Source of the DNA: Paludibacter sp.
Lineage (GTDB): Bacteria > Bacteroidota > Bacteroidia > Bacteroidales > Paludibacteraceae
NCBI GenBank assembly: GCA_020049515.1
Contig: JAIFKQ010000012.1
Location: forward strand, 1 to 45,438
Direction of reading: 5' to 3'
DNA: 45,438 bases
Both the position numbers and the translations under genes were made by a program. The notes under the pieces were generated by a model. That model saw nothing but the letters and a program-made list of their open reading frames with translations, had not been told where the DNA came from and did not search any database. Position 1 is the first letter of the stretch. The number at the start of each line of letters is the position of its first letter. Below, piece by piece: positions 1 to 45,438 of this stretch.

Positions 1-1108
1 TTGTTTCCACAAAAAGAGAGCCCGAAATATTAAAGAAATCGAATGCCATTCCATACACCACACAGGATAATATTATCATCCACAAGTTGCTAGCAGGATC
101 ACCATAAGCAAACAATCCAAACCGAAGCACCCAAGCCAGCATACTTATTAACATTACTTTTTTAATTCCAAATTTCTTCAAAAAGAAAGGAATTGCTAAA
201 ATAAATAGTGTTTCCGATACTTGCGAAATTGACATAATGATAGTTGAATACTTAATTACTAGTGTAGGAATTAAATTATCATAATTTAAAATATATGTTA
301 TTTTATCCCAAAATGATGGTGTACTATTTATACCAAGCATGAAAAATTTATCATACTTTAAAATCATATTTTCATATATTGGAATTTTTTCAAAATTACT
401 AATAAATAAATCCCCATACATATTTGTGAGTTGCAAGGCTGCACCCAACAACATGGAAAACACAAAAAACAACGCCATTTTATAGGTTGCAAAAAGTTTA
501 AAGGCATTGAGACCAAACATTTCAATCCAAGTAGAATTATTTGAATTTTCTTTTTGTGGTGGGCATTTTGGCAAGGTGAATGAATAAATTCCTAAAACAA
601 ACGAGCCAATGGCCGAAATATAGAATTGAAATTCTGTGGCTTTATTCCCTGTTAAATTTGTAACCCACATGGCAATAATAAAACCAACTGTACCCCAAAC
701 TCGAATAGGTGGAAATGATTTTACAACCTCCAAATTGCTACTTTTCAGTGCATTATAAGCAATCGAATTAGAAAGGGCGATGGTGGGCATATAAAATGAC
801 ATGGCTACCAACATTACCCAGAAAAAAATTGAAGAGTCATTAACAAAAGGAAGGAAGAATATAGTCAGTCCGCTTAAAATGTGAAGGATACCATACAGTT
901 TTTCGGCGTTAATCCATCTATCAGCTACAATTCCAATTATTGCAGGCATAAATAAAGAAGAAATTCCCAACGTTGAAAAAACTTCTCCAAATTCAGTACT
1001 TCCCCATTGTTTGGTTCCAAACCAATAATTAGCAATTGTAATTAACCATGCGCCCCACACAAAGAATTGCAGAAAACTCATAGCTGTTAAACGGTATTTT
1101 AATCCCAT
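1..1108 (-). CDS. Nucleoside:H+ symporter, MFS (NupG/XapB-like), 3' end outside window
   Basis: Inner-membrane nucleoside importer of the major facilitator superfamily (NHS family), judged from the translated sequence. The protein opens with MGLKYRLTAMSFLQFFVWGA, followed by helices with the typical SLFMPAIIGIVADRW loop between helices 2 and 3. A later PPIRVWGTVGF segment and a long hydrophilic loop precede the second half. About 369 codons are present and no stop is reached before the window edge, so the C-terminus is missing; family members are roughly 400-420 aa. I chose the ATG at 1106-1108 because the conserved N-terminus begins there. It lies 63 bp downstream of the DUF151 gene on the same strand, so the two could be cotranscribed. 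Family assignment is by remembered resemblance; the exact substrate cannot be read from the sequence. Confidence 0.8.
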   Translation of the reverse strand, partial: MGLKYRLTAMSFLQFFVWGAWLITIANYWFGTKQWGSTEFGEVFSTLGISSLFMPAIIGIVADRWINAEKLYGILHILSGLTIFFLPFVNDSSIFFWVMLVAMSFYMPTIALSNSIAYNALKSSNLEVVKSFPPIRVWGTVGFIIAMWVTNLTGNKATEFQFYISAIGSFVLGIYSFTLPKCPPQKENSNNSTWIEMFGLNAFKLFATYKMALFFVFSMLLGAALQLTNMYGDLFISNFEKIPIYENMILKYDKFFMLGINSTPSFWDKITYILNYDNLIPTLVIKYSTIIMSISQVSETLFILAIPFFLKKFGIKKVMLISMLAWVLRFGLFAYGDPASNLWMIILSCVVYGMAFDFFNISGSLFVET

Positions 1109-1171
1109 AATATTTAAATTTATAGCCTTTTGGGGTTATGGAGCTTTTTTCTAGAACTTACCTCAAAGAGC

Positions 1172-1765
1172 TTATTTTTTTTTCTTTTTAATGGCATCTC
1201 TAATGTGTACAGCCAATTCGTATTTTTCGTCCACTACGGCCAATTCGAGCATATTTTCTAAAGCATCCAACGAAAAAGCATCTAAGTCATCCACTGTAAT
1301 ATCTTTATTTACAGTAGTTTCTGTTAAGTTTTCATTATTAACATCGGCTACAGGTTCAACTTCGGTACCAACAATATTCAATATCTCCGATTTAATATAA
1401 ATAGGACAATCAGACCTCACCGCCAAAGCTACAGCATCGGAAGTACGTGCATCGACTATAACTACTTTATTTTGCTTTAAAATATGAAGCTCTGAATAAA
1501 AAACATCATTCACCATATCGTAAATGACCACCTTTTGCAATTCGGCATCAAATACATTCAAAATACTTTTGATTAAATCGTGTGTCAGTGGGCGAGGTGA
1601 TTTTTTGTTATTCATTTTCAGTGCAATAGACTGTGCTTCAGGCTCTCCAATCATCACCGAAAATCGTCTATTACCATACTCCTCACTCAGCACGAGACCA
1701 TAAGTCCCTACAACCGTTTGATTATAGACTAAGCCTGTTATCGTTAATTTTATTTCAGAATTCAT
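1172..1765 (-). CDS. DUF151 bifunctional nuclease (BFN) family protein with C-terminal UVR motif
   Basis: A 197-aa protein with a BFN/DUF151 domain (about residues 1-135). Recognisable parts are VGTYGLVLSEEYGNRRFSVM, the segment IGEPEAQSIAL, and DARTSDAVALAVRSDCPIY. The last 30 residues (LENMLELAVVDEKYELAVHI, then RDAIKKKKK) form a UvrB/UvrC-type motif, a helical hairpin used for protein contacts. This two-part architecture is standard in Bacteroidota. DUF151 proteins have been described as nucleases or stress-related factors, but a role in this organism is not shown. The ATG at 1765 starts at the conserved domain edge. A TATATTTG box on the minus strand lies 74 bp upstream (1839-1846). The lysine-rich tail at the very end is notable but common. 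Confidence 0.85.
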   Translation of the reverse strand: MNSEIKLTITGLVYNQTVVGTYGLVLSEEYGNRRFSVMIGEPEAQSIALKMNNKKSPRPLTHDLIKSILNVFDAELQKVVIYDMVNDVFYSELHILKQNKVVIVDARTSDAVALAVRSDCPIYIKSEILNIVGTEVEPVADVNNENLTETTVNKDITVDDLDAFSLDALENMLELAVVDEKYELAVHIRDAIKKKKK

Positions 1766-2149
1766 AATCTTTTATCTCCAATTTATCAATTCATTTTCAC
1801 AATTAATACTGTCTTTTTCTTGTTTTTGAAATGGTTGGCAAATATACTGATATTTTTAAAAGTATCGTTTAATTCATCCTTTAAAATTAAAAATAATGCA
1901 GACTGTGGTAATAAAATCATAATTTCCAATATTTTTTATCATGGTTCAATACTGTTATTTAATATCTTATATGTACTTTTGTCATTCAAAACTTCTTTAC
2001 AAAAAAATAAATTTGGTGGATTTGAATAAAATTAAGAATAATATTTTATAGTAATGTCATAATTATTTTTTTTGAAATCGTTTATGAAGTCATTTCATTT
2101 TTTTTTAGTAGAAATAAAAAACAACCCGTCAAATTTTAATTATTGAAAA
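1766..2149. other. 384-bp divergent intergenic region
   Basis: Very AT-rich spacer between the divergent DUF151 gene and smpB. It holds a minus-strand TATATTTG box (1839-1846) and a plus-strand TACTTTTG box (1974-1981), which is 168 bp before smpB and so would leave a long leader. Homopolymeric T tracts occur at about 2068-2105. I saw no conserved RNA and no convincing small gene; an open frame at 1820-2029 looks like chance. Confidence 0.5.
1839..1846 (-). promoter_or_regulatory. Putative -7 box (TATATTTG) for the DUF151 gene
   Basis: Minus-strand match to the Bacteroidota TAnnTTTG element, 74 bp upstream of the start codon at 1765. No convincing -33 TTG at 19-21 bp spacing was found, so support comes from the box and its position only. 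Confidence 0.45.
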
Positions 2150-2605
2150 ATGTATATTAAATCAAACATAAATATCAGAAACAAACGTGCCACTTTCGAC
2201 TACGAAATTATTGACAGGTTTACAGCTGGTATTCAATTATTTGGCACAGAAATAAAATCAATTCGCGACGGAAAAGCCAGTCTTTCGGATACTTTTTGCA
2301 CGTTTATAAAAAACGAATTGTTTGTAAGAAACATGCACATTTCTACTTACTTTTTTGGAACATATAATAATCACGATGTGCGCCGTGATAGAAAATTACT
2401 GCTCAATAAGCGGGAATTGACCAAATTATCACGCGGGACAAAGGAAACAGGATTAACAATTGTACCCACCAAGCTTTTTATCAACGAAAAAGGTTTTGCC
2501 AAGTTGGAAGTGGGATTGGCAAAAGGAAAAAAGAACTACGACAAACGTAACTCGCTGAAAGAGAAAGAAGATAAACGGTCGATGGATAGGGCTATGAAAG
2601 AATAA
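2150..2605 (+). CDS. smpB: SsrA-binding protein SmpB
   Basis: SmpB binds tmRNA and delivers it to ribosomes stalled on broken mRNAs (trans-translation). The 151-aa length is normal. The N-terminal beta-barrel is clear: [20 protein letters not shown], then [19 protein letters not shown]. The usual internal [16 protein letters not shown] and the [20 protein letters not shown] segment follow. The basic C-terminal tail ([10 protein letters not shown]) is the part that inserts into the ribosome. The ATG at 2150 gives the family N-terminus. tmRNA (ssrA) is not next to it in this window. The gene stands alone; downstream is a repeat-rich spacer and the next gene is on the opposite strand. Confidence 0.97.
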
Positions 2606-3055
2606 AACAGTTTGGATAAGAACCCTTAGCCACTAACCTGGACAAGCATGACAAGAGAATAGGACGCTGATTTTCGCTGTCCACGATAGCTATCGGGAGA
2701 GCGGATTATCCCGATCACTATCGGGACGGATAATAAAATACTTCGTCCCGATGGCTATCTCGGATTGATTTTTAATAACTTATATGAAAACATTTGAACG
2801 CAAATCACACAAATATACGCAAATCGAAGATGCCGATTTATCGGTATAAAAAAAGATAATTCTTGGATTTTAAAAACGCATTAAATAGCTGATATTATGA
2901 AACATATTAGAGTATTGTGCCAATCCCGATATCTATCGTGGAACACCAATTTGAGAGATTAGGTAGTAAAGGGGAATTAAAAAAGTCCTGTATAACTTCA
3001 ACATCAAAATTTGATATATATGGTAATCATTACTAACTTAGTTACCCTTTAGGAG
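2606..3055. repeat. Repeat-rich spacer with clustered TCCCGATAGCTATCGGGA-type palindromes
   Basis: A 450-bp spacer between the convergent smpB and acyl-CoA synthetase genes. It contains four variants of the palindrome TCCCGATAGCTATCGGGA, at 2682-2698, 2709-2726, 2746-2763 and 2924-2942. The first three fall within 82 bp. The copy at 2709-2726 keeps both TCCCGAT arms around a changed centre; the others have arm changes. Perfect or extended copies of the same family occur at 22544-22561 (inside miaA) and 23945-23973. The left edge also carries a CCCTTAGCCACTAACC string like the CCCCTAGCCCCTAAAGG motif at 6797. No gene was found. Confidence 0.75.
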
Positions 3056-4735
3056 CTAGGAGTTCTTATTAGTGCTTGTTTTATCCTTTTTCTTTATTTG
3101 TTTGGTGTATAAAAAACGTTTAATTTTTTGAGATGCTGTTTTTTCAAATGGCTCATCAATAATATCTACCCGCTTTATTTGCGACACACGATTTAATTTA
3201 GCATTCACCTCTTTTACAAGATGTTGCGCCCAATGAATGTGTTTTTCACGCTTATCTTCAATGACAGATTTTAAATGTTCAAAACTTTTTTCCAAGCTTT
3301 CCAAATCTAGCAATACTTTTGCCACCAAAAACCCATCTTCTTCTATTACAAGCGATTCCACAACAAATTTATTGTTATTAATTACCGATTCAATATCTTC
3401 TGGATATATATTTTCGCCACTTGCTCCCACTATCGTATTTTTCATGCGACCTTTGATATACAATCGTTTGTTTGCATCAAAAATCCCATAATCACCCGTT
3501 TTAAACCAACCATCAACCGTTAAAACTTCATTGGTAGCTTCGGGGTTTTTATAATAACCTTTCATTACGTTTGGTCCTTTTGCCCAAATCTCCCCTACTC
3601 CGTTTTTATCTGGATTATTTATCTTTAAATCAACACCTTGTACTGCAAATCCAGTAGATTGCAACTTGGTTTGGTGCGTTCCAGCTCCTGCCAACAAGGG
3701 TGCAGTTTCGGTCAATCCATATCCAATAGCATAAGGAAAATGTGCTTCTTTAAGAAATCGTTCCACATTCGCATCAAGCTTTGCACCACCAATACCAAAA
3801 AAAGCCAATCTGCCGCCAAATGTTTCATACAGTTTTTTTCCGGCAATATGATGAATGATTTTCCGAAATAAGGGTGTTTTATAAATCAATGATTTAAAAT
3901 GACTGGTGGAAAACTTACTTTGAATCTGATTTTTATACAGTTTTTCCATAATAAGCGGCACAGAAAGCATCATGGTAGGACGAATTTTGGTCAATGCTGG
4001 CAGTAATGCCGCGGGTGTAGGCGGTTTTTCTAAATAATAAATAGAGCTACCATACATAATTGGATATAGCATCCCGATGGTATTTTCGTAAGTATGCGAC
4101 AAAGGAAGCAAGGAAAGAAAAACATCGGAACTATTAATGGGATGAAAAGTGTAGGATTGCATAGCTGTGAATGTCAAACTTTTATGCGATAAAACCACAC
4201 CTTTTGAACGACCTGTAGTGCCAGAAGTGTAAATAATGGCTGCCGTATCATCTTCTTTCACATTTATTTTTGGCAGTTTTTCAGCAGCTTGTAACTCTTT
4301 TTTATTGCTGATAATACTCAAATTGTCAATAAGTATTTTAGCTTGCAAATAAGGCAATTCCAATCCATCGGCCCTCGACAACAATCTCTCGCTCACAAAA
4401 AGCACTTTTGCTTCGGAATGCACCATTACATTTTCTATCTCATCGCGGGTAAAATCGGGCAAAATGGGCACAATAATCATCCCTTTAGACACCACCGAAA
4501 AATAAGCAACTACCCAATTGGGCATATTATGACTTAAAAGTGCCACTTTATCTTCCTTTTTTAAACCCATTGAAAATAATAGTGCTGAAACCGATTCAAT
4601 TTTATTACCCAATTCGGCATAAGTTAAAGGATTACCTCCAACAAAAGATACCGCTGGTTTATTAGCAAAATTAAGGATAGAATAATGAATCAATGAATGC
4701 AGCGTAAGTGGCTTTGGCTCAATTTTTTTATGCAT
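3056..4735 (-). CDS. Long-chain acyl-CoA synthetase / AMP-forming ligase
   Basis: An ANL-superfamily enzyme that adenylates a carboxylic acid, most likely a fatty acid, and transfers it to CoA. The 559-aa protein has the AMP-binding P-loop IIYTSGTTGRSKGVV (about residues 167-181) and the GYGLTETAP motif (A5). The ATP ribose and hinge region GWFKTGDYGIFDANKRLYIK GR follows, and the C-terminal catalytic lysine lies in TASQKIKR. N-terminal and C-terminal domains are both complete. Its start is set by the conserved MHKKIEPKPLTLHSLIHYSI opening. A TATTTTTG box lies 73 bp upstream on the same strand (4808-4815). It is divergent from the radical SAM gene. Chain-length specificity cannot be inferred, and an acyl-ACP or O-acyl variant remains possible. 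Confidence 0.88.
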   Translation of the reverse strand: MHKKIEPKPLTLHSLIHYSILNFANKPAVSFVGGNPLTYAELGNKIESVSALLFSMGLKKEDKVALLSHNMPNWVVAYFSVVSKGMIIVPILPDFTRDEIENVMVHSEAKVLFVSERLLSRADGLELPYLQAKILIDNLSIISNKKELQAAEKLPKINVKEDDTAAIIYTSGTTGRSKGVVLSHKSLTFTAMQSYTFHPINSSDVFLSLLPLSHTYENTIGMLYPIMYGSSIYYLEKPPTPAALLPALTKIRPTMMLSVPLIMEKLYKNQIQSKFSTSHFKSLIYKTPLFRKIIHHIAGKKLYETFGGRLAFFGIGGAKLDANVERFLKEAHFPYAIGYGLTETAPLLAGAGTHQTKLQSTGFAVQGVDLKINNPDKNGVGEIWAKGPNVMKGYYKNPEATNEVLTVDGWFKTGDYGIFDANKRLYIKGRMKNTIVGASGENIYPEDIESVINNNKFVVESLVIEEDGFLVAKVLLDLESLEKSFEHLKSVIEDKREKHIHWAQHLVKEVNAKLNRVSQIKRVDIIDEPFEKTASQKIKRFLYTKQIKKKDKTSTNKNS

Positions 4736-4807
4736 AATTTAACTCTTAATTTAAAAATAAAACAAAAACGGTTGTAAATATAAGACATACATTTGAATTA
4801 GTATGCA

Positions 4808-4815
4808 CAAAAATA
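4808..4815 (-). promoter_or_regulatory. Putative -7 box (TATTTTTG) for the acyl-CoA synthetase gene
   Basis: Minus-strand TAnnTTTG match 73 bp before the start codon at 4735. No clear -33 element at the expected spacing. Confidence 0.45.
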
Positions 4816-4974
4816 TATTAATAACAGTATAGAAGGATTATTGATACTGAATTCGTTTTATAATCAGCGAAATAGCAAAAATGAATGGGATTTTTAAAAC
4901 GAAAATTTAATGCCAATAATTTCACGTTTGGGCTATTGAAGCAGGGGTTATCGCCATCAACCAAATAAAATCCG

Positions 4975-4982
4975 TAAATTTG
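4975..4982 (+). promoter_or_regulatory. -7 box (TAAATTTG) that decides the start of the radical SAM gene
   Basis: The TTG at 4980-4982, which opens the longest reading frame, is the end of this promoter box and so cannot be the start codon. Transcription would begin roughly 7 bp after the box, only about a dozen bases before the ATG at 5001. Confidence 0.65.
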
Positions 4983-5000
4983 CATCAAAATAGATTTCAC

Positions 5001-6782
5001 ATGAAAATACTACTAGTTACCCCACCACTTACACAACTAAATACTGCCTACCCTGCAGCGGCTCATTTGCTGGGATTTTTACGATTGCAAGGATTGCCGG
5101 CCGAACAGATGGATTTGAGCATCGAATTGATAGCGGAATTATTTACCCAACCGCAGCTTGAAGTGATATTTAAAACGGCTGCTGCACTTCCAAAACTATC
5201 TAAAGCTAATAAAATTCTGTTGGGACAATCTGATTTTCATTTGCGCACCATCGAACCAATTATGCGCTACTTGAGTGGCAACGACAGTAGTTTAGCCATA
5301 CGCTTTAGCGATAGGGAGTTTTGGCCAAAAAGCAAGCGATTGCCCAGCGAGGACGATTTGGAATGGGGATTTGGCTCCATTGGCAATTACGACCGAGCTA
5401 CCCATTTGTGCACGCTGTTTTTAAAAGACTTGTGCGAATTTATTCAACAAACCATCGACCCACACTTCGAATTGATACGATATGCTGAATCACTTTGTTT
5501 GCGGTTGCCAGAATTTGGACCTTTGCAGCAGGAACTTGAAAAGCCTTATTCGCTGATTGACAAACTGATGTTGGATATTTTTGAGAAGAAAATAAATGCT
5601 AGCAAGCCAGATATGGTCGGCTTTAGCATTCCATTTCCTGGAAATCTTTACAGTGCGTTACGTTGTGGACAATGGTTGCGCAAAACACATCCCAAAATAA
5701 AAATTTGCATGGGCGGAGGTTATGTCAACACAGAACTTAGGAGCTTAACCGACCATAAAATTTTTGATTACACCGATTATATTACTTATGATGATGGCGA
5801 AATGCCGCTGCTCAGGTTGCTTACTGGTGGCGAATTAATTAGAACACTTTATAGAAACAATGAAAATGAAATAGTGCGTGTAAATTTCGACAGCAATGAA
5901 AATATTCCATTTGGTGAAATTGGCACACCCAATTATGATGGTTTGATACAGCAAAAATACTACAACCTTATTGAGATGACAAACCCCATGCACGCCTTGT
6001 GGAGCAATGGGCGATGGAATAAAATGATGTTGGCACACGGTTGCTATTGGGGAAAATGTGCTTTTTGCGATGGCAGTTTGGATTATATAAAACGCTACAA
6101 GCCAGCATCTATCGAAATAATTGTGGACCGTATGGAAGAACTGATGGCACAAACTGGGCAGTCGGGATTTCATTTTGTTGACGAAGCTGCTTCGCCGGCG
6201 GTCCTTCGCAAATTGGCAGAAGAAATATTAAAGCGAAAACTCACTGTAAGTTATTGGACCAATGCGCGGTTCGAAAAATCATACACGCCAGAGCTTTGTT
6301 ACTTGATGGCTCAATCTGGGTGTATTGCCATTTCGGGTGGATTGGAAGTGGCTTCTCCCCGACTTCTGAAACTTATAAACAAGGGAATTACGATAGAAAC
6401 AGCCCGCGAAAGCATGAAGAATTTTTCGGCAGCGGGCATCATGACTCACACATATTTGATGTATGGATTCCCAACCGAAACAGCTCAAGAAACCATTGAC
6501 TCGCTAGAAGTGGTGCGTGGATTGTTTGCTGACGGATATGTGCAATCGGCTTTTTGGCATCGTTACGCCATGACCATTCATAGTCCGTCGGGCATGTATC
6601 CCGAAAGTGTGGGCGCTAAACTAGTTCCAATGAAAGCTGGCAGTTTTGCCAACAACGAAATTCCATTTACAACGGGCATTGAAATAGACTTGGACTACTA
6701 CGGAAAAGGCTTAAATTTAGCTACTTATAATTTTATGCAAGGAACAGGATTTGATGTAAAAGTGAAGGATTGGTTTAGATGA
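5001..6782 (+). CDS. B12-binding-type radical SAM protein with CX4CX2C cluster motif
   Basis: A 593-aa cytoplasmic radical SAM enzyme. The N-terminal half looks like a cobalamin-binding Rossmann domain: KILLVTPPLTQ at the start, then DMVGFSIPFPGN, and KICMGGGYVNTELR. A central linker is followed by the radical SAM core with HGCYWGKCAFCDG. The cysteines are C348, C353 and C356, a spacing of CX4CX2C rather than the usual CX3CX2C. Downstream are FHFVDEAASPAVLRKLAEEI and SGCIAISGGLEVASPRLLKL INKG, normal for the barrel. No DxHxxG cobalamin ligand motif is evident, so B12 may be bound base-on or not at all. The frame could be extended to a TTG at 4980, but that codon lies in the promoter box, so the ATG at 5001 is used. 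Substrate is unknown and no maturase or peptide partner is adjacent. Confidence 0.85.
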   Translation: MKILLVTPPLTQLNTAYPAAAHLLGFLRLQGLPAEQMDLSIELIAELFTQPQLEVIFKTAAALPKLSKANKILLGQSDFHLRTIEPIMRYLSGNDSSLAIRFSDREFWPKSKRLPSEDDLEWGFGSIGNYDRATHLCTLFLKDLCEFIQQTIDPHFELIRYAESLCLRLPEFGPLQQELEKPYSLIDKLMLDIFEKKINASKPDMVGFSIPFPGNLYSALRCGQWLRKTHPKIKICMGGGYVNTELRSLTDHKIFDYTDYITYDDGEMPLLRLLTGGELIRTLYRNNENEIVRVNFDSNENIPFGEIGTPNYDGLIQQKYYNLIEMTNPMHALWSNGRWNKMMLAHGCYWGKCAFCDGSLDYIKRYKPASIEIIVDRMEELMAQTGQSGFHFVDEAASPAVLRKLAEEILKRKLTVSYWTNARFEKSYTPELCYLMAQSGCIAISGGLEVASPRLLKLINKGITIETARESMKNFSAAGIMTHTYLMYGFPTETAQETIDSLEVVRGLFADGYVQSAFWHRYAMTIHSPSGMYPESVGAKLVPMKAGSFANNEIPFTTGIEIDLDYYGKGLNLATYNFMQGTGFDVKVKDWFR

Positions 6783-6796
6783 TAAAAAAGAAGAAG

Positions 6797-6820
6797 AACC
6801 CCTAGCCCCTAAAGGTAAAC
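6797..6820. repeat. CCCCTAGCCCCTAAAGG-type intergenic motif
   Basis: A short G/C-biased motif in AT-rich spacer, immediately after the radical SAM gene. A close relative lies at 22361-22383 just after the PRiA4_ORF3-like gene, and weaker forms at about 2620, 3043, 17333 and 34370. All sit at gene ends. Function unknown. Confidence 0.4.
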
Positions 6821-6841
6821 TAAAATAATACAGTGAAACTT

Positions 6842-6849
6842 TAACTTTG
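6842..6849 (+). promoter_or_regulatory. -7 box (TAACTTTG) that decides the start of the CDF gene
   Basis: A TAnnTTTG match overlapping the TTG (6847-6849) that opens the longest frame, which is therefore excluded as the start. The in-frame ATG at 6895 follows with a leader of about 40 bases. Confidence 0.65.
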
Positions 6850-6894
6850 CCATTTAATAATTATGTTGATAAGTCAATAAATATAGAAATCAAT

Positions 6895-7872
6895 ATGGAA
6901 ATCAATAGTAACTCCGATTCCCCGCCATTTATCCCGTTCTTCAAGGGGGTTAGTGAATCTTCGTCTGGAGATGGGGTGTCTTCTCACCATTCCCACCACC
7001 ATCATCACCATGCTGACGTAAAAAACATAAAAGTTGCTTTTTTTCTGAATTTGGGCTTTACGATTATTGAAATTGTGGGTGGTTTTTATACCAATAGCGT
7101 TGCCATACTCTCAGATGCGGTACATGATTTGGGCGATTCTTTTTCGCTAGGTTTATCGTGGTATTTTCAGAAAAAGGCGAAACAAAAAAGCGACAATTCC
7201 TATTCTTATGGTTACAAACGTTTTTCGTTGCTTGGTGCCATAATCAATTCAATGGTGCTGGTAGTGGGAAGTGCATTTATTTTGCATGCTGCCATTCCGC
7301 GAATTTTCAACCCACAAGAAACGAATGCTCAAGGCATGTTTTTGTTAGCTATTATTGGTATATTAGTAAATGGTGCGGCAGTGGTGCGACTTAGAAAAGG
7401 GCATTCGCTCAACGAAAAAGTAGTATCTCTTCATTTGTTGGAAGATGTACTTGGCTGGGTTGCCATTTTGGTAGGTTCTATTGTTATGTTTTTCTTTGAT
7501 GTTCCTGTAATTGACCCCATTATGTCGGTAGGAATTGCATGTTTTGTATTGTTTAACGTTTATAAAAATCTAAGTCAGAGTTTGCGCATCATTCTTCAAG
7601 GGATACCCGAAGAAATAAAAGTAGGCGAAATTTCAAAACATTTACTACAATTACCAGCTATAAAAAACGTGCACGATTTGCATATTTGGTCGGTGGACGG
7701 CACTTATAATGTATTAACTGTGCATTTGGTTCTAAAAAACAATTTGAATTTACAAAATCTAGCAGAATTGAAGCAGGAAATCAAACTTTCTTTACTCGAA
7801 AAAGGCATTAATCATGTAACTATTGAATTTGAAACTGCTGAAGAAAAATGTGATTATGAAGAATGCTGCTGA
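6895..7872 (+). CDS. Cation diffusion facilitator (zinc-type exporter), His-rich N-terminus
   Basis: An inner-membrane CDF transporter (CzcD/ZitB-like) that exports zinc or related divalent cations by proton exchange. The 325-aa protein has a His-rich N-terminus (HHSHHHHHH, residues 31-39) before six predicted helices. Helix 2 carries the metal-site residues in SDAVHD (D74, D78) and helix 5 has HLLEDVLGW. The C-terminal cytoplasmic domain includes NVHDLHIWSVDGTYNVLTVH, typical of the family. It ends with a cysteine-rich CDYEECC tail that could add a metal site. Start corrected from the TTG at 6847 to the ATG at 6895 because the TTG is in a -7 box. The stretch coding for residues 9-28 (PPFIPFFKGVSESSSGDGVS) reads like captured intergenic repeat DNA. 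Confidence 0.92.
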   Translation: MEINSNSDSPPFIPFFKGVSESSSGDGVSSHHSHHHHHHADVKNIKVAFFLNLGFTIIEIVGGFYTNSVAILSDAVHDLGDSFSLGLSWYFQKKAKQKSDNSYSYGYKRFSLLGAIINSMVLVVGSAFILHAAIPRIFNPQETNAQGMFLLAIIGILVNGAAVVRLRKGHSLNEKVVSLHLLEDVLGWVAILVGSIVMFFFDVPVIDPIMSVGIACFVLFNVYKNLSQSLRIILQGIPEEIKVGEISKHLLQLPAIKNVHDLHIWSVDGTYNVLTVHLVLKNNLNLQNLAELKQEIKLSLLEKGINHVTIEFETAEEKCDYEECC

Positions 7873-8051
7873 TTAATTTTCATTACTTTCTGTGAATTTT
7901 TGTTGAGTAGTTACTCCGTTTTTTCTACATACCGATTTATAATACGCTGATATCTTATGTATTTTTGCAGCAAAATAAAAAAAGGAAAATATCTGTTTTG
8001 TATCCAATAGAATAATCTTTTTGAAGTAGTCAAACCGTTATGTAATTCTAA

Positions 8052-8855
8052 TTACTCTACCTTATTTAGGTTAATTTCTACTTTTTTTGCCTCATCCCAA
8101 ATTACATCCATATCTTCCAAACTCATTTCTTTTAAATCTACACCTAATGATATAGTTTTGGATTCTAAGTAATTAAACCTACTAATAAATTTTCTATTGG
8201 TACGTTCTAAAGCATTTTCGGGATTAATATCATACAATCGGGCTGCATTTATAAGGCTAAAAATTAAATCTCCAAATTCGGCTTCCATTTTATCCTTATC
8301 CATGGCGTTAATTTCCACCTTAAATTCATTAATTTCCTCTTGCACTTTATCCCATACTTGCTCGCGAAATTCCCAATCGAAGCCCACACTTCGAACTTTA
8401 TCCTGTATTCGATGAGCTTTAATCATGGCTGGCAGTGACATTGGCACACCCGATAAAACAGATTTATTTCCACCCTTTTCTTTCAATTTAAGCGTTTCCC
8501 AATTTTGTAGCACTGCTTCTGTGGTGGGTGCTTCCACGTCGGCAAAAATATGTGGATGACGGTAAATCAGTTTTTCGCACAATCCCTTGCACACATCATA
8601 AATGTCAAAGTCTTCCGTTTCTTTTCCCATTTCGGCATAAAAAACAATGTGCAATAGTATATCTCCCAGCTCCTTACGTATCTCATTTTTATCATTTTTT
8701 ATTATTGCATCCGCTAGTTCGTATGTTTCCTCGATGGTAAGGGTACGCAGACTATCAAAGGTTTGTTCCTTATCCCAAGGACATTTAGCGCGAAGTTCGG
8801 TCATTATTTCAAGCAGACGATGAAATTGTTCTAGTTTTTCTGAAATTGTATGCAT
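8052..8855 (-). CDS. mazG: Nucleoside triphosphate pyrophosphohydrolase MazG
   Basis: MazG hydrolyses (d)NTPs to the monophosphate and pyrophosphate, cleaning the nucleotide pool. The 267-aa length is that of the full two-domain enzyme. Domain 1 has CPWDKEQTFDSLRTLTIEET and the metal-binding EExxE with downstream ELGD (E43, E46, E62, D65). Domain 2 repeats the pattern in EEINEFKVEI and EFGDLIFSLINAAR. The start at 8855 gives the family-typical N-terminal LEQFHRLLEIMTELR. It is convergent with the CDF gene. No TAnnTTTG box was found close upstream. The assignment is firm from domain order and motifs. Confidence 0.95.
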   Translation of the reverse strand: MHTISEKLEQFHRLLEIMTELRAKCPWDKEQTFDSLRTLTIEETYELADAIIKNDKNEIRKELGDILLHIVFYAEMGKETEDFDIYDVCKGLCEKLIYRHPHIFADVEAPTTEAVLQNWETLKLKEKGGNKSVLSGVPMSLPAMIKAHRIQDKVRSVGFDWEFREQVWDKVQEEINEFKVEINAMDKDKMEAEFGDLIFSLINAARLYDINPENALERTNRKFISRFNYLESKTISLGVDLKEMSLEDMDVIWDEAKKVEINLNKVE

Positions 8856-9612
8856 TATAAAAAAAATAAGTAAGTAAATAAAGTAATGTTGATAATAACG
8901 TGTATTTTAGCAGATAGACACACATCAAAATGGCACTTTAGCCAATGAGCAATGGATTCACTTTTGTGTCATAATCGATATTGAGTGCCTCATTTGGAAC
9001 ATAAAAACATTGGCAATAACAAAAATTGCATCTTATCAGTTTGTTATTTCTATTATTTTGTTGACGTTATGATTTTAAATTTTGGCCTTGCAATTACCGC
9101 CAACAAAGATACTCATTTTAAATTTCAATTTGGTGATATGCCCAATTGTGTTGAATTTACTGGAACTTAACGTTCTTGAAAACAAATTATCAGAAAAAAG
9201 AGTTTAACTGTTCAAGATTAGTTCAACATTAGGTTGAGCAGGTTTATTTTGATTAAATATTCATTGAAAAAATGCATCAAGCATTATAAAAAATTGAAAA
9301 TAGGAAAACAAAATGAGTACAAAAAGAGTAATGTCTATTCGTATTTTAAGAAATAAATTGCAGCAATAAAGAAGAAAGTCTGTACTTTGATGTATATAGC
9401 TGTATTTAATACAATTAGCTCTGTTTATTATTTAAATATAAAATGATATTTTAAAATATAAGCGAAGATAAAATCTAAAAATACAATATTTATTGTGGGA
9501 TTACTTATATTTAACAAAAAGAAAATTGTAAATAAAAATAGTTACAATACATTTGCAGTTGGAGTAACTTTCGAGTCAAAAAGGCAATTTAAATTTATAA
9601 ATATTTTCATTC
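8856..9612. other. 757-bp AT-rich spacer upstream of the ABC module
   Basis: Divergent spacer between mazG and the ABC ATPase gene. The right end holds a complete plus-strand promoter (9526-9555). The rest is low-complexity AT sequence with no frame that resembles a protein; a 61-codon frame at 8985-9170 has unconvincing composition. No tRNA, rRNA or clear riboswitch fold was seen. Confidence 0.5.
9526..9555 (+). promoter_or_regulatory. Complete Bacteroidota promoter: TTG - 19 bp - TACATTTG
   Basis: The -33 TTG (9526-9528) and -7 TACATTTG (9548-9555) are separated by exactly 19 bp, the standard spacing for the primary sigma factor of Bacteroidota. It lies 57 bp upstream of the ABC ATPase start at 9613. 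Confidence 0.7.
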
Positions 9613-10476
9613 ATGAAGAACTTAATCGACATAACTAATCTGGAATTTCGATATAGAAATCAAACAAAATTATTATCTAATTTGAATTTGGAGGTTAAAT
9701 CTGGTGGCATTTATGGGTTACTGGGTAAAAACGGTGAAGGTAAAAGCACCTTATTAAAGTTAATATCTGGTCTTCTATTTCCTTTGAAAGGTAGCATTTC
9801 TGTGTTGGAAGCCGAACCTCAAAAGCGGTTGCCTAAAATGCTGCAAGGGATATTCTTTTTGCCCGAAGATATGGCTGTTTCTACCCTGAGCTTAAAAAGA
9901 TATGTGAAAACGTATGCTCCCTTCTACCCCAAATTCCGATTAAGTCTATTTTACAATTATGTTAACGAATTTGGATTAGACCCCTTAACTAAAGATCTCA
10001 GTACAATGTCCTACGGACAGAAAAAGAAATTTATGATAGCTTTTGGATTATCCACCAATGCCAAAATTATACTCATGGACGAGCCTACCAACGGCTTAGA
10101 CATTCCATCCAAAGGCGTGTTTAGAAGAATAGTAGCCTCGGCAATTGATGAAGATTGTTCAATTGTAATTTCGACACACCAAGTACTTGATTTAGATAAT
10201 CTTATTGATAACATTATCATTATGGAGGAGCATGAAATCGTATTTAACCAGTCTATAGAAAATATACTTAGAAAAATGTATTTCGATACTGATAATAAAA
10301 TAAAGACAGAAAACAAGCTTATATACAAAGAGGACACAATAAAAGGGACTTTACAAGTTTGTGAAAATATAGCAGGGGAAGAAAGCAATTTGAATATTGA
10401 ATTATTATTTAATGCAGTTGTTGCTCGAAAGGAAATTGTTAAAGAATTATTTGAAAAAGAAAAAACTAGACTTTAA
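9613..10476 (+). CDS. ABC transporter ATP-binding protein
   Basis: A 287-aa cytoplasmic ATPase subunit of an ABC transporter. Walker A is GKNGEGKST (residues 38-46). A divergent signature SYGQKKKF replaces the usual LSGGQ, followed by Walker B KIILMDEPTNGLD and the switch histidine in STHQ. The C-terminal 80 residues are poorly conserved and Lys/Glu-rich. The NGLDIPSKGVFRRIVAS context resembles the YtrB/CcmA-type exporter ATPases often found with a 6-helix membrane subunit. It has its own promoter at 9526-9555. The membrane subunit at 10750 follows after a 273-bp gap, so the pair is probable rather than proven. No GntR-type regulator, which often accompanies such modules, is adjacent. Confidence 0.9.
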   Translation: MKNLIDITNLEFRYRNQTKLLSNLNLEVKSGGIYGLLGKNGEGKSTLLKLISGLLFPLKGSISVLEAEPQKRLPKMLQGIFFLPEDMAVSTLSLKRYVKTYAPFYPKFRLSLFYNYVNEFGLDPLTKDLSTMSYGQKKKFMIAFGLSTNAKIILMDEPTNGLDIPSKGVFRRIVASAIDEDCSIVISTHQVLDLDNLIDNIIIMEEHEIVFNQSIENILRKMYFDTDNKIKTENKLIYKEDTIKGTLQVCENIAGEESNLNIELLFNAVVARKEIVKELFEKEKTRL

Positions 10477-10749
10477 GTGTGTGCTTAAAATTACTCAGTA
10501 TTTTTTTACTTCCTAAAAAAAAAGATTCAAAATAGTTGCTTTATTAAAATCGGGTTTCAACTACCCATATTTTCACATTTTTTTAAGTGTGAGTATTTAG
10601 CTAAAAGGCTGAGAGCCACAAAAACAACAAAGTTTATTTTTCATTAATTCACACCCACCGAAAAAGATTTTTTTTAATAAATACAAAAAAAAGGGAGTAA
10701 TATATTAACAATAAAAAAAATAAAAAGTACATATTAAACAACATCTATC

Positions 10750-11502
10750 ATGAGTATCAAAAATATTGCCCTTCTTCTTAAACGGTATTTTGTAGAAAAT
10801 AGCTACAGAGAAATTTTATTTTGGAGTATTATTACCTTAATATTTACCGTATTCGACCATCGTGATTTTGTACGATTAATTTTGTATATTAGTGGTTTAA
10901 TATTTTCGATAAACCTTTACAAAGAACTTTGGAATGCACCTAGTGGCAACAATTTCTTTTTGATACCAGCTACTCAAGCTGAAAAAATTACAGTTGCTAT
11001 TCTGTTAAATACCGTTTATTATTTCATAATGACATTGATGGCCTATACTCTTGGTCATCTGCTCATTATGTTTGTATATCATTTAATCCTTAAAATATCC
11101 ATTCCCATAAACTGGGATATATTTATTGCCACAAAAACAATATTTTTAAACGGAAGAACATATTATTCAACCGAAAATGAGTTTTGGACAATACTTGCTA
11201 ATTTTGCCTTTATTCAAGCTATATCAATGGTAGGATCACTCTATTTTAGAAATAATTCCACCATAAAATCTATTGCAAGCTTAATGGGTATTGCCCTATT
11301 TTTGGGTATTATTCAATTAGGCTTAATGAAATTATTTTTAGGAGATGTAAACTTCACGGATGCCATACTATATCTGAATATTATTTTTAACAATCAGAAC
11401 ATGCCAATTTTTGTGAAGTATTTAGTTAGCATTTTTGGTTATTTACTTATCCCATATTTATGGTTGTTAAGCTATTATAGGCTAACAGAAAAGCAAGTAT
11501 GA
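10750..11502 (+). CDS. ABC-type membrane subunit (multi-span protein)
   Basis: A 250-aa integral membrane protein with about six hydrophobic segments. These lie near residues 20-36, 40-56, 80-105, 145-165, 175-195 and 225-245. There is no enzymatic motif. Its position after the ABC ATPase and before two small membrane proteins suggests that it is the transporter permease. The AxxAEKITVAIL segment after the second helix resembles the short loop seen in Bacteroidota ABC-2-like permeases (PATQAEKITVAILLNTVYYF). The sequence itself has low similarity to families I can name. Start ATG at 10750; no TAnnTTTG box is obvious in the 273-bp gap. Confidence 0.65.
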   Translation: MSIKNIALLLKRYFVENSYREILFWSIITLIFTVFDHRDFVRLILYISGLIFSINLYKELWNAPSGNNFFLIPATQAEKITVAILLNTVYYFIMTLMAYTLGHLLIMFVYHLILKISIPINWDIFIATKTIFLNGRTYYSTENEFWTILANFAFIQAISMVGSLYFRNNSTIKSIASLMGIALFLGIIQLGLMKLFLGDVNFTDAILYLNIIFNNQNMPIFVKYLVSIFGYLLIPYLWLLSYYRLTEKQV

Positions 11503-11553
11503 GTTTATAATTAAATGGTTTGCAACAATATACAACAATAAAAACAACAAATT

Positions 11554-11790
11554 ATGAAAACAACAAATAGGATTACTAAAGCCGCGGTAGTAGTAATAGT
11601 TGTGGGTTTTGGATTTTTTCATAACATCAATAATAGATTGTATTTTTATGAACCAATAGAGTTGACTTCATCACGAATTGAGTCCAAAACCATTGAAAAA
11701 GATACACTTAAGACATGCGATACTGGAATTTATAATTATACCAAATCATTTATCAAAACTAGTATTATACACTTTATCTCCAATTTATGA
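11554..11790 (+). CDS. Small single-span membrane protein, first of a tandem pair
   Basis: A 78-aa protein with one N-terminal hydrophobic segment (AAVVVIVVGFGFF, residues 10-22) and a polar, Ser/Thr/Lys-rich tail. Its opening MKTTNRITK resembles MKTSNKLLL of the next gene, so the two may be diverged paralogues. Its last four bases overlap the next start in an ATGA arrangement (11787-11790), which implies translational coupling. It lies 51 bp after the ABC membrane subunit and is probably in its operon. No function is known to me. The tail has no second helix and no recognisable motif. Confidence 0.6.
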   Translation: MKTTNRITKAAVVVIVVGFGFFHNINNRLYFYEPIELTSSRIESKTIEKDTLKTCDTGIYNYTKSFIKTSIIHFISNL

Positions 11791-11972
11791 AAACAAGCAA
11801 TAAACTACTACTCGGATTATTTGGTTTAGTTTTTTTGGGCATGATAGTATTTAATTTTTTTCTAACCAAAGAAATAAAAAATGCTCCAATACCGAATAAT
11901 CAAATGAATATGAATCCTGTTCTCGATTCGCTTTTGATTGATATTGATACAACTAAAATAAATTATAACTAA
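11787..11972 (+). CDS. Small single-span membrane protein, second of a tandem pair
   Basis: A 61-aa protein with a strong N-terminal helix (LLLGLFGLVFLGMIVFNFFL) and a short acidic periplasmic-side tail with NMNPVLDSLLIDIDT. It starts inside the stop region of the previous gene (ATGA overlap), so it is likely coupled to it. Similar MKTSNKLLLGLF-type small proteins occur beside ABC modules in other Bacteroidota, as far as I recall. That would fit an accessory subunit, but no function is established. Too short for confident homology. Confidence 0.6.
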   Translation: MKTSNKLLLGLFGLVFLGMIVFNFFLTKEIKNAPIPNNQMNMNPVLDSLLIDIDTTKINYN

Positions 11973-12310
11973 TCTAAAATAAATTATATCAGAACTTTAG
12001 CAATATATATATTTTTTGAATCAATTTTCAAATACTTGACTTTGCTCAAACATGTCGATTTTAACTTTCGATTTTAGAAAGATACAACTCTGAGGGGACA
12101 AATATTTTAGTTTTAAAAACGAAATACCAATAAGTAACGATTCTTAATTTTTGAGGATGTTTTGGCTTAGATCTATCTTCTTTCAAGATAAAAGACATAA
12201 TTACTTTTAAAATTAAAAATCAGATTCATAACTAGTTTAGTAAGAGAATAGACTCATATAAAATTAGCTGAAAATGAATAAAATAATCGCTCTATAAAAA
12301 TTCGAAAATA
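11973..12310. other. 338-bp AT-rich spacer
   Basis: Spacer between the ABC module and the 84-aa membrane protein. It is low-complexity AT sequence; I saw no terminator with a T tract, no TAnnTTTG box and no candidate gene. Confidence 0.45.
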
Positions 12311-12565
12311 ATGAATAAAAAACCAACTCTTGTTTTTTGTCTAATCATGGATTTGATTGGAGTTGCGAGCTATTTTATGCCTGGTATTGGAGAAGGGTTC
12401 GATCTATTTTGGGCTCCAATTTCCGCGTATTTATTTTACAGGAGTTTTGGAGGTAAAATAGGGCAAATGGGGGCATTTATCAATTTCGTAGAAGAGATAT
12501 TGCCATTTACCGATATAATTCCAACATTTACTTTGGTATATTTATACAAAAGATTTAAGAAGTAA
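12311..12565 (+). CDS. Conserved small membrane protein of unknown function
   Basis: An 84-aa protein with two hydrophobic stretches (about residues 7-27 and 32-42) and a conserved-looking polar middle: YFMPGIGEGFDLFWAPISAY, then SFGGKIGQMGAFINFVEEIL and PFTDIIPTFTLVYLY. The Pro/Gly and acidic residues inside the membrane regions (PGIGEGFD, VEEILPFTD) look functional rather than chance. I recall very similar short proteins in other Bacteroidota but no assigned role. It is followed 40 bp later by the glutamine amidotransferase gene, so both may be one transcript. Confidence 0.7.
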   Translation: MNKKPTLVFCLIMDLIGVASYFMPGIGEGFDLFWAPISAYLFYRSFGGKIGQMGAFINFVEEILPFTDIIPTFTLVYLYKRFKK

Positions 12566-12605
12566 TTTAACAAAAATAAAAACTATATTATTATTTTTTC
12601 TCACA

Positions 12606-13304
12606 ATGAAAAAGCTATCAATCCACGCTCTGTTGCATGTTCCATTCGAAGGGTTGGGATGCATTGAAAACTGGATAAATGATAATGGTCATTCTCTATC
12701 GTTTACTCAATTTTACTCCTCCTATCAACTTCCTAGCGCAGATACAATTGATTGGTTGATTGTTATGGGTGGACCAATGGGTATTTATGATGATAATTTA
12801 TATCCTTGGCTTAGCGCCGAAAAAGAATTTATAGCTGAGGTTATTTCCAAAAATAAAACTGTAATTGGTATTTGTTTGGGCTCTCAGCTTATTGCAAATG
12901 TATTGGGCGCGAGGGTTTATACTAATAAACAAAAAGAAATTGGTTGGTTCGACATAAATAAAAGTCACATTTCCAAAGATTTACCTATCATTAGTGATTT
13001 TGAAACTCAATTTCGAGTTTTTCACTGGCATGGCGACACTTTCGATTTGCCAACAAGCAGCACACTTCTTTTCAGCTCCGCTGTTTGCATAAATCAAGCT
13101 TTTTTGTATAATGATAAAGTATTGGGCTTGCAATTTCATTTTGAGGTTACAAAAGATTCGTTGCTACAAATGATAGAAAATGGACAGTCCGAACTCATTG
13201 AGAATGATACAATTCAAACAGCAGAAACGATAGTGGCTCAAAGTATATACATTGCTTCAAACAATAAAAAAATGGTTGAGATACTTAATTATTTGAGCCG
13301 ATAA
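12606..13304 (+). CDS. Class I glutamine amidotransferase (GMP synthase-like)
   Basis: A 232-aa stand-alone GATase1 protein. The triad is visible: nucleophile C90 in GICLGSQ, then H178 and E180 in LQFHFEV. The oxyanion segment VMGGPMGIYD is also present. It has no synthetase domain, so it is not a complete GMP synthase. Such stand-alone proteins (the YLR126C/PuuD-like group) are usually glutaminases or gamma-glutamyl hydrolases of unknown substrate. It begins 40 bp after the small membrane protein gene. The next gene, ppdK, has its own promoter box. Confidence 0.88.
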   Translation: MKKLSIHALLHVPFEGLGCIENWINDNGHSLSFTQFYSSYQLPSADTIDWLIVMGGPMGIYDDNLYPWLSAEKEFIAEVISKNKTVIGICLGSQLIANVLGARVYTNKQKEIGWFDINKSHISKDLPIISDFETQFRVFHWHGDTFDLPTSSTLLFSSAVCINQAFLYNDKVLGLQFHFEVTKDSLLQMIENGQSELIENDTIQTAETIVAQSIYIASNNKKMVEILNYLSR

Positions 13305-13382
13305 AGTAAAAATGTCGTGACATTAAACTTCATTTTTAGTTTTTTATAAGAATTTCAGTTTATTATATTCCCAAAAATAGCA

Positions 13383-13390
13383 TAACTTTG
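13383..13390 (+). promoter_or_regulatory. -7 box (TAACTTTG) for ppdK
   Basis: An exact TAnnTTTG match 52 bp before the ppdK ATG. No -33 TTG at the ideal distance was seen. Confidence 0.6.
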
Positions 13391-13442
13391 CAATCCTTAA
13401 ATGATATGATATATAAACCATTTTAAATTTAAAAATTCAATT

Positions 13443-16166
13443 ATGATAAACACAAAAAGAGTTTATACCTTTGGAAACGGAAAAGCTGAAGGTAAAGCAG
13501 AAATGAAAAATTTACTTGGCGGAAAAGGAGCAAATCTTGCTGAAATGAATTTGATTGGCGTGCCAGTTCCTCCCGGTTTCACTATCACAACAGATGTTTG
13601 TTCTGAGTATTACACACTTGGTAAGGACAAAGTAGTTGAACTTTTAAAACCTGAAGTATCGGCAGCCATTGCAGAGCAGGAAGTTTTAATGAGTTCGAAA
13701 TTTGGCGATATTGATAATCCCTTATTAGTTTCTGTACGATCGGGAGCTCGTGCTTCAATGCCCGGAATGATGGACACCATTTTGAACTTAGGATTGAACG
13801 ATGCGGTGGTTGAAGGAATTATTCGTAAAACAGGAAATGCTCGTTTTGCTTGGGATTCTTACCGTCGTTTTGTACAAATGTATGGTGATGTCGTTTTGGG
13901 CATGAAACCTGAAAATAAAAATGATATCGACCCATTCGAAGAAATTATTGAGCATATCAAACATGATAAGGGTGTTGAATTAGATACTCAACTTTCGGTT
14001 GAAGATTTAATTGAAATGGTTAAGCGTTTTAAAGCAGCTGTCTTAAAACAGACAGGACATAATTTTCCTGAAAATGCATACGAACAACTCTGGGGTGCTG
14101 TATGCTCGGTATTTGACTCGTGGATGAATGATCGCGCAATTCTTTATCGCAAAATGGAAGGAATTCCTGCCGAATGGGGAACTGCCGTTAACGTACAAGC
14201 CATGGTATTTGGCAACATGGGCGAAACTTCTGCCACTGGCGTATGTTTTAGCCGAGATGCTGCTACTGGCGAAGACCAATTTATTGGAGAATATCTTATC
14301 AATGCGCAAGGCGAAGATGTAGTGGCTGGTATTCGTACTCCACAGCAAATTACAAAAATTGGGTCGCAACGTTGGGCCGAATTAGCAAAAGTTTCTGAAG
14401 CAGAGCGTATTGCAAAATATCCTTCGATGGAAGAAGCGATGCCTAGTATTTATTTGGAACTTGACGCTATCCAAACAAAATTGGAAAATCATTATAAAGA
14501 TATGCAGGATATGGAATTTACCGTACAAGAAGGTAAACTATGGTTCTTGCAAACGCGTAATGGAAAACGTACTGGTGCTGCTATGGTTAAAATTGCCATG
14601 GACATGTATCACCAAGGTATGATTGACGAAAAGAAAGCGATTCTGCGTATTGATCCAAACAGATTGGACGAATTATTGCATCCAATTTTCGACGAAAAAG
14701 CCATTGCAAATGCAAAACTTATTGCCAAAGGATTGGCTGCTTCTCCGGGAGCTGCTTCGGGTCGTATCGTTTTTAATGCCGATGATGCTGCCGATTGGGC
14801 TCAGCATGGCGAAAGAGTAATCATGGTACGTGTAGAAACTTCTCCCGAGGATTTAGCTGGTATGGCTGCTGCACAAGGTATTCTGACTGCTCGTGGTGGA
14901 ATGACTTCTCACGCTGCTGTAGTGGCTCGTGGTATGGGAAAATGCTGTGTATCAGGCGCTGGATCTTTGAAAATTGATTACGCCACCAAAACAATAGAAG
15001 TAGATGGTTTGACTTTGAAAGAAGGCGATTATATTTCGTTGAATGGTTCTACTGGTGATATTTTCTTGGGACAAGTAGGAACAAAAGAAGCAGAATTGAA
15101 TGCTGACTTTGCTGAAATTATGACTTTATCGGACAAATATACCAGAATGACTGTTCGTACAAATGCCGATACCCCACACGATGCTATTGTTGCTCGTAAA
15201 TTTGGAGCAAGCGGAATTGGTCTTTGCCGTACTGAACACATGTTCTTTGAGGGTGAGAAAATTAAAGCCATGCGCGAAATGATTTTATCCGAAAACGTAG
15301 AAGGTCGTCGTATTGCATTGGCAAAAATTCTGCCTTACCAACAAGAAGATTTTGAAGGAATATTTGAAGCAATGGCCGGCTGCCCGGTTACAGTTCGTTT
15401 ATTAGATCCACCGTTGCACGAATTTGTTCCTCACGAAGAAAAAGGACAACGTGAAATGGCTGAAGCAATGGGCGTATCGCTGAAAGTTATTAAACAACGT
15501 GTAGAATCATTGCGCGAAGAAAATCCTATGTTGGGTCACCGTGGTTGCCGTTTGGGAAACACTTATCCTGAAATTACCGAAATGCAAACACGTGCTATTT
15601 TGGGTGCTGCTTTGGCATTGAAGAAAAAAGGTATTGTGGCTATTCCTGAAATTATGGTACCATTGGTAGGTATAAAATATGAATTCAACGAACAAGATGC
15701 CATCATTCGTACTACGGCTGCTGCATTATTTGCCGAAAAAGGCGACAGTATTGAGTTTAAAGTCGGGACCATGATTGAAATACCTCGTGCTTGTTTAACT
15801 GCCGAACGTATTGCCGAAAAAGCTGAATTCTTCTCTTTCGGTACCAATGACTTAACTCAAATGACTTTTGGGTATTCGCGCGACGATATTGCTTCTTTCT
15901 TGCCTATTTATTTGGATAAGAAGATTTTGGCTGCCGATCCATTCCAAATCCTCGACCAAAACGGTGTAGGACAATTAATACAAATGGCTACTGAAAAAGG
16001 TCGTTCTGTACGTCCAGACTTAAAAATTGGTATTTGTGGCGAGCATGGTGGCGAACCATCATCGGTTGAATTTTGTCATCGTGCAGGACTGAACTATGTA
16101 AGTTGCTCACCTTTCCGTGTGCCTATCGCAAGATTGGCTGCTGCTCAAGCTGCACTTAAAAACTAG
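13443..16166 (+). CDS. ppdK: Pyruvate, phosphate dikinase
   Basis: PPDK interconverts pyruvate + ATP + Pi and phosphoenolpyruvate + AMP + PPi in the cytoplasm. In anaerobic Bacteroidota it links glycolysis and gluconeogenesis at low energy cost. At 907 aa it has the full bacterial length. The N-terminal nucleotide-binding domain shows LGGKGANLAEM and VSVRSGARASMPGMMDTILN. The phosphohistidine domain has GGMTSHAAVVARGMGKCC, with catalytic H490. The C-terminal PEP/pyruvate barrel has GLCRTEHMFF, PMLGHRGCRLG and GICGEHGGEPSSVEF with catalytic C865. A promoter box precedes it and a strong terminator follows, so it is monocistronic. Codon use is more GC-balanced than its neighbours, consistent with high expression. 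Confidence 0.98.
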   Translation: MINTKRVYTFGNGKAEGKAEMKNLLGGKGANLAEMNLIGVPVPPGFTITTDVCSEYYTLGKDKVVELLKPEVSAAIAEQEVLMSSKFGDIDNPLLVSVRSGARASMPGMMDTILNLGLNDAVVEGIIRKTGNARFAWDSYRRFVQMYGDVVLGMKPENKNDIDPFEEIIEHIKHDKGVELDTQLSVEDLIEMVKRFKAAVLKQTGHNFPENAYEQLWGAVCSVFDSWMNDRAILYRKMEGIPAEWGTAVNVQAMVFGNMGETSATGVCFSRDAATGEDQFIGEYLINAQGEDVVAGIRTPQQITKIGSQRWAELAKVSEAERIAKYPSMEEAMPSIYLELDAIQTKLENHYKDMQDMEFTVQEGKLWFLQTRNGKRTGAAMVKIAMDMYHQGMIDEKKAILRIDPNRLDELLHPIFDEKAIANAKLIAKGLAASPGAASGRIVFNADDAADWAQHGERVIMVRVETSPEDLAGMAAAQGILTARGGMTSHAAVVARGMGKCCVSGAGSLKIDYATKTIEVDGLTLKEGDYISLNGSTGDIFLGQVGTKEAELNADFAEIMTLSDKYTRMTVRTNADTPHDAIVARKFGASGIGLCRTEHMFFEGEKIKAMREMILSENVEGRRIALAKILPYQQEDFEGIFEAMAGCPVTVRLLDPPLHEFVPHEEKGQREMAEAMGVSLKVIKQRVESLREENPMLGHRGCRLGNTYPEITEMQTRAILGAALALKKKGIVAIPEIMVPLVGIKYEFNEQDAIIRTTAAALFAEKGDSIEFKVGTMIEIPRACLTAERIAEKAEFFSFGTNDLTQMTFGYSRDDIASFLPIYLDKKILAADPFQILDQNGVGQLIQMATEKGRSVRPDLKIGICGEHGGEPSSVEFCHRAGLNYVSCSPFRVPIARLAAAQAALKN

Positions 16167-16244
16167 AACACGATTCGTGTTTTGTGTTTTGTATTTTTCA
16201 AAAAGTAGAACATGAACATTAATCGAAATAGATTCAATATTAGA

Positions 16245-16279
16245 AGAGGCTATCTCGTAATGAGTTAGCCTCTTTTTTA
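16245..16279 (+). terminator. Rho-independent terminator after ppdK
   Basis: The stem AAGAGGCTA / TAGCCTCTT (16245-16253 with 16267-16275) has an inner CTC/GAG pairing in the loop and is followed by a T run. It lies 79 bp after the ppdK stop. Confidence 0.85.
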
Positions 16280-16328
16280 TATGCTAAAATACTCATAGAA
16301 AAACATTAGGCAACAACAAGGGAGCTCT

Positions 16329-17087
16329 TTATCTTTTAATCAATATCCGTTTCACCAAGTTTTTCAATCGCTGCAATATAAGTTCCTGTAACCATTCAAT
16401 CTTATTATCAGTCCAGCGTTGAGGATGTGAGGTCATCATAAGTTGCGAGGGCATAGTATTGGTTTTAATTCCTTCAATCACATCTTGTGTGGTTTTATAA
16501 CGAAAATTGAACTTGCTACTCTCTACTTTATCACGCACGCTGTATTGCTCTCCATCCCACATCCTTCCTGTATCTGTTAAATAAAAAACCTTGTCGAAAT
16601 CAATATCAAAATAGGGTTCTCCAGTAATATCGGAGTCAATGTAATTATAGGTTTTCCAAAGGTCTTTATTATCGTATTTACTCCACGGACAGCCATCCAT
16701 GGCAATGGTTTTAATGGGCACTATTGCTCGTAATTTGGACAAATTGGTCTGAAAAGATTGGATGGCAAATTCCGATTTACCGCCTGCATCAACAAAATCG
16801 CGGTAATGATACCCTATTTCGTGGTTTAAATCAGCTATTTGTTTAATAACCAGTGGCTTGAAAATTTCTTTTATAGTAAGGAAAAAATAAGTACTTCGAA
16901 TACCCATTTCCGCCTCCAACTTTGCAAACCGAAGCGCATTGTTGGGCTTTTTGTCAATATCATGTCGCAATATCACAAATTTACCAGCTGCTTTTCCCTG
17001 GCAATACTCATCGAAAGTAAAGAATGAATATCCTTGCAACTGTAAAGTTTCCAGTAATTTACGGTATATTTTTAGTGTAAAATCCAT
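16329..17087 (-). CDS. Polysaccharide deacetylase-like protein
   Basis: A 252-aa NodB-like fold protein. The catalytic-base and metal motif HDID is at residues 42-45 (FVILRHDIDKKPNNALRF), and H89 and H94 (HEIGYHYRDFVD) are candidate metal ligands. The late MTSHPQRW segment could supply the C-terminal histidine. No signal peptide is visible, so it may act in the cytoplasm on a nucleotide-linked or lipid-linked sugar intermediate. The next gene on the same strand, upstream at 17352, is a FemAB/GNAT-like protein; the 264-bp gap between them holds a decayed repeat. The pair fits polysaccharide or cell-envelope work, but the substrate is unknown. Confidence 0.75.
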   Translation of the reverse strand: MDFTLKIYRKLLETLQLQGYSFFTFDEYCQGKAAGKFVILRHDIDKKPNNALRFAKLEAEMGIRSTYFFLTIKEIFKPLVIKQIADLNHEIGYHYRDFVDAGGKSEFAIQSFQTNLSKLRAIVPIKTIAMDGCPWSKYDNKDLWKTYNYIDSDITGEPYFDIDFDKVFYLTDTGRMWDGEQYSVRDKVESSKFNFRYKTTQDVIEGIKTNTMPSQLMMTSHPQRWTDNKIEWLQELILQRLKNLVKRILIKR

Positions 17088-17122
17088 TTTTCTATTTTTT
17101 CTATTTTCTATTTTATTGAATT

Positions 17123-17237
17123 AAGTCCTCTCCGAAAAGTATTACTTGAACGCAAAGAAATTTACATGTTGTGTGAAAAAATTTTGGTAATTCAAATTTT
17201 GTGTCTTTCATTTTAAGCTAAAAAATCGACTTTTTGA
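17123..17237 (+). repeat. Decayed third copy of the 153-bp terminal-inverted-repeat element
   Basis: It begins AAGTCCTCTCCGAAAAGTAT, compared with GAGTCCACTCCGATATGTAT at 18428. It keeps the internal TTGTGTCTTT and TAAAAAATCGACT blocks in the same order and orientation. It is shorter (about 115 bp) and its right terminus is lost. By-eye alignment only. Confidence 0.45.
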
Positions 17238-17351
17238 ATCTATAACATTTAGTTTTAATTATCAACTATTTATAACCAGAAAAACGGCTTCAAAAAGAAT
17301 ATAAAAAAGCTCATTGAGATAAAACTAAACACGAACCCTAGAACCCGAAAT

Positions 17352-18350
17352 CTAAACCCTTTTCAACCGTGCTACCATCCATTTTCCCAATGCGTACAAT
17401 TTGGGCTTACAAATATACTGAAACCTTCCTAAGTCAAGCAATTCGCCGCCAAATTTGCTTTTAAACTCCCTGACCCCATAATTTTTATCTGGTTTTCCAG
17501 CCCCCATAAAATCAAAACTTGGTATATTATATTGCGTAGCGCACTCTATACCAGCCCAAGTAGCCATCACCGAAGGATAAAATTCTTTTTGCACCGAGTC
17601 ATCACCACACACAAACCATTCATAAAGGCTATTGTTGGGCAATATTACACACGCCATTCCACCTATTACTTTATCCTGATGTTTCACTACCAATAATTTT
17701 CCATGAGGTAAATTCGCTAATTTTTGGAAGAATTCTAATGGAAATAATGGCGTTTTAACTTTAGTTTTATACAGATTTTTCAAACAAAGATAAAAATCGT
17801 CTATATCGCTCGCTTGGGTAGTTTCAGTCCATTTTACGCCAAGTTTTTGAGCAGTCTTCAATTGTCGGCGTTTACTGTCATGCAGTCCTTTGCTGGCTAT
17901 TTCTTTATTGGGCGTTGAAATTAGAATGTCTAAATGACTTTGGTAGCTAAACCCAGCCATTTCAAACGGCTTACGGTGAGCACTATAATTATTGTAGTTT
18001 CTTATTTCAATATAAATTGCTTTGCCTTTAAGGCCATTTGCAGCAGATTGCAACAAATTTTGTATAGCCACATCAGATATTTCTTCACTCAATAAAAGCC
18101 CACCTGGAACAATGGCACGTTTGCTGAAAAAACTTTTAACCAAGCCACCATCTGCAATCACATAGCCACACATAACACCCACCAATTTATCATTTTCCGA
18201 AACAGCATAAAGAAACGGTTTCAAAAAACTAAGCGAAGCATAGAAGTTGTAACATTCGGGAGTCTGAAAAAAAGAAGCAGTGCTATTTCCTTCCACAAGC
18301 TGCATCCATTGAGATAAATCTAGTTGGGATATATTATTGTAAAGATTCAT
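17352..18350 (-). CDS. FemAB/GNAT-like acyltransferase
   Basis: A 332-aa protein with the two-GNAT-lobe look of FemAB-type enzymes. The N-terminal lobe has WMQLVEGNSTASFFQTPECY. A long helix-rich middle contains KRRQLKTAQKLGVKWTETTQ. The C-terminal lobe has KVIGGMACVILPNNSLYEWF and the FDFMGAGKPDKNYGVREFKS KFGGE block characteristic of this group. In Gram-positives such enzymes add amino acids to peptidoglycan precursors; in Bacteroidota they often sit in polysaccharide loci and their acceptors are unknown. No signal peptide was seen, so it is cytoplasmic. Start at 18350 matches the first family-like residues. It may share a transcript with the deacetylase-like gene downstream. Confidence 0.75.
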   Translation of the reverse strand: MNLYNNISQLDLSQWMQLVEGNSTASFFQTPECYNFYASLSFLKPFLYAVSENDKLVGVMCGYVIADGGLVKSFFSKRAIVPGGLLLSEEISDVAIQNLLQSAANGLKGKAIYIEIRNYNNYSAHRKPFEMAGFSYQSHLDILISTPNKEIASKGLHDSKRRQLKTAQKLGVKWTETTQASDIDDFYLCLKNLYKTKVKTPLFPLEFFQKLANLPHGKLLVVKHQDKVIGGMACVILPNNSLYEWFVCGDDSVQKEFYPSVMATWAGIECATQYNIPSFDFMGAGKPDKNYGVREFKSKFGGELLDLGRFQYICKPKLYALGKWMVARLKRV

Positions 18351-19008
18351 TTTTTATGGACTTGAATTTATTTTTCAAACTATTTTCGATAATTTATTTA
18401 TTATGATTTCACAAACTACAATTCATTGAGTCCACTCCGATATGTATTTTTTTTAACGCTAAGACGCTAAGTTGTAATGACGCAAAGAAAAATATAGCCT
18501 GCCTATCAGAACTTTACGTCTTTGTGTCTTTGCGCACTTTGCGTTCAAAAAATTAAAAAATCGACTTATCGGAGCAGACTCAAATAATTCGTTTTATAAT
18601 TTCAATAGTTTGTTATAAAAAAGATTTTTTGAAATTAGATTTAAGCCAGTTTAAATTAGCTATTAACTTGTTGGATATAAGCAAATTATTCACTTTTATA
18701 ACAACCATTATATTAAGAACTTGTAGTAAATCAAAATGTGAATTTAATCTAATGTTGAATTGTCTGCACCTTCATTTTTAATCGACAAATATAACCATTT
18801 ATCGTCGAATATCAGATAACTTGTAACAGATATATCAATGTTTATGCATTTAAAACTATAAAGTTAATCCAAAAAATACACTTATCTATTTCGGTTACAT
18901 ATCTGAAAAATCAAGCTAATAATATGCAATTATCTCAATTTTTTTCCCCTTTTGGAAAAAAACCACTTCAATTGTATTAATGACTCCTTACTCCCACCCA
19001 ACTAAAAA
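18351..19008. other. 658-bp spacer holding repeat copy 1
   Basis: AT-rich spacer between two minus-strand genes. It contains the terminal-inverted-repeat element at 18428-18581. The remaining sequence (18582-19008) shows no gene, terminator or promoter box that I could support. Confidence 0.5.
18428..18581 (+). repeat. Terminal-inverted-repeat (MITE-like) element, copy 1
   Basis: A 154-bp element bounded by GAGTCCACTCCGATA on the left and the imperfect inverse TATCGGAGCAGACTC on the right. Inside are AACGCTAAGACGCTAAG, ACGCAAAG, CTTTACGTCTTTGTGTCTTT and GCGTTCAAAAA blocks, which are themselves partly complementary, so the transcript would fold on itself. Copy 2 at 39030-39181 is the same element in the opposite orientation. 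It has no coding capacity. Confidence 0.8.
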
Positions 19009-19731
19009 TTAATCGAAAAGATACTTCAAATAACGCTCTGGCGAGTTCAAAAAATCTTTGGTAAGTTTGTATGGTTCAGTATCTTTGTATGCAATTTGGG
19101 TGATGGTATTGTTGTCGAAAGACAGGATAGTAGCACCCGGGTAACTCAACAGAATAGGCGAATGAGTGGCAATAATTAATTGCGCTTCGCCAGATGTATT
19201 AAGTTCATGGATAATAGATAAAAACGACAACTGCCTTTGTGGCGATAAAGCGGCCTCTGGTTCATCTAACAAATAAATACCTTGCTCAAAGCGGTTTGTG
19301 AAAAGCGACAGGAACGATTCACCGTGTGACTGCTCGTGCAATGACCTGCCGCCATAGGTAGAAAAAACATTGTCGCCAAATTCCTTAGCCAAATCGTCGA
19401 TGTGTGTTGCAAAATTGAAAAAACTTTCGGCTCGCATAAAAAAACCTTGGTTCACTTTTAGCGACCAACTAAGCCTCAAAAAATCGCTCAATCCTGACTC
19501 TGTTTCTGCAAATTTATATAAATTATTTCTATTGCCACCCGAGAGGTTAAACTCGCATTTTTCCGCAATGGCTTCTAAGAGAGTTGATTTTCCAGATCCA
19601 TTCTCGCCCACAAAAAAAGTCACATTCGATTTGAAGTTAAGATTTATACCTTCCGCAAAAATGGGAAGTGTAAATGGAAATTCGTTCGGAAATGCAGCGT
19701 CTTTTGTAAATACTTTGTTTAAAAATGGCAT
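19009..19731 (-). CDS. Stand-alone AAA/ABC-type ATPase (COG3910-like)
   Basis: A 240-aa ATPase with Walker A GENGSGKST (residues 42-50), an SHGES signature-like motif (135-139), Walker B GIYLLDEPEAAL (151-162) and switch histidine H190 in IATHSP. The fold is of the SMC/RecF-type 'predicted ATPase' class rather than a transporter. The opening PNEFPFTLPIFAEGINLNFK is typical. Such proteins can be housekeeping or belong to defence modules with a nuclease partner; no partner lies next to it here, so no defence role is claimed. A TACATTTG box is found 124 bp upstream on the minus strand. Confidence 0.8.
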   Translation of the reverse strand: MPFLNKVFTKDAAFPNEFPFTLPIFAEGINLNFKSNVTFFVGENGSGKSTLLEAIAEKCEFNLSGGNRNNLYKFAETESGLSDFLRLSWSLKVNQGFFMRAESFFNFATHIDDLAKEFGDNVFSTYGGRSLHEQSHGESFLSLFTNRFEQGIYLLDEPEAALSPQRQLSFLSIIHELNTSGEAQLIIATHSPILLSYPGATILSFDNNTITQIAYKDTEPYKLTKDFLNSPERYLKYLFD

Positions 19732-19854
19732 AAGAAGCTTATTAAAGTTTGGTAATTCTTTGACAATTTATTGGTAGCCAAATCAGTAAGTCGTTTATTG
19801 TTTTGAAACACCCAAAACTGCATCTAATAAAAATTCAAATCAATAATAAAATTG

Positions 19855-19862
19855 CAAATGTA
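19855..19862 (-). promoter_or_regulatory. Putative -7 box (TACATTTG) for the AAA ATPase gene
   Basis: Minus-strand match identical to the box used before the ABC ATPase at 9548. It is 124 bp from the start codon and the -33 element is unclear. Confidence 0.4.
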
Positions 19863-20027
19863 GTAAAAAATGTATGCTAGTAAAATTTTTTTTGAAGTGT
19901 AGAACAAGATATTAACAACACCAGCAATTCATTTTAACTATACTACATTGAAGGAAAAAACTAACCCTAGTTTTATATTGTTAACAAACCTAGCATGCAA
20001 AACTGTGTTTTTCGTGTTTTATGAGCT

Positions 20028-20061
20028 AAAAAAAAGCGTCTATATAATTTATATAGACGCT
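20028..20061 (-). terminator. Terminator of the truncated tRNA-Ser unit
   Basis: A perfect 13-bp stem (20035-20061, AGCGTCTATATAA arm, one-base centre) followed on the minus strand by a run of eight T residues. Confidence 0.85.
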
Positions 20062-20078
20062 CTAACTAGCTGATTTAC

Positions 20079-20151
20079 TGGCGGAAGCTACGAGATTCGA
20101 ACTCGTGGTACGGTTGCCCGTACGTCAGTTTAGCAAACTGGTGGTTTCAGC
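20079..20151 (-). pseudogene. 5'-truncated tRNA-Ser(GCU)
   Basis: Reading the minus strand, the sequence runs from the D-loop (CTGAAACCACC) through the rest of a tRNA-Ser. The anticodon loop TTGCTAA has its GCT anticodon at 20132-20134. A long variable arm GTACGG-GCAA-CCGTAC follows, then the T arm ACGAG-TTCGAAT-CTCGT, the acceptor 3' strand AGCTTCC, discriminator G and an encoded CCA. The matching 5' acceptor strand (GGAAGCT) and the 5' half of the D arm are absent. The outer anticodon-stem pair is a C-A mismatch. Directly in their place is a complete promoter (TTTG - 20 bp - TATCTTTG), and a terminator follows, so the fragment is probably transcribed. It cannot form an acceptor stem, so it is unlikely to be a working tRNA. 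Confidence 0.85.
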
Positions 20152-20182
20152 AAAGATAGAAAAGACTTTTCAATTAGCCAAA
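20151..20182 (-). promoter_or_regulatory. Complete promoter abutting the truncated tRNA-Ser
   Basis: On the minus strand TTTG (20179-20182), a 20-bp spacer and TATCTTTG (20151-20158). The box ends exactly where tRNA homology begins (D-loop), so transcription would start inside the tRNA remnant. Confidence 0.7.
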
Positions 20183-20316
20183 CCATTTCTTTTATTTCCA
20201 TTTTTTTATTTACAAATATAATTTTAAAGAATAGACTTTCTGTATATTAGACTTGAAAAATGTAATAAAAATAATTGCTTTTTGTTTCTACTTTTATTAA
20301 TGTCAAAACTTATGCT

Positions 20317-20324
20317 TATTTTTG
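20317..20324 (+). promoter_or_regulatory. -7 box (TATTTTTG) that sets the mltG start
   Basis: A TAnnTTTG match inside the longest frame, which opens at a TTG at 20275. It lies upstream of the ATG at 20362, which is therefore preferred. Confidence 0.6.
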
Positions 20325-20361
20325 CACACAGATTATAAACTTATTGTATATCAATTTTAGA

Positions 20362-21417
20362 ATGAAAATGACTAAAAAACAAACAAATCACACTAATTAT
20401 TTGAAAAAGTACATTAAATGGACTGTATATCTATCCATTAGCATTTTTGTTTATTTGGCATATATATTATTTATGCCAAATATTTTTACCAAAGCTGGTG
20501 AGAAGTCATATTTATGTATCCCAGATAGCAGTTCCTTTGGCGATGTGGTAAATTTATTGGAAAGGGAATCTAAAGTAACTAATACATTGGCTTTTAAACA
20601 AGTTTCGATTTTGCTTCAGTATAGTGAAAAGATTCGTTCTGGACGTTACGAAATTAAATCGGGCATGAATAACTTTCAATTAATTAGGATATTGCGTAGT
20701 GGTCGACAAACCCCTGTAAAGCTTTCCTTCAATAATATACGCACAAAACAGCAATTGGCAGCGAGATTAGGAATGCAATTGATGGCCGATTCTACTAGTA
20801 TTCTAAATTTGTTAAATGATTCTGCATTTTTGTCATTGTATAATTTGAATCCAAACACTTCTATTTCCCTTTTTATACCCAATACCTACGAAGTTTTTTG
20901 GAACATAACTGCAGAAGAGCTATTTTCAAGGATGAACAAGGAATATTCTGCTTTTTGGACTGATGAGAGAAAAGCCAAAGCAGCAGCTATTCCATTAACC
21001 CAAACTGAAGTTAGCTCGTTAGCATCGATAGTAGAAGAGGAAACTAATAATAAAACCGACCGCCCAATGGTAGCTGGACTGTATATCAATCGATTAAGAA
21101 TTAAAATGCCCTTGCAAGCTGATCCTACCGTAAAATTTGCTTTGGGTGATTTTAGCATTAAGAGGATACTTTTTGGACATTTACGCACCAATTCTCCCTT
21201 CAACACTTACCAAAATATTGGTTTACCTCCCGGACCTATCAGAGTGGCTACTTCCAATGGTATTGATGCAGTACTAAACTATAGCCATCACAATTATATT
21301 TTTATGTGTGCTTCCGAAACGTTAAATGGGGAACACAAATTTGCTGTATCGTGGGAAGAACACAAAATAAATGCTGCAAAATACCAGAAAGAACTCAATG
21401 TTAGAAAAATATTTTAA
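20362..21417 (+). CDS. mltG: Endolytic transglycosylase MltG (YceG-like)
   Basis: A membrane-anchored enzyme that cleaves nascent glycan strands and so ends peptidoglycan chain growth. The 351-aa protein has a short cytoplasmic tail and one N-terminal helix (about residues 17-38). A LysM-like periplasmic region follows, then the YceG catalytic domain. The active-site glutamate is E225 in SLASIVEEETNNKTDR. QADPTVKFALGD and GLPPGPI are the other hallmark motifs. The frame opens earlier (TTG at 20275), but that part overlaps the -7 box, so the ATG at 20362 is used. It is divergent from the truncated tRNA-Ser unit. Confidence 0.94.
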   Translation: MKMTKKQTNHTNYLKKYIKWTVYLSISIFVYLAYILFMPNIFTKAGEKSYLCIPDSSSFGDVVNLLERESKVTNTLAFKQVSILLQYSEKIRSGRYEIKSGMNNFQLIRILRSGRQTPVKLSFNNIRTKQQLAARLGMQLMADSTSILNLLNDSAFLSLYNLNPNTSISLFIPNTYEVFWNITAEELFSRMNKEYSAFWTDERKAKAAAIPLTQTEVSSLASIVEEETNNKTDRPMVAGLYINRLRIKMPLQADPTVKFALGDFSIKRILFGHLRTNSPFNTYQNIGLPPGPIRVATSNGIDAVLNYSHHNYIFMCASETLNGEHKFAVSWEEHKINAAKYQKELNVRKIF

Positions 21418-21788
21418 GTGTTTCTAATAATGCTCCTACTCCATTTCTGCTAATATTATTAGATGTTAAATCTCGATTAACGTCCTGAAAAAAATTGCTC
21501 TAATCGTCATGGAACCACTGTTTCTTGTTTCTGTTTGAAGCACATTGATTAGTTTATATTTAACACAATTCCATATAAAACGACCTAATTATTTATTGTA
21601 TTTAATTACAAAACCTTAAAAAATAAGTTTCTAATAAAATAATTGTATCAAAATATATCTTTGAAAACTAAGGACTTTTCTATATAATATAGCAGTACAA
21701 TCTCATTTTGTTCCAAAAATATTCTATCAAACTCGATGTCAATAAAAAAAATGTAGTATTTTTACATCGAAATAAAAACAGTAAAATT
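21418..21788. other. 371-bp spacer upstream of the PRiA4_ORF3-like gene
   Basis: AT-rich. A weak inverted repeat (CTAATAAT / ATTATTAG, 21424-21461) follows mltG but lacks a T tract. A TATTTTTA sequence at 21757-21764, one base off the -7 consensus, precedes the ATG at 21789. Nothing else was seen. Confidence 0.4.
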
Positions 21789-22349
21789 ATGGTCTATAAA
21801 TTCACAATGCTATCCGATGAGATAGATGATTTTGTTCGGGTAGTATCTATTGACTCCGAAGCAAAATTTATTGATTTGCATAATGCCATTCTCGATTCAG
21901 TGAATTTCGAGAAAAACCAGATGACATCTTTTTTTATCTGCAATGAAAATTGGGAAAAAGGACAAGAGGTAACTTTGGTTGAAATGGAGTCGAGCTCTGA
22001 ATACGACAATCTTACAATGGACGAAACGACCTTGGAAGAATTATTAACAGATGAAAATCAAAAAATACTCTATGTATTTGATATGATGTCTGATAGGGTT
22101 TTCTTTATTGAGTTAACAGAAATTATTCCGTTAAAGAATCTAAAGAATGCTGTTTGCCTTACTTCCCAAGGTGACGCTCCTGAGCAAATAATGATTGACG
22201 ACGGAATTTTGGTAGTTCCTAAGGCAACTACAATAGATGAGAATTTTTATGGTGATGAGGATTACGAACTAGACGAATTGGACGAGGAAGGTTTTGGTGA
22301 AATGAACTTTGATGATAGTAGTTTGTTTGCTGAAGATCCAAAATTTTAA
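21789..22349 (+). CDS. PRiA4_ORF3-like (IS1096 passenger TnpR-like) protein
   Basis: A 186-aa acidic protein of the plasmid pRiA4b ORF3-like family (Pfam PRiA4_ORF3). Despite the family name there is no transposon here; this gene commonly stands before miaA in Bacteroidota, as I recall. The N-terminal domain VYKFTMLSDEIDDFVRVVSI, followed by FIDLHNAILDSVNF, is typical. The tail is extremely acidic (GDEDYELDELDEEGFGEMNF). Function unknown. The frame opens at a TTG at 21708, but the region before 21789 contains a near-consensus -7 box and does not resemble the family, so the ATG at 21789 is used. A terminator-like hairpin separates it from miaA. Confidence 0.8.
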   Translation: MVYKFTMLSDEIDDFVRVVSIDSEAKFIDLHNAILDSVNFEKNQMTSFFICNENWEKGQEVTLVEMESSSEYDNLTMDETTLEELLTDENQKILYVFDMMSDRVFFIELTEIIPLKNLKNAVCLTSQGDAPEQIMIDDGILVVPKATTIDENFYGDEDYELDELDEEGFGEMNFDDSSLFAEDPKF

Positions 22350-22360
22350 GCCAAAAAATT

Positions 22361-22383
22361 GCCTCTAGCCTTTAAAGGGGAAT
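22361..22383. repeat. CCTCTAGCCTTTAAAGGGGAA motif
   Basis: Second clear member of the motif seen at 6797-6820, again directly after a stop codon. TTTAAAGGGG extends the inverted symmetry of the other copy. Confidence 0.4.
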
Positions 22384-22437
22384 AATAGAGATTGCTAAAT
22401 TTAGGTCTAAATAATTATATAACAACATATTAAATAG

Positions 22438-22477
22438 AAGACAGAAGATAAGTTTATTTTCTGTCTTTTCTTTTTTT
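22438..22477 (+). terminator. Terminator between the PRiA4_ORF3-like gene and miaA
   Basis: A perfect 9-bp stem AAGACAGAA / TTCTGTCTT (22438-22446 with 22459-22467) with a 12-base loop, followed by TTCTTTTTTT. It sits 33 bp before the miaA ATG. Confidence 0.75.
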
Positions 22478-22509
22478 ATTGCCTACTTTTTTAATCAGAA
22501 TTTTTAATA

Positions 22510-23496
22510 ATGGAAGAATCGAACTATCAACTATCAACTGTCATCCCGATAGCTATCGGGAGTCAACCAAACAAGACTTTACTGGTTATTCTTGGTCCAA
22601 CTGGTGTGGGAAAAACGAATATCAGTCTTCGATTGGCGGAGTATTTTGGTTGTCCGATTGTATCTTCCGATTCACGCCAATTTTATCGTGAGTTGAAAAT
22701 TGGTACAGCTGCTCCGACCGTGACCCAACTTAAACGAGTGAAACACTATTTTATAGGTTCACATTCCATTTTCGACGAATACAATGCGGGTCAATATGAG
22801 CAAGATAGCATACTATTACTAGATCAATTATTTAAAGAAAATGATGTGGTAATGTTGGTAGGTGGCTCAATGATGTATATAGATGCGGTTTGCAATGGTA
22901 TGGATGATATACCAACTGTGGATGCTCATACGCGTGAATTTTGGCAAAAGCAATTTGCTGATTATGGATTGGAATTTATCCAAAATGAACTTAAAATACG
23001 CGATCCAAAACATTATGAACAAGTTGACATTCAGAACCCTAAACGAATTATGCATGCTCTGGAAATTTGCAGTATGACTGGAAAGCCCTATTCCAATTTG
23101 CGAACTGGGGAACGAAAAAAGCGAAATTTCAATGTTTTAAAAGTTGGATTGAATAGACCACGCCCTGAACTTTATGAAAGAATTAACGAACGAGTGGACG
23201 AAATGATGGCTGAAGGATTGCTCAACGAAGCAAAGCAGTTTTACGCGCACAAGCAACTTAACACTTTAAATACAGTTGGTTACAAAGAATTATTTGAGTA
23301 TTTTGATGGCAACTGGACCCTCGATTTTGCAGTGAATATGATAAAACAAGACTCGCGTAGATATGCAAAGCGACAACTTACTTGGTTTAATCGTGACAAG
23401 GAAATTCGTTGGTTTTTACCACAAGAAGAGGAAAATATATTAAACTTTGTGGGCGAAATAATTCCAAAGAGGTTGAAGTTTAGGTCTGAAACCTAA
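22510..23496 (+). CDS. miaA: tRNA dimethylallyltransferase MiaA, with repeat-derived N-terminal extension
   Basis: MiaA transfers a dimethylallyl group to A37 of tRNAs that read UNN codons. The 328-aa protein has the P-loop GPTGVGKT (residues 29-36), the catalytic [19 protein letters not shown] segment, [10 protein letters not shown] and the C-terminal [13 protein letters not shown] and [11 protein letters not shown]. The core is intact. The first 22 or so residues are unusual. Codons 5-11 are three tandem AACTATC/AACTGTC heptamers. Codons 12-18 are a perfect TCCCGATAGCTATCGGGA palindrome, a repeat found elsewhere only in spacers. No later in-frame ATG/GTG/TTG precedes the P-loop, so the extension must be translated unless a non-standard start is used. 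Confidence 0.95.
22522..22561 (+). repeat. Heptamer tandem repeat plus palindrome inside miaA
   Basis: AACTATC x2 and AACTGTC (22522-22542), then the perfect 18-bp palindrome TCCCGATAGCTATCGGGA (22544-22561). Together they encode residues 5-18 of MiaA without breaking the frame. Confidence 0.85.
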
Positions 23497-23907
23497 AACC
23501 AAAATAAGGAATAGAAAGCATCCTTATCAAAAGGAGGTTATAAATACGGGGATTTTGAAAATACTTCATCTGTTTTTTTGTCTCTTAATTCACACAAAGT
23601 GACTTAAAAACTTGCAAAAAAAAACGACGTAATTATTGATAGCTTTTTTGGGGAATTTATATTTAATTTGAAAACGAAATAAGTTGCTTATATACAACAC
23701 TTAAATGTTATTTGCTTACATGAATAATTATAAACTCAGTAATTCTACTTTGCCAAATTAAAGAATTAACCACAATCCGAAAAGTCGGATTCTTCCATAG
23801 GCTCAATAGAAAATATAAATCAAAGAAAAAAGGTCACAATAGACAAATACCTATTCCGACAAAGCGGAATCTTTGTTCGGTATTTTAAGACTTAATACAC
23901 TAAAATT

Positions 23908-23925
23908 ATGCTGAAAGCATTTTTT
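23908..23925 (+). terminator. Terminator-like hairpin in the miaA-HAD spacer
   Basis: ATGCT-GAA-AGCAT followed by a T run. The stem is short (5 bp). It lies inside a larger inverted repeat and about 410 bp from the nearest upstream gene, so it may end a small RNA rather than the miaA message. Confidence 0.4.
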
Positions 23926-24249
23926 CTATTGTGAACTATTGCTTTCCCGATAGCTATTCCCGAAATGTCGGGACAAGCTGGGATGGTTTAAATATTTTCA
24001 AGTTTTATTTTGGTAAAGTAAAAGTAAACAAAGTATTATACAAAAAGATAGGTTTCTAATCAAATACGATAAGTATATATATTAAAATCACAGTCAACTT
24101 ATTTTTTATAATTTTTAAATTTAAGGTATAACTGCCTGATAATTTGAATATCAGTATAAGTCATATAGGCTTTACCCCCACATAAGTAATTTCTCATATT
24201 TTTTAAACATTAAGCCATTTAAAAAAGGTATGAATAGTGCTAAAATGCT

Positions 24250-24257
24250 TATCTTTG
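24250..24257 (+). promoter_or_regulatory. -7 box (TATCTTTG) that decides the HAD start
   Basis: It lies inside the longest frame, which opens at the GTG at 24237. The ATG at 24276 follows with a leader of about a dozen bases. Confidence 0.65.
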
Positions 24258-24275
24258 CAGAAAAAAAGCATTTAT

Positions 24276-25004
24276 ATGTATTCAAAAGAAATAGAAGAAT
24301 TTATTCAACAAAATAAGTATCCAAATTTCAGTCCCAAAGCCATTTTTTTTGATATGGATGGCGTACTTTTCGATTCAATGAAACACCATGCCAATGCGTG
24401 GGTTAAAGCATTGCACAAAATGGGATTACCATTTACAGAATATGAGGCTTATATGAATGAGGGACGTACAGGAGCTTCCACTATAGATGGTGTATTTGTA
24501 AAAACCCACGGCAGAATTGCTACCGAAGAGGAGAAAAATAATATCTATCGATTAAAATCAGAACTTTTTGAGGCGTCTGGCAAAACCGAACAAATAGCTT
24601 TTGCATTGGAATTATTGGAAAAAGTGAAAGCTCAAAATTTGGAGATATTCGTGGTAACAGGTTCTGGTCAAGCAAGTTTGTTGGATAATTTAGAACATAA
24701 TTTTCCACAAATATTTCACAAAGAAAAAATGGTTACTGCTTTTGATGTTCAACATGGCAAACCACATCCTGAGCCCTATTTAATGGCTTTGAAAAAATCG
24801 GGTGTACAGCCTTGGGAAGTAGTGGTGATTGAAAATGCTCCGTTGGGCGTTGAATCTGCTACCGAAGCTGGACTTTTCACTATTGGCATCAATACAGGAC
24901 CGTTGGACCCTAAAGTCCTGTCGGACAGTGGTGCAAATATAGTGCTGAGTGGAATGGAAGAATTGTATGATCGTTGGAATAAATTTAGCGAAAACTGGTC
25001 ATAA
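24276..25004 (+). CDS. HAD-superfamily hydrolase (beta-phosphoglucomutase-like)
   Basis: A 243-aa cytoplasmic HAD phosphatase or mutase. Motif I is FFDMDGVLFDS, with nucleophile D26 and acid/base D28. A helical cap follows. Motif II is in VVTGSG, and motif III and IV residues lie in KPHPEPYLMAL and VIENAPLGVESATEAG. The substrate cannot be read from the motifs. It sits 52 bp before hisD with no terminator between, so it may be cotranscribed with hisD-hisC; a histidinol-phosphate phosphatase role is possible but unproven. The start is moved from the GTG at 24237 to the ATG at 24276 because the promoter box occupies the intervening DNA. Confidence 0.88.
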   Translation: MYSKEIEEFIQQNKYPNFSPKAIFFDMDGVLFDSMKHHANAWVKALHKMGLPFTEYEAYMNEGRTGASTIDGVFVKTHGRIATEEEKNNIYRLKSELFEASGKTEQIAFALELLEKVKAQNLEIFVVTGSGQASLLDNLEHNFPQIFHKEKMVTAFDVQHGKPHPEPYLMALKKSGVQPWEVVVIENAPLGVESATEAGLFTIGINTGPLDPKVLSDSGANIVLSGMEELYDRWNKFSENWS

Positions 25005-25056
25005 TCGAATTAGAATTTACAAAAATAATTTCTAAACAACTGAAAATTAAAGCTGT

Positions 25057-26373
25057 ATGCAAGTAATAAAATACCCTGAACGTGAAAAATGGAATACGCT
25101 ACTCTCACGTCCCACTTTTGATACTACGTCCCTTTTTGATACGGTTCAAAAAATTTTGGATGAAATAAAAAAGCGTGGCGATGAAGCCGTTAAGGAATAT
25201 ACCGAAATGTTTGATAAAGTACAGCTTGATACTCTTGAAGTAACCAAGGAAGAAATGGCTGAAGCTGACAAGCTTGTTTCAGTACATCTAAAACAAGCCA
25301 TTGAAATGGCACGCCGGAACATTTGGAAATTTCACTCCGAACAACAGCGCGAGTATCCCGAAATACAAACTTCGCCAGGCGTGTATTGTTGGCAAAAAGC
25401 CATTGCCATAGAGAAAGTGGGGTTGTACGTTCCAGGTGGAACAGCTCCACTATTTTCCACCGTTTTAATGTTGGGAATACCCGCACAAATAGCTGAATGT
25501 AAAGAAGTTATACTTTGCACACCACCCAATAAAGAAGGTAAAATTCATCCAGCTGTATTGTATGCTGCCAAAGTAGCGGGTGTTCATCGTATATTCAAAA
25601 TAGGTGGTACTCAGGCCATTGCAGCCATGGCTTATGGCACCGAAACTGTTCCGAAAGTATATAAAATTTTTGGTCCTGGCAATCAATATGTTACAGCAGC
25701 TAAGCAATTAGTATCCTTGCGTGATGTAGCTATCGATATGCCCGCTGGTCCATCGGAAGTAGAAATTATTGCTGACGACTCTGCCAATCCGATATTTTTG
25801 GCTGCCGATTTACTCTCTCAGGCCGAGCATGGTGTTGATAGTCAATCTATTTTAATTACCGTAAGCGAAAAATTGGTAGAACCTGTATTGGAACAAATAG
25901 AATTGCAACTAGAGCAACTTCCACGCAAAGAATTTGCACGCAAGGCACTGGAAAACAGCAAAATAATTGTGGTAAAAACATTGGATGAAGCAGTGGCCAT
26001 GACCAACGAATATGCACCGGAACATTTAATTATTTGCACCCGTTATTATCTGGGTGTGGCTGCCAATATTGTGAATGCGGGCTCCGTATTTTTGGGCAAT
26101 TATACACCCGAAAGTGCTGGAGATTATGCCTCGGGAACCAATCATACTTTGCCAACAAACGGCCATGCAAAGGCATATAGCGGTGTGAATTTAGACAGTT
26201 TTATTCGCAAAGTTACTTTCCAGCAAATTACTGAAGTGGGTCTTACAAACTTAAGCAATGCCATAATACTTATGGCCGAAAATGAAGAACTTCAGGCACA
26301 TAGCAATGCTGTGAAGGTGAGAATTAACGAGGAAAAAGAAGTGGTGGAAACCTATAGTAGCCATAGAAGATAA
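25057..26373 (+). CDS. hisD: Histidinol dehydrogenase
   Basis: HisD oxidises L-histidinol to L-histidine in two NAD-dependent steps, the last reactions of the pathway. At 438 aa it has the usual length. Hallmarks are GLYVPGGTAPLFSTVLMLGI PA, IFGPGNQYVTAAKQLV, MPAGPSEVEIIADDSANP, LLSQAEHGVDSQ and the zinc and catalytic segment ESAGDYASGTNHTLPTNGHA. All appear intact. It follows the HAD gene by 52 bp and precedes hisC by 131 bp. hisG, which usually stands before hisD in Bacteroidota, is absent here. Confidence 0.97.
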   Translation: MQVIKYPEREKWNTLLSRPTFDTTSLFDTVQKILDEIKKRGDEAVKEYTEMFDKVQLDTLEVTKEEMAEADKLVSVHLKQAIEMARRNIWKFHSEQQREYPEIQTSPGVYCWQKAIAIEKVGLYVPGGTAPLFSTVLMLGIPAQIAECKEVILCTPPNKEGKIHPAVLYAAKVAGVHRIFKIGGTQAIAAMAYGTETVPKVYKIFGPGNQYVTAAKQLVSLRDVAIDMPAGPSEVEIIADDSANPIFLAADLLSQAEHGVDSQSILITVSEKLVEPVLEQIELQLEQLPRKEFARKALENSKIIVVKTLDEAVAMTNEYAPEHLIICTRYYLGVAANIVNAGSVFLGNYTPESAGDYASGTNHTLPTNGHAKAYSGVNLDSFIRKVTFQQITEVGLTNLSNAIILMAENEELQAHSNAVKVRINEEKEVVETYSSHRR

Positions 26374-26463
26374 AACTTTATTTGCTTTGCGTTAATTGTT
26401 TTGCGTTATTGATAGTTATTTGCCAGTAACGATAATTTACAAATAAAATTTAGCATAAGTCGG

Positions 26464-26505
26464 TAGACTTTTGACATTAGACCTTTGACATTAGACCTAT
26501 TATAA
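26464..26505 (+). repeat. 14-bp tandem repeat before hisC
   Basis: TAGACTTTTGACAT (26464-26477), TAGACCTTTGACAT (26478-26491) and a partial third unit TAGACCTATTATAA run up to the hisC ATG. There are two near-identical units and one degenerate. It occupies the place where translation-initiation signals would be. Confidence 0.75.
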
Positions 26506-27530
26506 TGAACATACAAAAACTACTCCGTAATAATATCCGTGATTTACAACCCTATTCTTGCGCCCGCGACGAGTTCAAAGGCGAAGCTTCGGTGTATTTA
26601 GATGCCAACGAAAATCCCTACAATTCACCCTATAATCGCTATCCAGACCCATTGCAATGGGAAGTGAAAGAGCAAATTTCGGCAGTAAAGGGCATTCCTG
26701 CTGAGAATATCTTTCTGGGAAATGGTAGCGATGAACCAATTGATTTACTCTTTCGTGCTTTTTGCGAGCCGCGTATAGATAATGTGGTAGCCATTGAGCC
26801 CACTTATGGCATGTACAAAGTAAGTGCAGGCATTAACGATGTGGAATATCGCAAAGTATTGCTAGATGTTAATTTCCAATTTTCGGCCGATAAATTATTG
26901 GATGCTAGCAATTTATATACAAAAATAATTTGGCTTTGTTCACCAAATAATCCCACAGGAAACAGTTTAAATCGAGATGAAATAGTAAAACTTATAACTT
27001 CATTTGATGGCATTGTCGTTTTGGATGAAGCATATATTGATTTTGCAAGTGAAGCAAGTTTTGCAGTAAAATTGTTGGATTATCCAAATTTGGTAATTCT
27101 GCAAACCTTCTCAAAAGCGTGGGGAAATGCGGCCATTCGACTTGGTATGGCTTTTGCCTCAACTGAAATAATAGCGGTGCTGAATAAAATTAAATATCCT
27201 TACAACATTAATATTCTTACTCAAAAACATGCTTTAGCATCATTGAAAAATGCAAAACAAGTAAAAAAATGGGTGGAAATATTATTGGAAGAACGGGCAA
27301 ATTTAATAAATAAACTTGAACAACTTCCTTTGGTTCAACACATTTATCCTACCGATGCCAATTTTGTGTTGGTAAAAGTAAACGATGCCAATGAAATTTA
27401 TCAAAACCTTGTGGATAAGGGTATTATCGTTAGAAATCGTAACTCAGTAAGCTTGTGCAACGGCTGCCTGCGCATTACGGTGGGAACATTGGAAGAAAAT
27501 AAGATTTTGTTAGAAGAGCTCGCAAAATAA
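26505..27530 (+). CDS. hisC: Histidinol-phosphate aminotransferase
   Basis: A PLP-dependent enzyme making L-histidinol phosphate from imidazole-acetol phosphate and glutamate. At 341 aa it has the short Bacteroidota length. The N-terminal [20 protein letters not shown] block and [20 protein letters not shown] are diagnostic. NNPTGNSL and [13 protein letters not shown] hold cofactor-contacting residues, and the Schiff-base lysine is K204 in [17 protein letters not shown]. An Arg in CLRITVGT binds the substrate. It is in an operon with hisD. The next gene, 35 bp on, is a HEPN-type gene rather than hisB. Confidence 0.96.
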
Positions 27531-27565
27531 ATTTAACAGCAACTTTTTTCGCTCACATTCTGGAA

Positions 27566-27970
27566 ATGAAAGATATACGTTGGCAGCAGCGTTTTATTAA
27601 TTTTAATAAGGCTTTTTATCAACTAGAAAAATTTATTCAAGTAGAAATACTGAATGAAATGGAAGAGCAAGGTTTAATAAAGTCATTTGAATACACTTAT
27701 GAATTAGCCTGGAAAACGGTGCAAGATCTGTTAAAAGAAAAAGGATACATTGATATAAATGGACCAAAACCAGTAATACAACAAAGTTTCCAGGATGGAT
27801 ATATTACTGAAGGAAAGGGGTGGATGAGAATGCATAACAGTCGGAATTTAACCTTTCATACTTACAATCAAACCACAGCCAATGAGGTAATTGAAAGTAT
27901 TAGGAATGAATATTATTTCCTTTTAAATAGCTTGCAAGTAAGACTTAGTGAAGAAATAGAAGGAAAATAA
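27566..27970 (+). CDS. HEPN-domain protein (HI0074 / HepT-like toxin candidate)
   Basis: A 134-aa all-helical protein of the HI0074/NTase_sub_bind family (a HEPN branch). The family-typical segment SFEYTYELAWKTVQDLLKEK is present. The motif RNLTFHTY gives R93, H98 and Y100, matching the RX4HXY motif of HepT toxins, in which R and H form the RNase site and Y is the residue AMPylated by the partner. It is followed 2 bp later by a minimal nucleotidyltransferase, the cognate arrangement. It is placed between hisC and pheT with no flanking repeats of its own. Toxin activity is inferred from motif and pairing; HI0074-type proteins have also been called substrate-binding subunits. Confidence 0.85.
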   Translation: MKDIRWQQRFINFNKAFYQLEKFIQVEILNEMEEQGLIKSFEYTYELAWKTVQDLLKEKGYIDINGPKPVIQQSFQDGYITEGKGWMRMHNSRNLTFHTYNQTTANEVIESIRNEYYFLLNSLQVRLSEEIEGK

Positions 27971-27972
27971 AG

Positions 27973-28287
27973 ATGAACAACGAATCACAATATGGTATAA
28001 GTCAGTCTGATATACAAGAAATTATTTCGGCAATTGTACAAAATGATAAAATCACCAAAATAATACTTTTTGGATCGAGGGCAAAAGGAAATTTCAAAGC
28101 AGGATCTGATATTGATTTGGCTTTAGTTGGCTTAGACTTAAAGTTAAATGACATTTTAGATGCAACTATCGAAATTGAGAAACTAAATTTGCCTTACAAG
28201 TTTGACCTAATAATTTACAACCGAATTACAGAAAGTGCTTTGATTGAGCACATTGAAAGAAAAGGAATTATTTTGTACAATAAATAA
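27973..28287 (+). CDS. Minimal nucleotidyltransferase (HI0073 / MntA-like antitoxin candidate)
   Basis: A 104-aa MNT-fold protein. The catalytic signature is GSRAKGNFKAGSDID (residues 34-48), a GSX10DXD motif with D46 and D48; the third acidic residue is probably D78 in KFDLIIYN. MntA enzymes transfer AMP to the HEPN toxin and so silence it. The start codon lies 2 bp after the HEPN gene's stop, which implies one message and coupled translation. The protein is complete. Its AT content is similar to its neighbours, so transfer is not obvious from composition. Confidence 0.87.
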   Translation: MNNESQYGISQSDIQEIISAIVQNDKITKIILFGSRAKGNFKAGSDIDLALVGLDLKLNDILDATIEIEKLNLPYKFDLIIYNRITESALIEHIERKGIILYNK

Positions 28288-28443
28288 TAAAAATATTTTT
28301 AAATAATTATTCCTAATAATTTATTTTTAAATAAATAAAATAATAATAATATAGTCAACTTAAAATAAAGAATTTGAATTGATATACCTTTATATCAAAA
28401 AGACATTTAACTCAGAATTGAAAAAAAATAAAATTAAACACGT

Positions 28444-30903
28444 ATGAATATATCGTATAATTGGCTGAAGCAGTATATTAACATAGACATTACGCCTGAT
28501 GCATTATCAAAAGCGTTAACTTCTATAGGTTTGGAAGTTGGCGGAGTTGAAAAAGTTCAAACCATCAAAGGCGGATTAGACGGATTGGTAATTGGACAGG
28601 TACTGACATGCATTATTCATGAAAATTCAGACCATTTACATGTTTGTACTGTGAATGTAGGAGAAGATGAGCCCTTGCAAATTGTATGTGGAGCACCAAA
28701 TGTAGCCTCAGGACAAAAAGTAGTGGTGGCAACTGTAGGCACAAAACTATATTCAGGCGAAGATAGTTTCAGCATAAAACGGTCGAAAATACGTGGTGTA
28801 GAGTCGTTTGGGATGATTTGCGCGGAGGATGAAATTGGCGTTGGAACGAGTCATGATGGTATTATCATTTTGCCAGCCGATGTTCAAATTGGCATGTTGG
28901 CCAAAGATTATTACGGAATAAAGGACGATACATTGCTGGAAGTGGATATTACACCTAACCGCGTGGATGCTGCCTCGCATTTTGGTGTGGCACGAGATGT
29001 GGCTGCATTTTTTGCCCTAAAAGATGCTTCGGTAAAGCTTATCAAACCGTCTGTAGATGCTTTTAAGGTTCAAAACACAAACTTGAGCATTCCTGTAACT
29101 GTTGAAAACACAGATGCTTGTCCACGATATTCTGCTGTCACTATTTCGGGTGTAAAAGTGACCGAATCGCCAGAATGGTTGAAGAATTACTTGCTAGTCA
29201 TTGGGTTACGTCCTATCAACAACGTAGTGGATATCACCAACTTTGTGTTGCACGAAATGGGACAGCCATTGCATGCTTTTGATGCAGATAAAATAAAAGG
29301 TGGCGAAGTGCGCGTGAAAAATTTGGCAGATGGAACTTCATTTACGACTTTGGATGGTGTGGAACGTAAGTTAAATGCAGCCGATTTGATGATTTGCAAT
29401 GCTGAAGAGCCGATGTGCATTGGCGGCGTTTTTGGTGGTGCGGATTCTGGCGTTACAGAAACTACTCAAAATGTATTTCTGGAAAGTGCTTATTTTAATC
29501 CTGTTACGATAAGAAAAACGGCGCGTCGTCATGTTTTGAACACTGATGCATCTTTCCGCTTTGAACGTGGATGCGACCCTACAAACACTATTTACGTGTT
29601 GAAAAGGTGTGCGTTGCTGATTCAGGAAGTGGCTGGCGGACAAATTTCGAGCGACATTCTGGATATTTACCCTGAGGAAGTGAAACCGTTTGTGGTGGAA
29701 CTAGCATTGGAAAAAGTAAATTCATTGATTGGTAAGGAAATTGGAAAAGAGAATATTGAAACCATTTTGGGTGCACTCGAAATGGAGATTGTAAGTAGTA
29801 CAGAAGAAGGATACGTTCTGCACGTTCCCGCATATCGTGTTGATGTACAACGCGATGTGGATGTGATTGAGGATATTTTGCGAATTTATGGTTATAACAA
29901 TGTAGAGATTGGCGATAAACTGAAATCGAATTTAAGTTTCAGCGATAAACCAGACAGTTACAAATTACAAAACCTGATAGCAGAGCAATTGACTGCACAA
30001 GGTTTTAACGAAGTGCTGAATAACTCGCTCACAAAAGGGGCTTATTATAATGATTTAACTTCATTTCCAGCGGGGAAAAGTGTAAAAATACTAAACTCGC
30101 TCAGTTCCGATTTGAGTGTTATGCGTCAAACTTTACTTTTTGGAGGATTGGAAAATATTGCCAGAAACGTGAATCGTCGGAGCACAGACCTTAAACTTTA
30201 CGAATTTGGAAACTGTTATTATTATAACGTTGAAGATAGAAAAGAGGGAGATGCCATGGCGCCTTATTCAGAAGATTTTCATCTAGGATTATGGCTTACA
30301 GGCAATAAAAGAGCACAATCGTGGACTGCAGCCGATGAAAAATCGAGCGTGTTTGAATTGAAAGCGTACATCGAAAATGTATTCAAAAGATTGGGGATAA
30401 ACTTGCGCAAATTGGTAATTGGTGAATACTCCGACGATATATTGAGCGAAGCATTATCGGTTTATAGCGCATCAGGAAAAAAATTAGCAGTATATGGAAT
30501 TGTTCATCCAAAGATGCGAAAAATGATTGATATTGAAGTAGATGTGTTTTATGCGGATTTAAACTGGACATTAATTATCAGCGAATTAAGTGATAAAAGT
30601 GTACGTTATACCGAAATATCTAAATATCCAGAAGTGAAGCGCGATTTGGCTTTATTGATTGATAAGAGTGTAACTTACGCTGAAATTGAGAAAATTGCGT
30701 ATGAAACGGAACGGAAATTATTGAAAAAAGTAAATCTGTTTGATGTTTATGAAGGCAAAAATTTGGAAGCTGGTAAAAAATCTTATGCAGTAAGTTTCTT
30801 GTTACAAGACGACACCAAAACCCTTACTGACAATCAGATTGAAGGAATAATGAAAAAGTTACAAATTAATTTTGAAACAAAACTTGGAGCGAAATTAAGA
30901 TAG
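28444..30903 (+). CDS. pheT: Phenylalanyl-tRNA synthetase beta subunit
   Basis: The beta subunit of the (alpha-beta)2 PheRS that charges tRNA-Phe. At 819 aa it is complete. In order it has an N-terminal NISYNWLKQYINIDITPDAL block and an EMAP/OB-fold tRNA-binding domain (about residues 40-150, GLVIGQVLTCIIHENSDHLH). The B3/4 editing domain follows, with NNVVDITNFVLHEMGQPLHA. Then come B5, the catalytic-like core (RNVNRRSTDLKLYEFGNCYY) and a C-terminal anticodon-binding FDX-ACB domain (KYPEVKRDLALLIDKSVTYA). The pheS alpha gene is not adjacent. The 156-bp leader is very AT-rich, with no box I can assert. Confidence 0.97.
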   Translation: MNISYNWLKQYINIDITPDALSKALTSIGLEVGGVEKVQTIKGGLDGLVIGQVLTCIIHENSDHLHVCTVNVGEDEPLQIVCGAPNVASGQKVVVATVGTKLYSGEDSFSIKRSKIRGVESFGMICAEDEIGVGTSHDGIIILPADVQIGMLAKDYYGIKDDTLLEVDITPNRVDAASHFGVARDVAAFFALKDASVKLIKPSVDAFKVQNTNLSIPVTVENTDACPRYSAVTISGVKVTESPEWLKNYLLVIGLRPINNVVDITNFVLHEMGQPLHAFDADKIKGGEVRVKNLADGTSFTTLDGVERKLNAADLMICNAEEPMCIGGVFGGADSGVTETTQNVFLESAYFNPVTIRKTARRHVLNTDASFRFERGCDPTNTIYVLKRCALLIQEVAGGQISSDILDIYPEEVKPFVVELALEKVNSLIGKEIGKENIETILGALEMEIVSSTEEGYVLHVPAYRVDVQRDVDVIEDILRIYGYNNVEIGDKLKSNLSFSDKPDSYKLQNLIAEQLTAQGFNEVLNNSLTKGAYYNDLTSFPAGKSVKILNSLSSDLSVMRQTLLFGGLENIARNVNRRSTDLKLYEFGNCYYYNVEDRKEGDAMAPYSEDFHLGLWLTGNKRAQSWTAADEKSSVFELKAYIENVFKRLGINLRKLVIGEYSDDILSEALSVYSASGKKLAVYGIVHPKMRKMIDIEVDVFYADLNWTLIISELSDKSVRYTEISKYPEVKRDLALLIDKSVTYAEIEKIAYETERKLLKKVNLFDVYEGKNLEAGKKSYAVSFLLQDDTKTLTDNQIEGIMKKLQINFETKLGAKLR

Positions 30904-30932
30904 AAAAAAATGATTTGAAAATTTTTTGCAGT

Positions 30933-30988
30933 TTAAAACTTTAAACTCTCAAACCTTCAAACCTTCAAATCCTCAAATCCTCAAACCT
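30933..30988 (+). repeat. 8-bp tandem repeat between pheT and the PLP-enzyme gene
   Basis: Seven consecutive octamers: TTAAAACT, TTAAACTC, TCAAACCT, TCAAACCT, TCAAATCC, TCAAATCC and TCAAACCT. The last five are exact TCAAAYCY units. It ends 17 bp before the ATG at 31006. Confidence 0.85.
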
Positions 30989-31005
30989 AGAAACTATTAA
31001 AAAAA

Positions 31006-32244
31006 ATGGATAATCATAAACTTTCATTCAACGGACAGATTTTACATACGCCCTACCCTTTTTCGGATGCATATAATTCGTTGAGCATGCCTGTGTACCT
31101 CACGGCAGCTTATGAGTTTGATACGGCCGAAGAAATGGAGGCAGCTTTTATTGGCAAATCTGCTAATCACACTTACTCGCGAATAACCAATCCTACGGTT
31201 CAATACTTTGAAAACAGGGTGCAAAATATTACTGGAGCACTGAGTGTTACGGCTCTGAACTCGGGAATGGCTGCCATTAGTAATGCCATTATTACTTTGG
31301 CCCAAACTGGTAGCAATATTGTTACGTCCCGCCATTTGTTTGGCAATACCTATTCGTTTTTTGCCAATACAATGGCATCCTTTGGGGTTGAAACACGATT
31401 TTGCGATTTGACCAATCCTTATGAAGTAGAAGCTCACATCGATGCCAACACTTGTGCAATCTTTCTAGAGATAATCACCAACCCACAACTAGAAGTGGCT
31501 GATTTAAAGGCACTTTCGGCCATTGCAAAACAAATTGGAGTTCCTATTGTTGCCGACACAACCATTATTCCTTTCTGTGCTTTTAAAGCTAAAGATTGGG
31601 GGATAAATATTGAGATTGTATCCAGCACAAAATATATTTCGGGTGGTGCAACTAGTCTGGGTGGTTTAATAATTGATTACGGAAACTTCAATTGGTTATC
31701 CTCTCCCAAATTACATACTTTGGCCAAGGAGTTTGGTCCTGCAGCCTACACCGTAAAGCTTCGAAAAGAAATTCATCGTAATTTAGGTGCTTACATGACA
31801 CCGCAAGTGGCTTATATGCAGAATCTTGGTTTGGAAACTTTGTCTATTCGATACGAACGTTCTACAAAAACCTGTCAGCAGTTGAGCGAAAGATTGGTGA
31901 AAGTTCCAAAGGTAGAATCCGTCAATTATACAGGACTTCCTTTTAACTCCTTTCACGCATTGAGCAATAGTCAGTTTGGCGAGCGTCCAGGTGCTATGTT
32001 TACGTTCAATCTGGCATCGCGCGAAGCATGTTTTAGCTTTCTAAACAAACTAAAGCTAATAAAAAGAGCCACTAACTTATTCGACAATAAGACATTGGCT
32101 ATTCATCCTGCTAGTACTATTTTTGGTAATTTTACTGAAGCAGTACGGCGCGACATGCATGTTTCTGACAAAACAATTCGTATTTCTGTCGGTTTGGAAG
32201 AAGTTGAAGATTTGTTTCGGGATATAAATCAGGCTTTATTATAG
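31006..32244 (+). CDS. Cys/Met-metabolism PLP-dependent enzyme (O-acetylhomoserine sulfhydrylase / methionine gamma-lyase group)
   Basis: A 412-aa fold-type I PLP enzyme of the gamma-family. TYSRITNPTVQYFENRVQNI, then ALNSGMAAISNAII hold cofactor contacts. The Schiff-base lysine is K209 in SSTKYISGGATSLGGLIIDY. The C-terminal SIGLEEVEDLFRDI pattern (here VGLEEVEDLFRDINQALL) is diagnostic. The missing 'H' of many relatives (SATKYxxGH replaced by SGGAT) fits the O-acetylhomoserine group, but gamma-lyase and cystathionine gamma-synthase are not excluded. No met or cys gene is adjacent. A bidirectional terminator follows. Confidence 0.88.
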   Translation: MDNHKLSFNGQILHTPYPFSDAYNSLSMPVYLTAAYEFDTAEEMEAAFIGKSANHTYSRITNPTVQYFENRVQNITGALSVTALNSGMAAISNAIITLAQTGSNIVTSRHLFGNTYSFFANTMASFGVETRFCDLTNPYEVEAHIDANTCAIFLEIITNPQLEVADLKALSAIAKQIGVPIVADTTIIPFCAFKAKDWGINIEIVSSTKYISGGATSLGGLIIDYGNFNWLSSPKLHTLAKEFGPAAYTVKLRKEIHRNLGAYMTPQVAYMQNLGLETLSIRYERSTKTCQQLSERLVKVPKVESVNYTGLPFNSFHALSNSQFGERPGAMFTFNLASREACFSFLNKLKLIKRATNLFDNKTLAIHPASTIFGNFTEAVRRDMHVSDKTIRISVGLEEVEDLFRDINQALL

Positions 32245-32300
32245 TAGAATCTACCCCCCTAAATTTCAATAAAAACTCGTAATTTTATATTAGCACATCA

Positions 32301-32336
32301 AAAAAAGGGACGCAAATTTATTGCGTCCCTTTTTTT
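32301..32336. terminator. Bidirectional terminator between the PLP enzyme and nqrF
   Basis: Stem GGGACGCAA / TTGCGTCCC (32307-32315 with 32321-32329), loop ATTTA, flanked by A6 on the left and T7 on the right. It can end both converging transcripts. Confidence 0.9.
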
Positions 32337-32352
32337 GATTGTTATAGTGGAA

Positions 32353-33615
32353 TTATGCTCCAAAATCATCAAATCTGAGCATTTCTGGCGGTACACCCAA
32401 ACTGTCGAGCATACCTTCAACTGCTTTAGCCATTGGGCCAGGACCACACATATAGTATTCAATATCTTCTGGCGAATCTTGCTCTTTCAAGTAATTCTCA
32501 AATATTACATTGTGAATAAAACCAACATAGCCTGTCCATTTATCTTCTGGCTGTGGTTCACTAAGTGCAATGTTGAAACTGAAATTTGGAAATTCAGCTT
32601 CCAATTTTCGGAAATCAGGTTCGTAGAAAACTTCATTTTTAGACCGAGCACCATACCAATAGGATATTTTACGGTCACTAATTTTTAATGTTTCAAGTAG
32701 ATGTAAAATGTGTGAACGAAGTGGCGCCATACCAGCTCCACCGCCTATATAAAGCATTTCTCTTTTTGAATCTATCACTGGGAAAAACTCGCCAAAAGGA
32801 CCTGATACCTTAACTTTATCGCCTGGCTTAAGGTTGAAAATATAAGAAGAACAAAGGCCTGGTTTCACATTTTCGAAACCACCAATAGCACGGTTAAAAG
32901 GTGGCGTTGCAATACGAACATTAAGCATAACTATATCACCCTCAGCTGGATAGTTGGCCATTGAATAAGCTCGCATAGTTTCTTCTTCATTTTTGCATGC
33001 TAAATCCCAAAGTTTCATTTTGTCCCAATCGGTACGAAAACGATCCTGTACTTCAAAATCTGAGAATTTAATATCATACTTAGGAACATCAATTTGAATA
33101 TATCCACCCGATGTAAAATTCAAATGTTCACCTTCAGGCAATTTAACGATAAGTTCTTTTATAAAAGTAGCCACATTATTGTTTGAAACCACTTCGCATT
33201 CCCATTTCTTAACACCCAAAATGGCTTCATCCATTTTAATAGTCATGTCATTTTTTACTTTAACCTGACAGCCAAGCCTCCAATTATCTTTTATCTCTTT
33301 GCGGGTAAAATGCACAGTTTCGGTAGGTAAAATCTCACCACCGCCTTCAATAACCTGACATTTACATTGAGCGCATGAACCACCACCACCACAAGCCGAT
33401 GGAAGATAAATGGATTGAGAAGATAAAGTAGTTAACAATGTGCTACCAGCTTCTGCCAACACTACTTTTTCACCATTAATGGTAATGGTAACATTCCCAG
33501 ATGAAACTAAATAGCGTTTTGCAATTAATAGCATACCTACTAAAAGCAAAATTACAAAAAGGAAAACTGCCAGACTGGCGAATAAAATAACATTTGAACC
33601 TACTGCTAAAATCAT
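32353..33615 (-). CDS. nqrF: Na+-NQR subunit F (NADH dehydrogenase / 2Fe-2S)
   Basis: The entry point of electrons from NADH into Na+-NQR. An N-terminal membrane helix (residues 10-32) is followed by a ferredoxin domain with cysteines C75, C81, C84 (CGGGGSCAQC) and C116. Then come FAD- and NADH-binding domains: GPFGEFFPV, MLYIGGGAGMAPLRSHILHL and EYYMCGPGPMAKAV. The C-terminal LRFDDFGA is typical. At 420 aa it is a normal length. Last gene of the nqrABCDEF order on the minus strand; a shared bidirectional terminator lies just downstream. Confidence 0.98.
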   Translation of the reverse strand: MILAVGSNVILFASLAVFLFVILLLVGMLLIAKRYLVSSGNVTITINGEKVVLAEAGSTLLTTLSSQSIYLPSACGGGGSCAQCKCQVIEGGGEILPTETVHFTRKEIKDNWRLGCQVKVKNDMTIKMDEAILGVKKWECEVVSNNNVATFIKELIVKLPEGEHLNFTSGGYIQIDVPKYDIKFSDFEVQDRFRTDWDKMKLWDLACKNEEETMRAYSMANYPAEGDIVMLNVRIATPPFNRAIGGFENVKPGLCSSYIFNLKPGDKVKVSGPFGEFFPVIDSKREMLYIGGGAGMAPLRSHILHLLETLKISDRKISYWYGARSKNEVFYEPDFRKLEAEFPNFSFNIALSEPQPEDKWTGYVGFIHNVIFENYLKEQDSPEDIEYYMCGPGPMAKAVEGMLDSLGVPPEMLRFDDFGA

Positions 33616-33737
33616 GAGAAATAGTTGTTTGTTTATTCAATTACCTCTTTATGAGGCTTTGTAAAATCAAAAAATAGAGAAACTTAGAACCAAAAATGAG
33701 TTATTTCACATTCCCGTTTTAAGTGATGTAGCTGATA

Positions 33738-34355
33738 TTATATTTTCAATCCAGAAAAACACATAAATGCAATGCCCATCAAAGCCACAGTAATAAATGT
33801 AATACCCAAGCCTCGTAATGGTGCAGGCACATCCGAGTATTCCATTTTTTCTCGTATAGCAGCCAGTCCAACAATAGCCAATGTCCAACCCACACCCGAA
33901 CCAATAGCGTAAGAAGTAGTCTCTGCCACATTGTTAAAAGCTCGTTGTTGCATAAACAATGAGCCACCCATGATAGCACAGTTTACAGCAATAAGGGGTA
34001 AGAAAATTCCCAACGAGGAATAAAGCGAAGGACTGAATTTTTCAACTGCCATTTCTACCAACTGTGTCATGGCAGCAATAACTGCAATAAAAAGAATGAA
34101 AGCTAAATAGCTCAAATCAAGATCCTTTAGGTTTGGACTAAGCCAAGTTAGAGCACCTTCTTTAAGCACATGCACTTCCAGCAAATAATTTATTGGAAGT
34201 GTAATTGCCAACACAAAAATTACCGCCATTCCCAATCCAATGGATGTTTTCACATTTTTTGAAACGGCAAGATAAGAGCACATTCCCAAAAAATAAGCAA
34301 AAATCATATTGTCGACAAATATCGACTTAACAAAAATACTAGCTACGTTTTCCAT
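33738..34355 (-). CDS. nqrE: Na+-NQR subunit E
   Basis: A membrane subunit of about six helices that, with NqrD, forms the core of the pump around an internal iron site. At 205 aa it starts [38 protein letters not shown], as in the family. [17 protein letters not shown] is the second internal repeat; the cysteines near both half-repeats are candidate iron ligands. Gap to nqrD is 172 bp and to nqrF 122 bp. Confidence 0.97.
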
Positions 34356-34527
34356 ATAATTTACAAAAAACCCTTAACCCAATTGGTGGAATAAGAGATG
34401 ATAATATTAACTTATACTAATTCCTTGAATAATTCATTTAAAATCAGGTACTTGGCAAAAATAGAGAACCAATACTGACTTCGTTTTACTTCATTTAACC
34501 ATCTCAATATAAGATGAGCAAATTTAT

Positions 34528-35160
34528 CTATTTCTCTTGCAATTCTTTATTTCTGGCACGATGAACCCAAATGACACATGCAACAATTATAAGTGCCATT
34601 GGTGGTAAAATCATTAAACCATTATTGGCATACCCAGCTTCATAAAAAGAATGAGGTATAACTTTGAATCCCAACAATGTACCAGAACCTAGCAGTTCAC
34701 GAAAAAAAGCTACGACTACCAATATCCATGCATATCCAAATCCATTTCCAAATCCATCTACAAAAGATTCCCAAGGATTATTAGCCATTGCAAAAGCCTC
34801 CAATCGTCCCATAAGAATACAATTGGTAATAATCAAACCAATATAAACAGATAACTGAACACTAATGTCATAAGCGTAGGCTTTTAGAAATTCGCTTACA
34901 ATTGTAACCAAGGAAGCTACTACCACCAACTGCACAATAATACGAATTCGATTGGGAATTGTATTTCGCAACAATGAAATTATAAGATTTGAGAAAGCTA
35001 CAATAATTGTAACCGACAATCCCATTACCAATGCTGGTTCCAGCTTGGCAGTAACCGCCAATGCTGAACATATTCCGAGTACTTGAACGGTAATAGGATT
35101 ATTTTTGCTTAAAGGTACTAAAAATACCTGTTTTGTTTTTTCCGACAATAATTTACTCAT
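34528..35160 (-). CDS. nqrD: Na+-NQR subunit D
   Basis: A membrane subunit homologous to NqrE. The 210-aa protein begins with NNPITVQVLGICSALAVTAK LEPALVMGLSV and has NCILMGRLEAFAMANNPWES FVDGFGNGFGYAWILVVVAF. Its first four bases overlap the end of nqrC (35157-35160), so the two are translationally coupled. Helices and the two cysteine-containing half-repeats are intact. Confidence 0.97.
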   Translation of the reverse strand: MSKLLSEKTKQVFLVPLSKNNPITVQVLGICSALAVTAKLEPALVMGLSVTIIVAFSNLIISLLRNTIPNRIRIIVQLVVVASLVTIVSEFLKAYAYDISVQLSVYIGLIITNCILMGRLEAFAMANNPWESFVDGFGNGFGYAWILVVVAFFRELLGSGTLLGFKVIPHSFYEAGYANNGLMILPPMALIIVACVIWVHRARNKELQEK

Positions 35161-35876
35161 TTTTTAGCTCCTCCATCTATTGTTTTTAAATACTTTTCGT
35201 ATTGACCAATACAGTTAAGAAGCATTTTCTCTACTCCCTTACTTGTTATAGTACCACCCGAAATACCGTCAATTTGATCTTGCTTATCTGTTGTTTGTCC
35301 TGCTTTCATTACAGCTATCGAAACAAATTCATTTTTGTCATTTAAAATACTTTTACCAATAAATTCAGACTGAAAAGCTGGCAAAGATATTTCAGCGCCC
35401 AAACCAGGCGTTTCACTTGCATGTGAAAAATTGGCACCAAAAATAGTACTTTTGTCTTCATTTAAAGCTATATAGCCCCATATTGGACCCCATAAACCAG
35501 TGCCTCGCAAAGGAATTATATATTTAACCTTACCATCTACATTAGCCACATAGATTGGTAATTTACGCTCTTCCAACTTCTTAGCCAATTCTTTATTTAC
35601 ATCAATATCAAAGGCTTCGTCCTTATTATCTGATATGATTTCTGCATTAGAATTTATTGTTAAAGCTGTTGTTATGTACTTTGTGTACAAAGCCTCTGCA
35701 TCCTGATCCTTAGTATCAATAAGCAACGAACTCAAAATTTGCTTTTTCTTATCTACTTTAACATTTTTGTTTTGGGTATCCTTTAAAGCTCCCGAAACAA
35801 ATGCTAACGTTAAAGCTACAATTACAACCATTACAGTGGCGTATATTAGCGTATAACTGTTACTATTTGTATTCAT
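35157..35876 (-). CDS. nqrC: Na+-NQR subunit C (covalent FMN)
   Basis: A periplasm-facing flavoprotein subunit. One N-terminal helix (about residues 8-28) is followed by an FMN-binding domain. The FMN attachment motif is DGISGGTITSKGV, with the probable attachment threonine T211, a variant (SGGTIT) of the usual SGAT pattern. GTGLWGPIWGYIAL and HASETPGLGAEIS are conserved. The frame could open at a TTG at 35891; the ATG at 35876 gives the usual start MNTNSNSYTLIYATVM. Covalent FMN attachment needs an ApbE transferase, which is not in this window. Confidence 0.96.
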   Translation of the reverse strand: MNTNSNSYTLIYATVMVVIVALTLAFVSGALKDTQNKNVKVDKKKQILSSLLIDTKDQDAEALYTKYITTALTINSNAEIISDNKDEAFDIDVNKELAKKLEERKLPIYVANVDGKVKYIIPLRGTGLWGPIWGYIALNEDKSTIFGANFSHASETPGLGAEISLPAFQSEFIGKSILNDKNEFVSIAVMKAGQTTDKQDQIDGISGGTITSKGVEKMLLNCIGQYEKYLKTIDGGAKK

Positions 35877-35993
35877 AATTTTTAATTTCAATTTTTCAAT
35901 TATATAATCTTATCTAATTCAGAAAGGAGAAATTTGCAAACCGTTTTTTTTTATAACAAAAAATAAACTGCCAACTCCAAATTACAGCAGAAA

Positions 35994-37190
35994 TTATTTG
36001 ACAATACGCTTCAAACGTCTTTTTATATTTGCTTCTACTACGTAATAATCAATTAAAGGAGCAAAAATATTCATTAACAATATTGCAAGCATCATTCCTT
36101 CAGGATAGCCTGGATTTAATACCCTTATAATTATTGTCATAGCACCAATCAAAAATCCATAAATATATTTACCTGTTTCGGTACGAGCAGAAGTAACAGG
36201 GTCGGTGGCCATAAATACTGCACCAAATGCAAATCCACCAAAAACCAAGTGATTGAACCAAGGAAAATGAGCGGCTGCTGTATTTGGTCCCCACATATTA
36301 AATACTAATGCCAAAATGGCACCTCCAGCAAAAACAGAAAACATCGTTTTCCAACTTGCCACCCCTGTTATTAAAAGAACAGCTGCACCAATTAGAATTG
36401 CTAAAGTAGAAGTTTCGCCAATAGATCCAGGAATAAATCCCAAGAAACCATCGATAAAACCAATTGGATTGCCAAGAATGTTTGTAATTTGAGGATTTGA
36501 AATTTCGGAGGTAGCAACCTGTCCAAGTACTGTTGCACCCGAATAACCATCTACAGGAGTTCCGGCACCTAATCCAAAGGTTTGCGCTGTACGAACCCAT
36601 ACCACATCGCCCGACATAAAGGTAGGATATGCAAAAAACAAAAATGCACGCGTAACTAAAGCCACGTTAAATATATTCATACCCGTTCCACCAAAAACCT
36701 CTTTAGCAAAAATTACCGCAAAAGCAGTTGCAACGGCTACCATCCAAAGTGGCGTATCAATAGGAACTATAAGTGGAATGAGAAAACCAGAAACCAAAAA
36801 ACCCTCTTGAATTTCATGTCCTTTAATTTGTGCTACCGTAAACTCAATGCCCAGTCCTACACCATAAGAAACTACAATAAATGGTAGAACAGCTAAAAAT
36901 CCATATATAAATTCTGACCATAATCCTACTGATTGCCCAATGGCTAAAAAATGCTGATAACCAACATTATACATACCAAATAATAAAGCTGGTACGAGTG
37001 CCAAAATTACAATTACCATGGTACGTTTTGTATCAGCAGCATCATGTATATGGGTTCCGCTTTTGGAAGTAGCATTTGGAACGAACAAAAATGTTTCCAA
37101 ACCATCAAAAATCGAATGAAGCTTCTCTAATTTTCCACCTTTTTCAAAATGCGGCTTCTGTTTATCTATAAAATTTTTAAGTGCACTCAT
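35994..37190 (-). CDS. nqrB: Na+-NQR subunit B (covalent FMN, ion channel)
   Basis: The main membrane subunit, with ten helices expected, that carries the sodium pathway and a covalent FMN. At 398 aa it includes DGYSGAT with FMN-threonine T220, FGGTGMNIFNVALVTRAFLF and the family N-terminus EKLHSIFDGLETFLFVPNAT. Proton/sodium-path acidic residues such as those in FAKEVFGG are present. It is 142 bp downstream of nqrA and 117 bp upstream of nqrC on the same transcript. Confidence 0.97.
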   Translation of the reverse strand: MSALKNFIDKQKPHFEKGGKLEKLHSIFDGLETFLFVPNATSKSGTHIHDAADTKRTMVIVILALVPALLFGMYNVGYQHFLAIGQSVGLWSEFIYGFLAVLPFIVVSYGVGLGIEFTVAQIKGHEIQEGFLVSGFLIPLIVPIDTPLWMVAVATAFAVIFAKEVFGGTGMNIFNVALVTRAFLFFAYPTFMSGDVVWVRTAQTFGLGAGTPVDGYSGATVLGQVATSEISNPQITNILGNPIGFIDGFLGFIPGSIGETSTLAILIGAAVLLITGVASWKTMFSVFAGGAILALVFNMWGPNTAAAHFPWFNHLVFGGFAFGAVFMATDPVTSARTETGKYIYGFLIGAMTIIIRVLNPGYPEGMMLAILLMNIFAPLIDYYVVEANIKRRLKRIVK

Positions 37191-37332
37191 ATTTTTATTT
37201 GTAATAATAACCCTATACCGAAAAACATCGGAACAAATTAAAGGGCTGAAGTTAGTTTTGTTTTGTCAAATGTCTTAATTTCAATGCTTCAAAATTAGTG
37301 CTTTTACTAACGCTTTTAAAAGCAAAATTGAA

Positions 37333-38721
37333 TTACTCCATTTCTTTTTTCATATTGTCCAACGCTTTCCGAACAATCAGTTGCAGAGGTAATTTAGAAG
37401 TACAAACAAATTCGCAAAGTGCCACATCTTCGGGTGCAATTTCATAAGCACCAAGGGCTTCCATTTTATCAATATTCCCAGCAATCATTGCCTTAATAAG
37501 AAATTCGGGTAAAATATCCATTGGCAATACTTTATCATATTCGCCCGACATAACTATTGCACGTACCCCGCCAAGCAAGCGAGCATCATACTCATAATTT
37601 ATTTTCCCAAAAAGTTTCTGGATTAATTTGTTGTTGGTAATTCCATTAAAATACATGCGGGTAGTACTAAATTTATTGAAACGAGGCATAGCCCATCCAA
37701 ATAATTCGTGGGTTTCGCTCCCTTCAGCAATCACTGTTATTTGCGATGAAAATGGATCTAGAAAACCGTTGGCAGAAATTTGCAAACCACTTAGAACATT
37801 GCCACTAATGAAGCGTAATGTTTTAGTTGAATTTATATTCGATTTAACAAACGGCTCTATATTACTACCAACCAATGTTTTAAAGTATCTTGGATTTGTA
37901 ACTTCTGGGCCAGTAAGTGCAATTGTTTTTGTCAAGTCAACAATTCCTTTATTGAAAAAACGACCTATAAACAACACATCTTGTACATTTATAGTCCACA
38001 CCACATCTCCTTTATTAATCGGATTGGTGTGGTGAATTTGAATTCCAACATTGCCTATGGGGTGCTTTCCATCATACTCGGTTATTTCCACATTTTTTGT
38101 AGCACGAAAATCGGTAGAAGCAGTTCCAGCTTTAATACCAAGTTGTACTTTTCTAAAAGTCAACTTTTGTATTGCATCAATTCCTGCTTGAAAATCAGCA
38201 GTTTGTCCCTTTAAAATAAATTCATAATCTGGAGCAAGTGGTGCAGTATCAAAAGTAGAGATGTAAATGGCTTTTGGTGTGTGAGTTGGATTGGCAATTA
38301 CATCGTAAGGTCGTTGTTTGATAAACGACCAAAGTCCAGATGTTAGTAATTGAGCTTTTATTTGTTCGCCAGAAAGACTAGAAACAGGCTTCACATCAAA
38401 CTTCTGATACGAAGTGATAGCCTCACGTTGGATAGTAATACTTAACACTTTTCTACGATCGCCACGGGTAACTGCTAAAATGTTACCACTTACGGGTGAC
38501 ACAAAATTCATTTCCAGAAAAGTTTTATCATGAAAAATGGGTGAGCCAGCTTTTACCTTATCACCTTCTTTTACCATTAATTTTGGTATAATTCCACGAT
38601 AATGGTCAGGAATTAATGCGATAACTTCAGAAATTAGCGAATTTTCAGAAACAATTTGCTCTTGTGCTTTACCACTTAACTGAATGTCCAAGCCACGTTT
38701 TGTTTTTATTAGGTTAGCCAT
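37333..38721 (-). CDS. nqrA: Na+-NQR subunit A
   Basis: A cytoplasmic subunit near the quinone site, first gene of the operon. At 462 aa it begins LIKTKRGLDIQLSGKAQEQI and shows PKLMVKEGDKVKAGSPIF and GVQIHHTNP-like segments (here GNVGIQIHHTNPINKGDVVW). The C-terminal ARLLGGVRAIVMSGEYDKVL PMDILPEFLIKAM and CEFVCTSKLPLQ regions are typical of the quinone-proximal domain. No iron-sulfur motif is expected. A TAGTTTTG box lies 57 bp upstream on the minus strand. Confidence 0.97.
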   Translation of the reverse strand: MANLIKTKRGLDIQLSGKAQEQIVSENSLISEVIALIPDHYRGIIPKLMVKEGDKVKAGSPIFHDKTFLEMNFVSPVSGNILAVTRGDRRKVLSITIQREAITSYQKFDVKPVSSLSGEQIKAQLLTSGLWSFIKQRPYDVIANPTHTPKAIYISTFDTAPLAPDYEFILKGQTADFQAGIDAIQKLTFRKVQLGIKAGTASTDFRATKNVEITEYDGKHPIGNVGIQIHHTNPINKGDVVWTINVQDVLFIGRFFNKGIVDLTKTIALTGPEVTNPRYFKTLVGSNIEPFVKSNINSTKTLRFISGNVLSGLQISANGFLDPFSSQITVIAEGSETHELFGWAMPRFNKFSTTRMYFNGITNNKLIQKLFGKINYEYDARLLGGVRAIVMSGEYDKVLPMDILPEFLIKAMIAGNIDKMEALGAYEIAPEDVALCEFVCTSKLPLQLIVRKALDNMKKEME

Positions 38722-38777
38722 ATAAGTAATTAATAATGAATTATAAAGTGTTTATTAAGTATTGATAACACTAGTAC

Positions 38778-38785
38778 CAAAACTA
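38778..38785 (-). promoter_or_regulatory. Candidate -7 box (TAGTTTTG) for the nqr operon
   Basis: Minus-strand TAnnTTTG match 57 bp before nqrA. No -33 TTG at 19-21 bp was found, so the call is tentative. Confidence 0.35.
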
Positions 38786-39029
38786 GAACAAAACTTCCAA
38801 ATTATATTGTAAATGGTACAATATAGAAACAATAATAATCAATTTCAATCAAAAAATGCGTAATAATAATTGCAACTAAACTTCCGTTTCTCAAATAGAT
38901 AATTGTAACAAGCGCATTATCCTTCACTTAATCTAAACTGAAAGAATATATGCATATATCAAAAAGTGCTGTAAAAGTACATTTATTTAATCATTCAACA
39001 ATTACAATTAAAGAAAAATTTCGTTATTT

Positions 39030-39181
39030 GAGTCTGCTCCGATAAGTCGATTTTATATTTTTGAACGTTAAGAACGGAAAGACACAAAGACGCAAAGGTT
39101 TGAAATACAGAGAATAAATTTCTTTACGTCTTAGCAACTTAGTGTTTTTCAGTTAAAATAAACACTTATCGGAGTGGACTC
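39030..39181 (-). repeat. Terminal-inverted-repeat (MITE-like) element, copy 2
   Basis: The reverse complement matches copy 1 (18428-18581) end to end. It starts GAGTCCACTCCGATAAGTG, with CTAAG, AAGACGTAAAG, TTTGTGTCTTT and AACGTTCAAAAA blocks, and ends ATCGACTTATCGGAGCAGACTC. TTATTT lies on both flanks and may be a 6-bp target duplication, though copy 1 does not show one. Confidence 0.8.
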
Positions 39182-39240
39182 TTATTTGTTTTCAACAATT
39201 TTATATTACTTGTTTTTTATTGTTATTCCGCTAAAATGCT

Positions 39241-39248
39241 TATTTTTG
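39241..39248 (+). promoter_or_regulatory. -7 box (TATTTTTG) for the T9SS plug-domain gene
   Basis: Located 33 bp before the ATG at 39282. A TTG at 39220-39222 is 18 bp upstream, close to the standard -33 spacing. Confidence 0.6.
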
Positions 39249-39281
39249 TACACTATAATTACCATTGCAATTAACTAAAAT

Positions 39282-40538
39282 ATGTCTCGAATGAAAAATC
39301 AAATATTTTCACTCATAATACTTTCAAGCCTAAATCTTTTTTCTCAAACAATTAACAGAACTTTATTATTCAATCCCCAAATAAAAACATTGCAAATAGG
39401 TGTTCAGGGAGAGAAACTAGGTTTACCAATATTAGAGCTTAATGGTGCTAATACATTAAAAGTTAGCTTCGACGAAATGTCTCATGAAACTCATTCATAT
39501 TCTTATAAAGTGTTGCACTGCAATGCAGATTGGACTTTATCTAATCTTAATTCCAATGAATATCTTGGTGGGTTTACTACGGGCAATATAAATGATTTTA
39601 CACTATCGGTTAACACGACTTTTCTATACACCCATTATCAATTTAATATCCCCAACGAGGATATGAATTTTAAGATTTCTGGAAATTATTTGCTTATTAT
39701 TTATGAAGATAATGTGATAGAAAAACCTATTGCGCAAGCTTGTTTTTCAATAGTAGAACCACGTGTTTATATAACTCCAAATTTGCGTGGAAATACTGAT
39801 ACAGAAATAAATGAACGATTACAACAATTGGATTTTGAAGTTGAATTAAATGGTTATTTGGTACGAGATGCTGCCTCAGAAATTAAAGTTGTTGTTCGTC
39901 AAAACAATAGAACCGACAATCAAGTAACTGACATTAAACCAACTTTTTTATCAAATTCAAAACTAAGCTTTATCAACAATAAAGCATTGATTTTTGAGGG
40001 GGGATATGAATATCATCGTTTCGATATTTCGTCGGTTTATGGAGGAGGCGAAGGTGTAGAAAATATCCGTTATAATCGCACAAATTATGTTGCAAATTTA
40101 TATGAGAATAAAATTACAACTTCTAAAACATATATGCAAGAAATGGATGTGAACGGTAAATATGTAATTAATATGCAAAATGCGCAAGATGATAATGTGG
40201 AGGCTGATTATATGTATGTAAATTTCAGTCTGGCTGCTAAAAACCCATTTTTTGATGGTCAAATATACTTGGGCGGTGAGTTTAATTTCAACTTAATGAA
40301 TGATATTTCGCGCATGAAATATGATTTGAACAAAGAATCCTACGTTCAAACAGTATTGTTAAAACAGGGAGGGTACAATTATCAGTATTGGTTTCTACCT
40401 AAGGGAGAAAGAGCGGCAACTACAGAGCGAATAGATGGAACTTATTGGCAAACCCGCAACGAATATAGCATTTACATATATCACAGGGGTTGGGGCGACA
40501 GGTATGACAGGCTGGTTGGAGTTAAAGGATTGGAATAA
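39282..40538 (+). CDS. Type IX secretion system plug-domain protein (DUF5103)
   Basis: A 418-aa exported protein. The first 22 residues are a signal peptide (MSRMKNQIFSLIILSSLNLF, then SQ). DUF5103 follows, starting with TINRTLLFNPQIKTLQIGVQ. The family-typical SYKVLHCNADWTLSNLNSNE YLGG and ISSVYGGGEGVENIRYNRTN are present, ending GWGDRYDRLVGVKGLE. DUF5103 proteins include the plug that closes the periplasmic side of the SprA pore in type IX secretion. No porU/V or sprA genes are near, so role assignment rests on the domain. The ATG at 39282 is used; one at 39291 is equally compatible. The aspartate kinase follows after 46 bp. Confidence 0.82.
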   Translation: MSRMKNQIFSLIILSSLNLFSQTINRTLLFNPQIKTLQIGVQGEKLGLPILELNGANTLKVSFDEMSHETHSYSYKVLHCNADWTLSNLNSNEYLGGFTTGNINDFTLSVNTTFLYTHYQFNIPNEDMNFKISGNYLLIIYEDNVIEKPIAQACFSIVEPRVYITPNLRGNTDTEINERLQQLDFEVELNGYLVRDAASEIKVVVRQNNRTDNQVTDIKPTFLSNSKLSFINNKALIFEGGYEYHRFDISSVYGGGEGVENIRYNRTNYVANLYENKITTSKTYMQEMDVNGKYVINMQNAQDDNVEADYMYVNFSLAAKNPFFDGQIYLGGEFNFNLMNDISRMKYDLNKESYVQTVLLKQGGYNYQYWFLPKGERAATTERIDGTYWQTRNEYSIYIYHRGWGDRYDRLVGVKGLE

Positions 40539-40584
40539 AATGTTGATAATTTTAATTTGAAATAAATAGAAAATTAGTAGTATT

Positions 40585-41856
40585 ATGAAAGTTTACAAAT
40601 TTGGCGGCGCATCGGTGCGCTCCGCAGAAGGTATCCGCAACATTTTAAGTATTGTTTCGGGGGTTAATGACAATTTATTTATTGTTATTTCGGCAATGGG
40701 AAAAACTACCAATGCAATGGAAATAGTATTGGAGCATTTTATGAAAACTAATCGCAAAGAGGCTTTGCAAAAGTTGGAAGAAGTAGAAACCTATCATTAT
40801 GAGATTATTAAAGAGCTATTTGCGAAACCAGAAAATGGCTATGTGGTTATAGATTCACTATTTTCGGAACTAAAAGAGTTTATAGCTACTAGTATTGGGG
40901 ATGATTATGATTGTTGGTACGACCGCTTAGTTTCTTATGGTGAGGTTATTTCTACGCGTATCATTTCTGCATATTTATCCGAATCGGGCATTGTAAATGA
41001 ATGGTTGGATATGCGGAGCTTGCTTGTTACCGACAGTAAATTCCGTGAAGCCAATGTGCGCATGGACGCCTCGCAGGTACGCTTGCAAAATGCTGCCGAT
41101 TTTAAAACCCAACGCATTTATATAGGTCAAGGTTTTATTGGTGCAAATATAAAAGGCGACCCCACTACCCTTGGACGCGAAGGTTCGGATTATTCTGCCG
41201 CCATAGTTGCAAATTTACTGAATGCTGAAAGTGTTACAATTTGGAAGGATGTACCTGGCATCCTAAATGCAGACCCACGTTTGTTTGAAAACACGGTGCT
41301 AATTCCGGAACTCACCTACTTAGATGCAGTAGAATTGGCCTACAGTGGAGCACAAATTATTCACCCAAAAACCATTAAACCACTGGAGAATAAAGGAATA
41401 CCACTTTATGTAAGTCCGTTTGGAAATCCTACCGAAAAAGGATCGGTAATAAAAGCCGTTACCGAAAAGCCGATTGATATTCCAGTTTTAATACTGCGAA
41501 AAAATCAAGTTTTAGTAACCATTCGTCCCCGCGATTTTTCGTTTGTATTGGAAGAAAGCCTCTCAAAAGCCTTTTTGATAATGAATAAACACCGCCTCAA
41601 GGTATCGTTAATTCAAAATTCGGCCATCAGTATTTCGGTATGTGTGGAAAATAATCGATATCTGACAGATGCTTTAGACGAACTGGGTAATGAATTTAAA
41701 GTAACATACAACGATGGTTTAGAACTGCTCACTATCAGAGGAATAACAGATGAAATAGTTGCAAAAACCACCAAAGACCGTACGATTTTGTTATTGCAAC
41801 GCACTAGAAGAAGTGGTCGGTTTTTGATGAAAGAAACCTTAGTAATTAAAAGTTGA
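40585..41856 (+). CDS. lysC: Aspartate kinase (monofunctional)
   Basis: Phosphorylates L-aspartate, the first step toward lysine, threonine and methionine. At 423 aa it is monofunctional, with no homoserine dehydrogenase domain. The kinase domain has KFGGASVRSAEGIRN (residues 4-18), LGREGSDYSAAIVANLLNAE and TIWKDVPGILNADPR. The C-terminal part (about 300-423) should hold ACT regulatory domains but is divergent. Which end-product controls it cannot be told. It is probably cotranscribed with the upstream DUF5103 gene. A bidirectional terminator lies downstream. The symbol reflects the usual name for a monofunctional enzyme. Confidence 0.9.
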   Translation: MKVYKFGGASVRSAEGIRNILSIVSGVNDNLFIVISAMGKTTNAMEIVLEHFMKTNRKEALQKLEEVETYHYEIIKELFAKPENGYVVIDSLFSELKEFIATSIGDDYDCWYDRLVSYGEVISTRIISAYLSESGIVNEWLDMRSLLVTDSKFREANVRMDASQVRLQNAADFKTQRIYIGQGFIGANIKGDPTTLGREGSDYSAAIVANLLNAESVTIWKDVPGILNADPRLFENTVLIPELTYLDAVELAYSGAQIIHPKTIKPLENKGIPLYVSPFGNPTEKGSVIKAVTEKPIDIPVLILRKNQVLVTIRPRDFSFVLEESLSKAFLIMNKHRLKVSLIQNSAISISVCVENNRYLTDALDELGNEFKVTYNDGLELLTIRGITDEIVAKTTKDRTILLLQRTRRSGRFLMKETLVIKS

Positions 41857-41942
41857 AATTAACTCACTTAATTCAGCAATTAATTATGGATTAACCAATT
41901 CTTTAATAACTTAATTATTGAACTTAGATATCCATAAAACGC

Positions 41943-41980
41943 AAAAAACCGTTTGATTTATTTTCAAGCGGTTTTTTTTT
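41943..41980. terminator. Bidirectional terminator between aspartate kinase and the SDR gene
   Basis: AAAAAACCGTTTGA pairs with TCAAGCGGTTTTTT (one G-T pair), with A and T runs on either side. It serves two convergent genes. Confidence 0.88.
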
Positions 41981-41995
41981 ATTTAATGGATTGTA

Positions 41996-42640
41996 TCATT
42001 TTGCCAATTCAAAAACTTTTTCGAGCGTGTAGGTGGCTGATTGTGTTTTCTCTGCTGCATTTATCATTGCTTTAGCCACTTCACGGGCTTGAATTGGTTT
42101 GTAACGGTTGAAGAATCCCAATTTATTTAAACCATTCATAACTGAAAGTCCAATGCTTTCACCCAATCGCTTTTCGGTTCTATCACCCGCCAATTGTCCG
42201 GGTTGCAAAATACTAATTACCTTGAATGGCAATGTTTTAACCGTATCTTCAAGCTGACCTTTCATTTTCATATAAAAAGTACTGGATTTTGAACTTGCAC
42301 CAGCCGAAGAGACCACCACATAAGCAGGAACACCATTATTCGCTGCAAAATTAGCAACCCAATATTGATAATTATAATCAACATTAAATTGTGCATCTTT
42401 GTTTTTAGCTTTGGCAATGGTAGTTCCCAAAGTAGAAAACAACACATCGCCTGCTATCAATGCACTCCATTTTTCAGTTTTTTCAAAATCCACAATCTGT
42501 TCATTAAGTTTGGGATGACTTACACCACTTGGACGACGAACAAATGAAACAATTTCTGAATAGAGTTCTGATTGCAATAATAATTTTATAAGTTGTGTGC
42601 CCACCATCCCTGTAGCACCAATAACAATTGCTTTTTTCAT
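41996..42640 (-). CDS. Atypical NAD(P)-binding SDR (HTATIP2-like)
   Basis: A 214-aa Rossmann protein with the nucleotide motif GATGMVG (residues 8-14). GDVLFSTLGTTIAKAKNKDA and YVVVSSAGASSKSSTFYMKM KG follow, patterns seen in the HTATIP2/YbjT-like atypical SDR group. KVISILQPGQLAGDRTEKRL GE closes the family signature. The substrate is unknown; it may be a redox sensor or a reductase. It is 127 bp after the UDP-sugar dehydrogenase gene, with no terminator with a T tract between them. Confidence 0.85.
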   Translation of the reverse strand: MKKAIVIGATGMVGTQLIKLLLQSELYSEIVSFVRRPSGVSHPKLNEQIVDFEKTEKWSALIAGDVLFSTLGTTIAKAKNKDAQFNVDYNYQYWVANFAANNGVPAYVVVSSAGASSKSSTFYMKMKGQLEDTVKTLPFKVISILQPGQLAGDRTEKRLGESIGLSVMNGLNKLGFFNRYKPIQAREVAKAMINAAEKTQSATYTLEKVFELAK

Positions 42641-42767
42641 TATTCAGCTTTTTGAGGTTTGTCCTGTAAAAATATTACTTATACTAAACGATATAAATAA
42701 AGGCAAAAACTCATTTGTTATTTGCCTATATCTATGTGTAAATATTGTTACCTGACTTAAAAAAAAC

Positions 42768-44057
42768 TTATAAACGTCCGTCCACCCAGCGTCTGTCAAC
42801 CACTGCTTTAGCATCAAAAACAACAGCCCCAATGGCATTATAATGCTCAAAATCAATGTCCTTAAATTCATCGTGAGAAACGGCAAGTAACACGGCCTGA
42901 TATTTTTTTGATTTGTCCAATTCGGAGATAATTTCCACCCCATACTCATGTTTTACTTCTTCGGCCGAAGCCCAAGGATCGTAAATGTCAACATGCAAGC
43001 CAAATTCCACTAGTTCTCGGTAAATATCAATAACTTTGGTGTTGCGAATATCGGGGCAATTTTCTTTAAAGGTCACACCAAGAATCAACACTTTTGAGCC
43101 TTTGATAGTGTGATTTTTATGTATCATCAACTTCAACACTTTATTGGCAATAAATGGTGCGATGCTATTATTTACATGGCGACCAGAAAGTATAACTTTT
43201 GGCACATATCCCAACGATTCTGCTTTGCTAGCCAAATAATATGGATCTACACTGATGCAATGACCACCGACCAAACCTGGACGATATTTAAGAAAATTCC
43301 ATTTTGTTCCAGCAGCATCTAATACATCATTGGTATCAATACCCACTTTATCAAAAATTAAAGCCAATTCATTTACAAACGAAATATTTACATCGCGCTG
43401 CGCATTTTCGATAATTTTAGAAGCTTCTGCTACTTTAATGCTTGGTGCTTTATGAGTTCCAGCAGTTATAATGGACGCATAAAGGCCATCTACACGGTCG
43501 GCAATTTCTGGTGTAGAGCCAGAAGTTACTTTCATTATTTTAGTAAGTGTATTTATTTTATCGCCCGGATTAATACGCTCTGGACTGTAACCCGCAAAAA
43601 AATCGGTATTGAAAACCAAACCCGAATGCTTTTCAATTACAGGAACACAATCTTCTTCGGTACATCCTGGATAAGTGGTTGATTCATAAATAACAATATC
43701 GTTTTTGCTAATTACCCTGCCCAACATTTCCGATGCCTTAAAGAGCGGCGTTAAATCGGGCATATTAAATTGATTGATTGGAGTTGGTACAGTTACAATA
43801 TAAGTGTTATATCCCTTTAAATCATCTTCGTTTGAAGAGAATGAAAGTCCGCATTCTGGATTTATGTTTCTTAAACTAGTAGCTTCCAGCAAACTATCCA
43901 AATCGGCCTCTAATGTATGATCAAATCCCTGCTTTAATTCTGCTACCCGCTCTTTATTTATGTCAAAACCAAGCACATTGTATTTCTTTCCAAACTCAAT
44001 AGCGAGTGGTAAACCAACATATCCTAAACCAATAATAGCAATTTTGAAGTTTTTCAT
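42768..44057 (-). CDS. UDP-N-acetylhexosamine dehydrogenase (WbpO/TviB-like)
   Basis: Oxidises C6 of a UDP-N-acetylhexosamine to the uronic acid, a precursor of capsule or O-antigen. At 429 aa it has an N-terminal Rossmann domain (GLGYVG at residues 10-15), central helices, the catalytic cysteine C267 in GLVGGHCISVDPYY and K214 in AEASKIIENAQRDVNIS. The C-terminal domain has LGVTFKENCPDIRNTKV. The PTPINQFNMPDLTPL segment and IYESTTYPGCTEEDC favour the UDP-GalNAcA (TviB/WbpO) group over UDP-glucose dehydrogenase. No polysaccharide cluster is adjacent in the window. A TATCTTTG box lies 145 bp upstream. Confidence 0.92.
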   Translation of the reverse strand: MKNFKIAIIGLGYVGLPLAIEFGKKYNVLGFDINKERVAELKQGFDHTLEADLDSLLEATSLRNINPECGLSFSSNEDDLKGYNTYIVTVPTPINQFNMPDLTPLFKASEMLGRVISKNDIVIYESTTYPGCTEEDCVPVIEKHSGLVFNTDFFAGYSPERINPGDKINTLTKIMKVTSGSTPEIADRVDGLYASIITAGTHKAPSIKVAEASKIIENAQRDVNISFVNELALIFDKVGIDTNDVLDAAGTKWNFLKYRPGLVGGHCISVDPYYLASKAESLGYVPKVILSGRHVNNSIAPFIANKVLKLMIHKNHTIKGSKVLILGVTFKENCPDIRNTKVIDIYRELVEFGLHVDIYDPWASAEEVKHEYGVEIISELDKSKKYQAVLLAVSHDEFKDIDFEHYNAIGAVVFDAKAVVDRRWVDGRL

Positions 44058-44201
44058 CGAATTATTTTTTTAATTTTTTTTGTGTCTAATGCGAATACTG
44101 AAATATGACAAGAATAAATTACTGACAAAATTATTGAACTTAATCAGAAAAAAATATTTGAACGCCCAGCTTATGAAGTAATTAATACATCTAAAGGATT
44201 G

Positions 44202-44209
44202 CAAAGATA
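44202..44209 (-). promoter_or_regulatory. -7 box (TATCTTTG) for the UDP-sugar dehydrogenase gene
   Basis: Minus-strand box identical to those before the HAD gene and the tRNA-Ser remnant. It is 145 bp upstream of the start at 44057. Confidence 0.5.
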
Positions 44210-44301
44210 ATATAAAGCATTCAAAATACCCTAAAATAAACTATAAAAATAAGACATAAATCCATGAATTAACGTCAATATTAAGATTGAATTAAAAAAT
44301 A

Positions 44302-45438
44302 TTATTTCAACAATAACGAACTGTCGCCATAACTCAAAAATCGGAAATCATTTGCTAATGCATATTCATAAATTTCCATCCAATCTCCATCTACAAAAGC
44401 CGAAACAAGCAACAATAAGGTACTTTTGGGTTGGTGAAAATTGGTGATAATACCATCAACAACACGGAATTTGTAACCTGGTTTTATCATTATTTGAGTA
44501 GCTGCGTGCAATGTAGTCAAATTATTGGTATCCAAATAATCCAAAATGTTTTGTAATGCTTTTTCCACCGTAACGTACTCAGTTTGTTCGTAAGGTTGCC
44601 ATTGCGAAACATGAAATTGCTCGCTCACATTCTGATAATTACCCTCTCCTACTCCATTGGAAAAATTTTGCCCAATGTAATATAAACTTTCAAGGGTTCG
44701 CACAGAAGTAGTTCCCACTGCAATAATATTTCCTAATTTACTCAGCAGATGTTCTATGGTAGATTTATGCACCGAAATCACCTCGGTATGCATGTGGTGA
44801 TCGTCAATGGTTTCGGTTTTAACGGGTTGAAAAGTGCCCGCTCCCACATGCAACGTCACTTCATCTGTTTCAATGTTTTTAGCTTTTAGTGTTTCAAAAA
44901 CTTCGGATGTAAAATGTAATCCTGCCGTTGGAGCAGCTACCGAGCCTTTAATTTTGGAATAAACAGTTTGATAGCTTGTAAGGTCACTTTCCTCAGTTTT
45001 TCGGTGTAAATAGGGCGGAATAGGTAGCTCGCCCGCATTTTCGAGTATTTCACCAAAGTGAACATTTGAATTATCCCATCTAAAATGAATTTCGTGCGTA
45101 TTGGCTTCTGTATTAATTCGCTCCACAGTTAAATTACAAATTTCATCTCTTATTTCAATGGATTTGCTTAACATTCCGTCTTTCCATTTATTGAGATTTC
45201 CCACCATACATTTCCACACGCATTCTTTATTTGCACCCAACGAGAGGGCATAGTCAGAAGGTTTAATTGGCTCTAAACAAAACACTTCGATGCGCGCTCC
45301 GGTAGATTTGTGGAAAATAAGTCGTGCCTGAATAACGCGAGTATTATTATAAACCAACAGACATTTTTCTGGTAAAAATTCCGCAATGTTGGAGAATTTA
45401 CTCTCAGAAATTGTTCCATTCTTATAGAGCAATAATTT
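44302..45438 (-). CDS. queA: tRNA preQ1(34) S-adenosylmethionine ribosyltransferase-isomerase QueA, 5' end outside window
   Basis: QueA adds the ribosyl part of AdoMet to preQ1 in the anticodon wobble position, making epoxyqueuosine. The visible 378 codons start in KLLLYKNGTISESKFSNIAE, which aligns with the family after about 20-30 residues, so the N-terminus is cut by the window edge. The conserved LLVYNNTRVIQARL, SVAAPTAGLHFTSEV, EVTLHVGAGTFQPVKTETID HHMHTE and NFHQPKSTLLLLVSAF blocks are all present. A TTG at 45430-45432 is internal, not a start. The C-terminus is complete, stopping at 44302. Confidence 0.95.
   Translation of the reverse strand, partial: KLLLYKNGTISESKFSNIAEFLPEKCLLVYNNTRVIQARLIFHKSTGARIEVFCLEPIKPSDYALSLGANKECVWKCMVGNLNKWKDGMLSKSIEIRDEICNLTVERINTEANTHEIHFRWDNSNVHFGEILENAGELPIPPYLHRKTEESDLTSYQTVYSKIKGSVAAPTAGLHFTSEVFETLKAKNIETDEVTLHVGAGTFQPVKTETIDDHHMHTEVISVHKSTIEHLLSKLGNIIAVGTTSVRTLESLYYIGQNFSNGVGEGNYQNVSEQFHVSQWQPYEQTEYVTVEKALQNILDYLDTNNLTTLHAATQIMIKPGYKFRVVDGIITNFHQPKSTLLLLVSAFVDGDWMEIYEYALANDFRFLSYGDSSLLLK

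Follow-up and report, generated by a model that had tools for sequence, protein, structure and literature searches.

At one locus of a Paludibacter sp. draft genome, a tRNA-Ser(GCU) gene lacking its 5′ part stands between a promoter and a terminator, which raises the question of whether the truncated gene encodes a new small RNA, is the remnant of a deletion or of an integration event, or is a product of the draft itself. We analysed the whole 45,438-nt stretch of DNA that contains it (the window) alongside the rest of its own assembly and the genomes of relatives. We consider the truncation to be an error of the draft assembly, the gene being intact in the living cell, with a probability of roughly three in four.

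Read directly, the minus strand carries 73 nt of a tRNA-Ser(GCU) gene, starting at GCTGAAACC in the D-loop and ending at the encoded CCA; it includes the anticodon GCT, the long variable arm and the T arm and lacks both the 5′ acceptor strand and the 5′ half of the D arm (Table 1). This bears out the original prediction, which had placed such a fragment behind a promoter and before a terminator. The TTTG-20 nt-TATCTTTG element, which we take from its consensus to be a promoter of the Bacteroidetes type, abuts the fragment, the last G of TATCTTTG immediately preceding a GC shared by the two sides of the joint. The terminator had been described as a 13-bp hairpin with a T run; hairpin and T run stand, and the stem scored as 14 pairs around a 3-nt loop. 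ARAGORN called no tRNA in the window, and the fragment falls short of a functional tRNA-Ser(GCU), whose cloverleaf is complete and has both an acceptor stem and a D arm. Rfam at gathering scores gave zero matches over the whole window. Seven matches obtained with relaxed E-values between 19750 and 20360 all fell below the gathering score and were discarded as tRNA-like resemblance, the best being to a plastid 3′UTR family on the strand opposite to the tRNA part.

Table 1 Features at and around the truncated tRNA-Ser(GCU) gene, in window coordinates.
Feature	Coordinates	Strand	Basis or remark
tRNA-Ser(GCU) gene fragment, D-loop to CCA	20079..20151	-	direct sequence read; 71/71 nt match to relatives
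Promoter of the tRNA gene, TTTG-20 nt-TATCTTTG	20152..20183	-	also upstream of the intact gene in relatives
Intrinsic terminator, hairpin and T run	20033..20063	-	terminator scoring; same hairpin in the fold
Probable prophage-end footprint	19991..20032	-	holds a 29-nt stretch identical to relative G023
mltG-like gene (Pfam YceG)	20362..21417	+	divergent from the tRNA gene; conserved in relatives

A 611-nt region was searched against 60 genomes, its own included, and was matched in 53 of them. Most of the tRNA part was matched in 34 of the 35 same-genus relatives; G009 gave a weak match only, apparently to a different tRNA-Ser. ARAGORN called an intact tRNA-Ser(GCU) at all 18 of the same-genus loci L006-L023, and another same-genus locus, L005, holds a displaced attachment-site fragment. 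A scan of the genome_contigs set, whose loci are partly the same as these, found 25 stretches with the 71-nt core of the gene, with the 5′ half within 75 nt in 24 of the 25; the 25th (L180) is cut off by the edge of the fetched sequence but is intact as L020. Many relatives have an intact tRNA-Ser(GCU) gene that is identical to the fragment at 71 of 71 nt, so the fragment is not a chance resemblance. The upstream flank is about 70% identical to that of relatives, as against 71 unchanged nt in the tRNA part; a long-dead gene would have drifted, so these unchanged nucleotides speak for an intact gene in the cell.

The mltG-like gene was present in 9 of the 15 relative stretches compared with the window proteins, divergent beside the tRNA gene in all nine. 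The fragment sits where a Paludibacter-like genus normally has its tRNA-Ser(GCU) gene, divergent from an mltG-like gene, and the locus shares with the canonical gene of Paludibacter relatives its location, promoter, divergent neighbour, 71 nt and terminator. Unlike the window, the relatives carry 36-43 additional nt of 5′ region between the promoter and D-loop joints (28 distinct loci, 38 or 39 nt in 18 of them, counting only loci that fit both the promoter and the D-loop pattern and excluding the others). The junction is therefore a clean loss, with 2 nt (GC) common to both sides, and agrees with the deletion originally proposed, which joined the promoter's TTTGC to the D-loop at the shared GC. 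The exact junction pattern occurred in 1 of 48 genus genomes, the one studied here, in a scan that detects this particular joint rather than any truncation. The comparison with close relatives that had been suggested as a check thus found the same locus intact and the truncated form in this genome only.

tRNA-Ser(GCU) reads the codons AGC and AGU, and 29 window genes, picked from the list of open reading frames, use AGC or AGT 230 times. The assembly to which the window belongs comprises 2.80 Mb in 202 contigs and is 82.75% complete, about 17% of the genome being missing; a search for an intact tRNA-Ser(GCU), the other check that had been suggested, found no further copy in it. An Rfam tRNA search of this genome returned at least 31 matches (150 of 216 candidates scored), and ARAGORN, run on 30 of the 31 places, called 26 intact genes with 24 anticodons. 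By comparison, 53 tRNA matches exceeded the cut-off in the complete congener G016, whose tRNAs cover 39 anticodons; of these 39, 15, tRNA-Ser(GCU) included, were not found intact in the studied assembly. A joined query of these 15 absent tRNAs recovered the window fragment at 100%; for the other 14 it revealed no clear further truncated gene in the assembly, as 22 of its 23 rows look like cross-matches to known tRNAs or short chance matches. The share of anticodons not found, 38%, exceeds the roughly 17% of the genome that is missing and suggests a preferential loss of tRNA loci, although this smaller genome may genuinely lack some of the 15.

Two further RNA-like sequences were seen in passing in the same assembly. 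At 51747-51820 of contig C177 (L075 1501-1574, minus strand), near the contig end, lies a tRNA-like sequence that scores 28.9 bits and was not called by ARAGORN; its arms carry CCGAT/ATCGG repeats, and it resembles a mutated tRNA-Val. At 14425-14533 of contig C163 (L077 near 1501-1609, minus strand), likewise close to a contig end and with no gene called by ARAGORN, is what we presume from its final T arm to be the 3′ end of a tmRNA.

Two other truncated tRNA genes came to light in this assembly, both with a CAT anticodon: one, presumably of elongator type, on contig C87 (G000:C87:19829; near 1501-1576 of L074), and one, presumably of initiator type, on contig C166 (G000:C166:1548; near 1501-1560 of L076). 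By similar general criteria we take a third CAT gene, on C79, to be tRNA-Ile2. Both L074 and L076 break off in the T arm and continue directly into their terminators, with roughly 33-46 nt lost between. The L074 locus was matched in 48 of 48 genus genomes and the L076 locus in 46 of 48 (the studied genome included); ARAGORN called intact genes in the fetched relatives at both the elongator (9/9) and the initiator (9/9) locus and made no call at the studied genome's own. At the elongator locus, the word AGTTCA occurs in both the T arm and the terminator, 33-37 nt apart, in four of the nine fetched relatives, these being the four that fit the search pattern and all carrying the repeat, and the L074 joint sits at this word. 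L076 is missing about 41-46 nt relative to the five of nine relatives whose terminator arm could be placed, and no repeat was demonstrable at its joint. A technical deletion is expected to be accompanied by similar losses elsewhere in the same assembly, at loci that are intact in relatives, and L074 and L076 are such losses.

Because three comparable losses in one living cell are implausible, a fault of assembly or amplification explains them best. The original prediction had listed an assembly deletion among its alternatives, and with two other indispensable tRNA genes comparably damaged in the same assembly it is now the preferred explanation. About 38 nt, starting immediately after the promoter and extending to the 5′ half of the D arm, would have been dropped from the draft; they are most probably present in the living cell, and we infer that reads would show an intact gene. 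Assemblies break at conserved tRNA sequences common to co-occurring species, and sequence can be lost where joins are made at such places; stretches rich in hairpins are liable to deletion in amplification. The likely cause would be either a wrong join, made at conserved tRNA sequences while reads were assembled or gaps closed, or a deletion across hairpins during DNA amplification, and the technical step that failed would be one of these. The truncated molecule would, on the assembly-fault reading, be functionless.

Several observations do not sit easily with a fault of the draft. RNase P RNA, considered as a further damaged structured RNA, was dropped from the list when it matched its full model; this match, the lack of N bases in the window and the open reading frames of the examined genes adjoining the tRNA fragment show that damage is not general, which counts against an assembly fault. 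The lack of a demonstrable repeat at the initiator joint and the mere 2 nt shared at the serine joint count against it too, and a repeat joint such as that at the elongator locus is also expected from real slippage in the cell. Elsewhere in the same genome, L044 contains 13 consecutive N bases, such as either scaffolding or masking could leave. Our literature search found no paper on exactly such tRNA-locus losses in metagenome-assembled genomes or by amplification chimeras. The available passages of the tRNAscan-SE 2.0 paper report more than 100 bacterial genomes in which fMet, Met or Ile2 went unpredicted, of which 43 may be assemblies that are incomplete or contain errors (PMC8450103). Those drafts resemble the present one in that indispensable tRNAs are absent or broken; they differ in that three loci are present here with internal losses, and these passages describe no joint of this kind.

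The main rival is a very recent and real slippage deletion, which would have left a tRNA pseudogene in the cell while the intact tRNA-Ser(GCU) went unassembled or lies on an unbinned element. This is possible, though we think it unlikely. The roughly 17% of the genome that is missing could hold such a copy, the clean joint sharing GC suits a deletion, and the unchanged remaining sequence also suits a very recent event. Against this, no second intact tRNA-Ser(GCU) was seen among the 35 same-genus relatives, apart from contig-end duplicates in G027 and attachment-site fragments in G023 and possibly G010. Moreover, each of three indispensable tRNA genes would require an unseen backup. We give very little credence to a wider version of real loss, in which all three truncations reflect decaying host tRNA genes, an unassembled replicon or element supplies the tRNAs, and transcription of the serine fragment, its promoter and terminator intact, yields a closed tRNA-like molecule that has a 5-bp GCUGA/UCAGC helix in place of the acceptor stem.

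The truncated gene had been put forward as a tRNA-derived small RNA, retained with its intact promoter and acting as a tRNA-like decoy for serine-tRNA-binding proteins. Promoter and terminator are indeed intact, the strand folds better than 200 of 200 shuffles (z = -5.98), and the GCUGA/UCAGC helix can close the predicted fold. However, promoter, arms and terminator belong to the normal gene and so give no argument for a new function. The intact gene of a relative folds well too (z = -3.78), and the UCAGC comes from a trailer that stands behind tRNA-Leu(CAG) as well. The truncated form is not conserved, being found in a single incomplete assembly among the 48 genus genomes, and the comparable damage to two further indispensable tRNA genes there counts against a decoy. 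A retained small RNA thus finds no positive support, and we regard it as highly improbable.

tRNA-Ser(GCU) is an integration site for prophages or islands in this genus. In G023, Phage_int_SAM_5 proteins adjoin the tRNA 3′ half or the same element end; G008 has a similar gene start, seen as sequence only. Stretches in these two genomes where integrase genes adjoin a tRNA-Ser(GCU) 3′ half or an element end include L090 4429-4590, L100 1870-3433, L101 2472-3820, L096 1-1300 and L041 1834-2300. In G023, L096 also holds a shorter displaced tRNA-Ser 3′ piece (1257-1296), followed by a terminator, about 1.2 kb from the element end; an integrase frame is missing there among open reading frames of more than 150 aa, perhaps reflecting a decayed element. 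The same tRNA-Ser(GCU) sequence occurs on the IMG/VR contigs L184, L185 and L186, adjoined by a Phage_int_SAM_5 integrase in L185 and L186 and present as a displaced fragment in L184. Viral contigs scanned for the window's upstream flank and for its element end gave 0 and 0 matches, and four matches in phage records showed tRNA-Ser-like similarity only.

In the window, the 29 nt beyond the terminator that are identical to G023 lie, in that relative, between terminator and integrase gene. Judged by this similarity, the 3′ flank beyond the terminator is probably a prophage-end footprint, and no integrase was found beside it among the window's open reading frames. Elsewhere in the studied genome, on contig C128 (L040 2374-2427), a trailer and terminator 79% identical to the window's stand behind tRNA-Leu(CAG); no integrase was evident by eye beside them among three open reading frames of 100 aa or more. 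The trailer and terminator are a tRNA-trailer module shared within this genome, on C128 apparently without an integrase. The idea of an element-specific trailer was accordingly dropped in part: since a similar trailer follows tRNA-Leu(CAG), only the stretch beyond the terminator stays element-specific.

That prophages and islands integrate in tRNA genes is a known principle, set out in the available text on Islander (PMC4383910). As far as the available text on Islander and TIGER2 (PMC9580842) describes such elements, the locus resembles them in its tRNA, a tyrosine-integrase target, and in a 3′ flank like an element end; it differs in that the fragment, behind its own promoter, begins in the D-loop instead of at the crossover region, and in that no integrase adjoins it. 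An attachment-site remnant, another of the original alternatives, thus fits the locus as an integration site of the genus and fails to explain the truncation. In G023, displaced fragments are preceded by element DNA, lack the gene's promoter and begin no earlier than the anticodon arm, whereas the window fragment retains its promoter, its mltG-like neighbour and the D-loop. We rejected a displaced attachment-site piece left by an integrated prophage on this anatomy, and its chances are negligible.

A split tRNA, with the 5′ half encoded elsewhere and joined in trans, would suit the perfectly conserved 3′ part but is just as hard to credit and was rejected, since a search of the 82.75%-complete assembly for the genus 5′ half at 3 mismatches gave 4 places against 8 for a reversed control, and every intact relative locus is contiguous.

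The findings call for caution: a truncated tRNA gene in a draft can look clean and promoter-driven and yet, as here, most probably result from a technical deletion, which comes to light when the remaining tRNA genes of that draft are inspected. For the genus, tRNA-Ser(GCU) as a prophage integration site is an ordinary but useful annotation. Were the truncations real, they would make a notable case of host tRNA genes replaced by another element.
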